From positions 1-55,029 of the forward strand of contig CACFTI010000013.1 in assembly GCA_902569115.1 (NCBI GenBank): a DNA stretch of 55,029 bases, read 5' to 3'. The stretch's first letter is position 1, and the number at the start of each line of letters is the position of its first letter. Below the pieces are notes generated by a model. That model did no database searches and had not been told where the DNA came from. It saw nothing but the letters and a program-made list of their open reading frames with translations. The translations under genes were made by a program, and so were the position numbers. This DNA comes from an uncultured Verrucomicrobiota bacterium (lineage in GTDB: Bacteria; Verrucomicrobiota; Verrucomicrobiia; Opitutales; Seribacteraceae). Below, piece after piece: positions 1 through 55,029 of the stretch.

Positions 1-1
1 A

Positions 2-790
2 GGAGTTTTAATGGCATTGGCAACTCTGTTTTTTTGGCTTGGTAGAAAGGATTTTGCTCATATTCCCCCTCGTGGATTAATTTACTTTAGAGAAACTTTT
101 TCTATACAAAGTCTAAGGCCAATCTTTAGACTGACATTGATTTTTTCATTTGTGATAATGTTTTGGGCACTCTTTGACCAAATCGGAACTACATGGCAAA
201 TTCAGGCAAGAAGTTTGGACCGGGTATTGCCTGAGTGGATTCCCTTTTTTGGCGGCAAAGAAATGCTGGCATCTCAAGTTGCGGCTGTATGGAATCCTCT
301 TTTCATTCTTATACTTATCCCTGTTTTTTCTTTTTACATCTATCCATTTATCTCAAGGTTTATTAACCTCACGGCTCTACGGAAGATGTCGATTGGTTTT
401 TGGGTAATGGGCTTTGCTTTTACAATAGTTTCCGTTCTTCAGCATTTTATAGATATTGGTACCTTCCCGTCAGTAGGTTGGCAGATATTAGGGTGTTTTT
501 TCCTCACTGCGTCAGAAGTCATGATATCAATTACATGCCTGGAGTTTGCATATACGCAGGCTCCAAAGAATATGAAATCTTTAGTAATGGCTTTTTTCCT
601 ACTTACGGTCTCTCTCGGCAACTTTCTGACTTCCCAAGTTAAGTTTCTGCTGCTGGAAAGCGACGGTTCTTCTAAAATGAATGAATCACAGGAATTGTGG
701 TTCTGGACTTTTTTGATTTTGATGACTGCTTTTGTGTTTCGATATGTTGCAAGAAACTACAAAACAGTTGAGCATTTGCATGAAGCCTAA
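2..790 (+). CDS. POT/PTR-family peptide:proton symporter, C-terminal part
   Basis: This is the C-terminal half of a proton-dependent oligopeptide transporter (POT family, inner membrane), which imports di- and tripeptides. The reading frame is open to the window edge, so the gene begins upstream. The ATG at position 11, although preceded by AGGAG, falls inside a conserved family segment (MALATLFFWLGRK) and is probably not the start. Visible family signatures are FWALFDQIGTTW and a later LTASEVMISITCLEFAYTQ stretch, the latter typical of the POT C-terminal bundle. About five or six hydrophobic helices are present. The gene ends only 8 bp before the convergent DUF721 gene. The family call is secure; substrate specificity is not visible. 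Confidence 0.9.
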   Translation, partial: GVLMALATLFFWLGRKDFAHIPPRGLIYFRETFSIQSLRPIFRLTLIFSFVIMFWALFDQIGTTWQIQARSLDRVLPEWIPFFGGKEMLASQVAAVWNPLFILILIPVFSFYIYPFISRFINLTALRKMSIGFWVMGFAFTIVSVLQHFIDIGTFPSVGWQILGCFFLTASEVMISITCLEFAYTQAPKNMKSLVMAFFLLTVSLGNFLTSQVKFLLLESDGSSKMNESQELWFWTFLILMTAFVFRYVARNYKTVEHLHEA

Positions 791-797
791 GATTGAA

Positions 798-1205
798 TTA
801 ATGAATTTTGATGTCAGATATTTCAAAACTAGGGTCTAGTCCTGATATCTTTTTTACCAATAATTTTTTTTTGAAAGTTAATTCTTGTTTCACAGTGCTA
901 CTCGAACAGCGGATAATTAAATATCCCTTGATTGGGTCCAGCCTTTCAGGGGCACACTTATTTGATAACTGAACACCCACTAATTTACTCCAGTTCTCCG
1001 AAATTTTCTGCTCTGGAGATACATCAGTCCCGATTTTCCATGATTCCCAAACTCGGTCAATGACATCGCTGAATCTAGCCGGATCCTTCTTTTTTCTTGG
1101 GTCTTCAGCGATAGGCATTCCTGTAAAACTGGAAATGAGGCTTCTTTCTTTATAATTCACAAAAGGGATAAGTGTAGTTGGTAATAAGTCATTTTGCTTA
1201 GGCAC
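798..1205 (-). CDS. DUF721/DciA-like protein
   Basis: A 135-residue protein whose C-terminal ~90 residues match the DUF721 pattern: a WxxLVG-type segment (ENWSKLVGVQLSNKCAPERL), then a strand-rich part and a helix with Lys-rich LTFKKKLLVKKI. DUF721 includes DciA, the helicase-loading factor of bacteria that lack DnaC or DnaI, so a role in replication initiation is plausible but inferred. The N-terminal ~40 residues are unlike the family core. The start codon is GTG with no clear Shine-Dalgarno. The gene faces away from fabV, leaving 42 bp for promoters. Replication genes are not adjacent here. Confidence 0.7.
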   Translation of the reverse strand: MPKQNDLLPTTLIPFVNYKERSLISSFTGMPIAEDPRKKKDPARFSDVIDRVWESWKIGTDVSPEQKISENWSKLVGVQLSNKCAPERLDPIKGYLIIRCSSSTVKQELTFKKKLLVKKISGLDPSFEISDIKIH

Positions 1206-1247
1206 AATCGGTGCTATGATTGAGTTCCTCTTAACTTAAAATAAAAG

Positions 1248-2447
1248 ATGATAGTAAAACCAAGAATAAAAGGATTTGTGTGTATTACCTCGCACCCAAT
1301 AGGATGCATGGCATCAGTCAAGGAACAAGTGGGGATTGCGCAATCTGCTATTTTAGACAATGAAGTATCTCCCAAACGAGTTCTTGTGATTGGAGCCTCT
1401 ACAGGTTACGGGCTTTCAAGCAGAATTGCCTCAGCTTTTTCTGCGGGAGCAGACACTTTAGGAGTTTATTTTGAGCGACCTCCTAAACCGGATAAGCCCG
1501 CAAGTGCTGGTTTTTATAACTCATTAGCCTTTAATAAGTTAACCAAGGACTTAAGTTCAAAGCATCTTGATATAAACGGGGATGCTTTTTCCAATGAATG
1601 CAAGCTGGAGGTTCTTCAGAAATCCAAAGAAATGGGTGGGGCGTTCGACTTGGTTATTTACAGTTTGGCTTCTCCAAGGCGTACGGATCCTGAAAGCGGT
1701 CTGGCTTATCGAGCTTGCTTGAAACCGATAGATGCGGTCTATCGAAATAAAAGTTTAGATACTGATAAAGAAGAGGTGAAAGAGATTTCAATTGAACCCG
1801 CATCAATCGATGAAATTGAAAGTACCCGCAAAGTAATGGGTGGGGAAGACTGGAAATTATGGACCGAATTTCTGTTAAAGGAAAATTTATTGGCTAAAGG
1901 GTGCATGAATATAGCCTACTCCTACATTGGACCAGCAGTTACACAACCAATCTATCGTAACGGTACCATCGGAAGAGCGAAAGAGGACTTGGAGGATACT
2001 GCCGCTGGTTTAACTCAACTGATGAAGAAGGTGTGCGCAGGTAGTGCGTATGTATCCGTTAATAAAGCTGTCGTCACGCAAGCAAGTTCCGCTATTCCCG
2101 TTGTGCCACTTTATGTTTCCTTACTTTTCAAGATTATGCACAGTAAAGGCACTCATGAAGGTTGTATTGAGCAAATTGTCCGCATGTTCAAAGATCGTTT
2201 ATATAATGGAAAAAGTGAGGTTTTGGTCGATGATAACAACCGAATTCGGCTTGATGACTGGGAAATGGATCAGGATGTTCAGGACGAGGTTATGAAGGCT
2301 TGGGCGACGATTACTACTGAAAACTTAAACCAAACAACAAACTATAGAGAATATCAAAGTGAATTCTTAAAGCTTTTTGGTTTTGGTATTGAAGGTGTTA
2401 ATTATGACGAGGATATAGATCTTGTCGACCCATTTACTTCTTCCTGA
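1248..2447 (+). CDS. fabV: Trans-2-enoyl-ACP/CoA reductase FabV
   Basis: NADH-dependent enoyl reductase catalysing the last step of each fatty-acid elongation cycle in the cytoplasm. The 399 residues match the usual FabV length. The N-terminus MIVKPRIKGFVCITSHPIGC is the FabV signature. The dinucleotide-binding loop GASTGYG lies at residues 49-55. The diagnostic Tyr-x8-Lys catalytic pair is Y236 and K245 (YRNGTIGRAK), which separates FabV from FabI/FabL (Tyr-x6-Lys). No FabI, FabK or FabL is seen nearby. FabV enzymes of other bacteria are insensitive to triclosan, which may apply here by family knowledge. There is no Shine-Dalgarno upstream. The last 14 bp overlap the 3' end of the convergent methyltransferase gene. 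Confidence 0.96.
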   Translation: MIVKPRIKGFVCITSHPIGCMASVKEQVGIAQSAILDNEVSPKRVLVIGASTGYGLSSRIASAFSAGADTLGVYFERPPKPDKPASAGFYNSLAFNKLTKDLSSKHLDINGDAFSNECKLEVLQKSKEMGGAFDLVIYSLASPRRTDPESGLAYRACLKPIDAVYRNKSLDTDKEEVKEISIEPASIDEIESTRKVMGGEDWKLWTEFLLKENLLAKGCMNIAYSYIGPAVTQPIYRNGTIGRAKEDLEDTAAGLTQLMKKVCAGSAYVSVNKAVVTQASSAIPVVPLYVSLLFKIMHSKGTHEGCIEQIVRMFKDRLYNGKSEVLVDDNNRIRLDDWEMDQDVQDEVMKAWATITTENLNQTTNYREYQSEFLKLFGFGIEGVNYDEDIDLVDPFTSS

Positions 2448-2985
2448 TCATGTAAAGGATTGGGGAGCCTGGCTTTTTGTTACCAAATTCTGTCGTACAA
2501 TCCCATTGAGACTCGCTGATTAGATTTTTCACTGCTGTATTTTCCTCAATTCCACCTTCATGACCTTGATAAGTGATGACCGAGATTACACCATTTACAC
2601 TTAACCAATCATAAGCTTTTGCTAGGGATGCACAAGTTGTTCTTGGGTTTGTGGTGATGAGATGATTTCCTTTTGGTAAATAGCCAAGGTTAACCATGAC
2701 TGCAGAAATCTCTCCTTTCAATTCTTGAGGCAAATGTTCCGTAAAGCTGCCATGGCATTGTTGAAAGATTTCGACTTGAGAAATACATTTATGCTCCATA
2801 AGCAGATTTCGAGTAAACTGAACGGCTTGCTCCTGTATGTCGAAGGCATAAACTTTTCCTTCCTTTTTAACTAATTTACTGAGGAAAAGTGTGTCCAGTC
2901 CGTTGCCGCATGTTAAGTCAATGCACAAAGAACCATCTGCAACAGATGATTTGATATAAGATTTTGCGAAATCAACTAGTCTCAT
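2434..2985 (-). CDS. Class I SAM-dependent methyltransferase (rRNA methylase, YtqB-like)
   Basis: A 183-residue Rossmann-fold methyltransferase. Motif I (DLTCGNG, residues 23-29) binds S-adenosylmethionine and the acidic residue ending strand 2 is in YAFDIQ. The size and the LGYLPKGNHLITT segment resemble the small putative rRNA methylase family that includes Bacillus YtqB; the real substrate of that family is unsettled. The start codon overlaps the stop of the upstream oxidoreductase gene by 4 bp (ATGA), so the two are probably cotranslated. Its 3' end overlaps fabV on the opposite strand by 14 bp. The methyltransferase fold is secure, the RNA substrate is an inference. Confidence 0.8.
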   Translation of the reverse strand: MRLVDFAKSYIKSSVADGSLCIDLTCGNGLDTLFLSKLVKKEGKVYAFDIQEQAVQFTRNLLMEHKCISQVEIFQQCHGSFTEHLPQELKGEISAVMVNLGYLPKGNHLITTNPRTTCASLAKAYDWLSVNGVISVITYQGHEGGIEENTAVKNLISESQWDCTTEFGNKKPGSPILYMIRKK

Positions 2986-3998
2986 GGGCTTATTTTCCTG
3001 TAGTATTCCATAAATCTATTAAGATTTATATGACTGGGTAACTCAACATTTCTGACAAGAAGATTAATCAAATGATTTGCGCTTAATTTGATTGTCGTGG
3101 AGCCTCGTGAACCGAATCCATTAAAAATGAATAAGTTCTGATGTGTTGGGTGGCGACCAATGATTGGATTGCGGTCTTTGGTCCCTGATCTAATTCCGCT
3201 AAAGTGATCTACTTCTCGGAATTGGTTAATCGGAATGAATTTCAATTTCCTGTATATCTCACTCTTTCCTTCAAGGGTGGGGCCTGAATTGAGGTCCGTA
3301 TGCTTCCATGTTGAACCACTTAAGTATTTATCATCACAATGGGGAAGCAACCATGTTCCATTACTGACCGCAGGGAAATGGGGCCCCTGTAATTCAAGGA
3401 TTTCACCTTGAGCCGGAGCAAATGGAAGCCAGTTAAAGAAAGAATTATTAGCAACATTGTATCCCTCTGCAAAAATAGTAGTTTGTTTGGATTTTGAACT
3501 CATCTCAGCCTCTCGAGGCTCGATCCATAAATCCATTGACATAAGCAGTTGCTTCGATTTTTCAATAAACCTTCCTACATCGAGTCGATATGATTTAGTT
3601 TCTCCGGCACCCCATCTCCCGGAAATGCCCATTTGATTTAAATTTTTTTCAGAAACAAACGATTTTGCGTATTCCGATGAATCAGATAATTCTTTCCATT
3701 TAATAACTTGATGCTCGGAACTGAAAACTCTTAATAAGGTTTCCTCCCTGAAAAGTTTTTCTCCATATAGTTTTTCCCACTTTTTGAAGAATATTATATT
3801 AGCCTCAATGCAATCTCTGAATTCCTGAGGGATATTTAGTTTTGGACCAATGAATGGATTAATTAGACCTGCAGCTACCCGACTGGCAGAATGGTCGATT
3901 TCCGCATCTGTACAGTAAACCTTAAATCCCTCATCAATAAGAGAATGTGCGAGAATAGCACCTGCCAGACCATGACCCACTATGAAAATTGGGTTCAT
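2982..3998 (-). CDS. FAD-dependent oxidoreductase (DAO family)
   Basis: A 338-residue flavoprotein. The N-terminal MNPIFIVGHGLAGAILAHSL carries the GxGxxG FAD-binding turn at residues 8-13, and a C-terminal FNGFGSRGSTT segment resembles the second FAD-contacting motif of D-amino-acid oxidase/glycine oxidase proteins. It also resembles the oxidoreductase half of MnmC, which modifies the tRNA wobble uridine; with a methyltransferase directly downstream, an RNA-modification role is conceivable but unproven. I chose the ATG at 3998 because the fold begins there. A longer reading from a TTG at 4043 would add 15 unlike residues and overlap the divergent protease start. It is translationally coupled to the methyltransferase. 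Confidence 0.75.
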   Translation of the reverse strand: MNPIFIVGHGLAGAILAHSLIDEGFKVYCTDAEIDHSASRVAAGLINPFIGPKLNIPQEFRDCIEANIIFFKKWEKLYGEKLFREETLLRVFSSEHQVIKWKELSDSSEYAKSFVSEKNLNQMGISGRWGAGETKSYRLDVGRFIEKSKQLLMSMDLWIEPREAEMSSKSKQTTIFAEGYNVANNSFFNWLPFAPAQGEILELQGPHFPAVSNGTWLLPHCDDKYLSGSTWKHTDLNSGPTLEGKSEIYRKLKFIPINQFREVDHFSGIRSGTKDRNPIIGRHPTHQNLFIFNGFGSRGSTTIKLSANHLINLLVRNVELPSHINLNRFMEYYRKISP

Positions 3999-4042
3999 TC
4001 TTAATCGATTACGAGTTGCATTTGCGATGAACGCCGAATTCA

Positions 4043-5671
4043 ATGAATAAAGTAGTAATGAGGGTATTAAAATTGATTTCGCAAATATTGGTATTCATTG
4101 CCTGTGTTTATTTAGCCAAACAGTTGTTTACTCTAGATGAAAATAAATTAATTAACACAAAAAATGAATCCAATGAATCCTTCTCTCATGATTTGATCAT
4201 TAAAGAGAATCTCCTTACGGGTGCTTCCAATAAAACAAAAGAGGAAGCAAGCCATTTGAGCTTAATAACTAGCCAAATCATCGATGCAGGTAGTGACATT
4301 TTGCTTTCAATCGGCACATCTAATAAATTGGACATGAATTTCACACAGTCTCCATACGGATTTGAAATAATTGATTACTTGGAGTCATTAAGGACCATCA
4401 GGGTAAGAGTTGATGATCCGGTTTCTTTCGCACAATTTTTAGCTGATAATGGTGATGGGTTTGAGTTTGAGCAGAATGTGCGACTAAAGCTTCCTGCCGT
4501 GCCTGAGCAACGAATTCTTGAAGCAGAAGAGCCTTTTTCGGGTCATTCAATGAACTGGCTTGGTGCTAAGAATGATCGTCGAGAGTCAGGTCATGGCATT
4601 AAAGTAGCTATACTCGACACCGGTATAGACATAAACCACGAATCTCTGTATGGATTAGATTACAGTGAGGTGTCGTTGTTGGATAATGGTATTGATGCCG
4701 GAATTGGGCATGGCACTGGTATAGCTTCAATTATCGCTGGTCAAACAGATGAGTTTTTAGGATTAGCTCCGTCCAGTGAAGTCTTGTCGGTTAAAGTATT
4801 GAACTCTGATGGAGTAGGCGATTCTTTTACAATTGCCAAGGGGATCATTTTGGCTGTCGATCAAGGTTCGGATATTATAAACCTAAGTTTAGGAGGATTT
4901 TCTTCCTCGGCGGCAATGGATCAAGCTATCCAATACGCAAAATCCAAGGATGTTTTACTCGTATCTGCAGTTGGTAATGATGGAACTGAGGGAGTACTAT
5001 ATCCGGCAAGACATAAAGATGTTATCGCGGTTTCATCGGTTGATGCTAAGTCCAGGGTCTCGAGTTTTGCTAGCTATGGTCCTGAGGTTGATCTTGCTGC
5101 ACCAGGAGTCGGCATCGTTACGGCATGGGAGGATAATCATTTTGTAGAATTCAGTGGGACATCCATTGCAACCGCCTTTGTTACCGGTGCTCTAGCACAT
5201 GAATTGTCGAAGTCTCCTTCGCAAAACAAAAACGGTGCGATAGAGGCACTATATAGTAATTTAGATGAGGCAGAGAAACCCGGTAAAGACATTTGGGCGG
5301 GCAGGGGAGTGGTTAACCTACGAAGACTTGAGCAAAGAAACACACCCGGGATAGTTGATGCCGCAGTTGTTGGCTATTATTTTGATTCTAATAACCTTTC
5401 TTCTTCTGGAACTATCCCTTTTCAAGTAACTGTTCAAAATCAAGGTACCGCATGGATTCAAAGTATGAGCCTGAAGGTAAATTACAAAGGATTAGAGAAG
5501 AATTTCAGACTTGGAAATATGAGTGCTGGTGAATCAAGAAGTGAAACGCTCTATTTTGACTCAGATAGTCCTGATAAAACACTGTCTATTAGCTCGGAAT
5601 TATCTCTTTTGGGTCAAACGGATGTTTTTCCCAAAAATAATGTAAGGAAGAGCAGCTTAAAACTTCCCTGA
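4043..5671 (+). CDS. Membrane-anchored subtilisin-like serine protease (S8) with C-terminal CARDB-like domain
   Basis: A 542-residue protein with an N-terminal hydrophobic segment (about residues 8-27) that acts as a signal peptide or anchor, so the enzyme works in the periplasm or outside. After a ~160-residue prodomain-like region the S8 catalytic domain shows the full triad: D192 (AILDTGID), H223 (GHGTGIASI) and S374 (SGTSIATAF), plus oxyanion Asn312 (SAVGNDG). Residues ~445-540 form a beta-rich segment with TVQNQGTAWI, like CARDB/adhesion-type modules. It starts 44 bp from the divergent flavoprotein and ends 9 bp from the convergent clpX. The substrate is unknown. All catalytic residues are present, so it is probably active. 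Confidence 0.9.
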   Translation: MNKVVMRVLKLISQILVFIACVYLAKQLFTLDENKLINTKNESNESFSHDLIIKENLLTGASNKTKEEASHLSLITSQIIDAGSDILLSIGTSNKLDMNFTQSPYGFEIIDYLESLRTIRVRVDDPVSFAQFLADNGDGFEFEQNVRLKLPAVPEQRILEAEEPFSGHSMNWLGAKNDRRESGHGIKVAILDTGIDINHESLYGLDYSEVSLLDNGIDAGIGHGTGIASIIAGQTDEFLGLAPSSEVLSVKVLNSDGVGDSFTIAKGIILAVDQGSDIINLSLGGFSSSAAMDQAIQYAKSKDVLLVSAVGNDGTEGVLYPARHKDVIAVSSVDAKSRVSSFASYGPEVDLAAPGVGIVTAWEDNHFVEFSGTSIATAFVTGALAHELSKSPSQNKNGAIEALYSNLDEAEKPGKDIWAGRGVVNLRRLEQRNTPGIVDAAVVGYYFDSNNLSSSGTIPFQVTVQNQGTAWIQSMSLKVNYKGLEKNFRLGNMSAGESRSETLYFDSDSPDKTLSISSELSLLGQTDVFPKNNVRKSSLKLP

Positions 5672-5680
5672 GTAAGTACA

Positions 5681-6979
5681 TTACGCTGCATTTCTTTTGT
5701 TTGCAGGTAGAGGAGTAATCTTAGCTTTACCCTTTCCTCGCACTACTGCCGCACTTATGGTGACCCGTACAGGTTCGTCAAGTGCAGGTAGGTCATACAT
5801 TACATCCAGCATAATATTTTCCATAATGGAACGAAGGGCTCTCGCTCCAGTTTTCATCGAAATAGCTTGTTCGCAGATGCTAAGGATTGCTTCGCGGGTA
5901 AAATGCAATTCAGCATCTTCCATCAGGAAAAGTTTTCTGTACTGTTTAAGTAGAGAATTTTTGGTTTCCTTTAGCACCCTTACCAGTTCTTGTTGAGAAA
6001 GTTCCTCAAGTACTGATACTACCGGAAGGCGGCCAATAAATTCAGGAATTAGTCCATATTTGACTAAATCTTCAGGGCGCACCTCACCCAATAATTCTTC
6101 TTTATCTTTGGGCATTTCGGAATTGTAACCAACCATTCGGTTACCAAGCCTTTGCTCGACAATTTGATCCAAATCTACAAAAGCTCCTCCACAAATAAAA
6201 AGCACATTAGCTGTATCTAATTGAATGTAATCTTGATTGGGGTGCTTTCTGCCACCTTGAGGCGGTACATTGCAAACAGTTCCTTCAAGGATTTTTAGAA
6301 GTGCTTGCTGTACTCCTTCTCCAGAGACATCACGAGTGATCGACACATTGTCTGTTTTTCTGCCTATTTTGTCTATCTCATCAACATAGATTATCCCACA
6401 TTGAGCTCTCTCAACATTTTGATCAGCTGATTGAAGGAGTCGTAAAACAATGTTCTCAACATCATCCCCGACATAGCCAGCCTCCGTTAGAGTAGTTGCA
6501 TCAGCAATCGCAAAAGGTACATCGAGTAGATTAGCCAATGTTCTTGCAAGGTAAGTTTTTCCGCTTCCAGTCGGCCCAATCAAAAGAACATTGCTTTTTT
6601 CAATCTCAACATCCTTAAGGTCTTCGCTCGTAAAAGGGTTAGTTGAGAGACCTGTATTTATGCCCATTTCACTTGCGAGACGCTTGTAATGATTATGTAC
6701 AGCGACTGACAGAACTTTTTTTGCATGATCCTGACCGATGACATGCTCGTCTAGATGGGCCTTTATTCCCGCTGGTTTGAGCAGGTTGAAAATAGGTTTT
6801 TCGCCCGACTCTTTTACGACCTGTTCATTCTCTCCAAGTTCGCGATCAATTATGGTTTTGCAGACGCGAACACATGAGTCGCAGATAAATACGCTCGCAG
6901 GCCCGGCAATCATCTTCTTGACCTCACCCTGTGGTTTTCCGCAAAATGAGCAAAAGTTGATTTTGGTGGGCTTTGCCAT
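5681..6979 (-). CDS. clpX: ATP-dependent Clp protease ATP-binding subunit ClpX
   Basis: AAA+ unfoldase that recognises, unfolds and feeds proteins to ClpP in the cytoplasm. The 432 residues match the family. A C4 zinc finger (C10, C13, C33, C36) is at the N-terminus. Walker A is GPTGSGKT (135-142), Walker [10 protein letters not shown] (about 197-205) and the GYVG pore loop 168-171. The loop that docks on ClpP, normally Ile-Gly-Phe, reads V286-G287-Y288, a conservative but unusual variant. The start is ATG. It is the last gene of the tig-clpP-clpX cluster, 10 bp after clpP, an arrangement common in many bacteria. Confidence 0.98.
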
Positions 6980-6989
6980 GAGCTTGTAC

Positions 6990-7589
6990 CTATTCTGAAG
7001 GCTTTTGTGAAATTACCTCGTCCACCAAACCATAATCTTTGGCTTCTTCAGCGGACATGTAATAATCCCTGTCGGAATCTTTTTCCAATTGCTCAATCGA
7101 TTTGCCGCTGTGTTTTGACAAAATATTGTTGATGGTTTTTCTCCATCTTAAAATTTCTTTCGCGGCGATCGAAATATCTGATGTCTGGCCGCCTGCACCC
7201 CCGCTGGGTTGGTGAATCATGACGCGACTATTGGGGAGGGCATACCTTTTTCCTGGAGTACCGGCAGCTAGGAGAACAGTACTCATGCTTGCCGCCATCC
7301 CAATACAATAGGTAACGATATCGCACTGCATGAAATTCAAAGTATCATAAATCGCCATACCATCTGAAACGCTTCCTCCGGGGGAATTTATGTAGACATG
7401 TATGTCTTTCTTTGGATCCTCCATTTGCAAGAAGAGCAGTTGTGCAATGATTGAATTCGCCACATAGTCATCTATGGGTGTTCCGATGAAAACGATACGA
7501 TCACGAAGGAGCCTGCTGTAAATATCCCAAGCACGCTCTTGCCTGCCTTCTCGTTCATAAACATACGGTAGTGGTAAATATGCTCCCAT
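6990..7589 (-). CDS. clpP: ATP-dependent Clp protease proteolytic subunit ClpP
   Basis: Serine peptidase that forms the barrel-shaped double heptamer paired with ClpX. The 199 residues match the family. The catalytic triad is S101 (CIGMAASM), H126 ([10 protein letters not shown]) and D175 ([12 protein letters not shown]). The INSPGG oxyanion-strand motif is at residues 68-72. The short N-terminus before the axial loop (residues 1-20) leaves little propeptide. It sits between tig (28 bp upstream) and clpX (10 bp downstream), so the three are almost certainly one operon. No Shine-Dalgarno is visible before the ATG. Confidence 0.98.
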
Positions 7590-7617
7590 GGTAATTAAAT
7601 ATTAGATTGTTTGTAAA

Positions 7618-8949
7618 TTATTTAGAAGAATCTTTCTTGGTCTCTGCAGGACATTCTTTGGCTTTTTCAGCCACGAGATTGAGGGTTTTATCGTGCAGGA
7701 TATCCTGCCTTAGACGGTGCAGTTGACGCCGATCTTTTGATAGTTCTTTTATATAAGCCGTAGGGTCTTTTCTCATCATCATGGCTTCTTGTGTGGCAGC
7801 TCTTGCAAGATCTTCGTTACTAACATCTACCTTCTCTTGTTCTGCTATCTTGCTCAAAATTAAGGTCAATTTAACACGAGCTTCACCCTGAGTTTTGGCT
7901 TCTTTCCAAAGTTCATCTTTCTTTGTTTCAATTTCCTCCTGTTTCGCCCCCTGTTGAATCGCTCTTTGAGCTCTTTGTTGAAAGATAGAGTTCGATTCAT
8001 CTTCAACGGCCTGTTGAGGAAGGGGGAAGTCGGGTAGATCTAGTATTTTCTGAGTTATTTGACTTCGTTTAGAGTTTTGTATTTCCCTTTGCTTGCGAGA
8101 CTCGAGGTCAGTAAGAACCTTATCTTTCAGTTCTTCCAAGTTTTCAACCTTAAGGGATTTGAAAAACTCCTCATTTAATTCAGGTTGTTTCTTTTCGCGA
8201 ACTTCATGAACTTCAAGATTATATGTGACCGATTTTCCTGCGAGGGGAGCAATCTCAAAATCATCTTCGAATGTAGCCTTGATGTCTTTTTTGTCACCAC
8301 TCTTCATTCCTACTACACCCTCTGCGATGGCGTCAACGCCTAGCCCCTTTGCCTGCCCGGCTTCTTCCCATGTATTGGTCTGCTTGCCATACATTGGCTT
8401 GTCGGGAACAATCTCTGAAACAGGTTTTCCGTCCAGCTCGCCCTCATAGCTACACTTAATGTAGTCGCCTGCCCTGGCTTCTCTCTCAGCAACATCGAAT
8501 GATGCCCGTTGATCTCTGAGTGCAATAATCTCGTCATCAATATCCTTATCACTGACTTCATCAGATTCAGTAGAAACTTCAAACTGCTCATAGTTGGGAA
8601 GATCAATATCGGGTTCAATGTCGATGGTTACTTCAACAGAGGCACCTTGTTCACTCGAAAAGTCACCCGGTTCTACTTTCAATATGGAATAAACTTTAAT
8701 TTCCTTATTGTCCAAAATAGACTCGTAGGCATCGGTTGATACCTTTCTTGTAAGTTCAACTTTAAGTTCTTTAGTGTATTTTTTACGAATAACGGCAATT
8801 GGAGCTTTGCCTTTCCTGAAACCAGGGATGTTGGCAATTTTTCCGATTTCTTGACACGCTTCATTCTCTTTCTTCTGAATTTCTTCGGCGTCAAAGGTTA
8901 CAGTAGCAATTTGACGGGCAGTGCCCGCATCTTTTAATTCAAGGTTCAC
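7618..8949 (-). CDS. tig: Trigger factor (ribosome-associated chaperone/PPIase)
   Basis: Ribosome-docked chaperone that shields nascent chains at the exit tunnel. It has the classic three-part layout: an N-terminal ribosome-binding domain with the GFRKGKAP signature at residues 43-50, an FKBP-type prolyl isomerase domain around residues 160-245 (GDYIKCSYEGELDG), and a long helical chaperone region rich in Lys, Glu and Gln. The 443 residues match the usual length. The start is GTG, with no Shine-Dalgarno. It is the first gene of tig-clpP-clpX. A weak promoter-like pair (TTGACC, then ATAGAA after 16 bp) lies upstream in the minus-strand leader near 9005-9035; this is only suggestive. Confidence 0.96.
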   Translation of the reverse strand: MNLELKDAGTARQIATVTFDAEEIQKKENEACQEIGKIANIPGFRKGKAPIAVIRKKYTKELKVELTRKVSTDAYESILDNKEIKVYSILKVEPGDFSSEQGASVEVTIDIEPDIDLPNYEQFEVSTESDEVSDKDIDDEIIALRDQRASFDVAEREARAGDYIKCSYEGELDGKPVSEIVPDKPMYGKQTNTWEEAGQAKGLGVDAIAEGVVGMKSGDKKDIKATFEDDFEIAPLAGKSVTYNLEVHEVREKKQPELNEEFFKSLKVENLEELKDKVLTDLESRKQREIQNSKRSQITQKILDLPDFPLPQQAVEDESNSIFQQRAQRAIQQGAKQEEIETKKDELWKEAKTQGEARVKLTLILSKIAEQEKVDVSNEDLARAATQEAMMMRKDPTAYIKELSKDRRQLHRLRQDILHDKTLNLVAEKAKECPAETKKDSSK

Positions 8950-9035
8950 GATATTGGATTACTTTCAAAGTATTGATGATAGACTTACAAACGATCCCTT
9001 CTATTGTTTACAAGGGCCTTGGTCAAATAGATACC

Positions 9036-9635
9036 TTAGTGAGGAGGCAACCAGGGATAAAGCCTAACCTGCTTGATTGATCTGAATTGAATAGGTAATT
9101 GCTGCAAGAATTCTCTTAATTTGTCGGGGTAAAATTCTTTTACCTGAAGGATATACTCCAGGGTTTTTTTATTTTGACCGAGAATACGAAAATTATCTTC
9201 AGGAAGTTCTTTTTCAAGATCTTTGAGATCGCAGCTTTCGGTGGCAGTGATGTAAAGTTCACTGGCACGATAAAAATCAACTTTTGCACCCCGGTTATTT
9301 TCCGCCAGGATAAATAGTCTTTCAGAACGAAGCACTCCACCACTCTCAATGATCCAGCAGTCAGTGCAATTTGTTTCATGTGTTCTTGAAACAGAAAAGT
9401 TGTTTTCAAAATGCAATACAAGACCTCGAGGAATTGAGTCTTTTATCAATTTTGGAATCTCCGGAAATGGAAGATTTCCTACTGCAGTGACATTTGAATC
9501 ATAGGAACCGGGCCGCATTGAACTCCTTTCATTTTTGTCCTTAATTGCGTAGCGGAAAAGCATCGATGATAGGGTGACCCCTATAATGATTCCTATCCAT
9601 ATAGAAATTCTTCTATCTTTTTTGTTGAGTCCCAT
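9036..9635 (-). CDS. Membrane-anchored protein of unknown function
   Basis: I do not recognise this family. The 199-residue product begins with a charged stretch and one transmembrane segment (about residues 10-28, ISIWIGIIIGVTLSSMLF), followed by a soluble ~165-residue domain with mixed beta and alpha character. Two cysteines form a CTDC pattern (around residues 90-93) and the chain ends in RLYPWLPPH. The topology suggests an anchor with the domain in the periplasm. It lies upstream of tig on the same strand with a gap of 86 bp and starts 47 bp from the divergent thioesterase gene. The reading frame uses ATG and looks real, because it fills the space between two firm genes. Confidence 0.6.
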   Translation of the reverse strand: MGLNKKDRRISIWIGIIIGVTLSSMLFRYAIKDKNERSSMRPGSYDSNVTAVGNLPFPEIPKLIKDSIPRGLVLHFENNFSVSRTHETNCTDCWIIESGGVLRSERLFILAENNRGAKVDFYRASELYITATESCDLKDLEKELPEDNFRILGQNKKTLEYILQVKEFYPDKLREFLQQLPIQFRSIKQVRLYPWLPPH

Positions 9636-9682
9636 ATACTAAACTTACTTGTAAAATCTTTTTTTCTCTAAAAGTTGAACTC

Positions 9683-10075
9683 ATGATAAAGCATAAAACA
9701 ACAATCCGGGTAAGGTATCAAGAGACTGACAAAATGGGAATAGCATATCATGGTAATTACTTCACATGGATGGAGGTGGCGAGGATTCATTTGTTAGATT
9801 CGATTAACTGCCCATATACACTCCTTGAAGAAATGGGGTATTTTTTGCCAGTAATAAGTTGTTCTTGTGAATTTAAAATTCCAGCCAAATTTGATGAAAG
9901 ACTCGAGATTGATGTTTGGATGCCTAGGGCAGAGCAGGCACGAATAAATTTAGAATATTTAATCAGAAGAGATGAACTTATCTTGGCTAAGGCAAAATCA
10001 TCTCATGCATTTGTTGATAAATCAGGAAGAGTAGTTCGTCCGCCTCAAGATTTTACTGTCAGATCAAGAGGGTAG
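9683..10075 (+). CDS. YbgC/FadM-like acyl-CoA thioesterase (4HBT hotdog fold)
   Basis: A 130-residue single hotdog-domain thioesterase. The active-site helix motif is clear: R11-Y12-Q13-E14-T15-D16 with catalytic D16, followed by H23-G24-N25-Y26 and E31. This pattern fits the YbgC family, which hydrolyses short-chain or aromatic acyl-CoAs and is often found with Tol-Pal. No tol or pal genes are nearby. The start is ATG without Shine-Dalgarno. It converges on aroK with a 27 bp gap. Confidence 0.88.
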   Translation: MIKHKTTIRVRYQETDKMGIAYHGNYFTWMEVARIHLLDSINCPYTLLEEMGYFLPVISCSCEFKIPAKFDERLEIDVWMPRAEQARINLEYLIRRDELILAKAKSSHAFVDKSGRVVRPPQDFTVRSRG

Positions 10076-10102
10076 AGCAGGGCTTGCCAGCAGGCTTAAA
10101 TT

Positions 10103-10624
10103 TCAGGCTAAATTCCTTGCTTTATTTATAATCTTTTCAGCAACTTGAGCAATTGATAGATGATCGCAGTCAATGACTAGGTTAGCACTAAGATATGTGT
10201 CCTTTCTTGAGTCACATATTCTTTGAATCTCCAGTCTTGGATCCTTCACTTGCAGTAGTGGTCTGCTTCTATCATCCTTGAGTCGTTCAAAAATAATTTG
10301 AGGGCTCGCCCATAGGCAAATGACAAGACCCTTCTGTTTTAATTTATTCAGGATTCCATCAATTGTGCAAAGTCCTCCTCCGCATGATATAACCGCATTC
10401 ATGTCTGGGTGACCGCTATCGATAAATTCTTGCTCCAGGCTTCTAAACTTTTCTTCTCCATCATCGGCAAAAAGTGCATTCACGGATTTGCCGGTTTTTT
10501 TCTCAATTTCCAAGTCTGAATCAAAGAAGTTCATCTCGAGTTCCCTGGCGACATGTTCTCCGATTGTAGACTTTCCTGAACCCATCATTCCAATTAGATA
10601 GATATTTGCAGCTTTGTTTATCAT
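10103..10624 (-). CDS. aroK: Shikimate kinase
   Basis: Phosphorylates shikimate at the 3-OH with ATP in the chorismate pathway. With the ATG at 10624 the protein has 173 residues, the normal size. The P-loop is GMMGSGKST (residues 12-20). The shikimate-binding DSD segment (NFFDSDLEIE) and the GGG loop (ISCGGGL) are present. The LID arginines lie in RLKDDRSRPLLQ. A longer reading from a TTG at 10672 would add 16 unlike residues; neither start has a Shine-Dalgarno. It stands alone on the minus strand, divergent from the bifunctional nuclease gene. Confidence 0.93.
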   Translation of the reverse strand: MINKAANIYLIGMMGSGKSTIGEHVARELEMNFFDSDLEIEKKTGKSVNALFADDGEEKFRSLEQEFIDSGHPDMNAVISCGGGLCTIDGILNKLKQKGLVICLWASPQIIFERLKDDRSRPLLQVKDPRLEIQRICDSRKDTYLSANLVIDCDHLSIAQVAEKIINKARNLA

Positions 10625-10697
10625 TAAAAAAAGGTATTTACTATTGTTATCTCTATAAATCCTTGCGAACAAATTCTATTGTCTAAATAATAAGTTT

Positions 10698-11141
10698 ATG
10701 AGCATCGATTCTAGTGAAGTTACTGTGAAGGGGGTTATGCCTACTTCAAACGGTTGTGCAATTTTTTTGGGTAATGACATTAAAACGTTTGTCATTTATG
10801 TGGATCCGGCAATCGGTAACGCAATCAATATGACCATCAATCAGGTTAAAAAAGAAAGGCCATTAACTCATGATCTGATTGGTCTGATTCTTAAGGGGTT
10901 AGAAGCGTCAATCGAGAGGGTGCTTATCAATGATGTCGATGAGGGCACTTTTTTCGCAAGGATAATTCTTCGAATGGAAAACGAGTTGGGTAAGAAGATT
11001 ATTGAATTGGATGCACGACCCAGTGATTCAATCGTGCTAGCACTGCAAATGAAGAAGCCTATCTTTGTTGCCGATAAGGTTTTGGAAAATGTCGAGGATA
11101 TGTCTGAGATATTGGAGCGTATACTTAAAAAACAAGATTAG
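10698..11141 (+). CDS. Bifunctional nuclease-domain protein (BFN, DUF151)
   Basis: A 147-residue protein matching the BFN/DUF151 family: VYVD-like strand (FVIYVDPAIGNAI), the RPLTHDLIGLILKGL helix that is the family hallmark, and ELDARPSDSIVLALQMKKPIF. Homologues from Thermotoga and plants show nuclease activity, but the role in bacteria is not well established. The start is ATG without Shine-Dalgarno. It precedes a tRNA dihydrouridine synthase gene by 46 bp, so cotranscription is possible. Confidence 0.85.
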   Translation: MSIDSSEVTVKGVMPTSNGCAIFLGNDIKTFVIYVDPAIGNAINMTINQVKKERPLTHDLIGLILKGLEASIERVLINDVDEGTFFARIILRMENELGKKIIELDARPSDSIVLALQMKKPIFVADKVLENVEDMSEILERILKKQD

Positions 11142-11174
11142 TCTTTTATTATTTTAGCACATTCATCTACATGC

Positions 11175-11181
11175 AGGAGGT
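11175..11181 (+). promoter_or_regulatory. Strong Shine-Dalgarno of the dihydrouridine synthase gene
   Basis: AGGAGGT lies 6 bp before the ATG at 11188. It is one of the few canonical ribosome-binding sites in this window and fixes the start of the downstream gene. Confidence 0.8.
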
Positions 11182-11187
11182 GCGGGA

Positions 11188-12255
11188 ATGTCCACTGCTC
11201 GAACTAAACTTGGTATAGGGAATTCATCAATTTGCCCTTCCGCGCTCGCCCCTATGCAGGATGTTACGGGTTTGCCCTTCATGAGTCTAGTTGCAGAAAG
11301 AGGCTCCCCCGACTTGTTTTTTACAGAATTCTTCAGAGTGCACGCAAATTCAAGGCTCAACCCCGCAATCCTCTCCTCCATAACTGATAATCCAACCAAT
11401 CGTCCAGTTTTTGCTCAAATTATTGGAGAAAATATAGCTGATATAAATCGTACGATTTCCGATCTTAAGGAATACCCCGTTGCAGGTATTGATCTCAATA
11501 TGGGATGCCCCGCACCCCGCGTTTACAAGAAAAATGTCGGCGGTGGACTGTTGAAAGATCCTTCGAAAATCCAGCAAATTCTTCAGTCGATGCGCTCAAT
11601 GATTGAGGGCAATCTTACCGTCAAAATGAGAATTGGTTTTGAAAACGATCAAAATTTTGAAGAAATCCTGAAAATAATTTCAGACAGTGGCGTGAACCTG
11701 CTAAGCATTCATGTTCGGACTGTAAAGGGAGGCTACAATTCTCCCCCTCAATACGAGTATGTTGATAAAGCTTTACAATTCCTTGGAGATGATTGCCCCA
11801 TCCTTGTTAATGGAAGTATTGAATCCGCAAGCGATGCCTGCCGATTGAAAGACAAGCTAGGTGTCATGGGCGTAATGATAGGAAGAGCTGCTATTAGGAA
11901 TCCCTGGATTTTCAGGCAAATTAATGAATTTTCTCGAGGGGAGGAAATATTTATTCCAAGAAGGAAGGATTTGTACAGCTATTGCATGCAACTTTATAAA
12001 GTCCTCTATAACCCGGGGACGGATGAGAGGAAAATGGTTTCAAGAATGAAGAAATTTCTAAATTATATAGGGTCGGCCATAGGCGATGATGGTTGCTTTC
12101 TGAAGAGATTGAAAAGAGCAGTTATGAGGGATGAATTATTTTCTATTTTCGATGAACATCTTTTGCATGGAGAGAGGTCTGAGCTTGAAATCCCTATCGA
12201 CTCCAATTTGGTAAGTTCCTCTGGGGTAGCATCCAGTTCTGGCTGTGAGTTTTAA
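11188..12255 (+). CDS. tRNA-dihydrouridine synthase (Dus family)
   Basis: Flavoenzyme that reduces uridines in the tRNA D-loop. The TIM-barrel features are clear: FMN-binding start ALAPMQDVTGLPF (residues ~20-31), catalytic C107 in NMGCPAP, then KKNVGGGLL, the KMRIGF strand and IHVRT. The C-terminal GVMIGRAAIRNPWIF is the phosphate-binding segment. The 355 residues are slightly long; the last ~25 are serine-rich and not conserved in the family. A canonical AGGAGGT supports the start. It leads into lnt after 14 bp. Whether it belongs to DusA, DusB or DusC cannot be settled by eye. Confidence 0.92.
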   Translation: MSTARTKLGIGNSSICPSALAPMQDVTGLPFMSLVAERGSPDLFFTEFFRVHANSRLNPAILSSITDNPTNRPVFAQIIGENIADINRTISDLKEYPVAGIDLNMGCPAPRVYKKNVGGGLLKDPSKIQQILQSMRSMIEGNLTVKMRIGFENDQNFEEILKIISDSGVNLLSIHVRTVKGGYNSPPQYEYVDKALQFLGDDCPILVNGSIESASDACRLKDKLGVMGVMIGRAAIRNPWIFRQINEFSRGEEIFIPRRKDLYSYCMQLYKVLYNPGTDERKMVSRMKKFLNYIGSAIGDDGCFLKRLKRAVMRDELFSIFDEHLLHGERSELEIPIDSNLVSSSGVASSSGCEF

Positions 12256-12269
12256 TTCATAAAATAAAT

Positions 12270-13874
12270 GTGATTACTCTTAACTTGCGAAGATCGAGTG
12301 TAATAGAAATCGCTTGGGGGCTATTATCCTCAGGATTTTCCTTTTTTTTGCTCTATCTATCTCAACCTCCCGGAGACTTCCCAGAGGCAGCCTATTTTTT
12401 TCTATTACCTTTTCTTATTTGGATAAATTTTAAACCCGAGCAAAAATCTGTCCTGATTAGCTTATTTGTGACGGGTGTCCTTTATCAAATATCTTTATTA
12501 TTTTGGATAAGGCATGTTTCTTTGCCGGGACTTTTTGCAATGGCCATCATATTATCGAGCTACAACCTACCTTGGTACATAGCAGCGAGGAAATTAGCAC
12601 CAATTTTTACCACGGGTAGCTTCATCGTCCGACTTGCCCTATTAGTTGGACTGTCCTCCTTTTGGGTAGTAATTGAGTGGGTTAGAGGGCTGTTTTCTTT
12701 AGGGTTCCCATGGTGCCCATTGTCAGTTACTCAGTGGGAAAGGCCTGCACTCCTACAATTAGTCCCTTATTTCGGAGGATTTATCGTATCCTTTTTTCTC
12801 ATTTTCTTTAATCTCTGCCTTGCATCCTATTTGCATCATCTCCTTGTAAGAAGAACGAAGAGTAAGCATTCCAGCTATTTTTCAAATTTGTGCCCTGATT
12901 TCTATTTTTGCATGCTTTTCTTTCTCGTCATGCTTTCACCATTATTTATTAAGTTCGATAAAACACGCTTACCTGTTCACGAAACGGAGGAATCGAACCT
13001 GCGAGTGGGGATTTGCCAGCCTTACTTGAAGGACAAGTGGATATCTTCCAATGCACAAAAGAATAAAAACTTGTTAATTGAGCAAACTAAACTAGTAGCA
13101 CTTCAACGCCCGGATGTTATTTTTTGGCCTGAAGCATCTACGCCATTTGCTGTAAACGAAGATCGTGCTTGGGTTGAAGATTTGTCTGCAGAAATTAACA
13201 TTCCGCTGTTAATTGGTTCGGTGATCAAGAAAGATGAAGTAAGTTACAACAGTGTTGTGGCTATTTCACCTTCATCTGGTTTGGGGCAGGAATTTTATGC
13301 CAAGCAAAAGCTGGTTCCCTTTGGCGAGTTTGTTCCATTCCCATTCGATTTAATACCTGGTATTCGAAGAATGGTAGGGCCAGTGGGAGATTTTGGAAAT
13401 GGAGTTAGTTCTCAGAAGTTTTCATTTATTAATGAAGCAAATCAGACATTCAATGTTTCCCCTTTGATCTGCTATGAGGATATATTTCCAAGTCTAGTTG
13501 CACCCTTGGAAAGAAAGCGGAATTCATGTATTTTCGTTACAACAAATAATGCTTGGTTTGGGGAGGAGGGGTGTGCTGAGCAGCATGCGGCTCACTCGGT
13601 CTTTAGGGCACTGGAGTCTGGCATGCCAGTAATAAGGTGCGGAAATGCCGGATGGTCTGGCTGGATATCACCAAAGGGAGTTATAGTCGAAGTACTGGAA
13701 GACGAACTTCAGGGGGTCTATTTCGCAGGTGCAAGTGTGTTTACTGTAATCTTTACAAGTTACTTTGAGAAACCCCTCAATTTCCAAAAGTTACTTCCGT
13801 TACTTTGTGTAACTTTTTCTTTTTTTTGTTTTGCTTTTTCATTAAAGAAATTTAGAAAAGTCGCAAATGTCTGA
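12270..13874 (+). CDS. lnt: Apolipoprotein N-acyltransferase
   Basis: Inner-membrane enzyme that adds the third acyl chain to lipoproteins. The N-terminal ~230 residues contain about six or seven hydrophobic helices. The C-terminal part is a nitrilase-like domain with the E-K-C triad: E288 (FWPEAST), K345 (FYAKQKLVPFGEFVPF) and C401 (LICYEDIFP). A last transmembrane helix (about residues 495-520) closes the protein. Its 534 residues are normal. The start appears to be GTG. The end overlaps the HDOD gene by 8 bp. Its presence fits the several lipobox proteins in the window. Confidence 0.95.
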   Translation: MITLNLRRSSVIEIAWGLLSSGFSFFLLYLSQPPGDFPEAAYFFLLPFLIWINFKPEQKSVLISLFVTGVLYQISLLFWIRHVSLPGLFAMAIILSSYNLPWYIAARKLAPIFTTGSFIVRLALLVGLSSFWVVIEWVRGLFSLGFPWCPLSVTQWERPALLQLVPYFGGFIVSFFLIFFNLCLASYLHHLLVRRTKSKHSSYFSNLCPDFYFCMLFFLVMLSPLFIKFDKTRLPVHETEESNLRVGICQPYLKDKWISSNAQKNKNLLIEQTKLVALQRPDVIFWPEASTPFAVNEDRAWVEDLSAEINIPLLIGSVIKKDEVSYNSVVAISPSSGLGQEFYAKQKLVPFGEFVPFPFDLIPGIRRMVGPVGDFGNGVSSQKFSFINEANQTFNVSPLICYEDIFPSLVAPLERKRNSCIFVTTNNAWFGEEGCAEQHAAHSVFRALESGMPVIRCGNAGWSGWISPKGVIVEVLEDELQGVYFAGASVFTVIFTSYFEKPLNFQKLLPLLCVTFSFFCFAFSLKKFRKVANV

Positions 13875-14760
13875 AATTAATTATGACTATTTGATTTCTC
13901 AGATTCAAAGAGATCTCCCAACTTTACCCACCATTGTCAACGAGTTAACTAATATCTTGGAGAACCCAAACTCATCAACCATGGCAGTTGAAGATGTTGT
14001 GCGAGGTGATCAAACAATGGCTGCAAAGATACTTCGCGTTTCAAACACAACATTCTTTCGAGGGGCAGGGGAAAGAGTGAGAGATGTCAACCAAGCGATA
14101 GGCACCGTCGGCTTTGAGAAGGTTAAGGATGTAGTCTTGAATAACTCAGTTTTTAAGCTTTTCGGCGGAGGCCAAGATGACGAGTTTAGTTTATCTGGTC
14201 TCTGGAAGCACAGCCTTGGCGTCGGTTCCATTGCGAGAGAGATTGCTAAATCATTGGGCAAACCTTGGCACGAAACTGCCTACACTTGCGGGTTAGTTCA
14301 TGACATTGGTAAGGTAGCGAGGTTCAAGCTCGATGAAGTCGATAACACCGATTATTTCCTTAAAGATTCAAGGTTGGCTAAATCGAAGGATATAAATTTT
14401 TTCAAGGCGGAATTGGTAAACCAAAGTGTCAGGCATGATTACCTTGGGTATCTGTTATGTAAAAATTGGGGACTTTCCGCATGGGTCGAAAGTGTTGTTA
14501 TGTGGCATCACGAAAACCATATTGATAAAAGAAGAGGGGTACCTTCCTCTGAAGCCAATTCACTTATTGATATAATCATTATCGCAAATTGGCTTGCTCA
14601 ATATCACAAATTTGGCAATAGCGGCCACAATTCTCCCGAAATGCCTTCGGACGCACTCTTTCATCGCTTAAACCTTACATCTGACAATGTACAGATGCTG
14701 TCTGATCAATGCGTTGAAATCCTCAAGGAAACTGAGGATTTTTGTGAGCTTCTAGATTGA
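13867..14760 (+). CDS. HDOD-domain protein
   Basis: A 297-residue HDOD protein. The domain runs from about residue 10 to 215, opening with LPTLPTIVNEL and including HSLGVGSIAREIAK and the GLVHDIGKVARFKL HD-like core. HDOD proteins are non-catalytic or degenerate relatives of HD phosphohydrolases found in signalling and stress regulation. No partner receiver, GGDEF or kinase domain is fused here. Translation is probably coupled to lnt through the 8 bp overlap. The target is unknown. Confidence 0.88.
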   Translation: MSEINYDYLISQIQRDLPTLPTIVNELTNILENPNSSTMAVEDVVRGDQTMAAKILRVSNTTFFRGAGERVRDVNQAIGTVGFEKVKDVVLNNSVFKLFGGGQDDEFSLSGLWKHSLGVGSIAREIAKSLGKPWHETAYTCGLVHDIGKVARFKLDEVDNTDYFLKDSRLAKSKDINFFKAELVNQSVRHDYLGYLLCKNWGLSAWVESVVMWHHENHIDKRRGVPSSEANSLIDIIIIANWLAQYHKFGNSGHNSPEMPSDALFHRLNLTSDNVQMLSDQCVEILKETEDFCELLD

Positions 14761-14847
14761 GATAAACCGCTTTTTTGCAGGTAATATTCATTAACCTTGC
14801 ATTTTCCGTTGATTTCTTCAATGGACATAGACTACACCTTATTTTAA

Positions 14848-15882
<1,035 letters not shown>

Positions 15883-15922
15883 TTTTTAAAGTCTCCCTTA
15901 TTTTTAAAAGCCAACTTCAATT

Positions 15923-17119
15923 ATGGCTACTGTTAAGACAATTGATGACATAGATCTGCGTGGCATTAAAACTCTGGTGAGAGTGGATTTTAATGTCCCG
16001 TTGGATTCAGATGGCACGGTCACGGATGAGACGAGAATAAATGCAGCTCTTCCAACAATCAAAAAATTGCATGAGAAAGGTGCGAAAATCATTCTCGCAA
16101 GTCACCTTGGTAGACCAAAGGGTGAAAGAAACCCTTCTATGAGTCTTTCCCCGGTTGCTCCTTTGTTAGCCAAGAAGCTAGGGCTTCCAGTTCTCTTTCT
16201 GGATGATTGCGTCGGTGAGCAGGTCAAGTCTGCTACTGAGGAATTACAAGACGGACAAATTGCACTACTTGAAAACTTACGTTTTCATAAAGGTGAAACA
16301 GAAAATGATTCCGTTTTCTCGGAGAATCTAGCCAGCCTTGCAGATGTTTTCGTAAATGATGCATTTGGTACAGCACACAGGGCTCATGCTTCGACTTATG
16401 GAGTGCCCTCTATTCTTAGTGATAAGGTTTCAGGCTACCTTATTGCCAAAGAGTTGGAATTTTTGGGTGAAAAGACGAGTAATCCTGCTCGTCCTTTTGT
16501 TGTGATTCTTGGTGGTGCAAAGGTGAGTGATAAAATTACAGTTATTGATAAGTTGCTTGATAAGGCAGACTCTATCATAATTGGAGGTGCAATGGCTTAC
16601 ACATTTGCTCTTGCAGCAGGGAAAAAAGTAGGGGAGAGCCTTTGCGAGCCAGATAAGGTCGATCTTGCCAAAAGTGCATTAATTAAAGCTGAACAAAATG
16701 GCGTTAAATTTCTCTTACCCGTAGATACTCTGATAACGGATAGTCTTGATTTCGGGGCTAAGGAAATTGGGGACTCCAAAATTGTAGAAGGGGATATACC
16801 CGACGGTTGGGAAGGAGTGGACATCGGTCCCAAGACTACAAAGCTTTACCAAGAAGCAATATCTGATGCTGAGACCATTTTATGGAATGGGCCTATGGGG
16901 GTTTTTGAAATCGAAGCATCAAGTAAAGGCACTTTTGCCGTTGCCAAGACTGTCGCGAAAAGCTCTGCAGTTTCGATAATCGGAGGAGGCGATAGTGTTA
17001 AAGCGATCAATCGAAGTGGTTATTCAGATGATGTTACTTTTATGAGCACTGGTGGAGGTGCATCCTTGGAATTCCTTGAAGGAAAAGATTTACCAGGCGT
17101 ATCCATACTGGATACTTAA
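15923..17119 (+). CDS. pgk: Phosphoglycerate kinase
   Basis: Transfers the acyl phosphate of 1,3-bisphosphoglycerate to ADP. Substrate-binding LVRVDFNVPL (about residues 18-27) and the HLGRPKG loop are in the N-terminal lobe. GGAKVSDK and the nucleotide-binding GGGDSVKA are in the C-terminal lobe. The 398 residues are normal. It is the middle gene of the gapA-pgk-tpiA operon. No Shine-Dalgarno is seen. Confidence 0.98.
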   Translation: MATVKTIDDIDLRGIKTLVRVDFNVPLDSDGTVTDETRINAALPTIKKLHEKGAKIILASHLGRPKGERNPSMSLSPVAPLLAKKLGLPVLFLDDCVGEQVKSATEELQDGQIALLENLRFHKGETENDSVFSENLASLADVFVNDAFGTAHRAHASTYGVPSILSDKVSGYLIAKELEFLGEKTSNPARPFVVILGGAKVSDKITVIDKLLDKADSIIIGGAMAYTFALAAGKKVGESLCEPDKVDLAKSALIKAEQNGVKFLLPVDTLITDSLDFGAKEIGDSKIVEGDIPDGWEGVDIGPKTTKLYQEAISDAETILWNGPMGVFEIEASSKGTFAVAKTVAKSSAVSIIGGGDSVKAINRSGYSDDVTFMSTGGGASLEFLEGKDLPGVSILDT

Positions 17120-17143
17120 TAAAACCTTACTATAGCAGACTTT

Positions 17144-17908
17144 ATGTCCAGGAAATATTTAATCGCCGGAAATTGGAAAATGAACACGACTCCTAGTGAG
17201 TCAGTTGATTTAATTACTGAAATTAGTTCTCTAGTTGGCCAACAATCACAAGTTCAAGTTTGTGTTTGCCCTCCTTTCACCTCTCTCCATAAAGCATCCA
17301 GTCTTGTTGAGCAATCGCAAGTACAGCTTGGTGCTCAAAATATGTCGGCGGAACCATCCGGGGCATACACTGGCGAAATATCTGCAGAAATGCTTAGGGA
17401 TCTTTATGTTAATTATGTGATTTTGGGCCATAGTGAAAGAAGGCAATACTTTGGAGAGACTAATGAGTCTATCAATTTAAAGGTCTTAGCCGCAGTGCAA
17501 AATAACCTTAAGCCAATCTATTGCATAGGTGAAACTCTTGTTGAGCGTGAAGAAAACCGCACACTTGATATAGTAAAGGCTCAAGTTATTGAAGGATTAG
17601 CTAATTTCCCTCTAACTGAAGTGGAGAATCTTGTACTGGCCTACGAGCCAGTCTGGGCAATCGGCACCGGCAAAACTGCAACTGATGAAATGGCTCAGGA
17701 AGTGCACGCATATGTGCGCGGTTTATTGACCGACCTTTTTGGTGACATCCCTGGATCAAGTATCCGAATCCTGTATGGCGGATCTATGAAACCTGAAAAT
17801 GCATCAGGGTTGTTGTCTCAACCTGATGTTGATGGTGGATTGATTGGCGGAGCTTCATTAAATGCTAAATCATTTTGCTCTATTGTAGATTCAGCAATCG
17901 ATAAATAA
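17144..17908 (+). CDS. tpiA: Triosephosphate isomerase
   Basis: Interconverts dihydroxyacetone phosphate and glyceraldehyde-3-phosphate. The TIM barrel shows N10 and K12 (AGNWKMN), H96 (LGHSERRQYFGE), the catalytic glutamate E168 (LAYEPVWAIGTG) and the C-terminal GGASL phosphate loop. The 254 residues are normal. It is the last gene of the glycolytic operon and converges on a peroxiredoxin gene 12 bp away. In many bacteria secG follows tpiA; here it does not. Confidence 0.98.
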   Translation: MSRKYLIAGNWKMNTTPSESVDLITEISSLVGQQSQVQVCVCPPFTSLHKASSLVEQSQVQLGAQNMSAEPSGAYTGEISAEMLRDLYVNYVILGHSERRQYFGETNESINLKVLAAVQNNLKPIYCIGETLVEREENRTLDIVKAQVIEGLANFPLTEVENLVLAYEPVWAIGTGKTATDEMAQEVHAYVRGLLTDLFGDIPGSSIRILYGGSMKPENASGLLSQPDVDGGLIGGASLNAKSFCSIVDSAIDK

Positions 17909-17920
17909 GTCTTCCAGGTT

Positions 17921-18400
17921 CTAAAACCGGAGATTCCTGACATCTTCTAAAACCATTGAAGAGTGAAGGGATGGCTTCACTTTAAGGTATGTTTTAAGAA
18001 TATTACCTGTTTTGCTTATTACAAATGTCGTTCGATGTATACCCTCGAAACTCTTACCCATAAATTTCTTCTCCCCCCAGACTCCAAATGATTTAGCAAT
18101 GCGGTGATCTTCGTCTAATAAAAGAGGGAAAGGTAGGGAGTTTTTTGTTTTAAATTTTTGATGTGAATCGAGCGAGCATCCCGATATCCCTAAAACGGTA
18201 ATGGGAATTTTTAAAAAGTGCTCATAATTATCTCTTAAATCGCATGCCTGTAATGTGCAACCAGGGGTATTATCCCTTGGGTAAAAGTAAATGATAACCG
18301 GACTGCCTCTCAATGACTTACTTGAATAATCTTGCCCTGTTTCATCAGTAGTCTGGAAGTCAGGGATCGTATCCCCCATGGCAAGCGGTTTAATAGTCAT
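17921..18400 (-). CDS. bcp: Thioredoxin-dependent peroxiredoxin, Bcp/PrxQ type
   Basis: Reduces hydrogen peroxide and organic hydroperoxides in the cytoplasm. The peroxidatic and resolving cysteines are C48 and C53 in PRDNTPGCTLQACDLRD, the five-residue spacing of atypical 2-Cys PrxQ enzymes. The 159 residues are normal. The start overlaps the end of the YhbY-like gene by 4 bp, so translation is coupled. A second, exported PrxQ relative lies just upstream in the same run, suggesting paired protection of cytoplasm and envelope. Confidence 0.93.
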   Translation of the reverse strand: MTIKPLAMGDTIPDFQTTDETGQDYSSKSLRGSPVIIYFYPRDNTPGCTLQACDLRDNYEHFLKIPITVLGISGCSLDSHQKFKTKNSLPFPLLLDEDHRIAKSFGVWGEKKFMGKSFEGIHRTTFVISKTGNILKTYLKVKPSLHSSMVLEDVRNLRF

Positions 18401-18657
18401 GCCGAAGCATTGCTAAATGTTAATGTTTTACCGACTTTCTCTATCAGATTTGCTGATAGCATTGGTTCAATTTTACAGATTAATTCATTTCGATCATCTC
18501 GTGCGAATGAGTGTGAAAGTTTAACCATTCCATCCCTGGATAAAATCTTACGGGCTTCTTCAAGGAACGTATCAGTCAGACCCTTTTTTCCAATCTTTAA
18601 GTCAACAGGGCGTACTTTTGCGATTGATTTAAGATTTCTTTTTTCTTTTCCATTCAT
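18397..18657 (-). CDS. YhbY-like CRM-domain RNA-binding protein
   Basis: An 86-residue protein consisting of one CRM domain. The GKKGLTDTFLEEARKIL segment contains the domain's conserved GxxG-type loop, and LSHSFARDDRN lies where family members contact RNA. E. coli YhbY associates with pre-50S ribosomal particles, so a ribosome assembly role is inferred. It overlaps bcp by 4 bp and follows the exported peroxiredoxin gene after 13 bp. Confidence 0.85.
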   Translation of the reverse strand: MNGKEKRNLKSIAKVRPVDLKIGKKGLTDTFLEEARKILSRDGMVKLSHSFARDDRNELICKIEPMLSANLIEKVGKTLTFSNASA

Positions 18658-18670
18658 AAGGAATATTTGA

Positions 18671-19237
18671 TTAGTTTATTGAAAGCTGGGATATAAACTT
18701 CAAAACATTGGAACTGTCACTTGCGGCATTTACCTTGCTGTTTTTATAGATAATTTTTCCGCTTTTAGATATGATAAAAGTCCATCTCTTAGATGTTATT
18801 CCTCTTTCCAATGTAAAGCGTTCTCCTTGAATGAACTTTTGGATTGATCCGCCCTTGCTAGTGGGGACACCAAAGGCTTTAGCGACATCCCCGTTAACAT
18901 CGGATAATAATCGGAAATTTAAGTTTTCTGCCTGTGAGAAAAGTTTAAGATTTTGGGGTTTATCCCCGCTGATGCCTACAACCTCAAAATCCTTTGACTT
19001 CCATGCTTTCATGTCATTTCGATATGAACATGCCTGCTTCGTACAACCTCCTGTCATTGCAGCTGGGTAAAAGAATATTAAGATATTTTTTTTGTTTAAA
19101 TAATCGCTTGAATTCCAATTTTTGCCATTTTGATCCAATAGAGAAAAGGAAGGAGCATTCGCACCTACGTCTGATGCTAAGGCATAAGTAGATACTAAAA
19201 ATAAGGAGAAGGAAAATAGCAGTTTAAATAGTTTCAT
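18671..19237 (-). CDS. Exported peroxiredoxin (PrxQ-like)
   Basis: A 188-residue AhpC/TSA-type peroxiredoxin with an N-terminal signal peptide (about residues 1-21, cleavage likely after ALA). C65 and C70 in MTGGCTKQACSYRND have the same five-residue spacing as Bcp. The start is chosen at the ATG at 19237 because it gives a clean signal peptide. An earlier in-frame ATG at 19291 would overlap the SDR stop and add 18 residues before the signal. The periplasmic reductant is unknown. Confidence 0.85.
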   Translation of the reverse strand: MKLFKLLFSFSLFLVSTYALASDVGANAPSFSLLDQNGKNWNSSDYLNKKNILIFFYPAAMTGGCTKQACSYRNDMKAWKSKDFEVVGISGDKPQNLKLFSQAENLNFRLLSDVNGDVAKAFGVPTSKGGSIQKFIQGERFTLERGITSKRWTFIISKSGKIIYKNSKVNAASDSSNVLKFISQLSIN

Positions 19238-19284
19238 ATATTTGGAATAAGAAGAGTTTGGAGTTACGACAAGCACTTCTGTTT

Positions 19285-19986
19285 TTACCATGGTATCATC
19301 TCGCCATCTTCACCAAGGAAAACTCCATTTAATGATGCGGGCAACTTATCAATCTGTGCTAGGAATAGATTGACTGATTCAGAAACTTCGTACTTGGCCT
19401 CAGTTCCTCCCATATCTGTTTTTACCCAGCCAGGACTAATCGCGATCGCACGAATGCCATGTCTTGCATAGTCGATCGACATTTGCTTGGTCAGCATATT
19501 TAGTGCTGATTTTGAGCATTGATAGGCAATCGCACCACCGAGTTGCGATTGCCCCCGTAATTCAATGGAACCAAGTCTTGATGATAAATTTATGATGAGG
19601 GGGGTTGTTCCTTTGGTAAGTAGTGAAATGACCTCCTCGCTTACCCGAAATACACCCACAACATTGGTATTGTAGATTGATTGAAAAGATTTAGCCGTAA
19701 CTTCCCCCAAGGGACTCCAGTCCAGAATTCCCGCGTTATTGAAGACTAGATCAATCGAAGTAAACTTTTCTGCAATCCGGCAAATTGCTGATTTTACAGA
19801 TTCAGAGGAATTGACATCAAGCTCATAGGTATGGAGATTTCTACACTTATTCGTAAGTTCGAGTAAATTACCTGCTGAATTTGGCGAGCGATAAGTGGCA
19901 ATGACTTCATTTCCTCGCTCGGACAACTGCCTACACATCTCAAGTCCGATTCCACGGGATGCACCTGTAATCAAAATTCTTTTCAT
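19285..19986 (-). CDS. Short-chain dehydrogenase/reductase
   Basis: A 233-residue classical SDR of the cytoplasm. The NAD(P) motif is TGASRGIG (residues 7-14), NNAG is at 83-86, and the catalytic pair is Y155 and K159 (YQCSKSA) with serines in INLSSRLGS. The short C-terminus and GWVKTDMGG segment resemble C-factor-like or sniffer-type SDRs. The substrate is not deducible. It lies upstream of the exported peroxiredoxin gene and divergent from the aldo/keto reductase, with an 88 bp intergenic region between them. Confidence 0.88.
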   Translation of the reverse strand: MKRILITGASRGIGLEMCRQLSERGNEVIATYRSPNSAGNLLELTNKCRNLHTYELDVNSSESVKSAICRIAEKFTSIDLVFNNAGILDWSPLGEVTAKSFQSIYNTNVVGVFRVSEEVISLLTKGTTPLIINLSSRLGSIELRGQSQLGGAIAYQCSKSALNMLTKQMSIDYARHGIRAIAISPGWVKTDMGGTEAKYEVSESVNLFLAQIDKLPASLNGVFLGEDGEMIPW

Positions 19987-20074
19987 AAATAACTATTAGG
20001 TGAAACGTTTTCTTTCCACAAGCAATTCACTGTTTACTCTTTAAAGTCATTAGCAAATATAGTTTTCTCAAAGC

Positions 20075-21055
20075 ATGAAATATAGAGAATTAGGCAACTC
20101 CGGGCATAAGCTAAGCGAAATCGGTTTAGGGACATGGGCAATTGGTGGTGGCGACTGGGGTATGGGTTGGGGCGAGCAATCCAGAAGGGATTCTATTGAT
20201 GCCATCATTGAAGCCTTGGAATGTGGTGTTAATTGGATAGATACTGCCCATGCCTACGGTTTTGGTCTTGCAGAAGAAGTGGTTGCGGAAGCTTTATCTA
20301 GATGGAGTGGGGATGTTTTTGTTGCCACTAAATGTGGGGTTTTGCCTAAGCCTGATGGGACACCAATGAGATTTATTTCTCCGAGTAGTATTTTAGAAGA
20401 AGTGGAGGGCTCTTTGAAGCGACTCAAAGTCGAGGCGATCGACCTCTATCAAATTCACTGGCCTTCACCAATCGAAAATCTTGCAGAGTCATGGCAAACC
20501 CTCGTTCGCTTAAAAGAAGAAGGAAAGGTAATAAATATTGGAGTCAGTAATTGCTACTTGGATGAACTTAAGCTGTTGGGTGATACTGATGAAATTGTCT
20601 CAAATCAACCCATGTACAATTTATTGGAAAGAAAGATTGAGACCGACGTCATGCCTTGGTGTAAAGCTAATCAAGTGGGCATTCTAGCCTACAGTCCTAT
20701 GCATTCGGGCCTACTCACGGGAAAGGTTTCAAGGGAATGGTATGACGGTTTGCCAAGCAACGATTGGAGGAAGCATAAAACTGAACATCCGGTCGTAAGC
20801 CCCTTGCAAATGGAAACTGGTATGTCGGCATTTTTGTCTTTCCAGTCAGAATTAGCTTCCATTGCTAAGCAAGGGAATCGTTCAGTTGGAGAACTTGCCA
20901 CGGCCTGGGTTCTAAGAAGAACAGAAGTATCATCGGCTATTGTTGGTGCGAGAAAAAAAGGTCAAATATCTCAAATAGCAAAAGTCTATGAAAGTCCATT
21001 GCTGGAAGAAGAGGAAACACTTGTCGATCAAGCCCTTTCAAGCTATCTTCGCTAA
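20075..21055 (+). CDS. Aldo/keto reductase
   Basis: A 326-residue NAD(P)H-dependent (beta/alpha)8 oxidoreductase. The catalytic tetrad is visible: D56, Y61 (DTAHAYGFG), K86 (ATKCGVL) and the histidine in DLYQIHWP. The C-terminal cofactor-binding segment is SAIVGARKKGQI. It resembles the general stress/YhdN-type AKRs. It starts a long, tightly packed plus-strand run; panB follows after 3 bp. The substrate is unknown. Confidence 0.9.
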   Translation: MKYRELGNSGHKLSEIGLGTWAIGGGDWGMGWGEQSRRDSIDAIIEALECGVNWIDTAHAYGFGLAEEVVAEALSRWSGDVFVATKCGVLPKPDGTPMRFISPSSILEEVEGSLKRLKVEAIDLYQIHWPSPIENLAESWQTLVRLKEEGKVINIGVSNCYLDELKLLGDTDEIVSNQPMYNLLERKIETDVMPWCKANQVGILAYSPMHSGLLTGKVSREWYDGLPSNDWRKHKTEHPVVSPLQMETGMSAFLSFQSELASIAKQGNRSVGELATAWVLRRTEVSSAIVGARKKGQISQIAKVYESPLLEEEETLVDQALSSYLR

Positions 21056-21058
21056 TAC

Positions 21059-22024
21059 ATGTCTGAAAAAGAAGAATCTGACCAAAACAAACACTCCAAG
21101 GTTGAGAAACCTTCTGGTGAGGGTGAAAAAGTCCCCCCCCCTAAGCCTAAACGCCCTCGAACAATTCGTACCCGTCAAAGTAACAAGCCAAAGTCTTCCG
21201 AAACTAATTCATTGATCAAAGAAAAAACAAGGGGGGTTGCGTTTGAGATCGAGCCCACGACTTCGTTTATTAGGGGCTTAAAAGGAAAACGTCCTATAGT
21301 TGGCCTAACGGCTTACGATACTATTCTAGGTGCTGCAGTCTCATCTTCCAATGCGGATTTTATTCTAGTTGGTGATTCACTTGGCACAACATTGCTAGGC
21401 TATGATACAACCATCCCTGTTACGATGGAAGATATGCTTAGGCATACGGCTGCAGTCCGTAGGGCAAACCCTCAATGTCTCCTCGTTGCTGATTTACCCT
21501 TTGGTGAAGCAAGTCTTTCTTTTGATCGCCTACTTGAGTCATCGAGAAAGCTCATGCAGTTGGGGGGCGCTGATGCAGTCAAAATCGAAGGCGGGCGAGA
21601 TGTGGCTGATGATATAGAGAAGCTGGTGGCTACGGGTATTCCCGTCCTCGGACACATTGGCCTTCTGCCACAAACAGTTAAAGCAATAGGTGGATACAGG
21701 AAGTTTGGAGAAACAAAAGAAGAAGCTGAAAGTATTTACACCGATGCAATAACACTCGAAGAAGCTGGATGTTTCGCAATTATTGCAGAGATGATTGATG
21801 AGACAGTTGCCGCTGAACTTACGCGGCAAATTCTTCCGCCATTAATTGGAATTGGATGCGGGGACGGATGCGACGGGCAAATTCTGGTTACCACAGACCT
21901 ACTTGGATGGTCTCATGGCCCAGTTCCAAAGTTCGTGAAATCATATGCCAACCTCAATAAGGTCGTTGCAGACGCACTCGGAAAGTATGTAAGGGATGTT
22001 AGGTTGGGGAATTCACACAAATAG
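21059..22024 (+). CDS. panB: 3-methyl-2-oxobutanoate hydroxymethyltransferase with basic N-terminal extension
   Basis: Transfers a hydroxymethyl group to alpha-ketoisovalerate in pantothenate synthesis. The TIM-barrel enzyme begins around residue 60: GLTAYDTILGAAV, ILVGDSLGTTLLGYDTTIPV (metal-binding Asp), HIGLLPQT and the catalytic region AIIAEMID. The first ~58 residues are an added low-complexity tail rich in Lys, Pro, Arg, Glu and Ser, absent from normal PanB (about 265 residues). An alternative start inside this tail is not obvious. It is 3 bp after the aldo/keto reductase and 3 bp before gpsA. No panC or panD is seen here. Confidence 0.92.
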   Translation: MSEKEESDQNKHSKVEKPSGEGEKVPPPKPKRPRTIRTRQSNKPKSSETNSLIKEKTRGVAFEIEPTTSFIRGLKGKRPIVGLTAYDTILGAAVSSSNADFILVGDSLGTTLLGYDTTIPVTMEDMLRHTAAVRRANPQCLLVADLPFGEASLSFDRLLESSRKLMQLGGADAVKIEGGRDVADDIEKLVATGIPVLGHIGLLPQTVKAIGGYRKFGETKEEAESIYTDAITLEEAGCFAIIAEMIDETVAAELTRQILPPLIGIGCGDGCDGQILVTTDLLGWSHGPVPKFVKSYANLNKVVADALGKYVRDVRLGNSHK

Positions 22025-22027
22025 TTA

Positions 22028-23032
22028 ATGAATTTTTGTATAGTTGGGGCAGGGGCTTGGGGGACGGCGATTGCAGTCCACCTTGCAAAAAATGGCTTTT
22101 CCACAACTTTGGTGCCGCGTAGATACGAGCACGCACTGGATTTATCTACCGCAAGAACGAATCATGATTACCTTCCGGGTATTGATTTCCCTGATGACCT
22201 TCAGGTTGGGTGTGCGCTGAAGCCTGCATTAATGGAGTGCGATTATGTTTTTTTTGCATGCCCATCGTATGCCTTGAGGCAAACCTGCATGGATAGTGCG
22301 AATTGGGATCAATATTCGTGGCAATTAAAAGGGGCTATTGCTCTTTGCAAAGGCCTCGAGACGGAAAGTAATCTTTTCGCACACGAAGTCATGTCTCAAG
22401 AAATGGGGCAGAGCATCGCAACTGGTTACCTGACTGGTCCAAGTCATGCTCACGATATTGCGATTGGAAAACCTGGGGCTATGTCTTTAGCCCTGAATTT
22501 AGATCAGGAGGAACTTAATGAATTGAGGGATTCAATCAGTTCTTCTTCTTTACGAGTATACAGCACAAATGATTTAGTGGGAGCTGCATTAGGTAGCTGT
22601 CTCAAGAATGTTTATGCAATTGCTACCGGAATTTCTGATGGCTTGGGTTTCGGGGACAATGCAAGAGCAGCCCTCTTGACTCGAAGCATGAATGAAATGA
22701 TTACCCTCGGATGTAAGCTTGGCGGTAGGCAGGAGACCTTTTTTGGACTAAGCGGATTCGGGGACTTGATTGGTACTTGCATGGGTGAATGGAGTCGCAA
22801 TAGAAATTTTGGGTTGAAAATTGCTTCTGGAGAGTCTCCGCTTGATGCAAAAATGTCACAAATAACCGTAGTAGAGGGTTATGGAGCAACTAAATGTTTT
22901 CATGAAAAGTGCCGTGACTTACAGATTGAAATGCCCATCCTAAATGAAATTTTTGGGATACTCTATCAAGGAAAAAAACCTAATGTAGCATTAAGGGATT
23001 TGATGGAGCGCGAGTTAAAGGATGAGCGTTAA
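22028..23032 (+). CDS. gpsA: Glycerol-3-phosphate dehydrogenase (NAD(P)+)
   Basis: Reduces dihydroxyacetone phosphate to sn-glycerol-3-phosphate for phospholipid synthesis. The Rossmann motif GAGAWGTAIA is at residues 7-16. The catalytic and substrate motifs LTGPSHAHDI, CLKNVYAIATGI and LSGFGDLIGTC are all present. The 334 residues are normal. The ATG follows the panB stop by 3 bp and has no Shine-Dalgarno. Confidence 0.96.
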   Translation: MNFCIVGAGAWGTAIAVHLAKNGFSTTLVPRRYEHALDLSTARTNHDYLPGIDFPDDLQVGCALKPALMECDYVFFACPSYALRQTCMDSANWDQYSWQLKGAIALCKGLETESNLFAHEVMSQEMGQSIATGYLTGPSHAHDIAIGKPGAMSLALNLDQEELNELRDSISSSSLRVYSTNDLVGAALGSCLKNVYAIATGISDGLGFGDNARAALLTRSMNEMITLGCKLGGRQETFFGLSGFGDLIGTCMGEWSRNRNFGLKIASGESPLDAKMSQITVVEGYGATKCFHEKCRDLQIEMPILNEIFGILYQGKKPNVALRDLMERELKDER

Positions 23033-23080
23033 TCAAGATATACAGTTTGCTGCTGAGGTCTTTATTTTTATAAATAGACT

Positions 23081-23722
23081 GTGAATACTGCTGAAAGACC
23101 CAACCTTACTCCACCCAAAGGCGTATCTAAAATACTTCTCCACTCGTGCTGTGCTCCCTGTGAAGGTGAAGTGCTTGAAACATTGTTGCACTCTGGGATC
23201 AGACCAACTGTCTTTTTTTATAATCCCAATATTCATCCAAAAAAAGAATACGAAATTCGAAAGGAAGAAGATAAGAGGTTTTGCGAAAAGCTAAATCTCG
23301 ATCACATCGATGTGGACTATGATCCGATTAATTGGTTTGAGCGGGTAAAGGGGCTAGAATGGGAACCCGAGAGGGGGGCTCGTTGTACGCAATGCTTTGA
23401 TATGAGGTTCGAACGTACTGCTCTCTATGCATATGAGAATGATTTTGAAGTTTTTTCAAGTAGCCTTGGCATTTCAAGGTGGAAGAATATGAATCAGATC
23501 AATGGATGCGGAGAACGAGCTGCTGCTCGATATCAAAACATAACTTACTGGACTTACAATTGGAGAAAAGCGGGGGGCTCGCAAAGAATGATCGAAATCT
23601 CTAAAAGAGAAAATTTTTACCAGCAGGAATATTGCGGTTGTGTATTTTCATTAAGAGATACAAATAAATGGCGTACATCTCAGGGACGACAGAAGGTAGA
23701 AATAGGTAAAAAATTCTACTAA
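23081..23722 (+). CDS. queH: Epoxyqueuosine reductase QueH
   Basis: Catalyses the last step of queuosine synthesis in tRNA, using an iron-sulfur cluster; QueH (DUF208) replaces the unrelated QueG. The N-terminal SCCAPCEGE places C23-C24 and C27; C102 and C105 are in RCTQCFD, and C185 and C187 in [19 protein letters not shown] is typical of the family. The 213 residues are normal. The start is GTG. It implies that the organism makes or salvages queuosine; other que genes are not in the window. Confidence 0.93.
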
Positions 23723-23753
23723 TTGAACCTGCAATAGTTGTAATCTAAAGATA

Positions 23754-24560
23754 ATGAGCGAAATTTGGAATACATTGAGACAAGAGGCGGAGACTGTTGC
23801 ATCTAAAGAGAGAATCCTTTCGAAAATATTAACTGAATATGTTTTAGAAAGAAATTCTTTTGCCGATGCATTGAGTTGGCGCTTATCGGAAAGGCTTGCG
23901 AAGGGTTCAGTACCCGCAAGTGATTTGAAAGAGTTACTCCTTTCCTGCTTTCACGACTCCCCGAAGATACTTTCTGATGTCGGTGCGGATTTACTTGCGG
24001 TCAAGGACCGGGATCCTGCATGCCATGATTTTATTAGCCCATTTTTATACTTTAAAGGGTTTCAGGCACTATCCGCGTACAGGGCATCCAATTATTTATG
24101 GAATAATGATCGTAAAGATATCGCACTCTATCTACAGAGCCTTATTTCAATCGTTTACTCAGTCGATATTCATCCGGCAGCGACCATCGGTTGTGGGATC
24201 TTGCTTGATCATGCCACGGGGTTCGTGGCCGGTGAGACTACCGTCATAGAGGATGATGTTTCTATCCTACATGAAGTTACTTTAGGAGGGACGGGAAAAG
24301 AAGTGGGCGATCGCCACCCAAAAATTAGATCAGGCGTCTTAATTGGTGCGGGGGCAAAAATCCTTGGTAATGTGGAGGTTGGCCAGGGAGCGAGGGTAGG
24401 GGCTAGTAGCGTAGTTCTATCGGATGTTCCAGCAAACGTTTCTGTAGCCGGCGTTCCTTCTCGAGTTCTTGGCGAAATTAATAGTCAAAATTCCCCATCA
24501 TTGGAAATGAATCACACATTAAGTAGTATGAAGGAGTATGAATCCGGTGGTGGGATTTAA
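23754..24560 (+). CDS. cysE: Serine O-acetyltransferase
   Basis: Acetylates L-serine, the first committed step of cysteine synthesis. An N-terminal helical SATase domain (about residues 1-135) is followed by a left-handed beta-helix of hexapeptide repeats with HPAATIGCGILLDHATG, ILHEVTLGGTGKEVGDRHPK and GAGAKILGNVEVG. The catalytic histidines are in LLDHATG and ILHEVT. The C-terminal tail after IxN-like positions is serine- and methionine-rich. The 268 residues are normal. It sits within the plus-strand run, 31 bp after queH. Confidence 0.95.
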   Translation: MSEIWNTLRQEAETVASKERILSKILTEYVLERNSFADALSWRLSERLAKGSVPASDLKELLLSCFHDSPKILSDVGADLLAVKDRDPACHDFISPFLYFKGFQALSAYRASNYLWNNDRKDIALYLQSLISIVYSVDIHPAATIGCGILLDHATGFVAGETTVIEDDVSILHEVTLGGTGKEVGDRHPKIRSGVLIGAGAKILGNVEVGQGARVGASSVVLSDVPANVSVAGVPSRVLGEINSQNSPSLEMNHTLSSMKEYESGGGI

Positions 24561-24609
24561 AAGACTTTTCGTTTCGTTCGGTTGACGCATCGGACTGCTT
24601 TATTTATTT

Positions 24610-25893
24610 GTGAATGCCATGCCAAATTTAAGCAATGATCTAAATTTAGATAAGGAAACGCATGCACCTGATTCGCAGGCTGATAGTAATTCATCTTTGC
24701 ATAGAAAAAAATCTGGATCAAAAAAAATTGAAGATCTTGAAGTAAAGGATGCACAATTAATCTTCCAGACTGTCTGGCACGAATTGGAGCAGGAGATGGG
24801 TTCTGAGAACCTTAAGTTTCCGGCAGAAATATTTTGGCTTAATGGAGCACCGGGGGCCGGAAAAGGAACACAAACCGAGTTTATAATGGAATTTCGTGAT
24901 TTAACGGAAAAGCCAATTATTGTAAGCGAATTATTGAAATCCCCCGAGGCTAGAAAAAAAATAGATGCCGGTTTACTAGCTGGAGATAGAGAGGTCACTA
25001 AATTGGTTCTCCGTACTCTGCTTAGTCCTGAATATGAAAGTGGTGCTATTGTTGATGGTTATCCACGAACCAAAAGCCAGGTGGAGTGCCTGAAGCTTTT
25101 TCATAATCGCTTAAGTGAACTTAGAAGTAAGTATTTGGGAACACTTCAGGAAACCCAGTTCCCTAAGCCACGGTTTCATATAATCATGCTTTTCATTGAT
25201 GAAGAAGAAAGTGTTCGTCGTCAATTATTGCGCGGACAACGCTCAATTGCTCATAATGCCGAAGTAGAGGCATCGGGAGTAGGTGATAAAAGAGAAGTTC
25301 GCAAAACGGACCTGGATGAAGACGCAGCTCACCTTCGTTACAAAACATTTAAGGAATCTACTTATGATTCCTTAACAACATTACGTCAGTTATTTCATTA
25401 CCATTTCATTAATGCTCATGGTACCGTCATTGAAGTACAGCAAAGAATTATTCAGGAACTTAAATATCAAAGTTCACTGGAGTTGGATGAGGCTACATAT
25501 GATAGAATTTCTTCTATTCCCTTAGCCGACAAACTTTCATTGCATGCACGTCAACTTTTAGTGCACCGGCTAGACTCCTATGAGAAATTTCATTCCGAAT
25601 TATTTGACCGGGTTGTCCGCTTAGTTAAATCGAAGTTTATACCCATTGTTGAGAAACACTCTATTTCGGGTCTTGCCTACATCAATTCAGAAGACTCTGT
25701 TTTTGATGATCCTTTGGCGATCGCAATCTTGATTGATGTATTCACAGAGCGTGGTTTTACTGCTGTTGTAGACATTAGGAGAATGGAGGTTCCTTCCCGG
25801 ATTGACCCTAAAAGTTATGAAATAATTAATCGGGTCAAAAAAGTCTACCGAGTCAGGATAAACTTCCCTGGCTCAAAAATCCGACGTGGTTGA
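24610..25893 (+). CDS. Adenylate kinase-like protein with extra C-terminal domain
   Basis: A 427-residue nucleoside monophosphate kinase relative, twice the length of ordinary adenylate kinase. Residues 1-70 are charged and probably disordered at first. The kinase core begins at [13 protein letters not shown] (P-loop at 79-87), followed by an NMP-binding part with IVSELLKS, the conserved [13 protein letters not shown], and a long insertion at the LID ([13 protein letters not shown] onward). Residues ~300-427 form a separate alpha/beta domain that I do not recognise ([20 protein letters not shown]). The start is GTG at 24610 or ATG at 24619. No standard adk is in the window, so whether this is the main adenylate kinase cannot be told. 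Confidence 0.78.
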
Positions 25894-25910
25894 TCCTTTC
25901 CTTTAATTTT

Positions 25911-27026
25911 ATGGACCCAAGATACAAAGCACTTGCCAATAACTTAGTCACGCATTCAACGAATATCCAGTCAGGAGAGAAGGTACTCCTTCATTCCTTC
26001 GATATACCAGAGAGAATGACGCTTGCTCTTATTCGAGCTGTCCGAGAAAGAAATGCAATTCCATTCGTGCAGGTTCAGTCTGCACTGCTTGACCGTGAAT
26101 GTATACTTGATGGCAGTACAGAGCAATTTGAGTCGTCATCTCATTGGGAAATGGAACGCATGAAGAAAATGGATGCATACATAGCAATCCGAGGCTCAAG
26201 CAATGTATTTGAGAATTCTGATCTTCCTCCAGAAGACATGAAGCGTGCAATGAAGGCAATGAAGCCTGTACTTGACTGGCGGGTAAAAAAGACTAAGTGG
26301 TGCATTCTGCGATGGCCTTCTCCCTCTATGGCTCAACAGGCTAAAATGAGTACAGAGGCATTTGAGGATTTTTACTTCAATGCATGTTGCATGAATTATC
26401 GCAGAATGATGGATGGAATGGCATCACTGGAGGAAAAAATGCGAAATGCGGATCAAGTTGTCATCAAGGGACCCGGAACAGACCTGAGCTTTTCTCTGAA
26501 AGGGATTAATGCAGTAGCCTGCGGAGGTACTCATAATATTCCTGATGGAGAAGTGTTTTCGTGCCCAGTCAAGGATAGTGTGGAAGGCATGATAACATTC
26601 AATGCAGATACCATATACCAAGGAACCTCATTTTCTGATATTTGCCTTAAATTTAAAAATGGGAGGATTGTGGACGCTTCATCATCATCGAACGAGGAAA
26701 AACTTAATGAAATTTTGGATTCAGATGAAGGAGCCCGATATATAGGTGAATTCGCCATTGCTTTTAACCCAATGATTCGCGAGCCGATGCTTGATATACT
26801 ATTTGATGAGAAAATTTGTGGCTCCTTTCATTTCACCCCCGGACAGGCTTACGAAGAAGCTAATAATGGTAATGAGTCTCAGGTTCATTGGGATATGGTG
26901 AACATACAAAGAAATGACTGGGGTGGGGGCGAAATTTGGTTTGATGGTGAGTTGGTTCGGAAGGATGGCTTATTTGTACCATCAGAACTTCACAAACTAA
27001 ATCCCGACTACCTTTTAGGTAATTAG
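25911..27026 (+). CDS. M29-family aminopeptidase (AmpS/PepS-like)
   Basis: A dimetal aminopeptidase of about 371 residues, cytoplasmic. The architecture follows thermophilic aminopeptidase T/AmpS: an N-terminal domain with [14 protein letters not shown], then a metal-binding half with [20 protein letters not shown] and [10 protein letters not shown], ending in QVHWDMVN. Conserved Glu and His ligands lie in those motifs. The start is taken at ATG 25911 ([12 protein letters not shown]); a TTG at 25890 would overlap the kinase gene by 4 bp. The gene belongs to the compact plus-strand run. Confidence 0.88.
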
Positions 27027-27051
27027 CTCGCGTAACAAAGCATAGTGAATA

Positions 27052-28059
27052 GTGGATCTTCACGAATTCATACATAAAATACCCAAGACGGAAACGCATC
27101 TGCATATCGAAGGTGCTGTACCTTGGTTTTTTTTTGAAAAAGTAAATCCCACTAAATATTCAGGCGTCCCTTACTTTAGAACTCCTGAGTTCAGATATAG
27201 GGATTTTGCTCAGTTTGAATCCATTTTAATAGAGCATGCATTGGAAATATTTAAGTCGGCAGATAATTATTTCGAAGTAGCATCAAGCATTTTCAAGAAT
27301 GCACAAAGCCAAAATATCCGTTATATTGAAACTAGTTTCCACGCGGGAATGATCGAATTTCTCAAGATTCCGGGTCAGGAGATTCTTGAAGCTATTACCT
27401 CAGCCGCACCAGCAGATTTGGAGGTTCGCGTTTTTTTGGGTATCAGTAGAAATGCCTACACTGATTACCTTGGCCCCGTTATAGAAAATGCAGTCGAGAA
27501 TTGGGATAATTTAGCAGGGATCGACTTACATGGTCCAGAGGATTTGCCGATGGAAGAATGGACATCACCTTTGTGGGATAGAGCAAGTTCTCGTGGTTTG
27601 GAAATAAAAGCACATGCAGGAGAATTTGGCCCACCATCAAACATTGATCACGCTATTCAAGAACTGGGAGTAAAGAGAATACAGCATGGTGTAGCAGCCC
27701 GTGAATCGAATGAATTAATAAAATTGATCATTGATCGAGATATTTGTCTCGATATGTGTCCCATCAGTAATTACAAGCTCAGAGTTATTGATTCTTGGAT
27801 TGAACACCCTTTGGGATCTTTCCTTGATAAGGGCATTAAATGTACAATCAGCACAGATGATCCATTTTCCTTTAGTAATACTCTAGAGGACGAGTATCAT
27901 GCGTGTGTCGAAAAGCTAAACTTGCATCCTTCGGTATTACCTGTGATTGCGAAAAATGGATTCCTAGTCGCTGACTTACCAGAGACAAAAAAGGAATTAT
28001 TTACCAAGGAAATTGATCTTAGTTGGGCTGAATTCTTAAATGGTTCTGCAGGTGACTGA
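27052..28059 (+). CDS. Adenosine deaminase-family hydrolase
   Basis: A 335-residue TIM-barrel deaminase. Zinc ligands H16 and H18 are in KTETHLHIEGA, then H188 with catalytic E191 (KAHAGEFG), H212 (IQHGVAA) and the Asp pair D269-D270 (STDDPFSFS). This set is complete, so it should be active. The substrate could be adenosine or adenine, because bacterial members of this family vary. The start is GTG. The 3' end overlaps rluD by 20 bp. Confidence 0.9.
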   Translation: MDLHEFIHKIPKTETHLHIEGAVPWFFFEKVNPTKYSGVPYFRTPEFRYRDFAQFESILIEHALEIFKSADNYFEVASSIFKNAQSQNIRYIETSFHAGMIEFLKIPGQEILEAITSAAPADLEVRVFLGISRNAYTDYLGPVIENAVENWDNLAGIDLHGPEDLPMEEWTSPLWDRASSRGLEIKAHAGEFGPPSNIDHAIQELGVKRIQHGVAARESNELIKLIIDRDICLDMCPISNYKLRVIDSWIEHPLGSFLDKGIKCTISTDDPFSFSNTLEDEYHACVEKLNLHPSVLPVIAKNGFLVADLPETKKELFTKEIDLSWAEFLNGSAGD

Positions 28060-28966
28060 ATATAAAGTACCACGAAACTCTTCAGGTCGTGCGGATAAAC
28101 TGCTGGCCGAAGCTTTCCCGGGGGCAAGTAGATCCTTAATCAAGCAATCAATTGATGCGGGTAAAACCTTGCGAAAGAATGGTGCCAAGCTTGAGCCAAA
28201 GACAAAACTCGAACCAGGAGAAGTTTTAATCATTGATCTAAGTCGACCCGAAGTCACAAACCTTGTGCCATATGAAACGAATCTAGATATTTTTCATGAA
28301 GATGAGGATCTTATTGTTTTAAATAAACCCTCCGGCATGGTTGTGCATCCGGGAGATGGAACTGATAATAAAACTTTGGTTCATGCACTTTTACATCATT
28401 GTCTAGGCGAACTTTGCCCAGTCGGTTCTCCTAATCGCCCTGGCATTGTTCACCGTCTTGATAAAGAGACCAGTGGCGTAATGATCGTTGCAAAAAAAGA
28501 AACTTCCCACCATCAACTTGTGGAACAATTCTCAAAACGGAAAGTCACCAAGATTTATACTGCACTAGTGGGCGGGAGAATGAAGCACGAATCTGGTTCA
28601 TTTTCAGGCCCAATAGCAAGGCACCCTAAGATTCGCGTGAAGATGGCGGTACAAGCTTCAGGGAAAATGGCACTGACCTACTGGAAGCTAAAGAGAAATT
28701 TCACGGATAAAGCTTCATTAGTCGAGTGTGATTTAAAGACTGGTCGTACGCATCAAATTCGAGTCCATTTCGCCAATGAAGGACACCCTCTGTTAGGTGA
28801 TTACACTTACGGTTATAATCCAAATAAATACAGATTTAAAAAAGCTGATCGCATTATGCTGCATGCAAGTGAGATTACTTTTGTTCATCCTTCAAGTGGG
28901 AAGTCTATGTATTTTTCATCTCCGCTCCCTCCTTGCATGAATTCATTTTTGGAAGAACTAAAATAA
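28040..28966 (+). CDS. rluD: 23S rRNA pseudouridine synthase, RluD family
   Basis: Isomerises uridines in 23S rRNA helix 69 in the best-known members. An N-terminal S4 RNA-binding domain covers residues ~15-75. The catalytic domain has D141 in VHRLDKETSGVMIVAKK and the RTHQIRVHFANEGHPLLGD segment. The 308 residues are normal. It starts within the deaminase gene (20 bp overlap); a GTG at 28052 is an alternative start. It ends the plus-strand run and converges on the LOG gene after 4 bp. The exact target (RluC, RluD or other) is by family resemblance. Confidence 0.92.
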   Translation: MVLQVTEYKVPRNSSGRADKLLAEAFPGASRSLIKQSIDAGKTLRKNGAKLEPKTKLEPGEVLIIDLSRPEVTNLVPYETNLDIFHEDEDLIVLNKPSGMVVHPGDGTDNKTLVHALLHHCLGELCPVGSPNRPGIVHRLDKETSGVMIVAKKETSHHQLVEQFSKRKVTKIYTALVGGRMKHESGSFSGPIARHPKIRVKMAVQASGKMALTYWKLKRNFTDKASLVECDLKTGRTHQIRVHFANEGHPLLGDYTYGYNPNKYRFKKADRIMLHASEITFVHPSSGKSMYFSSPLPPCMNSFLEELK

Positions 28967-28970
28967 TCGC

Positions 28971-29810
28971 CTATTCGGTTCTCCCGATCTCATCAATTAG
29001 GGAAGCAAGCGCTTCCTCAACGCTATCTACTATTTTAAATAATTTTAAATCTTGCGGTGAGATAACTCCCCATTCGACGAATTTATTAAAATTTATCAGA
29101 CCCTCCCAAAATTCTCTACCATATAAAAAAATTGGCATTTTCTTATTCAGTTTATTGGTTTGAAGGAGCGTCAGTGTCTCGAACAACTCATCCATGGTTC
29201 CAAACCCGCCTGGGAATGCAAAAACTGCTTTTGCGTGGTATAAAAAATAAAACTTACGAATAAAAAAATAATGAAACTCAAAAGATAGTTCAGGAGATGC
29301 ATATTCGTTAACTCCCTGTTCGAATGGAAGACTTATGCCTAGAGCAATTGATTGACTACCCGCTTCTTTCGCCCCGCGGTTGGCAGCTTCCATGATACCC
29401 GGTCCTCCTCCTGAACATACAAAGCAGTTACGTATTTTTGTAGCCTGACTTCTCGACCAAGTGCTTACTTTATTAGCCAATTGGACGGCATCGTCATAAT
29501 ACTTGGATAACTTTTGAATTCTTTTTAGTCGTGCGTGTTCAAGCTGTAAGTCAGATTTCAAGTGATCAATAGATTCATACTTGTTTTCGAATTCACTAAG
29601 TTCACGATTGGCTACCCCTGTTTCCTTCGGCCGAGCTGAACCAAAAAATACTATCGTATTTTCTATGTTATTCTCCTCCAACCTCTCTTCCGGTTCGATT
29701 AATTCGCATAATACTCGTACAGGTCGGGCGGCTTTACCATTCAGGAAATCTTTATTGTTATATGCCTTGTCTGTTTTTTTATTCATACTGCAGCATCCAC
29801 CCAAACACAT
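28971..29810 (-). CDS. LOG-family protein (lysine decarboxylase-like fold, TIGR00730-type)
   Basis: A 279-residue Rossmann-like protein of the LOG family. The signatures are SGGGPGIMEAANRGA and FPGGFGTMDELFE, the PGGxGTxxE motif that hydrolyses nucleoside monophosphates to free bases (cytokinin activation in plants; YgdH-like nucleosidase in bacteria). About 100 residues precede the core and include helical Arg/Lys-rich segments. The start may be ATG at 29810 or the one at 29786; the leading segment contains a CLGGCC cysteine cluster. It is isolated on the minus strand. Confidence 0.88.
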   Translation of the reverse strand: MCLGGCCSMNKKTDKAYNNKDFLNGKAARPVRVLCELIEPEERLEENNIENTIVFFGSARPKETGVANRELSEFENKYESIDHLKSDLQLEHARLKRIQKLSKYYDDAVQLANKVSTWSRSQATKIRNCFVCSGGGPGIMEAANRGAKEAGSQSIALGISLPFEQGVNEYASPELSFEFHYFFIRKFYFLYHAKAVFAFPGGFGTMDELFETLTLLQTNKLNKKMPIFLYGREFWEGLINFNKFVEWGVISPQDLKLFKIVDSVEEALASLIDEIGRTE

Positions 29811-29881
29811 ATTTAGAAAAGAAAAAACTTTTTCCTAAAGAATAATGAAATAATGCCGATTGTCTTTGATGTCACAAGGAT

Positions 29882-30196
29882 GTGACTTTCTTTCATAGAT
29901 TCATTTCCACAGGAGGTAGGCTTGAATCACAAAACGATTATATAATTGTGATTCATACTGACAAAGAAAACATAACTAATGCTCCTGAGGTGCTTAACAA
30001 GGAAAGTCCCTCATCAAAACTCCTGCTATTTCCTACTCAGGCATCTCAGGATGATTTATTGATTAAGAATATGGTAGATAAAATGAAGACGGATTCATGT
30101 GATTTTCAAAATAATAGAGTTTCTTTTGATAATTATACCGAAGTAGATCCTTTTGAAATGCTTGCGTTGAAGCTGTTAAAAGAAGGGCAGTTCTGA
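29882..30196 (+). CDS. Small protein of unknown function
   Basis: A possible 104-residue protein with no recognised family. It is hydrophilic, with an alternation of Asp, Lys and Asn residues and a C-terminal FEMLALKLLKEGQF. The start shown is GTG; another GTG at 29948 is possible. Its frame runs up to the lipoprotein gene, 13 bp away, and this spacing is the main support. A strong AGGAGGT at 29911 lies inside it but out of step with its starts. Moderate to low confidence that it is expressed. Confidence 0.4.
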   Translation: MTFFHRFISTGGRLESQNDYIIVIHTDKENITNAPEVLNKESPSSKLLLFPTQASQDDLLIKNMVDKMKTDSCDFQNNRVSFDNYTEVDPFEMLALKLLKEGQF

Positions 30197-30209
30197 GTAG
30201 CGAAGAGTA

Positions 30210-30773
30210 ATGAAACCTACTTACAAGCCACTACTTTTGGTTTCGCTTCTTTTAAGCTTAATTTACTCCTGTTCAGATAATCAAACTAGAAGCACTGATT
30301 TAATAGATGAAATTTCCGAAGATAATGTAAGCCTAGAGGCAGAACTAGGACAATCGTCTCCTCGTGAAAGGAAAATTAAGGAATTATTCGAGGATTTTGA
30401 ACGTCCAATCGATTCATACCCAAGAATCACTGAGCAGGAATCAATTAAGGACATTGAGGGGATTGTGTATAGGGATGGCATCGATGAGCCATTCTCGGGA
30501 AGGTTGATTAAAAATTATGATAACGGAAAAGTTGCTCTCTCGAGCACATATCTAAATGGATTACTTCATGGTCTGCAGGTTAAATTTTTTGAGGATGGCC
30601 AGCGATCACTTGAAGCAATATTTGACCAGGGGGTTCTTTCAGGAGTTAAAACTAGATGGTGGAGGAATGGTTCAGTTCGGGAGGAAGAGTATTGGAGTAA
30701 CGGCAATTATAATGGCCGAAAACTATGGGATGAAACGGGCAGACTGATTCGCGAAGAACTGCTAGAAAATTAG
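30210..30773 (+). CDS. Lipoprotein with MORN-type (YwqK-like) repeats
   Basis: A 187-residue predicted lipoprotein: signal peptide and lipobox LIYSC with the lipidated C21. After an acidic linker the C-terminal ~95 residues contain about four MORN-like repeats (GRLIKNYDNGKVALSS, NGLLHGLQVKFFEDGQ, WWRNGSVREEEYWSNG). Such repeats occur in YwqK-type proteins, whose function is largely undefined. It may be cotranscribed with the small gene upstream and converges on the endonuclease-like gene with 9 bp between. Confidence 0.75.
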   Translation: MKPTYKPLLLVSLLLSLIYSCSDNQTRSTDLIDEISEDNVSLEAELGQSSPRERKIKELFEDFERPIDSYPRITEQESIKDIEGIVYRDGIDEPFSGRLIKNYDNGKVALSSTYLNGLLHGLQVKFFEDGQRSLEAIFDQGVLSGVKTRWWRNGSVREEEYWSNGNYNGRKLWDETGRLIREELLEN

Positions 30774-30782
30774 AGTATATGC

Positions 30783-31670
30783 TCAGTCATTTACTGACTG
30801 CTTGAGTGCATCCAAATAATTCGCGAAATCCCCAACCCGTATTACGGATAAATTTTCAATTACGCCCCTTTTTTCGATTTCCCTTAACTTCAAAAATTTA
30901 GCATCAGACAAATCATCAGTTGTAACTAGGCAAAGATGGTTCGCTCTTTTTCGAAAATTTGTGTCACTCAAAGTCTGAATAAGCGCGATTTCTTCACTCT
31001 CATCCCAAGTGTCGCGTACCTCAACACCAAGGCTCAATTCAGGTACCCAAATATCGGTTTCGCCAACAGAGAAATTATTCTTCGTTTTAAGGTTCCTCAG
31101 AGCTAGCTTATGCTCACAGATATGAATTAAATCCATAATATTAGCGGAGTAATTCATCAAAGACTCCTTTTCTCTTGCGACGAGGGAAGATAAATATGCG
31201 ATCAAGTCTCCTCGGTGAAGCATTTGTATTCTTTCAAGCGCAAATGCTCTAAGTTTAGGATTTGGAAATAAATCTGATATTGAAACATTGAGGATTTTAG
31301 AACCTCCCTTTTGGGTCGTCTTACTTTCCTCCCTACGAATTATTTCATTAATATCAGAAGGGAAAATTAAGGGATCCACTTGGAGGTTATAGTTTCCTTT
31401 TTTTATAGTGAGTTCAGTAAGTTGCTCTCTGATCCACATACATAAAAAGAAAACCTCAACATTTTCTTGAAAACCATCTTTGATGAAAGAATCAATTTTA
31501 GTTTTAAATTGAATTACATTCTTATCAAAATAATCGTACGGACCATCTAGTTTTGTGAGAATACCATGCAGTTCCATCATCAAATCCTTGTCATCCTCCC
31601 AACTTCTCCTTTTTCGGTGATAAATTGGGGTTCCAATTGTGGATGCTTTAGGTTTTTGAAAGCGCGGCAT
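30783..31670 (-). CDS. Unknown protein, possible PD-(D/E)XK nuclease-like fold
   Basis: A 295-residue protein that I cannot assign. The N-terminal half is helical with basic (HRKRRSW) and acidic patches. Near the C-terminus a pattern like a restriction-endonuclease core appears: E186 in a helix, D206 (GETDIWVP), then E217-V-R219 (GVEVRD), i.e. D-x10-ExR with Arg in place of Lys, followed by HLCLVTTDDLSD and a helix. That resemblance is visual only. It stands alone between two convergent or divergent genes without phage or methylase neighbours. ATG start; the 71 bp divergent gap upstream could hold its promoter. Confidence 0.55.
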   Translation of the reverse strand: MPRFQKPKASTIGTPIYHRKRRSWEDDKDLMMELHGILTKLDGPYDYFDKNVIQFKTKIDSFIKDGFQENVEVFFLCMWIREQLTELTIKKGNYNLQVDPLIFPSDINEIIRREESKTTQKGGSKILNVSISDLFPNPKLRAFALERIQMLHRGDLIAYLSSLVAREKESLMNYSANIMDLIHICEHKLALRNLKTKNNFSVGETDIWVPELSLGVEVRDTWDESEEIALIQTLSDTNFRKRANHLCLVTTDDLSDAKFLKLREIEKRGVIENLSVIRVGDFANYLDALKQSVND

Positions 31671-31741
31671 GTTGATTAAATAACGATATTGTTGTGTTTT
31701 GAGAAGTAGTTAGCAAGATTTGAATCATTTAACTAAAAGTC

Positions 31742-32425
31742 ATGAAACACAAATTTCTCATTTTCATTGTTACAGTCTTCTCCGTTTCTTCAGTTTTTAG
31801 CATTGATGAGAATTCGACTGACTCGGAACAACTTAAACCTGAAGTCATACGGGTTTTAGAGCCTGGGGTTATCGATTATCAAAGCAGTAGGTTTATTATT
31901 AGAATTCGTGCTTGGGGGGTATCTTTTCCAAAAAAAGGTCAACCTGGTTACCAGGAAGCTTTAAATTTTACTGAAAAAGAACTGTTGGGCACCTCTCCAC
32001 AAGTTTCAGTAAAAAAGACTTTCGATGAGAAAAACCTCAAGGTGGCTGATTTAACAATGAGAGCAAACGAATCTGGTTTTTCAAAACTCGCCATTGAGAA
32101 TGGTATCGGTTGGCATAACGAAAAAGAAACTAATCGATTCGGTCCGTTTGTAATTGCACAATTAAAAGCAAAGAGAAGAAAGACCGGTTTATGGTCGATT
32201 GACTACGATTTCAATAATGCGGGCATACAAAGCAAGCCTCTACCTGCTTTGCCAGGGATATACTCAAGGACGAATCAAATGTTGCCACAAATTCGCTACT
32301 GGGTGACTTCACTTGGGAAAGTACATCGCCCAGGGTGTTCTTTCTACCAAAGAGGTCGGGGAGAGCTGTCTAATCTACCGACGGGAGTTGATTGCAGGAT
32401 ATGCGGGGGGCGTAAAGGGAAATAA
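31742..32425 (+). CDS. Exported SNase-like protein with C-terminal cysteine motif
   Basis: A 227-residue exported protein (signal peptide about residues 1-20, ending SVFS). Residues ~45-155 look like a staphylococcal-nuclease (thermonuclease) fold: RIRAWGVSFPKKGQPGYQEA, KNLKVADLTM, KLAIENGIGWHNE and a helix ending KRRKTGLWS. The usual catalytic Asp of the GxDxPE-type motif is replaced (GVSFPK), so it may be inactive. The C-terminal ~40 residues have YWVTSLGKVHRPGCSFYQ and DCRICGG, three cysteines plus a histidine that could bind metal or form disulfides. It converges on thioredoxin with one base between the genes. Confidence 0.65.
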   Translation: MKHKFLIFIVTVFSVSSVFSIDENSTDSEQLKPEVIRVLEPGVIDYQSSRFIIRIRAWGVSFPKKGQPGYQEALNFTEKELLGTSPQVSVKKTFDEKNLKVADLTMRANESGFSKLAIENGIGWHNEKETNRFGPFVIAQLKAKRRKTGLWSIDYDFNNAGIQSKPLPALPGIYSRTNQMLPQIRYWVTSLGKVHRPGCSFYQRGRGELSNLPTGVDCRICGGRKGK

Positions 32426-32426
32426 T

Positions 32427-32744
32427 CTATACCCCAATTGATGCTAGAAGCTCATCCTTTGATTTTAGACCAACAATTTTTTCCAGAAGAGCACCATCTT
32501 TGTAAAGAAGAATTGTCGGGATTGATTGCACTCCATGCTCTTGAGCAAGCTCGGTTTCTTCATCAACATTTACTTTGTAAACAGCAACGGAATTATGATT
32601 CTCCGAAGCAATTTCGTCTAGAATAGGAGAAAGAGCTTTGCAAGGCCCGCACCAAGGTGCCCAAAAGTCGATAATTGATGGCTTGCTTGTATCAGCGATC
32701 GCTTTGTCAAAATTTTCCTTAGTCAGGTTTATTGCTTCTGTCAT
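32427..32744 (-). CDS. trxA: Thioredoxin
   Basis: A 105-residue thioredoxin with the active site WCGPC (C32 and C35) and the cis-Pro loop QSIPT. It reduces disulfides in cytoplasmic partners such as the Bcp-type peroxiredoxin seen in this window. I start it at the ATG at 32744; a longer reading from 32777 would overlap the proline-rich gene. It is the last gene of a minus-strand trio, 5 bp after the proline-rich protein. Confidence 0.93.
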   Translation of the reverse strand: MTEAINLTKENFDKAIADTSKPSIIDFWAPWCGPCKALSPILDEIASENHNSVAVYKVNVDEETELAQEHGVQSIPTILLYKDGALLEKIVGLKSKDELLASIGV

Positions 32745-32749
32745 ATATT

Positions 32750-33385
32750 TTAGTAGTGAAGTTGTAATAGTACGCACCCTGCAGTCGCTGCACCAAAGAT
32801 CAAGAAGTCAATAATTAAGAATATAATACTTGGTTTGCTTTTGGCGACAGGAGAAGTGCTTTTAGGATCTGCAGTATTTGCTGTGGGAGACTTATCTCCG
32901 CTTTTGCCAGGGACAGGTATGCCAGTTCCTCCAATAGGAGGTGTAGGGGATGCAATAGGTGTAGGTTGGGAAATAGGCGGAGTGGAACCTAAGGAAGGTA
33001 ATGGAGATGGTGGACTAATAGGAGTTGGAGTTGGCCCAGCAGATAATGAAGGTGGGGGTGTTACTGCAGGTGCAGGGGCTTGAACTGCAAGCGTGGGAGA
33101 AACTTTTGGAGGGGAACTTGGATTTTTTACAACTGGAGCAGGGGGTTGTTGCGGTTTGGCGGGTTCAAGTGACCCTGGAGGGGGGAGAGGAGGTCCACTG
33201 GATGGACCTGCTGAAGGTGGAAGTGGTGAAGGTTGTGGAGCATTAGCAGCACCAGAACTTGGTTCGTTAAAGGGCGACTTAGTTACATCAAACTGCGGTG
33301 CGGGTCCGCCTGGTGGTTTAACTGGCATTCCAGGTTTGGCCGGGAGTTTTAAGGATGGGCGAGGTGGAGGGTTCTGTTCAGCCAT
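32750..33385 (-). CDS. Proline-rich protein with C-terminal transmembrane anchor
   Basis: A 211-residue protein with no known family. Residues 1-~180 are low complexity, dominated by Pro, Ser, Gly and Ala with repeated PPP and SPP patterns. A single hydrophobic segment near residues 187-207 (IIFLIIDFLIFGAATAGCVL) closes it, so it is tail-anchored with the long Pro-rich part on one side of the inner membrane. It lies between a small hypothetical gene (11 bp) and thioredoxin. The reverse strand also reads as Gly-rich open frames because of the GC-rich repeats; these are shadows. Confidence 0.6.
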   Translation of the reverse strand: MAEQNPPPRPSLKLPAKPGMPVKPPGGPAPQFDVTKSPFNEPSSGAANAPQPSPLPPSAGPSSGPPLPPPGSLEPAKPQQPPAPVVKNPSSPPKVSPTLAVQAPAPAVTPPPSLSAGPTPTPISPPSPLPSLGSTPPISQPTPIASPTPPIGGTGIPVPGKSGDKSPTANTADPKSTSPVAKSKPSIIFLIIDFLIFGAATAGCVLLQLHY

Positions 33386-33396
33386 AAATTACCTGC

Positions 33397-33672
33397 TCAG
33401 CTTGGTGTATGTTTAATGATAAGCTCGGAAATTTCTTCCATGGATGCTTCTTCAAGGGTTTTTCCCTTTTTGGACAAATCCTCGAAGGTCTTGCATAGAG
33501 TCTCAGTCATGTTGTCATGTGTTTTATCTGAACCACCTAAAATCGAAAATTTATCTCCCTGAGTGATCCTCTTATGTCCGTCAGTGCAATCCAAACCTAA
33601 GCCCATAAGATGTGAAAGAAATTTAGGGTCTTTATTCTGCTGGGAGGTTTTGTTAGTTATGCGATTTTTCAT
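33397..33672 (-). CDS. Small hypothetical protein
   Basis: A 91-residue hydrophilic protein that I do not recognise. It contains a short CTDGHKRITQGDKFSILGG segment and a helical C-terminus rich in Lys and Glu. It begins with ATG just 8 bp beyond an (AT)6 run that may be part of its promoter. It is the first gene of the trio with the proline-rich protein and thioredoxin (11 and 5 bp gaps), and probably shares their transcript. Confidence 0.55.
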   Translation of the reverse strand: MKNRITNKTSQQNKDPKFLSHLMGLGLDCTDGHKRITQGDKFSILGGSDKTHDNMTETLCKTFEDLSKKGKTLEEASMEEISELIIKHTPS

Positions 33673-33680
33673 GCTTTTAA

Positions 33681-33692
33681 TATATATATATA
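33681..33692. repeat. (TA)6 dinucleotide run
   Basis: Six perfect TA units sit 9-20 bp upstream of the start of the small hypothetical gene on the minus strand. It could include a -10 element. Length changes by slippage would alter the leader or promoter spacing. Confidence 0.7.
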
Positions 33693-33732
33693 TTCACCGA
33701 ATCTTCAATTAGTCAATATCTCTTGAGTCATT

Positions 33733-35835
33733 TTAAAAACTAAAAGCATTAAACTTTAAAGCCCAACGAGTCTCCTTCCTTTTCTCTGAATTGTAGTTTG
33801 ATAGTATGGCATTAATCTTCCATCCGTTAAGAATTTTGGATTGAAAGCTGACCATCCAATAAGGAATATCTCCACCATCAGGATCATATCGTAATCCATA
33901 CTCCAAGGAATTTTTGTTTCGAATTAAATGCCTGCTGAAATATTGGATATTCTCAGAGCTATCATCAAAATCTAAATAGGAAATTGAGAATTCATTTATA
34001 TTCCCGTCTTTTAATAAAATATTTAAATTATTAGTAAGCTGTAGACCTGATTTGGTATCTATTTTTGTGTAATAATTTAAAGCCAAATTGGGGTGGGGAG
34101 CTAATTTCAGGATTCCGTAAAAATACTTTGATAGACTATCGTTTGTATCTTCGTTAACCCAAAGATCTTGGTATATAAGAACCGAAGCTATTTCATGCAT
34201 CCCATCTCTGGGGCTTAGACCGGTCAAAGAATTCTCCATCCCAAGCCTCACAATATCGATCTCTTCGAATTCGTCAGTCTCTCTTAATTCAAAAAGGTCG
34301 AAATTCTCTAAGTAAGGATTAATCAAGCGATCATTTGATACAATTATTTCATCAGTACTCGTGGCACGCAATTCTTCCATGTGACTATGCTGTAAGCTGA
34401 CTTTCAGGAAATGGAAAAAGTTGTCACCATGGGGAGATGGGATAAAAGAATCAACCGGAGAGAATACGTCGTAAGTGAGGGTGTTTTGGAATTCAAAAAA
34501 GTCCCTATGGCTTCTTTGTGCATCAAGTCTTTTGAAATTTTGGCTCCGATAAGTGGCGGATGGTGAATATTGAAATAAGTCTGTGATTTTGAATATGCCG
34601 CCGGATCTATATGAAAAATCATACAGTTCAGTGTTGGGAGTCAGTTCGAGGTCATCACCTTCGCTTCCTAAATGACAAAGTTCGACTTTGATCGTGTCGT
34701 GGAAATTTTTGTGCCACCAGGAGCGTGGTCCCCCCAAAAGTTCCAGGCTAGGCTTTTTTTCTAATTGGGATTCGTAATTATTAACCTGCATATCCGCAAG
34801 AATGGACATCGAAAGAAAATCCCCGTCATATGTTAATTCAGCATAGTTTTCGACCCATTGATTGTCTGCAAACAAATCTCTCTCGTAATTCTTATAAAAC
34901 TCTGAGTCAGTTGTCGGGTTTGCCATTATAGCGAAATGCCAGTTTTCATCTTTGTTTAGAATAGAAGATATTCTGGCAAAGCCTCTGTCTACATTAACGC
35001 TATCACCAAACGAGTCTTTTGTTTTATCTCCATGATCCCTTATTCCCCCAAGCTTAATTGAGTAAAATTGGTATTCAAAAGCACTGGTTTCAGTCATTTC
35101 AAGTTCCAGTTCTGGTGTAACATACAAACCATGATCAAAATAGGATTGTAATCCAAGCGAAGACTGTAATTGATCCCTTGGAGATAAATGGATTCTAGCG
35201 CCAGCAAACCATCCGAGTGGAACTTGCTTGCCTAAAAGGAAATCAATTTGTGGGATATTTTGCTGAGTATTCAAGGTTATTTCAGGGATCCGCATTAAAG
35301 TGAAATCTTTCAATTGTAAGCCAAAGTCCGTTACGGTGAGTTTACTATTGTTCGTGTCGAACTTCACTTCTGTTGATGACAAATAAGGTGATTCTGACTT
35401 ATGGTTTTCGTGTTTAATTTCTGCAGAAGTCAGGAGAGTTTCATTTTCATTAGCTTTAAGTTCATTAGCAGATACAACCCAGGGATATTTACCGGTCGTG
35501 ACTTTTTTACCAGTAAAAGTACCTTTTGAAATGTCTATTATCGCATCCTCAAGCAATACTCGATAGTTAGAGTTTGATATAATAACTGAGCCATCAGCAA
35601 ATATGAATGAGTTTTTCTTATCCCATTTGATTTCATCAGCCTGAATCAATAGATTTGGCCCCCGAAGAACTGCATCTCCCTTCGCGGTAATAGTTTGGGC
35701 GTCACTGCTGTAAACAAATGGCTCAATGGAGTCTAGGGTAAATCGATCGCTTCCGTTATGATCGACTCCCATTAGGGTATGGCAAAGGAACAGAAAGGAG
35801 TTTACAAATAAATTACGAAACAAAGATAGATTCAC
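33733..35835 (-). CDS. LptD/OstA-like outer membrane protein
   Basis: A large beta-barrel candidate related to LptD, which inserts lipopolysaccharide into the outer membrane. With a GTG start at 35835 it has 700 residues, beginning with signal peptide MNLSLFRNLFVNSFLFLCHT (the GTG is preceded by AGGG). An N-terminal OstA-like part follows: ITAKGDAVLRGPNLLIQADE and FIFADGSVIISNSNYRVLLE, then a long stretch of alternating strands with many aromatic residues, as in barrels. An ATG at 35952 would extend it by 39 residues and overlap glgB. No adjacent lpt genes. Call from visual pattern; LptD is the best guess. Confidence 0.75.
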   Translation of the reverse strand: MNLSLFRNLFVNSFLFLCHTLMGVDHNGSDRFTLDSIEPFVYSSDAQTITAKGDAVLRGPNLLIQADEIKWDKKNSFIFADGSVIISNSNYRVLLEDAIIDISKGTFTGKKVTTGKYPWVVSANELKANENETLLTSAEIKHENHKSESPYLSSTEVKFDTNNSKLTVTDFGLQLKDFTLMRIPEITLNTQQNIPQIDFLLGKQVPLGWFAGARIHLSPRDQLQSSLGLQSYFDHGLYVTPELELEMTETSAFEYQFYSIKLGGIRDHGDKTKDSFGDSVNVDRGFARISSILNKDENWHFAIMANPTTDSEFYKNYERDLFADNQWVENYAELTYDGDFLSMSILADMQVNNYESQLEKKPSLELLGGPRSWWHKNFHDTIKVELCHLGSEGDDLELTPNTELYDFSYRSGGIFKITDLFQYSPSATYRSQNFKRLDAQRSHRDFFEFQNTLTYDVFSPVDSFIPSPHGDNFFHFLKVSLQHSHMEELRATSTDEIIVSNDRLINPYLENFDLFELRETDEFEEIDIVRLGMENSLTGLSPRDGMHEIASVLIYQDLWVNEDTNDSLSKYFYGILKLAPHPNLALNYYTKIDTKSGLQLTNNLNILLKDGNINEFSISYLDFDDSSENIQYFSRHLIRNKNSLEYGLRYDPDGGDIPYWMVSFQSKILNGWKINAILSNYNSEKRKETRWALKFNAFSF

Positions 35836-35944
35836 AGAAGTTTTGACCCTATCAATTATTACTGTCCCAAGAAAGAAATTTATGATTTCTTTCTTGAGAT
35901 GAAGGCTCGCAAATAATTTAAGCGAATATAACTTAACCTTATCA

Positions 35945-38116
35945 ATGATCATTCATCGAGATGAACTAGAGGCCTGTATTGCTGGAGAAATTGGTGCCCC
36001 GCATACTTTCCTTGGTTTACACCCTTTGGCAGATCGACCCGGTATGGTTGCTCGAGCATGGGATCCTGCTGCCCGGAAAATTTTTTTAATTGATGATAAT
36101 GATTCCCGATCATGGGAATTGATAAAAATTGATCAGCGAGGTTTTTTTGAACTTCATCTGGCAAAAATTGACTCCCTCTTTCATTATTCGCTCCTTTTCG
36201 TCTATGAGGGAAATCAGGAAATTAGGAAGGATCCTTATTCTTTCAAACCAACAGTTCTTAATGATTCGTTTCTCGATTTTAATAAAGGGCTTGAGCGCCG
36301 ACCTTTTACAAAACTTGGTGCTTTTCCAAAGACCCACCAAGGTATTGATGGGGTATCCTTTGTTTTGTGGGCACCTTCAGCCAAAAGCATTCACCTTGTC
36401 GGTGATTTCAATAAGTGGGATACGCAATCATTACCAATGAGAGCATTGGGTTCATCCGGTTGCCATGAACTATTTGTGCCTTGTGCAAAGGTCGGGGACA
36501 GATACAAGTTCAGGGTTCTTGGTTTTGATGGAATTTTGCGTGAAAAAACTGATCCATTTGGCTCTAGGTTTGAAGGTCCAACAGGGAATGCATCAATTAT
36601 TGAAAATTGTATAGATATAAAGAAAAGGAATAACATTTATCAGGGGAGTTCTCATTCTAAGCCTCTCTCCATTTATGAAATTCATCTAGGTTCATGGAGA
36701 TTTCATTCTCATGAGAACCGACCTCTATCCTACTTGGAATTAGCAAAGGAGTTGCCTGAATATTTAAATGAAAATGGATTTTCCCATGTCGAATTCTTAC
36801 CCGTAAGCGAATATCCGTTCGGTGCATCATGGGGGTACCAGGTTACCGGTTATTATGCTCCAACATATCGGCACGGGACACCTGAAGATTTTTCCGCTCT
36901 TATTTCATCTATTCAATCTGCAGGAATTGGTGTGATTATTGATTGGGTTCCTGCGCACTTTCCTTCGGACGAGTTCGCTCTTTCTCGCTTTGATGGAACC
37001 TGTTTGTTTGAGCATGAAGACCCCAGGCAAGGTCAGCATGCAGAATGGGGAACGCTCTGTTACAATTACGGCAAACCGGAAGTTCGTAGTTTTTTAATTG
37101 GGAGTGCCATCGCATGGTTGGATCGATTTGGGGTTGATGGGTTTCGGGTCGACGCTGTTGCCTCCATGCTTTACCTGGACTATGGTCGTAGGGATAATGA
37201 GTGGATTCCCAATAAAGATGGAGGTAACTACAATCTTGAAGCGATTGATTTCCTGAAGCAATTTAATCAAGCTATTCATCAGGAATATCCGGGTGTCATT
37301 AGTATTGCAGAAGAGTCCACATCCTTCCCTCAAGTCACGCACTCAGTGCCTACAGGCGGCTTAGGTTTTGATTTTAAGTGGAATATGGGATGGATGCACG
37401 ATGTGCTAAGCTATTTTTCAACACCACCCGACAAACGAGCCGATTCTTACAATCGTCTTACTTTTGGTGCAACTTATCAATTTAGTGAAAAGTTTATTCA
37501 GGTTTTTTCGCATGATGAAGTGGTTCACGGCAAAGGCTCACTTGTGAATAAGATGAATCTGGGCAGTGAAACTGATCGTATTGCAAATCTTCGGGCTTTA
37601 ATTTCCTTACAATGGACTTGGCCTGGCAAAAAGACCCTTTTTATGGGATCTGAATTTGCTCAATGGAGGGAATGGGATTTTAACTCTCCACTTGACTGGG
37701 AATTACTACAATTCCCGAAAAATGATGGAGTAAGGAAACTAGTCGCTGACTTAAATAGACTTTATAATAATCATGATGCCTGGAGCAGATATGATTGCAG
37801 TTTCGAAAAGTTTAAATGGGTTGATTGTGATGACAGGGAAGGGCAGACCCTGTCATTTCTTAAATTTGGAGAATTACCCCAGGAGACTCTGTTGATTGCA
37901 TGTAATTTCTCGGATAGATTGCAGCATCGTGAATGGCGCTGTCCTCATCCGGGATTGTGGCATGTGATATTTGATTCTGACTCTCCTCATTACGGTGGTG
38001 AGGGGGCGTCGGGCGGCACCGAGTTTACTGCGTATAATGGCAATCAATCCGGACAAACTCACTCTATATCTTTCTCGGTAAACTGCTTCAGTGTAAGGAT
38101 TCTTGCGCTTCGCTAA
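35945..38116 (+). CDS. glgB: 1,4-alpha-glucan branching enzyme
   Basis: Introduces alpha-1,6 branches during glycogen synthesis. The 723 residues match the E. coli-type length, with two N-terminal beta-sandwich (CBM48) parts (FVLWAPSAKSIHLVGDFNKW) and a GH13 catalytic barrel. Catalytic D403 (DGFRVDAVASM), E456 (IAEEST) and D524 (SHDEVVHGKGS) are in place. WGYQVTGYYAPTYR is a family signature. No other glg gene is nearby. It diverges from the lptD-like gene and converges on radC (5 bp gap). No Shine-Dalgarno at the ATG. Confidence 0.96.
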   Translation: MIIHRDELEACIAGEIGAPHTFLGLHPLADRPGMVARAWDPAARKIFLIDDNDSRSWELIKIDQRGFFELHLAKIDSLFHYSLLFVYEGNQEIRKDPYSFKPTVLNDSFLDFNKGLERRPFTKLGAFPKTHQGIDGVSFVLWAPSAKSIHLVGDFNKWDTQSLPMRALGSSGCHELFVPCAKVGDRYKFRVLGFDGILREKTDPFGSRFEGPTGNASIIENCIDIKKRNNIYQGSSHSKPLSIYEIHLGSWRFHSHENRPLSYLELAKELPEYLNENGFSHVEFLPVSEYPFGASWGYQVTGYYAPTYRHGTPEDFSALISSIQSAGIGVIIDWVPAHFPSDEFALSRFDGTCLFEHEDPRQGQHAEWGTLCYNYGKPEVRSFLIGSAIAWLDRFGVDGFRVDAVASMLYLDYGRRDNEWIPNKDGGNYNLEAIDFLKQFNQAIHQEYPGVISIAEESTSFPQVTHSVPTGGLGFDFKWNMGWMHDVLSYFSTPPDKRADSYNRLTFGATYQFSEKFIQVFSHDEVVHGKGSLVNKMNLGSETDRIANLRALISLQWTWPGKKTLFMGSEFAQWREWDFNSPLDWELLQFPKNDGVRKLVADLNRLYNNHDAWSRYDCSFEKFKWVDCDDREGQTLSFLKFGELPQETLLIACNFSDRLQHREWRCPHPGLWHVIFDSDSPHYGGEGASGGTEFTAYNGNQSGQTHSISFSVNCFSVRILALR

Positions 38117-38121
38117 AAAGT

Positions 38122-38814
38122 CTAGATAACACCGGCTTCGGAAAAACTATAGAAACCCAGACCGTTCGGGCAATTTTCCGGTTCGCCGATAATAAGATGA
38201 TCGAGCAACTCTATATTAACTATAGTGGAAGACTTTAATATCTCTTTAGTAACATGTAAATCAGCGGTACTTGGAGTAGGGTCACCACTTGGATGATTAT
38301 GGGCAAGAATGATTGCAGTTGCTCCGTGTCTGATAGCAGGACGAAAAACTTCCCTCGAGTGCACTAGACTGGCAGTGGCGGTACCCGACGTTACAAGCTC
38401 CGACCGAATCAATTTATTTTTTCTATCGAGGCACAAGACCCAAACTTTCTCTACACTGCTCGTTCTTACTTCCGGATAGAGGTATTCCCAAACTTTTTCG
38501 GGTTCATCCAAAATGGTATCAGCACAACGGTTCCCATGAATCATTCTTTTAGCAACCTCGACCAGGATACTTAATTGTAATCCTTTCACTTTCCCTATTC
38601 CTGTCGTTTGCATAAATTCGGGGGCACCCCACCTTAATAGTCCGGCAATAGAACCAGCTTCCGAAAGCATATCGTCCGCAATCTGTAAGACATTCTTCTT
38701 GGCGGTTCCGCTCCGAATGAGCATCGCAAGAAGCTCGCGATCAGATAGTGCTTCAGCACCAAGCTTCTCTAGTCTTTCCTGAGGGCGCTCACTAGGCGGG
38801 ATATTACTAAACAC
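38122..38814 (-). CDS. radC: RadC-family JAB/MPN+ protein
   Basis: A 230-residue RadC protein. An N-terminal helix-hairpin-helix part (FMQTTGIGKVKGLQL) precedes a JAMM metal-binding domain with H172-x-H174 (LAHNHPSGDPTPSTAD) and D185. Its biochemical role is uncertain; the old DNA-repair name came from a mis-mapped mutation in E. coli. The start is GTG at 38814, supported by AGGAGGG 6 bp upstream. It is followed upstream by a PPIase gene and mfd on the same strand. Confidence 0.92.
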   Translation of the reverse strand: MFSNIPPSERPQERLEKLGAEALSDRELLAMLIRSGTAKKNVLQIADDMLSEAGSIAGLLRWGAPEFMQTTGIGKVKGLQLSILVEVAKRMIHGNRCADTILDEPEKVWEYLYPEVRTSSVEKVWVLCLDRKNKLIRSELVTSGTATASLVHSREVFRPAIRHGATAIILAHNHPSGDPTPSTADLHVTKEILKSSTIVNIELLDHLIIGEPENCPNGLGFYSFSEAGVI

Positions 38815-38820
38815 ATTTAA

Positions 38821-38827
38821 CCCTCCT
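38821..38827 (-). promoter_or_regulatory. Shine-Dalgarno of radC
   Basis: On the minus strand the bases read AGGAGGG, ending 6 bp before the GTG at 38814. An overlapping ATG (38814-38816) is out of frame. Confidence 0.7.
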
Positions 38828-38859
38828 TTTTGTCTGGTTAGAAGCGGATTTTCAGTACT

Positions 38860-39834
38860 TTAATTTGGAAGACTGATTTTAACAAAAGATCTCTCTTTTA
38901 CCTGTGAAAGCCACTTTCTTTGCTCCTGAGATTCAATATCCCTGGCTATTTGAGATTCAATTTCACTTCTCACCTCGGAAAGAGGGCGTGTCCCTGAGGA
39001 CTCTTTCTTAATTAACTGCATTATGTAGACAGCAATATTACCAGATTTCTCAACCGTAAATGGTTTGGAGACTTCACCTTCTTTCAGAGAGAAAGCCTGT
39101 TCTCGAATTTCGGGCGTACTAATTTCGCGTTCAGAATACAGATATCCCCAGTCTCCACCCTTCTCCCGATATCTACTTTGCCCATAGGACTTTGCTAATT
39201 CCTCGAAAGGTTTCCCGCTTTCCACTTCTCGAACGATCTTATTCGCTTGCTGTAATAAGACTGAAATCGGTTCGTCGGCAATCGGAATAAGCATAATTTC
39301 CCTTAGTCTGACCCTTGTGTCAGTTTTGAATTTCAATTCATTTTCCTTGTAGTAAGATTCAACTCGATTAGGGCTGACATCAGCCTTGAGTCTCTTTCTT
39401 GATGAGAGCATATGCTGGTAAACGATTTCCTCCCTGATCTCATCCTTGTATTCTGAGACTGTTTGGCCCTTACTGCGGAGAAAATCGCGAAAAAGTCTCC
39501 GATCTCCGTTAAATTCTGAAATTAATCTTTTGCTGTATTCTTGCTCAATGTACGAATCAGGGATTGCCATGCCCTTGCTTTTGAACGCGCTAATTGCAAG
39601 TAGCCTATCCACTTTTCCGTCTATAAATTCAGCCGCCCTAGTTTTTTTCTCTGTATCAGTGAAATTAAATTGCTCCATTGATCGCTCGATTTCACCCCAA
39701 GTGACAATGCTCCCGTCTACTTTTGCTGCAATTCTATTAATTTCAATTAGTTGATCATTTGCATCACAGAATGATTGCAAGCAAATGAGTGGTAAGAGTT
39801 TTTGTAAGCAATGCTTATAGACTTTTATTCCCAT
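38860..39834 (-). CDS. Periplasmic parvulin-type peptidyl-prolyl isomerase (SurA-like)
   Basis: A 324-residue exported chaperone-isomerase. The N-terminus has a basic stretch and hydrophobic segment acting as a signal (about residues 8-24). A SurA-N-like helical domain (INRIAAKVDGSIVTWGEI) is followed by a PPIC rotamase domain around residues 175-275 (RVRLREIMLIP, SYGQSRYREKGGDWGYL, PFTVEKSGNIAVYIMQL). It probably helps fold outer membrane proteins such as the LptD-like barrel. Its start overlaps the end of mfd by 20 bp. Confidence 0.85.
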   Translation of the reverse strand: MGIKVYKHCLQKLLPLICLQSFCDANDQLIEINRIAAKVDGSIVTWGEIERSMEQFNFTDTEKKTRAAEFIDGKVDRLLAISAFKSKGMAIPDSYIEQEYSKRLISEFNGDRRLFRDFLRSKGQTVSEYKDEIREEIVYQHMLSSRKRLKADVSPNRVESYYKENELKFKTDTRVRLREIMLIPIADEPISVLLQQANKIVREVESGKPFEELAKSYGQSRYREKGGDWGYLYSEREISTPEIREQAFSLKEGEVSKPFTVEKSGNIAVYIMQLIKKESSGTRPLSEVRSEIESQIARDIESQEQRKWLSQVKERSFVKISLPN

Positions 39835-42800
39835 GAATAAGCATTTTGAGGAATTGTATTATTTCATTCAACTTTAAAAGGCTTTTTTTTGCCCTTAGCC
39901 TAGGTAGTCGGCCGGCCACTCGGTGGTAAGTTCGCTCGCCATTCTTTCCCTTCAGTGTATGACGAAGCATAAGTTCTGCACCTTTCGTTTCGATTAAGTC
40001 AAAATTAGCTTCCTCCGTGAGGCAGCGTATTCTTGCCTCCTTAAGTACGGCAACTACTTCATCTGGGGGTAAACCAAAGCGATCATTTAGCTCCTCCTCA
40101 TATGCATCAATAAGTTCAATAGTCGTAAGTGAAGCGATCTTGCGATAAGCTTCAATTCTTAAACGAGGTTCAAGTATATAATCTTCTGGAATATGCGAAT
40201 GGATTAGCTCACTTCCTTCGCTAGCAGTTTCGTTCTGGAGAAAATCAAGCCTTACGGATGCCTTTGGTCGAAGACTAACCTCATCTCCTTTTAAACGTGA
40301 AACGCTTTCCTTGAGGAGTTTGCAGTACATTTCAAAGCCAACGCCGGCGACATGTCCACTTTGCTCACTGCCTAGAAGGTTTCCAGCCCCTCGAAGTTCC
40401 AGATCTCGTATGGCAATCCGGAACCCAGCTCCAAAATTATTGATTTGCTTGATGGAGGAGAGTCTTTTCCTCGCCGTATCAGTGATCCCGAGGCTTTGAT
40501 TGACCAGAAGGTAGGCGTAGGCCTGCCTTTTAAATCGACCTACCCGTCCACGCAATTGATACAATTGGGAAAGACCAAATTTATCGGCTCCCTCTATGAT
40601 AATTGTATTGCAATTAGGGATATCAAGTCCCGATTCAATAATCGTGGTGCAAACAAGGATATCATACTCTCCTGCAACAAATTGCGTCATCACCAATTCA
40701 AGTTCATCTTCATTCATTTGCCCATGCCCAACTGCTATGCGAAGGTTAGGAAAAAGAACTTGCAGTTTTTTTTCCACCGAATGAATGGTTTTGACACGAT
40801 TATGGAGGTAGAAAACTTGCCCATTACGCCTAATCTCCAGGTTAATTGCCCGCTTAAGCAAATCATCAGAACGCTGCACTACTTCTGTGCGAATTGGGCG
40901 GCGATTCACGGGAGCTGTCTCAATAGCACTTAGAGAGCGTGCCCCTACCATTGCAAAATAGAGTGTCCGGGGAATCGGTGTTGCGCTAAGAGTAAGCACA
41001 TCGATACTGGCACGAAGCTTTTTGATGGCTTCTTTATGTTGCACGCCAAATCTTTGTTCTTCATCAATTATCAGAAGCCCTAGATCTTTGTAGGAAACAT
41101 CTGCACTCAATAGGCGATGTGTACCAATTAATATATCAACACTTCCATCGGCCGTTGCTTGCGCAATTTTTCTTTGCTGGGATGATGTGCGGAAGCGACT
41201 CATCATCTCGATAATTACCGGGAAGTCTGACATTCGATCACGAAAGTGATTCAGGTGCTGCTGGCAAAGAATGGTGGTGGGGGCAAGCATAGCCACCTGC
41301 TTTCCATCCATCACTGCCTTGAAGGCAGCCCGGATGGCAACTTCTGTTTTACCAAAACCCACATCTCCACAGACTAAGCGATCCATTGGCTCGCTATTCT
41401 CCATGTCGACCTTTACCTGATTGATGGCTTTCAGCTGATCAGGCGTTTCCGTAAACGGAAACGCGTCTTCAAATTCTTTCTGCCATTGATCATCAGGCGA
41501 ATAGGCAAACCCTTGGTTTGTCTGGCGAGTGGCTTGCAGTCGTAATAAATCAGCAGCTAAATCAAGTGCCGCCCGCTCGGCTTCGCTTTTGGTTTTGGCC
41601 CAGGCCTTCCCGCCAAGCTTGGCAAGTTTGGGTTTTGCTTTTTTTAAGCCGACATAACGGGAAAGTAGATGAGACTCTTGAAGAGGCAGATGAAGGGTGA
41701 TTCCGTCATCAAACTCAAGGGTTATTGCTTCTTCCGTAGAATCTCCTTCCTCAATTTTACCCATTTGGCAAAATCGGCAAATCCCATGCTGATGGTGCAC
41801 GAGGTAATCACCATCTACAAGTTCAGAGAAATCCAAGGCCTGGTCCACTTCCTTTCTTTGGACAAACGCTTTCCTGGAGCGCATACGTCGGCGACTTCGC
41901 TCTCTCCCTAAGATTTCGCGACTCGTGGCTAGCACAATCCCTTTGCTCTTATCTCCAACGAGCCCACTGAAGTATTTGCCCGCCCCAGGTGAAGGGCATG
42001 AGAACCCTTCGGTTAAGCCAAGTGGAATATATCTCGGTTTGAGCCTAGCCAATGATGACTCTTCCTTGATAATTTCCTGAATTCGATTTGTTTCTGCATC
42101 TGCACCCGCAGCGATTATAATTTCATAATTCTTTTCATTTTGAATTTTGAGTAACTCAAAAAGTCGACTTACTCTCTGTCCTTTCTCGTTTTCAAAAGTT
42201 TTATTTATTTCGGTTACACTCGAAGAAATATTCCTGCTTTTGAAAGAGGACTGGACCGGAAGCTCTATCCTTTGACTTGCCTCGAAAATTCCACTGCCTG
42301 CATCAATTTCACTGAGACCTAAAAATGTATCCTTACCTATTTCTCGCTGATTCCACATTTCTGATAAAGTGACCTTACCTGATGCTGCTTTGCTTGATTC
42401 ATGAAAGCATAAAGGAAACTGGGAGATCATTAATTCCGGTTCCTGTATGGCCCATGTGGTTGGTGTATTGGCATAACTAAAGAAGGCACCCTCCTTCAAG
42501 TCCTGGACCTTTTCTCTCGCAGAGGAGATTTTAAAAGATTCGATTTTCTCCTTTGTTCTTTGCGTCGTTGGGTCGAAATCTTTTATTTCCTCAATTTCAT
42601 CTCCAAAGAAATCAATCCTGTAAGGTGTAATTGCGTTAACTGGATAAACATCAATAATTCCACCGCGAGTCGCAAACTGCCCAGGCTCTTCGCAGAGAAT
42701 TTCTGAGGAATATCCAAGCTCAGAAGCAAGTTTATCTGGTAACTGTGAAAAGTTAATTTCTTGCCCAGTGCTGATCTCAATTTCTACTTCTCGATTTCGT

Positions 42801-43186
42801 TCGAAGATCGGGCAGGGGGAACGCAATGCTTCAGGAGTGCTAGATATAATTAGATATTCTTTTTCCTTGTTAGTCTTGCAGTTGTCACCGAGTAGCGAAA
42901 GAACGCTTACTCTTTCGCACATTCTTTCGAAAGAATCCGGGTGAGAACAGTCAGGCATTTCGTCGAAGAGATGGAGTCGGATAGAAGCTTCTGGTAGTAA
43001 TTGCTCGGTGATTCCTGCTACATCCTCTCCCCATAATTCGGCTTTTGTTATTGATTCGGTTAAGAGAAGCAGGCACTGATTGCCTGATTTTAGCCACTCG
43101 CTTGCAATGAGTGCGGCATGTGCAGATTCAGGCAGGGATGGATAGAACTTTGAATTCGCAGATGCAGGTAGATAAATCCTATTCAC
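39815..43186 (-). CDS. mfd: Transcription-repair coupling factor
   Basis: Removes stalled RNA polymerase from DNA lesions and recruits UvrA. The 1123 residues follow the Mfd plan: an N-terminal UvrB-homology region, a CarD-like polymerase-interaction domain ([16 protein letters not shown], about residue 465), an SF2 translocase with Walker [14 protein letters not shown] (about 605-617) and DEEQ box [10 protein letters not shown] (about 707), motif [15 protein letters not shown], and a C-terminal TRCF domain. Overlaps with rnc (8 bp) and the PPIase gene (20 bp) indicate one operon. Confidence 0.97.
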
Positions 43187-43910
43187 TTGCCTGATTTAGC
43201 TTTCCCTCGCGATCCTTGTCACAAAGCAGTGCAACGGCTGCTTGAGCCGCCTTACTTTCAGCCTCCTTTTTGCTGTTTCCTGCACCCGTGCCATAAGACT
43301 TATTGCTAATTAGGATTTCAGACTCAAAATGCCTCGCATGATCTGGGCCACTTTCCCCGATTATCCTATATTTAATTCTGGCACTAGGCATATTTTCCTG
43401 TACCCACTCCTGAATCTTTCCTTTGGGGTTATGATTTGAGAGATTTTTGGTCAAGTCTCCCCATAAATTCAGCATCCAGTCCAGCACCAGTTCTTTGGTT
43501 TTCACAATTCCACCATCCAGGTAAATAGCGCCAATCAAAGCCTCCATAGCATCTTCCAATGTTGACTGCCTTTGGTTTCCCTTGTTGTTTTGCTCCGAGG
43601 GGCTCAATCGGATGTAGTTTTGTATTCCTAGGTGTCGAGCAAGTTCAGCAAGACTTTCACCACGGATCAGGCTAGCCCTGTACTGAGTTAATTCGCCTTC
43701 ATTTGCATTAGGTAAATTCGTGTATAATTCATCAGTAAGAAGTAGACTGAGAACAGAATCGCCAAGGAATTCGAGGCGTTGATTGTTTGGCTTGGTCTTG
43801 TCGTGTTCATGAAATGAAGGATGAGTCAAAGCAAGAACCAGTAACGACTTGTCATTAAATTTATAAGAAATATTTTGCTGAAATTCGGGGAGCTCCTTTT
43901 CAGTGTACAT
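43179..43910 (-). CDS. rnc: Ribonuclease III
   Basis: Cuts double-stranded RNA, notably rRNA precursors. The catalytic domain has the signature NQRLEFLGDSVLSL with E47 and D51, and D120 and E123 in LEDAMEALIGAIYLDGG. A dsRNA-binding domain follows (about residues 163-235, GKIQEWVQE, YGTGAGNSKKEAESKAAQAA). The 243 residues are normal. It overlaps mfd by 8 bp and lies 40 bp downstream of parA on the same strand. Confidence 0.97.
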   Translation of the reverse strand: MYTEKELPEFQQNISYKFNDKSLLVLALTHPSFHEHDKTKPNNQRLEFLGDSVLSLLLTDELYTNLPNANEGELTQYRASLIRGESLAELARHLGIQNYIRLSPSEQNNKGNQRQSTLEDAMEALIGAIYLDGGIVKTKELVLDWMLNLWGDLTKNLSNHNPKGKIQEWVQENMPSARIKYRIIGESGPDHARHFESEILISNKSYGTGAGNSKKEAESKAAQAAVALLCDKDREGKLNQASE

Positions 43911-43950
43911 GTCCTTTCTTATCTCTTTGGGTAGAAAAATAGGCAGAATT

Positions 43951-44733
43951 TTAAGCGGGAGACAAAAATCTACCGATTACTTCCTTGGTCAATGCTTGAT
44001 ATGCTTGGGCTCCCAAACTCCTCGGGTCATATTCAAAGATTGTTTTCCCAAAACTCGGGGCTTCACTTAAGCGAATAGTGCGAGGAATTGCTGTCTTAAA
44101 AACCTTATCTGGGTAGTGGGTAGATACCTCTTGCCAAACCTCATAAGATAAACGAGTGCGATTGTCATACATGGTCATCACGATACCACCTAAAGAGAGG
44201 TTCGGGTTCGCTCCGGCATGTTTAAGTTGATCTATTACGCCAACGATTTGACCTAGCCCTTCAAGAGCCAAGTACTCAGATTGCAGGGTAACCAACAGAT
44301 GGTCGGCGGCACAAAGCGAATTCATGGATAGTAAGCCGAGCGTGGGAGGGCAATCTATGAGTATAAAGCGGAGTCCATACTCATTCTTCAGTCGGTTAAT
44401 TGAAGTGAGTAGTTTGGTTAGATAATTTTGTTGAGAACTCAACTCAAGTTCTGCTGCGGCAAGATCTAGTTCAGATGGTACTATCCAAAGGTTCTTCCTG
44501 CCTGTCGATAAAACTCTCGATGAAAGATCCGCCCCATTAAGTAGAGGCTCATACACACCTTCTCCAGGCTTTTTTTTAAGACCAAAAGAACTTGTGGCAT
44601 TACCCTGTGGATCCATGTCGATTATCAGAGTCGGTATTCCTTGACTGCTTAGAGCAGCGCCCAGGTTGACTGTGGTTGTAGTTTTTCCAACCCCACCTTT
44701 TTGGTTAGCGATCGCCAAAACTTTAGCCGTCAT
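43951..44733 (-). CDS. ParA/Soj-type chromosome-partition ATPase
   Basis: A 260-residue deviant Walker ATPase. Walker A is KGGVGKTTT (residues 12-20), the Walker A' segment is LIIDMDPQGN, and Walker B is FILIDCPPTLGLLS. It closely resembles chromosomal Soj/ParA, which segregates replication origins together with ParB. No parB follows; instead rnc lies 40 bp downstream and the aminotransferase 45 bp upstream. It may be a lone ParA used for positioning other cargo, or parB may sit elsewhere. Confidence 0.92.
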   Translation of the reverse strand: MTAKVLAIANQKGGVGKTTTTVNLGAALSSQGIPTLIIDMDPQGNATSSFGLKKKPGEGVYEPLLNGADLSSRVLSTGRKNLWIVPSELDLAAAELELSSQQNYLTKLLTSINRLKNEYGLRFILIDCPPTLGLLSMNSLCAADHLLVTLQSEYLALEGLGQIVGVIDQLKHAGANPNLSLGGIVMTMYDNRTRLSYEVWQEVSTHYPDKVFKTAIPRTIRLSEAPSFGKTIFEYDPRSLGAQAYQALTKEVIGRFLSPA

Positions 44734-44778
44734 AAAATTTCTTTTTTACTCATTGAAAATAAATGAATCATGCTGAAC

Positions 44779-45948
44779 TTAAAAAATCAAAGAATTACAA
44801 TATTCCCGTAAACAATTGATCACTTGATTTTGATCGGTCTCTGTCATTGTTGGAAATAAGGGAATACTGAGGCATGATGAAAAAAACTGCTCTGCCCCAG
44901 GCAGCTTTTCGTTCGCAGATAAGCCGCCAAAATAGGGATGATGATAAACAGGTATATAGTGCACCTGTGTTAGGATACCTTTCTTTTTCAAGAAATGATA
45001 TGCATTATCCCTCCATTCTGTTCTTTTGAAACGAAGAACATATAGATGCCAAACATGACCAGATGAAAAGGATGGGAGTTCAAAGACATTACTAAAGGGT
45101 TCGACCTTAAGTTCTTGGTTATAAATGGAGGCCAATCCCTTTCTTTTTTCAATTTCTTTTTCAAGGCGTTTCAATTGAGAAAGCCCAAGGGCTGCCTGGA
45201 GATCTGTTAATCGATAATTCCATCCCAGATCTGTTTGGTGATATTTCCAGGGCTGATTACCTTCAGGATCAACATCCCGTATGATTCCGTGGGAGCGAAG
45301 TTTGCGTGGCTGAACCGCATGATCTCTTGTCTTGCATAGAACAGCACCACCTTCACCCGAACATAGATGTTTAACTGGGTGGAAGCTTAATGTTGCATAA
45401 TCTGTCCATTCGCAACTGCAGCTTCTTATTACTTCATCTTCATCCTGACCAATGGCAAGGGGTGAGTGAGAGGCGTCCTCCACAACTTTAAAGTCAAATT
45501 CTTTGGCAAGTTCATAGCATTGCCTTAGTGGAGCTACCTGACCGGCAAAAGAAACAGGTGCGATCACGCCCTGACCTGAGACACGATCCGAATTTGCTTT
45601 CTTTAATGTGGTTTCCAGTGAATTCAGGTCGATTATTCCTGTTGTCGGGTCAACATCACAAAATAATACTCGAGCCCCCAAATGCTTGAAGCCGTTGGCA
45701 GTGGAAGCAAAAGTAATGGCGGGAACTATACCAATGCCATCTTTATCAATTCCGCATCCAGCGTAAGCAAGATGAAGGGCAGCACTTCCACTAGAGCATG
45801 CAACTGTGTCTGCACATTTGTGCTTTTGCGAAAGTGATTTTTCAAATTCAACTACCTTTGGACCCTGCGTAAGGAAAGGATCAAATAGTGCTTTCCTTAG
45901 CACATCTTCATCTTCCTTTGTTATATTTTGCTTAGAATATGGAATCAT
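44779..45948 (-). CDS. DegT/DnrJ/EryC1 aminotransferase, PseC-like
   Basis: A 389-residue PLP-dependent sugar aminotransferase. The PLP lysine is K193 in LSFHPVKHLCSGEGG. MIPYSKQNI at the start, DPFLTQGPKV, CSSGSAALHLA and QVHYIPVYHHPYF are close to PseC, which makes UDP-4-amino-4,6-dideoxy-N-acetyl-beta-L-altrosamine for pseudaminic acid. PseC supplies the nonulosonic acid often attached to flagellin, and flagellin genes lie 8 kb away; that link is an inference. It diverges from the cytidylyltransferase with 92 bp between. No pseB, pseG, pseH or pseI is nearby. Confidence 0.82.
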   Translation of the reverse strand: MIPYSKQNITKEDEDVLRKALFDPFLTQGPKVVEFEKSLSQKHKCADTVACSSGSAALHLAYAGCGIDKDGIGIVPAITFASTANGFKHLGARVLFCDVDPTTGIIDLNSLETTLKKANSDRVSGQGVIAPVSFAGQVAPLRQCYELAKEFDFKVVEDASHSPLAIGQDEDEVIRSCSCEWTDYATLSFHPVKHLCSGEGGAVLCKTRDHAVQPRKLRSHGIIRDVDPEGNQPWKYHQTDLGWNYRLTDLQAALGLSQLKRLEKEIEKRKGLASIYNQELKVEPFSNVFELPSFSSGHVWHLYVLRFKRTEWRDNAYHFLKKKGILTQVHYIPVYHHPYFGGLSANEKLPGAEQFFSSCLSIPLFPTMTETDQNQVINCLREYCNSLIF

Positions 45949-46040
45949 GTTTCAGCATCTATATAGTAGCAATAAATTCGAGATAAGTGCGATTGTAAAA
46001 ATGCTTTATTATTCAGACTTATTAAGGCATCATTATTAAT

Positions 46041-46589
46041 ATGAAAATCATAGGATCAGTCATTGCTAGACTAGGAAGTAAAAGACTTACCTACAAAAAC
46101 CTTCTTCCTTATAATGGCATTCCTTTGGTCAGGCATGCTGTGCAACGATTGATCGAAACGAAACTTTTTGAGCAAGTTGTTCTCTCTACCGATAGTGAAT
46201 TGATAGCGAGAACTTGTATGGATTTGGATGTTGGTCTTTTGAAAAGGCCACCCGATCTTGCTTGTGACAATACTGCCTCCATCCCTGTATTTAGACATAT
46301 TGTCGATAATTACCCTTGTGATATTCATTTGAATTATAACTGTAATTTCCCCATTTGCGAAGATAGTGTTTTTATGGAGGCAATTAAAGCGACACAAGTG
46401 CATGGAGAGTCTCTTTCTGATCCATATGCAGTTTGGGCACAATCTAAAGAAACTCTTTATTCGTATGGTGATCCTATGAGAATTACTGCTGTAAAGTTTA
46501 AGACAAACAAGGTTCATGCCTTGGATATCCACACAATGTCTGACTTGATTTCTGTCCATCGAGAGAATCAGAATAAATTAAATTGGTGA
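46041..46589 (+). CDS. Short CMP-sugar cytidylyltransferase-like protein (NeuA/PseF family)
   Basis: A 182-residue member of the acylneuraminate cytidylyltransferase family. The nucleotide-binding start is IGSVIARLGSKRLTYKNLLP (family A-R-x-G-S-K-R motif with variation) and VVLSTDSELIA follows. Typical PseF or NeuA enzymes have about 225-240 residues; here the middle part is shorter and lacks the QPTSP-type segment, with NYNCNFPICEDS at that place. The C-terminal ALDIHTMSDLISVHREN resembles the family end. It could activate a nonulosonic acid made with the PseC-like enzyme, or be a truncated variant. Divergent from that gene. Confidence 0.72.
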   Translation: MKIIGSVIARLGSKRLTYKNLLPYNGIPLVRHAVQRLIETKLFEQVVLSTDSELIARTCMDLDVGLLKRPPDLACDNTASIPVFRHIVDNYPCDIHLNYNCNFPICEDSVFMEAIKATQVHGESLSDPYAVWAQSKETLYSYGDPMRITAVKFKTNKVHALDIHTMSDLISVHRENQNKLNW

Positions 46590-46655
46590 AAATTAAGTTT
46601 TTTTTAAAGATTGGTGAGCTTGTGTCGACTATAGGGGTGTAAATCTAGATTAAGC

Positions 46656-47237
46656 ATGAACTTTAAAGTTATCCAACTCATCTCTACCGGAATATTTTTC
46701 GCACTTCCTTCTCTCATGGGTATAATTGAGACAAAGCGATTTGATGCGAAGCCAAAAGAGCGATTAAAATACCTTAACTACATGATGCCTAAGGAATTGA
46801 GGTTTTCCGCTCCGGCAATTGAAGCCGACCGGGGTAATCTACTTGTAATTGTTAGCGAGCCGACTCCTGTACCCTCAAATATTATCGAAACAGAATCCAA
46901 CCAGTCCGTGGAGCCCTCCTTTCCTATTGTTTCATATGATGATCCTGAATCTACTGAAACTTTTGACTTAAACTCGGATTTACCGGATTCCATGCCTGAT
47001 ATTAATGATAATGTATCAATTGATGAGGCTCTCCCGCTTGCTGACCCGTTTGAAGAAATGTCAAATACATCCGTAAATTCAACGGACGATCTCCTTGATG
47101 TTTTTGAAAACGCAACGATCCCATCAAGCTCTACTCGTAATGCCGACATGATTATTCCATTTATTCCCCCATACTCTTCCATGCCGGACAATTTAACTAT
47201 CACAAACCAATCTACTTACAGGAGGGTGCAGCGATGA
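46656..47237 (+). CDS. Exported acidic protein of unknown function
   Basis: A 193-residue protein with a hydrophobic N-terminal segment (about residues 5-23) and a long Asp/Glu/Ser/Pro-rich body with little predicted structure; a short conserved-looking stretch YLNYMMPKELRFSAP follows the anchor. I do not recognise a family. Its last 4 bp overlap the TPR gene start (ATGA) and the TPR gene's AGGAGG lies within it, so the two proteins are made together. It may be a periplasmic partner of the TPR protein. Confidence 0.6.
   Translation: MNFKVIQLISTGIFFALPSLMGIIETKRFDAKPKERLKYLNYMMPKELRFSAPAIEADRGNLLVIVSEPTPVPSNIIETESNQSVEPSFPIVSYDDPESTETFDLNSDLPDSMPDINDNVSIDEALPLADPFEEMSNTSVNSTDDLLDVFENATIPSSSTRNADMIIPFIPPYSSMPDNLTITNQSTYRRVQR
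47220..47225 (+). promoter_or_regulatory. Shine-Dalgarno of the TPR gene
   Basis: AGGAGG lies 8 bp before the ATG at 47234 and inside the upstream acidic-protein gene, supporting coupled translation. Confidence 0.75.
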
Positions 47238-49417
47238 GGTACAAAATAGTAAATCTTTTCATTTTTTCGTTCTGCTGCCATTTTGTTACCGGTCAAACGG
47301 GTGAACTTAGAAGCGTCGAGGAAGTAATTCGGGGCATTGATGAATTGCTCGGAGAGTATGATCAAGGATTTGAAGCCATGGAGACGGATCCTGCTAATCC
47401 ACCAGTTGCTCCCCAAGAGTCATTTCCTTCCTCTGTTCAGCCCAGGCAAGCCACTTCAGAGAATTACTTTGATCCCGTGGGGTTCCCTCAACCTGATCCT
47501 CTTCCCTCAATGGAAGGTTCATACCGTCTTGATAATGAGCTTTTGCCAGAGATTTTACGCAAGCCTACAATTGAGGCGACACCTGTTGAAGAAGTTACAA
47601 CGCAACAAGAGCCAATTTACTTACCTGAGGAAAACTCTGTGGGTGAAGCTGTTGATGCCATTCCCTCAGTTGAAGAAACTGTCAATACTAAGATCAGCTT
47701 ATTACCAAACATTGACTACAAGAATGCTAACTTGGAGGATCTTTTGCGGGAAGTTGACTCTCTTGAATTACCTGAGTTTGAGTCACCCATCGTTTTACCA
47801 CCGGCAAGTCTTTCTCAAGATCAAAAAGTTAAACCTTTGCCATCTGTCGGGCCGACCGAGGATAAACTCGTTCGTTCTTCCAAGCTAAATAAAGGTGCAC
47901 CCGAAATTGGCCAACCGATTCAAGGCGATAATTATATTGTTTTGGGTGAACGAATTGATCAGGAACTTAGGGAGAAAATTCGCGAGGCTATCATGTCAAC
48001 CCGACTCGCATCAGGCGGAACAGGCAACCCTTTTGTTACACGCTCAGTCTTCAAGGCCGAATCCAACTGCAATAAGGTCCTCGGCAGACTAAACGCCCCT
48101 TTTCATAAGCGTTATCGAAGGGATATTCTACTTTCTCTTATCAGGATGCATGAAAGAAACAAACAATGGGTGAATGCAGCAAAAACCTACGAGCGTTACC
48201 TTGATGAATTCGCAGCAGATGATTCTTACCCATTCGAAGATCATGAAGATGCACCGGGAATTCCTGACCTCCAGGCAGGTCTTAACTCAGTCACGAAATG
48301 GCTCGAAGGCATAAAAAGAGGTGCCCCGACCATACCTGAGACGCATGTGCGACTGGGGAAAATATATCGCCACTTGGGAGCTCATCGCATGGCTCTAAAT
48401 AAATTTTACGATGCGATCAGAGGTACCCTGACTATCGGGAAGAATGAAGCCTTTGAATTAGCCGACCGTAGAAGCGGCAGGAATGATATTAGTCGCTCGG
48501 ATGCTGAATCAAATCAAGCTATGTTTGAAATTGCTGAAACATTTATGGACTCCGAGGACTATGATCAGGCGGTTAAGTTTTATGACCGCCTCTGGAGGCT
48601 TGATCAACTAAGAGATTTTGATCGGGCTATCGTTCGATTTAAGCAAGGAGTTGCCCATTATCGGCGAGCCCTTGATAATCTAAGGAAATTAGATCGCAAT
48701 AAGGATCTTGCCCCAGAATTACGGCAGGAAGTGGAGTTGCCATTTGATAAGACTCCCCGAGCCGATTTCGCAAAAGTTAAGGAAGTGCTTCGAGGTTATG
48801 GAACTATTTACCCTGAAAGCCCGTATGTCCCCGAGTCTCACTACATCCTCGCTCTTACTTTCGAGCAACTAAATCAAGATGAGGAATCAATTCGGGAGTT
48901 ACTCGTGCTTTTAAAGGAAGCAGACTTTCATCCCGACAAAATCGCAGCCTTACAAGTCAATCGCACCACGAGAGATCAAGACCTTGTTTATTTGAACAAA
49001 ATGAGAAGGATTTGGAATTTCTGGAAAAAGAAAACTGGCAACTACCTGGCAAACCAATTCTTCGAAAATGCTGAATACTTTAATGCGTATCGAATTTACT
49101 CAGCTCTCCGTAAGATTGATTCTTCCCCAACATGGCAAGTCCCGTTACTCTATCAAATCGCTCTTTGTGAGGAGAAACTGGGTAATTATGTTCAGGCAAC
49201 GGAAACCTACATTTCAATCGAAAATTTCGTTAATTCAGTCAAGGAAGCACGCGAAGACTTGGCTAGTAGCGAGTACCTCAATTTTGTATTTGGAATGGCA
49301 AAATGGCGACGGGAGCAACTCGAGGAAACTCGTGCAATCAGACAGGCTGTCAATCGCTATGGTATCTTTTCAACTAGTGCAGATGCAGGTTCCGAGTTCA
49401 ATACCGTTCCGAACTGA
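47234..49417 (+). CDS. Exported TPR-repeat protein
   Basis: A 727-residue secreted or periplasmic protein with a signal peptide (about residues 1-20, FCCHFVTG). Residues ~30-235 are a Pro/Glu/Ser-rich linker. From ~255 onward the chain is helical with TPR-like repeats: NKQWVNAAKTYERYLDEFA, HLGAHRMALNKFYDAIRGT, DSEDYDQAVKFYDRLWRLD and LEQLNQDEESIRELLVLLK. Such repeats mediate protein assembly. It is translationally coupled to the acidic protein and 17 bp before a FlgN-like gene, so a role in envelope or flagellar assembly is possible but not shown. No enzymatic domain is visible. Confidence 0.75.
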   Translation: MRYKIVNLFIFSFCCHFVTGQTGELRSVEEVIRGIDELLGEYDQGFEAMETDPANPPVAPQESFPSSVQPRQATSENYFDPVGFPQPDPLPSMEGSYRLDNELLPEILRKPTIEATPVEEVTTQQEPIYLPEENSVGEAVDAIPSVEETVNTKISLLPNIDYKNANLEDLLREVDSLELPEFESPIVLPPASLSQDQKVKPLPSVGPTEDKLVRSSKLNKGAPEIGQPIQGDNYIVLGERIDQELREKIREAIMSTRLASGGTGNPFVTRSVFKAESNCNKVLGRLNAPFHKRYRRDILLSLIRMHERNKQWVNAAKTYERYLDEFAADDSYPFEDHEDAPGIPDLQAGLNSVTKWLEGIKRGAPTIPETHVRLGKIYRHLGAHRMALNKFYDAIRGTLTIGKNEAFELADRRSGRNDISRSDAESNQAMFEIAETFMDSEDYDQAVKFYDRLWRLDQLRDFDRAIVRFKQGVAHYRRALDNLRKLDRNKDLAPELRQEVELPFDKTPRADFAKVKEVLRGYGTIYPESPYVPESHYILALTFEQLNQDEESIRELLVLLKEADFHPDKIAALQVNRTTRDQDLVYLNKMRRIWNFWKKKTGNYLANQFFENAEYFNAYRIYSALRKIDSSPTWQVPLLYQIALCEEKLGNYVQATETYISIENFVNSVKEAREDLASSEYLNFVFGMAKWRREQLEETRAIRQAVNRYGIFSTSADAGSEFNTVPN

Positions 49418-49434
49418 GTTACTTGGCAGATAAT

Positions 49435-49830
49435 ATGGATCCATTATTTGTCCTTAATCAGCATTTACATTTATGCACTCAGGTATACGAACTATTGCTT
49501 GAGGAGAATACTTGGCTAAAAACTGAAAAATCTGTTCCCACTCAGGATCTATTGGATAAAAAACAGATTCTTCTACCTCAACTTGAAACTTCTTTATTGG
49601 ATTTAAAAAAGCTCAAGCCCGAACTGTTTTCCCCATTTGATAACTCTAAGAAATTGGTTGGCGAGTCTCACTCAAAATTACTTAAGATATTCTACCTGGA
49701 CCGAGAAAACGAAGAACTACTCGTAAAAATTACACAACCCACAGACAGGCAGAATTTTCAGCGCTTTACTACTCCTCCAGATCAAATTCAGCAGATCCAT
49801 AAGAGACTTCCAGAGGAAAACGAAGAATGA
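49435..49830 (+). CDS. Helical protein, FlgN-like flagellar chaperone candidate
   Basis: A 131-residue helical protein. The first half, LHLCTQVYELLLEENTWLK followed by DLLDKKQILLPQLE, resembles the pattern of FlgN-type chaperones that bind hook-associated proteins and flagellin; the C-terminal tail is Gln/Glu-rich. The start may be ATG at 49435 or TTG at 49423. The flagellin genes lie 3.3 kb downstream on the other strand, which adds weight. No database comparison was possible, so this is a hypothesis. Confidence 0.5.
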   Translation: MDPLFVLNQHLHLCTQVYELLLEENTWLKTEKSVPTQDLLDKKQILLPQLETSLLDLKKLKPELFSPFDNSKKLVGESHSKLLKIFYLDRENEELLVKITQPTDRQNFQRFTTPPDQIQQIHKRLPEENEE

Positions 49831-49870
49831 TCACTGGTTAATACCAGAAAAGGATTACATACAATAAAAG

Positions 49871-49960
49871 TGGCGGAAGGAGAGGGATTCGAACCCCCGG
49901 AACCGTCACCGGCTCAGCGGTTTTCAAGACCGCCGCATTCGACCACTCTGCCATCCTTCC
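49871..49960 (-). tRNA. tRNA-Ser (anticodon UGA)
   Basis: The minus strand folds as a class II tRNA: 7-bp acceptor stem GGAAGGA/TCCTTCC, discriminator G, and an encoded CCA (49871-49873). The anticodon stem and loop read GCGGT-CTTGAAA-ACCGC, giving TGA at 49924-49926. A long variable arm (GAGCCGGTGACGGTTC region) and T-loop GGTTCGAATCC are typical of tRNA-Ser. The gene stands alone between the FlgN-like gene and a lipoprotein gene. Confidence 0.96.
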
Positions 49961-50056
49961 GAAAACAATTTATATAAGTGAACTACTGGTTATATTCAAG
50001 AACCAATAGAAATTTCAAATCAATTCCACAAATTGAAATTAATCACCTTATCTGAA

Positions 50057-50413
50057 TTACTTGTTTCTTAAATCAATTCGGTATTTTTCAACAAGATCCA
50101 GATCCATCTCCGCATCAAAGTTGAAAGAAAATAATTTGGCATCATCCTTCTGCAATGTCATGATGAGTTTGGATCGGGAAATCTCCAAGCCTTTGGCATT
50201 GATCGCCTTGGCAAGCAACTCACCCTCGATTGCATTTTCTGTCACCAAGTATACCTCCACTGTACTGTCTTTCGTGGTAAATGAATTCATAAGAACACCT
50301 TTGTCTATTAATTCGCCTGAAAGGGTGACCGGTATTTCTTTATCCAAGCATCCGGGGAAAAACAAATAAGAAAAAAGTGCGATACCTGCGGTAATAAAGT
50401 TTTTCAGTTTCAT
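50057..50413 (-). CDS. Small lipoprotein
   Basis: A 118-residue predicted lipoprotein: Lys-rich start, hydrophobic segment and lipobox FFPGC with lipidated C22. The mature ~95 residues look beta-rich, with VTLSGELIDKGVL and a charged C-terminus. I do not recognise the family. It precedes the tRNA-Ser gene on the same strand, 96 bp away, and follows the Smr gene by 77 bp. Confidence 0.6.
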   Translation of the reverse strand: MKLKNFITAGIALFSYLFFPGCLDKEIPVTLSGELIDKGVLMNSFTTKDSTVEVYLVTENAIEGELLAKAINAKGLEISRSKLIMTLQKDDAKLFSFNFDAEMDLDLVEKYRIDLRNK

Positions 50414-50490
50414 AATTTAATTTTCATCAAAGAATATATCAACATTTGAGGAATTTATCAGAAATTACAAGCATCTTGAGGTTAACTCAA

Positions 50491-50772
50491 TTACCGGGCA
50501 TGCCTTTTAAGCGAGAATTTCGTCACTCCCCAATTTCCCGAATTACCTTCTCCACTCCCAAAATCAATCACTAAGGAATTCTTCCCAAGTGTTTCTTCGA
50601 CTATTCTTTTTTGAGTACCTATCCCTTTCCCATGAATAATCTTTCCCTCTAAAATGCCAGCCTCGTAACAGGAATGCAGGTATTCATCAAGCAAAGGAAT
50701 GATATCTTTTGGAGAAAAAGCATGCAGATCCAAAGTCCCATTTATCGGAACCCTGACTATTTCCTCACTCAT
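50491..50772 (-). CDS. Smr-domain protein
   Basis: A 93-residue stand-alone Smr domain. Its motifs are LDLHAFSPKD (the family LDLHG box, here with A) and IHGKGIGTQKR (HGKGxG). Smr domains occur at the C-terminus of MutS2 and cleave or nick nucleic acids, including ribosome-stalled mRNA in other proteins. This free-standing form is small. Its start overlaps the preceding lipoprotein gene by 8 bp. Confidence 0.85.
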   Translation of the reverse strand: MSEEIVRVPINGTLDLHAFSPKDIIPLLDEYLHSCYEAGILEGKIIHGKGIGTQKRIVEETLGKNSLVIDFGSGEGNSGNWGVTKFSLKRHAR

Positions 50773-51031
50773 TAAATGGATTCTCCGGGAGAAACCGGTG
50801 CTTCGCTTTCCCGATTATGACTTCCTGAATGTTTTCAGTGAAAGATTTTTCGGGATTCTGTCCTACAGGATCAGGTGTCGCCCTTGCTGTCTCTTTCTTA
50901 ATTTTTACAGGGGCAGGTTTAACGGAATCTCCCTCATCGGAACCACTCTTCTCATGCGTGGGAATATTGAACTGAGGGATTTCGCACGAAGAGAATAGGA
51001 TAAAAAATGGTATCAGTAAAAAGAATCGCAT
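50765..51031 (-). CDS. Small lipoprotein with Pro/Lys-rich tail
   Basis: An 88-residue predicted lipoprotein: hydrophobic start and lipobox FSSC with C16. The mature part is low complexity with many Lys, Glu and Pro residues and ends KAKHRFLPENPFNE. It overlaps the Smr gene by 8 bp, so the two are probably cotranslated. Function unknown. Confidence 0.6.
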   Translation of the reverse strand: MRFFLLIPFFILFSSCEIPQFNIPTHEKSGSDEGDSVKPAPVKIKKETARATPDPVGQNPEKSFTENIQEVIIGKAKHRFLPENPFNE

Positions 51032-51125
51032 TTAATCAGAATGCCGAATGATATATATCCGGTCAAGTGCATCACTCAGGAAAGGAGAGTTTGACAATAA
51101 ATCCGGCAATCATTCAAATCTCAAT

Positions 51126-51479
51126 ATGCCAACTTTCATTCTTTACTCTAATTCCGCAATCAATGATCACCAAAATGAGAATATCCGAAAGGATGCTGTT
51201 GAAATTCTTAGTCAGGAATTGGTTAAATCGAAAGAATTTATTGTCACATTAATTCACGACTCGGTTGCAATTGAATTTGGGCAAAGTGAAGCACCATGTG
51301 CATATGTGGAAATAAAAAGCGTGGGCACTTTATCTCCCGAGCAAACAACTGCTATGAGTGATCGTATATGTAATACCCTGCAACGGATACTTTCGATACC
51401 TCCGGATCGAATATATATTGAATTCCAGGAATCTCCCCGGCACCTGTGGGGATGGAATGGTAAAACCTTTGCGAAATAG
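51126..51479 (+). CDS. MIF-type tautomerase
   Basis: A 117-residue member of the macrophage migration inhibitory factor superfamily, a trimeric tautomerase fold. The ATG at 51126 is chosen because it places the catalytic Pro directly after the initiator Met (M1-P2). Conserved points are the VEIKSVGTL strand, the DRIYIEFQ segment and the GWNGKTF C-terminal motif of the MIF branch. An upstream ATG at 51048 would bury the proline and is unlikely. It sits directly before a sugar dehydrogenase gene (6 bp). Confidence 0.88.
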   Translation: MPTFILYSNSAINDHQNENIRKDAVEILSQELVKSKEFIVTLIHDSVAIEFGQSEAPCAYVEIKSVGTLSPEQTTAMSDRICNTLQRILSIPPDRIYIEFQESPRHLWGWNGKTFAK

Positions 51480-51485
51480 AAAAAC

Positions 51486-52709
51486 ATGATAGGAAATTTC
51501 ATCATCAGAACACTAATCCTCAATCTGCTTACCTTTTGGCTTGTTTTAACTGGAAATGAAAAAAGTTCTCCCGCAATCAAAGTACAGTTGACTCAAGTTT
51601 TCGAAAATATTCAAACGCCTCGACCCATTCAGGTATTGCCGATGCCTGGAGATGCAAAGGATCTACTTATTCTTCTGCAGGAGGGCAGAGTGCTTAGATG
51701 TGCAATCGATGGAAAATCCGCCTCATCGAGCACTTTTCTTGATATCACTCACCTTGATCTCATCGATAATGCATTTGAAGAAGGCTTACTGGGCATGGTC
51801 TTTCACCCCAATTTTCATTCCAATCGACTATTCTACATTTACCATACTCTTCAAAATCCAAAGAGATCTGTGTTAACTGAAAGACGGGTAGTGGATATCA
51901 AATCTTTCTCCTTGGATGCTGGCTATCAGCGCGAAGTTCTGTCGATCCCGCAACCTTACTGGAATCACAACTCAGGAATTCCCTGCTTTGGCCCAGATGG
52001 CTATCTTTATTTATCCACGGGTGATGGAGGAAAAGCGAATGACCCGCATGATCATTCACAAAACACATTTTCCCTTTTAGGGAAAATTCTGCGGATTGAT
52101 GTTGATTCAAAATCAGGCGATCTTGCCTACGGTATACCAGCAGGCAATCCTTTCCTGGGAATACCTGGGTATAGGGAGGAAATATGGGCACTTGGTCTGC
52201 GGAATCCATGGAGGATTCACTGGGATTTTACGGGCGGTCGCTTATTTTGTGCAGATGTGGGTCAGCATCTTCGGGAGGAGGTTAACTTGATTGAGAGGGG
52301 AGGGAACTACGGATGGAATTTTCGAGAAGGCACCGAACCCTTTCCCGGGAAAGCAGATCTCAATCGAACTTTCGACCATATAAACCCAGTCTTTGAATAC
52401 GGCCATGATCAAGGCACCAGCATAAGCGGGGGCTGCGTTTACTATGGAGAGAAAAATTCAGAATTAACAGGTAAGTACATTTTTGGTGACTGGGGAACGG
52501 GTAGATCATGGGCACTGCAAGTTGACTCCAGTAATAAAGCTTTTGCTCAGGAAATATCTTTTTGGGTAAATGATTCACGCATCAATCCGACCGCGGCCTT
52601 TGTGAATGGCAAACCGCGAAGTCCATTCAAGCCTGTCAATTTCTGTATGGGAAAAAATGAGGAGATCTTCGTACTCGATTGGCAGGGGAGGATCTATCGA
52701 AGTATCTAA
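51486..52709 (+). CDS. Glucose/sorbosone dehydrogenase-family protein (PQQ-type beta-propeller)
   Basis: A 407-residue exported six-bladed propeller of the GSDH family, soluble quinoprotein-like aldose dehydrogenases. An N-terminal hydrophobic segment serves as signal. Family motifs are GLLGMVFHPNF, CFGPDGYLYLSTGDGG, LLGKILRIDVD, ALGLRNPWRIHW and ERGGNYGWNFREG. Catalytic His is expected in PYWNHNSG. The substrate and whether PQQ is bound cannot be judged. It lies between the MIF gene and a MarR regulator gene, 19 bp downstream, on the same strand. Confidence 0.88.
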   Translation: MIGNFIIRTLILNLLTFWLVLTGNEKSSPAIKVQLTQVFENIQTPRPIQVLPMPGDAKDLLILLQEGRVLRCAIDGKSASSSTFLDITHLDLIDNAFEEGLLGMVFHPNFHSNRLFYIYHTLQNPKRSVLTERRVVDIKSFSLDAGYQREVLSIPQPYWNHNSGIPCFGPDGYLYLSTGDGGKANDPHDHSQNTFSLLGKILRIDVDSKSGDLAYGIPAGNPFLGIPGYREEIWALGLRNPWRIHWDFTGGRLFCADVGQHLREEVNLIERGGNYGWNFREGTEPFPGKADLNRTFDHINPVFEYGHDQGTSISGGCVYYGEKNSELTGKYIFGDWGTGRSWALQVDSSNKAFAQEISFWVNDSRINPTAAFVNGKPRSPFKPVNFCMGKNEEIFVLDWQGRIYRSI

Positions 52710-52728
52710 CCCTGTATTTGAGTCATAG

Positions 52729-53139
52729 ATGAATTTAGAGGAAGATCGTTTCCCTATACTTCTGCGGGGTGCCTGGTTTGGGATGAATAAAGCATTTCGC
52801 GAAAAAATAATAAAACTTGGGCTAACCACATCTCAATACACGATACTTCGCTGTCTATCCGAAAACCCAGGAATTTCCCAGGACGAGTTAACCGGACTAA
52901 TTGGTGGAAATAAGAATAACGCCAGTGCTCTGGTCAAGCGGATGGTTGAGGCCAAATTGATTATCAAGCGTCCAAAGAAAGCGGATAAGAGGGCATACCA
53001 GTTATTTCTTTGCTCGAAAGGAGAAAGTGCTTTCAAAAAAGCAAGCATGGAAGCGATTGGATTACGAAAAAAAATTATATCCAGTTTGCCAAAGGCGTCT
53101 GAAGAAGAGTTGGTTGCTCTCTTGAATAAATGCCTATAA
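52729..53139 (+). CDS. MarR-family transcriptional regulator
   Basis: A 136-residue winged-helix regulator. The DNA-binding core is LGLTTSQYTILRCLSENPG, DELTGLIGGNKNNASALVKRM (recognition helix) and the wing RPKKADKRAYQLFL, the DxRA motif of MarR. Its ligand is unknown. It ends the MIF-dehydrogenase-MarR run and may control it. It converges on the flagellin gene with a 34 bp gap. Confidence 0.9.
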   Translation: MNLEEDRFPILLRGAWFGMNKAFREKIIKLGLTTSQYTILRCLSENPGISQDELTGLIGGNKNNASALVKRMVEAKLIIKRPKKADKRAYQLFLCSKGESAFKKASMEAIGLRKKIISSLPKASEEELVALLNKCL

Positions 53140-53173
53140 TCGAGGTATATTTTTTAATTCCTTAGCGCTAAAC

Positions 53174-54607
53174 CTAAATCAAGACATTCACCAAGTCCTG
53201 ATGAATCGACATCGCCTGACTAAGCAGGGCGGTATCCTGTGCACGGTTGATACGAGCCTTACTAAGGTTTAAAAGATCCTGAGTTAGTCCATCTCCGCCT
53301 ATTGAAGAAAGTACACTTTCGCTTACATTCACCATTTCCTGTGTGGCCTCAATCGCATTTTGTACTCGATTAAAATTATTCGCTAATCTCCCTAGTTGCT
53401 CCCCAACTCCTTCGATTTCATTGGATAAGCTAGCAATGGCTTTTCCAGCATTTTCAAAGGTATCGATGGAGATTTCAGGAAAGCCGCCAGCTTGATCATT
53501 CTCACGCAGAAGCCCAAGACCCAGCTTTTGTATCCTAACTTGAAGATCATCTTCCCTACCAACGAATTCATCCTCTAGTTCAGGTAACTCAAAAGATCCT
53601 TTGACCTGAAAGATTGTGCCAGGGCTGTAAACTTGAAGTCGCAGAATGCTAGAGTCTGAATTTACAGTATAAGTAGTCACCTGTCCCAGTTGGGTATATT
53701 TTGCACCATCTCTAGAAGACCAGCCAGATGTGTTATAATAATCGGCATCACTTGGAGTTTTTCCGTTTTCATCTGTAGTTGTGCCAAGTAATTGCTGCAG
53801 ATATGTCTGTTTATTATCGAACTGATTATTGTCAGTTAAATTCCCCGGATATCCTGGTGCATCTAAAATGCTATCCTTGCTTTGACTGTCCCCAGGACTC
53901 AATGGGACAAATTGGAAAGTCGTTTGTTGTTCTGGGCCAAATTCGACAATAAACCTATCGTAATCCCAATTGCGAGCGTTCGATCTTGTTTTCCAAAGAC
54001 CTGTGTCAAAAATCTTCTCGTTACCTTGCCACAAGGTGAATTGCTCTGGTGAGCTTCCGCCATTCACATCAATTGTCATCTTTCCTTTGTTGTATAATAC
54101 ATCAGCTTCCTCAAAACGTGTAATTGCTGCATTGTTACTAAGAACTTTGAGCTGACCTTGCCCAAAACTTACCTCATATTTGGTAGACGCAGCTAGCGGG
54201 TCAAAAATAAGCTTCTTGTTAAATTTTGTTGCTGCAATAGACAATGCCCGTTCGCGCAAATCATTGAACTGGTCAGATAGTAAAGATCTATCCCGGTCGT
54301 TCATTAATGGATCCGCTGCTTGGTTTGCAAGTGTTCGCATCTGGTTATAAATTTTGTCTGCCTGCCGAATCGCGTCCGATTGTGCCTGCATTATGCTGAT
54401 GGCATTTTGAAAAGCATTTATAGATCCCTTTTTGAATCTTCTTTGATTCTCAATGTTGGCCGCGAAATTCACTCCACCTGCTCCTTCATTACTAAAAGCG
54501 GCCTGCCTGACCACATTTCCTGAGCTCCCTACTTTTTTGATCGAATGCTCTGCCTTCATGGATGAGTAGTCGATTTTTCTGACTAAGTTTTCAATTTCTC
54601 CAAACAT
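53174..54607 (-). CDS. Flagellin-like structural protein
   Basis: A 477-residue flagellin-family filament protein. The D1 N-helix is recognisable (GSINAFQNAISIMQAQSDAI to KIYNQMRTLANQAADPLMND, residues ~61-104), followed by DQFNDLRERALSIAATKFNKK. Residues ~140-370 are a variable surface region. The C-terminal helix has IEGVGEQLGRLANNFNRV and ends LSKARINRAQDTALLSQAMS plus IHQDLVNVLI, equivalent to the D0/D1 C-terminus. The N-terminal ~35 residues are not the usual Met-Ser-Ile-Asn D0 start. AAGGAAGGA lies upstream at 54617-54625. It is the intact member of a tandem pair; FlgL/hook-associated identity is less likely. Confidence 0.8.
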   Translation of the reverse strand: MFGEIENLVRKIDYSSMKAEHSIKKVGSSGNVVRQAAFSNEGAGGVNFAANIENQRRFKKGSINAFQNAISIMQAQSDAIRQADKIYNQMRTLANQAADPLMNDRDRSLLSDQFNDLRERALSIAATKFNKKLIFDPLAASTKYEVSFGQGQLKVLSNNAAITRFEEADVLYNKGKMTIDVNGGSSPEQFTLWQGNEKIFDTGLWKTRSNARNWDYDRFIVEFGPEQQTTFQFVPLSPGDSQSKDSILDAPGYPGNLTDNNQFDNKQTYLQQLLGTTTDENGKTPSDADYYNTSGWSSRDGAKYTQLGQVTTYTVNSDSSILRLQVYSPGTIFQVKGSFELPELEDEFVGREDDLQVRIQKLGLGLLRENDQAGGFPEISIDTFENAGKAIASLSNEIEGVGEQLGRLANNFNRVQNAIEATQEMVNVSESVLSSIGGDGLTQDLLNLSKARINRAQDTALLSQAMSIHQDLVNVLI

Positions 54608-54638
54608 AATTATTTTTCCTTCCTTGGTATTTTGATTT

Positions 54639-54671
54639 TTAAATTAATATATTAACTAAATCCTGATGGAT
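54639..54671 (-). other. Untranslated continuation of the second flagellin's C-terminus
   Basis: Directly after the TAG at 54672-54674, the same frame reads ten codons, IHQDLVNILI, then TAA at 54639-54641. This matches the end IHQDLVNVLI of the intact flagellin, showing that the TAG interrupts an ancestral sequence. Confidence 0.85.
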
Positions 54672-55029
54672 CTACATTGCCTGCGTCATTAGTGTAGCAT
54701 TTTGCTGGCTCTCAATCCTTGTTTTGCTGAGTTCGTTCAAATCGGCGGTGAAATCCGTTTCACCGACCTGGGAGAGTGATTTTTTCCTGAGTCTCAATTG
54801 CTTTTGGGTGGTACCCATAGCTATCTCATCACGATTAAAATTACTTACTATCTGTACATTCTGCTCACCTAGGTTATCGATTTCCGCACGCAACACATCT
54901 ATGTCTTTGAGGGCATCCGAAGCAGTACCAATGGAGATGGTCGGAAATCCAGTTTCATCATGCCTAGGATAAACCAATGCCATTTGAGCCACAGTTAGCA
55001 TGCGATTGTAGATCTTTTCCGCCTGCCTC
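54672..55029 (-). pseudogene. Second flagellin copy, internally deleted with premature stop (partial)
   Basis: The frame is open to the window edge and encodes ~119 visible residues. It starts with RQAEKIYNRM, equivalent to RQADKIYNQM of the intact flagellin (residues 81-90), but about 10 residues later jumps to FPTISIGTASDAL, equivalent to residue ~376. About 270 residues of D1/D2 are absent. The C-terminal helix (IDNLGEQNVQIVSNFNRDE onward) is kept, then the frame stops at TAG where the paralogue has TCG. It could be a decaying pseudogene, or a minimal variant read through at the amber codon. Its 5' part is outside the window. Confidence 0.75.

Follow-up and report, generated by a model that had tools for sequence, protein, structure and literature searches.

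A probable young pseudogene of a tandem flagellin duplicate, with a late amber codon, in an uncultured Verrucomicrobiota bacterium

Introduction

In genes decoded by stop-codon readthrough, an in-frame stop precedes a coding tail that is conserved. An arrangement of this kind lies at the end of a contig from an uncultured Verrucomicrobiota bacterium, and the question raised by this locus is whether it represents a shortened flagellin with a leaky stop or a gene on its way to being lost. The window analysed here is the complete contig C13 of genome G000, 55,029 bp long, and its last 391 bases hold the entire finding. Among the matches listed in literature searches on flagellin readthrough, flagellin pseudogenes, tandem or multiple flagellins and C-terminal truncation, no title or abstract opening dealt with such a case.

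The flagellin fragment at the contig end

Two flagellin genes stand in tandem on the minus strand. The upstream one, gene B, is represented by its 3' part (54672-55028); because the window is a whole contig and the assembly is cut there, the 5' part of B is absent, removed by the contig end at 55029. Only 31 bases separate the TAA of B from the downstream gene A. The features, with the evidence for each in brackets, are the following:

54675-55028, minus strand: open 3' fragment of gene B, 118 codons, with the 5' end cut by the contig end
54980-54986, minus strand: deletion junction with the 7-nt repeat CARATGG, 238 codons missing relative to the B gene of genome G038 (nucleotide alignment to G038 B)
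54778-54795, minus strand: compensated frameshift block, now reading RLRKKS (nucleotide alignment to G038 B)
54672-54674, minus strand: in-frame amber TAG at a serine position of paralogue A (sequence and codon alignment)
54642-54671, minus strand: conserved ten-codon tail IHQDLVNILI after the amber (six-frame search, codon alignment and C-domain profile)
54639-54641, minus strand: TAA, the original end of gene B (sequence and codon alignment)
53174-54607, minus strand: intact tandem flagellin gene A, 477 aa, downstream of B (open reading frame; Flagellin_N above the cut-off)

The fragment translates from 55028 to 54675 as RQAEKIYNRM...LMTQAM and, apart from the TAG, its frame is open across 128 codons, while many stops are found in the remaining two frames. 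Paralogue A (54607-53174) ends in QAMSIHQDLVNVLI and is itself terminated by TAG. In a six-frame search the match between fragment and paralogue A runs through the stop with an E-value of 4.4e-20, and for this reason the fragment is considered real and beyond chance; a C-domain profile built from flagellins of the genus also matches it (E 3.8e-25). The tandem copy, its TAG and the ten paralogue-matching codons behind it, as originally described from the letters alone, are thus all present. No second copy of the fragment was found in a search of the G000 genome, nor was a separate 5' piece of B when the same genome was searched with the full-length orthologue G038 B.

The flagellin ancestry of the fragment is apparent from its matches to paralogue A and to full-length G038 B, with which it shares 62% identity. 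Gene A has a Pfam Flagellin_N match above the cut-off. The Flagellin_C match of the fragment (E 0.32) is below the cut-off, and in G038 B neither Flagellin_N nor Flagellin_C reaches it; a profile built from both genes, A and B, does match flagellins of solved structure. The fragment is therefore a homologue of the A and B flagellins of the genus, but differs from a bacterial flagellin (PF00669/PF00700) in that its second D1 helix, its D2/D3 region and its final 11 residues are missing. Flagellin families in this genus are very large (e.g., in G007:C35 and G008), with 245 C-domain matches in 27 genomes of 1.6-3.9 Mb and up to 27 matches per genome, and some of their members lie in open frames of more than 1000 aa and in long clusters. 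In addition, a cytidylyltransferase gene (CTP_transf_3) is found in the window at 46041-46589, a few kb from the flagellins, where a role in making a flagellin glycan sugar might be guessed at.

Orthologues and the age of the duplication

The fragment was searched against 27 genomes of the genus, with matches in 12 of them. The best match outside G000 is the B gene on contig C132 of G038 (NHDJ01000001.1, Verrucomicrobia bacterium TMED56, phylum Verrucomicrobiota). The 16 other matches all lie in frames of at least 441 aa, and consequently none of them has the deletion of G000 B. According to the open reading frame lists, G038 B is full length and stands in the same gene order as in the window. 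This order, with functions presumed from our reading of the sequence, is B, A, a MarR-like regulator, a sugar-dehydrogenase-like gene and a tautomerase-like gene, continued by what we take to be a lipoprotein-like gene, an Smr-like gene and a second lipoprotein-like gene. A tRNA-Ser comes next in the window, and in G038 the same place is taken by a tRNA match that is truncated where the contig stops; it is not called by ARAGORN and is Ser by eye. In G024, an uninterrupted B of 450 residues is located upstream of A. The original prediction had looked to sister genomes to tell whether the deletion and the TAG are shared: the deletion is absent from full-length G038 B, the TAG site of the window is not common to G038, and G024 B has no stop.

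Regarding the relationships of these genes, the full-length tree, from which the fragment was left out, joins G038 B and G024 B in one clade with 100/100 support, and the C-domain tree pairs G000 B with G038 B as sisters (96/98). Given these two groupings, B appears to be an old duplicate, older than the G000, G038 and G024 species, and not a fresh copy of A. In the C-domain tree, which carries a long-branch warning, the placement of G024 B beside the G000 B-G038 B pair is unsettled, the trio being grouped in 5% of the bootstrap trees.

A scan of named genomes returned three contigs, those of G038 and G024 and a chimeric-looking one; records of the window's own or near genomes may have been left out of it, and another genome of the window's species could thereby have been concealed. 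A separate scan of viral contigs returned no relative. The third contig (L061 2780-3009; WTIW01000090.1) is labelled Pelagibacteraceae. In it, AT-rich genes of cell-wall type (by eye) run into a B-type flagellin 5' end 76% identical to G038 B, and its sequence breaks off some ten bases before the point at which the window fragment starts, as judged by position on G038 B.

Lesions in the gene and loss of the flagellin core

In nucleotide alignment with G038 B, exactly 714 nt (238 codons) are missing from G000 B. The original estimate of about 270 lost residues is fair, the loss amounting to about 266 when measured by eye against paralogue A. In G038 B, the missing stretch is flanked by repeats at 0-based codons 96 and 334, 714 nt apart and alike in 6 of 7 bases, and the deletion would come from slippage or recombination between these short direct repeats. 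The junction is B-like on both sides, with no join to A. Further along, G000 B has lost one base and gained another about ten bases on, a compensated -1/+1 pair, so that the deletion and the frameshift pair both preserve the reading frame. G000 B has three disabling lesions, namely the 238-codon deletion, the compensated frameshift and the amber; in G024, B is uninterrupted.

The extent of the loss was placed on an AlphaFold model of A with a mean pLDDT of 56, from which only helix positions were taken; over residues 71-130, pLDDT was 75-88 per ten-residue block. The model has helices spanning residues 43-97 and 104-125 and, towards the C-terminus, 384-436 and 440-476. Mapped onto A, the deleted stretch covers roughly residues 97-362 and takes with it the entire second predicted D1 helix (104-125), and the TAG clips the last 11 residues from the C-terminal helix. 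In Salmonella, the last 40 flagellin residues are reported to be involved in FliS binding, and the filament channel is lined by residues close to the end (PMC8306008). It had been proposed that this copy might be a flagellin reduced to its filament core. This idea is not borne out, because the deletion extends into the D1 core: the complete D0-D1 core expected of a working flagellin is lacking, the second D1 helix being deleted and the C-terminal helix clipped, with the N-terminal D0 part lying beyond the contig end. A loss of D2/D3 alone, with the core kept, is represented by short tandem flagellins of the same genus (265-309-residue frames; e.g., L028 9596-10483 and L031 5496-6359). Like the fragment, these have no D2/D3; unlike it, they retain in the alignment the N-terminal D1 part, including the second D1 helix, and the C-terminal end.

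Selection on gene B

Between the C-domains of G000 B and G038 B, pN is 0.15 and pS 0.70, most pairwise dS values being saturated. This ratio suggests that B remained under constraint during most of the period after the G000-G038 split, in which case its decay would be recent. When G024 A serves as outgroup, G000 B has 13 amino-acid changes of its own and G038 B has 3, against 4 and 9 synonymous changes (Fisher p 0.0095, Tajima p 0.012; several tests, uncorrected); when the frameshift block is removed, the counts become 11 and 3 (Tajima p 0.033, uncorrected). The excess weakens with some outgroups, from 13/2 with G024 B to 11/4 with G000 A, 10/5 with G015 A and, at its weakest, 8/5 with G038 A. 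Furthermore, 6 of 13 C-domain columns that are invariant in seven other flagellins have changed in G000 B, including an A and a V that became D, whereas each of the other seven sequences changes 1-3 of 14-16 comparable columns. In the C-domain tree, the end branch of G000 B measures 0.37 against 0.078 for G038 B, and the order is reversed for gene A (0.15 in G000, 0.33 in G038). Taken together, the 13 versus 3 changes, the altered columns and the branch lengths point to relaxed selection on the G000 B branch.

Recent gene conversion was considered as a source of the conserved tail and rejected: in G000, the tails of A and B have 9 of 10 residues in common but differ at silent sites, with a pS of 1.03 over the 10 codons.

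Two late amber codons

G038 B has an in-frame TAG of its own, at a glutamine position (L056 2504-2506, on G038:C132) three codons upstream of the position of the window's TAG. It is followed by a conserved 13-codon tail and then by TAA, and the frame is otherwise open and full length. Since the two sites differ, the two events are regarded as independent. The C-domain profile gave 245 matches in the 27 genomes, and among the 150 listed, G000 B and G038 B are the only ones containing a stop. This search is not a pseudogene census, because frameshifted copies such as that of G013, described below, are missed by it. No CTA anticodon was read among the readable tRNA matches, 28 of 29 in G000 (70% complete) and 29 of 32 in G038 (84% complete), with a few first-look candidates left unscored; near-cognate readthrough, for its part, needs no suppressor tRNA. 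TAG is an ordinary stop in the window, ending 6 of the 38 mechanical ORFs of at least 200 aa as well as gene A.

G000 B resembles readthrough genes in having a stop that precedes a conserved coding tail. It differs from them in that the stop is not conserved between species (the sites lie three codons apart and G024 B has none), a decoding tRNA was not found among those readable and constraint is relaxed. The original prediction had offered a recent mutation or functional readthrough as explanations. The former agrees with the purifying selection seen in pN and pS and with the amino-acid excess on the G000 side; functional readthrough in G000 is unlikely, given the anticodons read, the ordinary use of TAG and the apparently relaxed constraint.

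Explanations weighed

The fragment is most probably a recently decaying pseudogene of the old tandem duplicate B, upstream of an intact A. Following a long period under purifying selection, B would have lost its function on the branch leading to G000, and the tail past the stop would still look coding because the stop is young. Counting for this explanation are the shared B-A gene order, the long G000 B branch, the amino-acid excess, the 714-nt deletion at repeats, the frameshift and a parallel in G013. In the latter genome (L030 6220-6902, on G013:C26), a related tandem array includes a middle flagellin in which an in-frame deletion is followed by a frameshift and stops; the deletion, sized from coordinates, is 672 nt against G004 B and 693 nt against G012 B, and a short similar stretch is found on both of its sides. 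Internal deletion is thus a recurrent route by which tandem flagellins are lost in the genus. Like other pseudogenes of duplicated genes under birth-and-death evolution, G000 B adjoins an intact paralogue and combines a deletion at short direct repeats, a frameshift, a premature stop and a rate increase; it differs in that its decay is young enough to have left a single stop and a tail that still reads as coding. Counting against decay, the open frame with its in-frame deletion and frameshift pair would be expected as well if a product were under selection, the pairwise pN/pS is low, the amino-acid excess shrinks with other outgroups, the C-domain tree has long branches and leaves G024 B unplaced, and the 5' part, promoter and start of the gene lie outside the contig. 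Decay is also not the only possible source of a late TAG, since G038 B has one with no other lesion seen.

Three other explanations compete with decay. An origin of the TAG, of the frameshift pair or of the deletion in a sequencing or assembly error is improbable. The feature does lie at a contig end, where tandem paralogues can break assemblies, and the public B-type 5' contig L061 stops close to the same point; however, errors would have to account for the deletion, the frameshift pair, the changes in conserved columns and the TAG alike, the silent sites show the divergence of a genuine gene, the junction shows no join to A and an independent assembly (G038) has a TAG in the same gene. The in-frame lesions and the frame open to the TAG would suit a functional minimal protein, flagellin-like or interacting with export, that dispenses with part of D1 and the D0 end. 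This is the least probable of the readings, as the short tandem flagellins retain the very helix missing here, acidic residues have replaced A and V at otherwise hydrophobic columns, and none of the 16 other search matches (27 genomes searched, 12 matching) has the deletion. It is likewise doubtful, to about the degree of an assembly error, that B is translated with leaky readthrough of its late amber into mostly clipped and some full-length flagellin, both TAGs being one feature. The presence in two orthologues of a TAG within three codons, each followed by a conserved tail to TAA, the restriction of stops to these two genes among the 150 listed C-domain matches of 245, and the otherwise open G038 frame with few changes speak in its favour; the differing sites, the stop-free G024 B, the deletion and relaxed constraint of G000 B, the tRNA matches of both genomes and the normal use of TAG as a stop speak against it. 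Readthrough retains some probability because the TAG of the G038 orthologue arose independently so near. In a broader and slightly less probable form, the upstream tandem flagellin of this lineage would keep a leaky amber within its last 15 codons, the exact codon drifting and the arrangement persisting; the product would then be mainly a flagellin clipped in the chaperone-binding, polymerising C-terminal D0 helix, together with some full-length subunit.

Biological meaning

As a recently decaying pseudogene, B is an ordinary case and suggests a repeated loss of tandem flagellins in the genus. Gene B seems dispensable beside A, given the late amber of G038 B and the decay of the G013 tandem flagellin by a similar route. 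Two sister genomes carry independent late ambers in the same gene; either B is dispensable in the G000/G038 species pair or late ambers in it are tolerated or used. If these ambers were leaky and under selection, translation would set how much of the flagellin is assembly-competent and how much is clipped.
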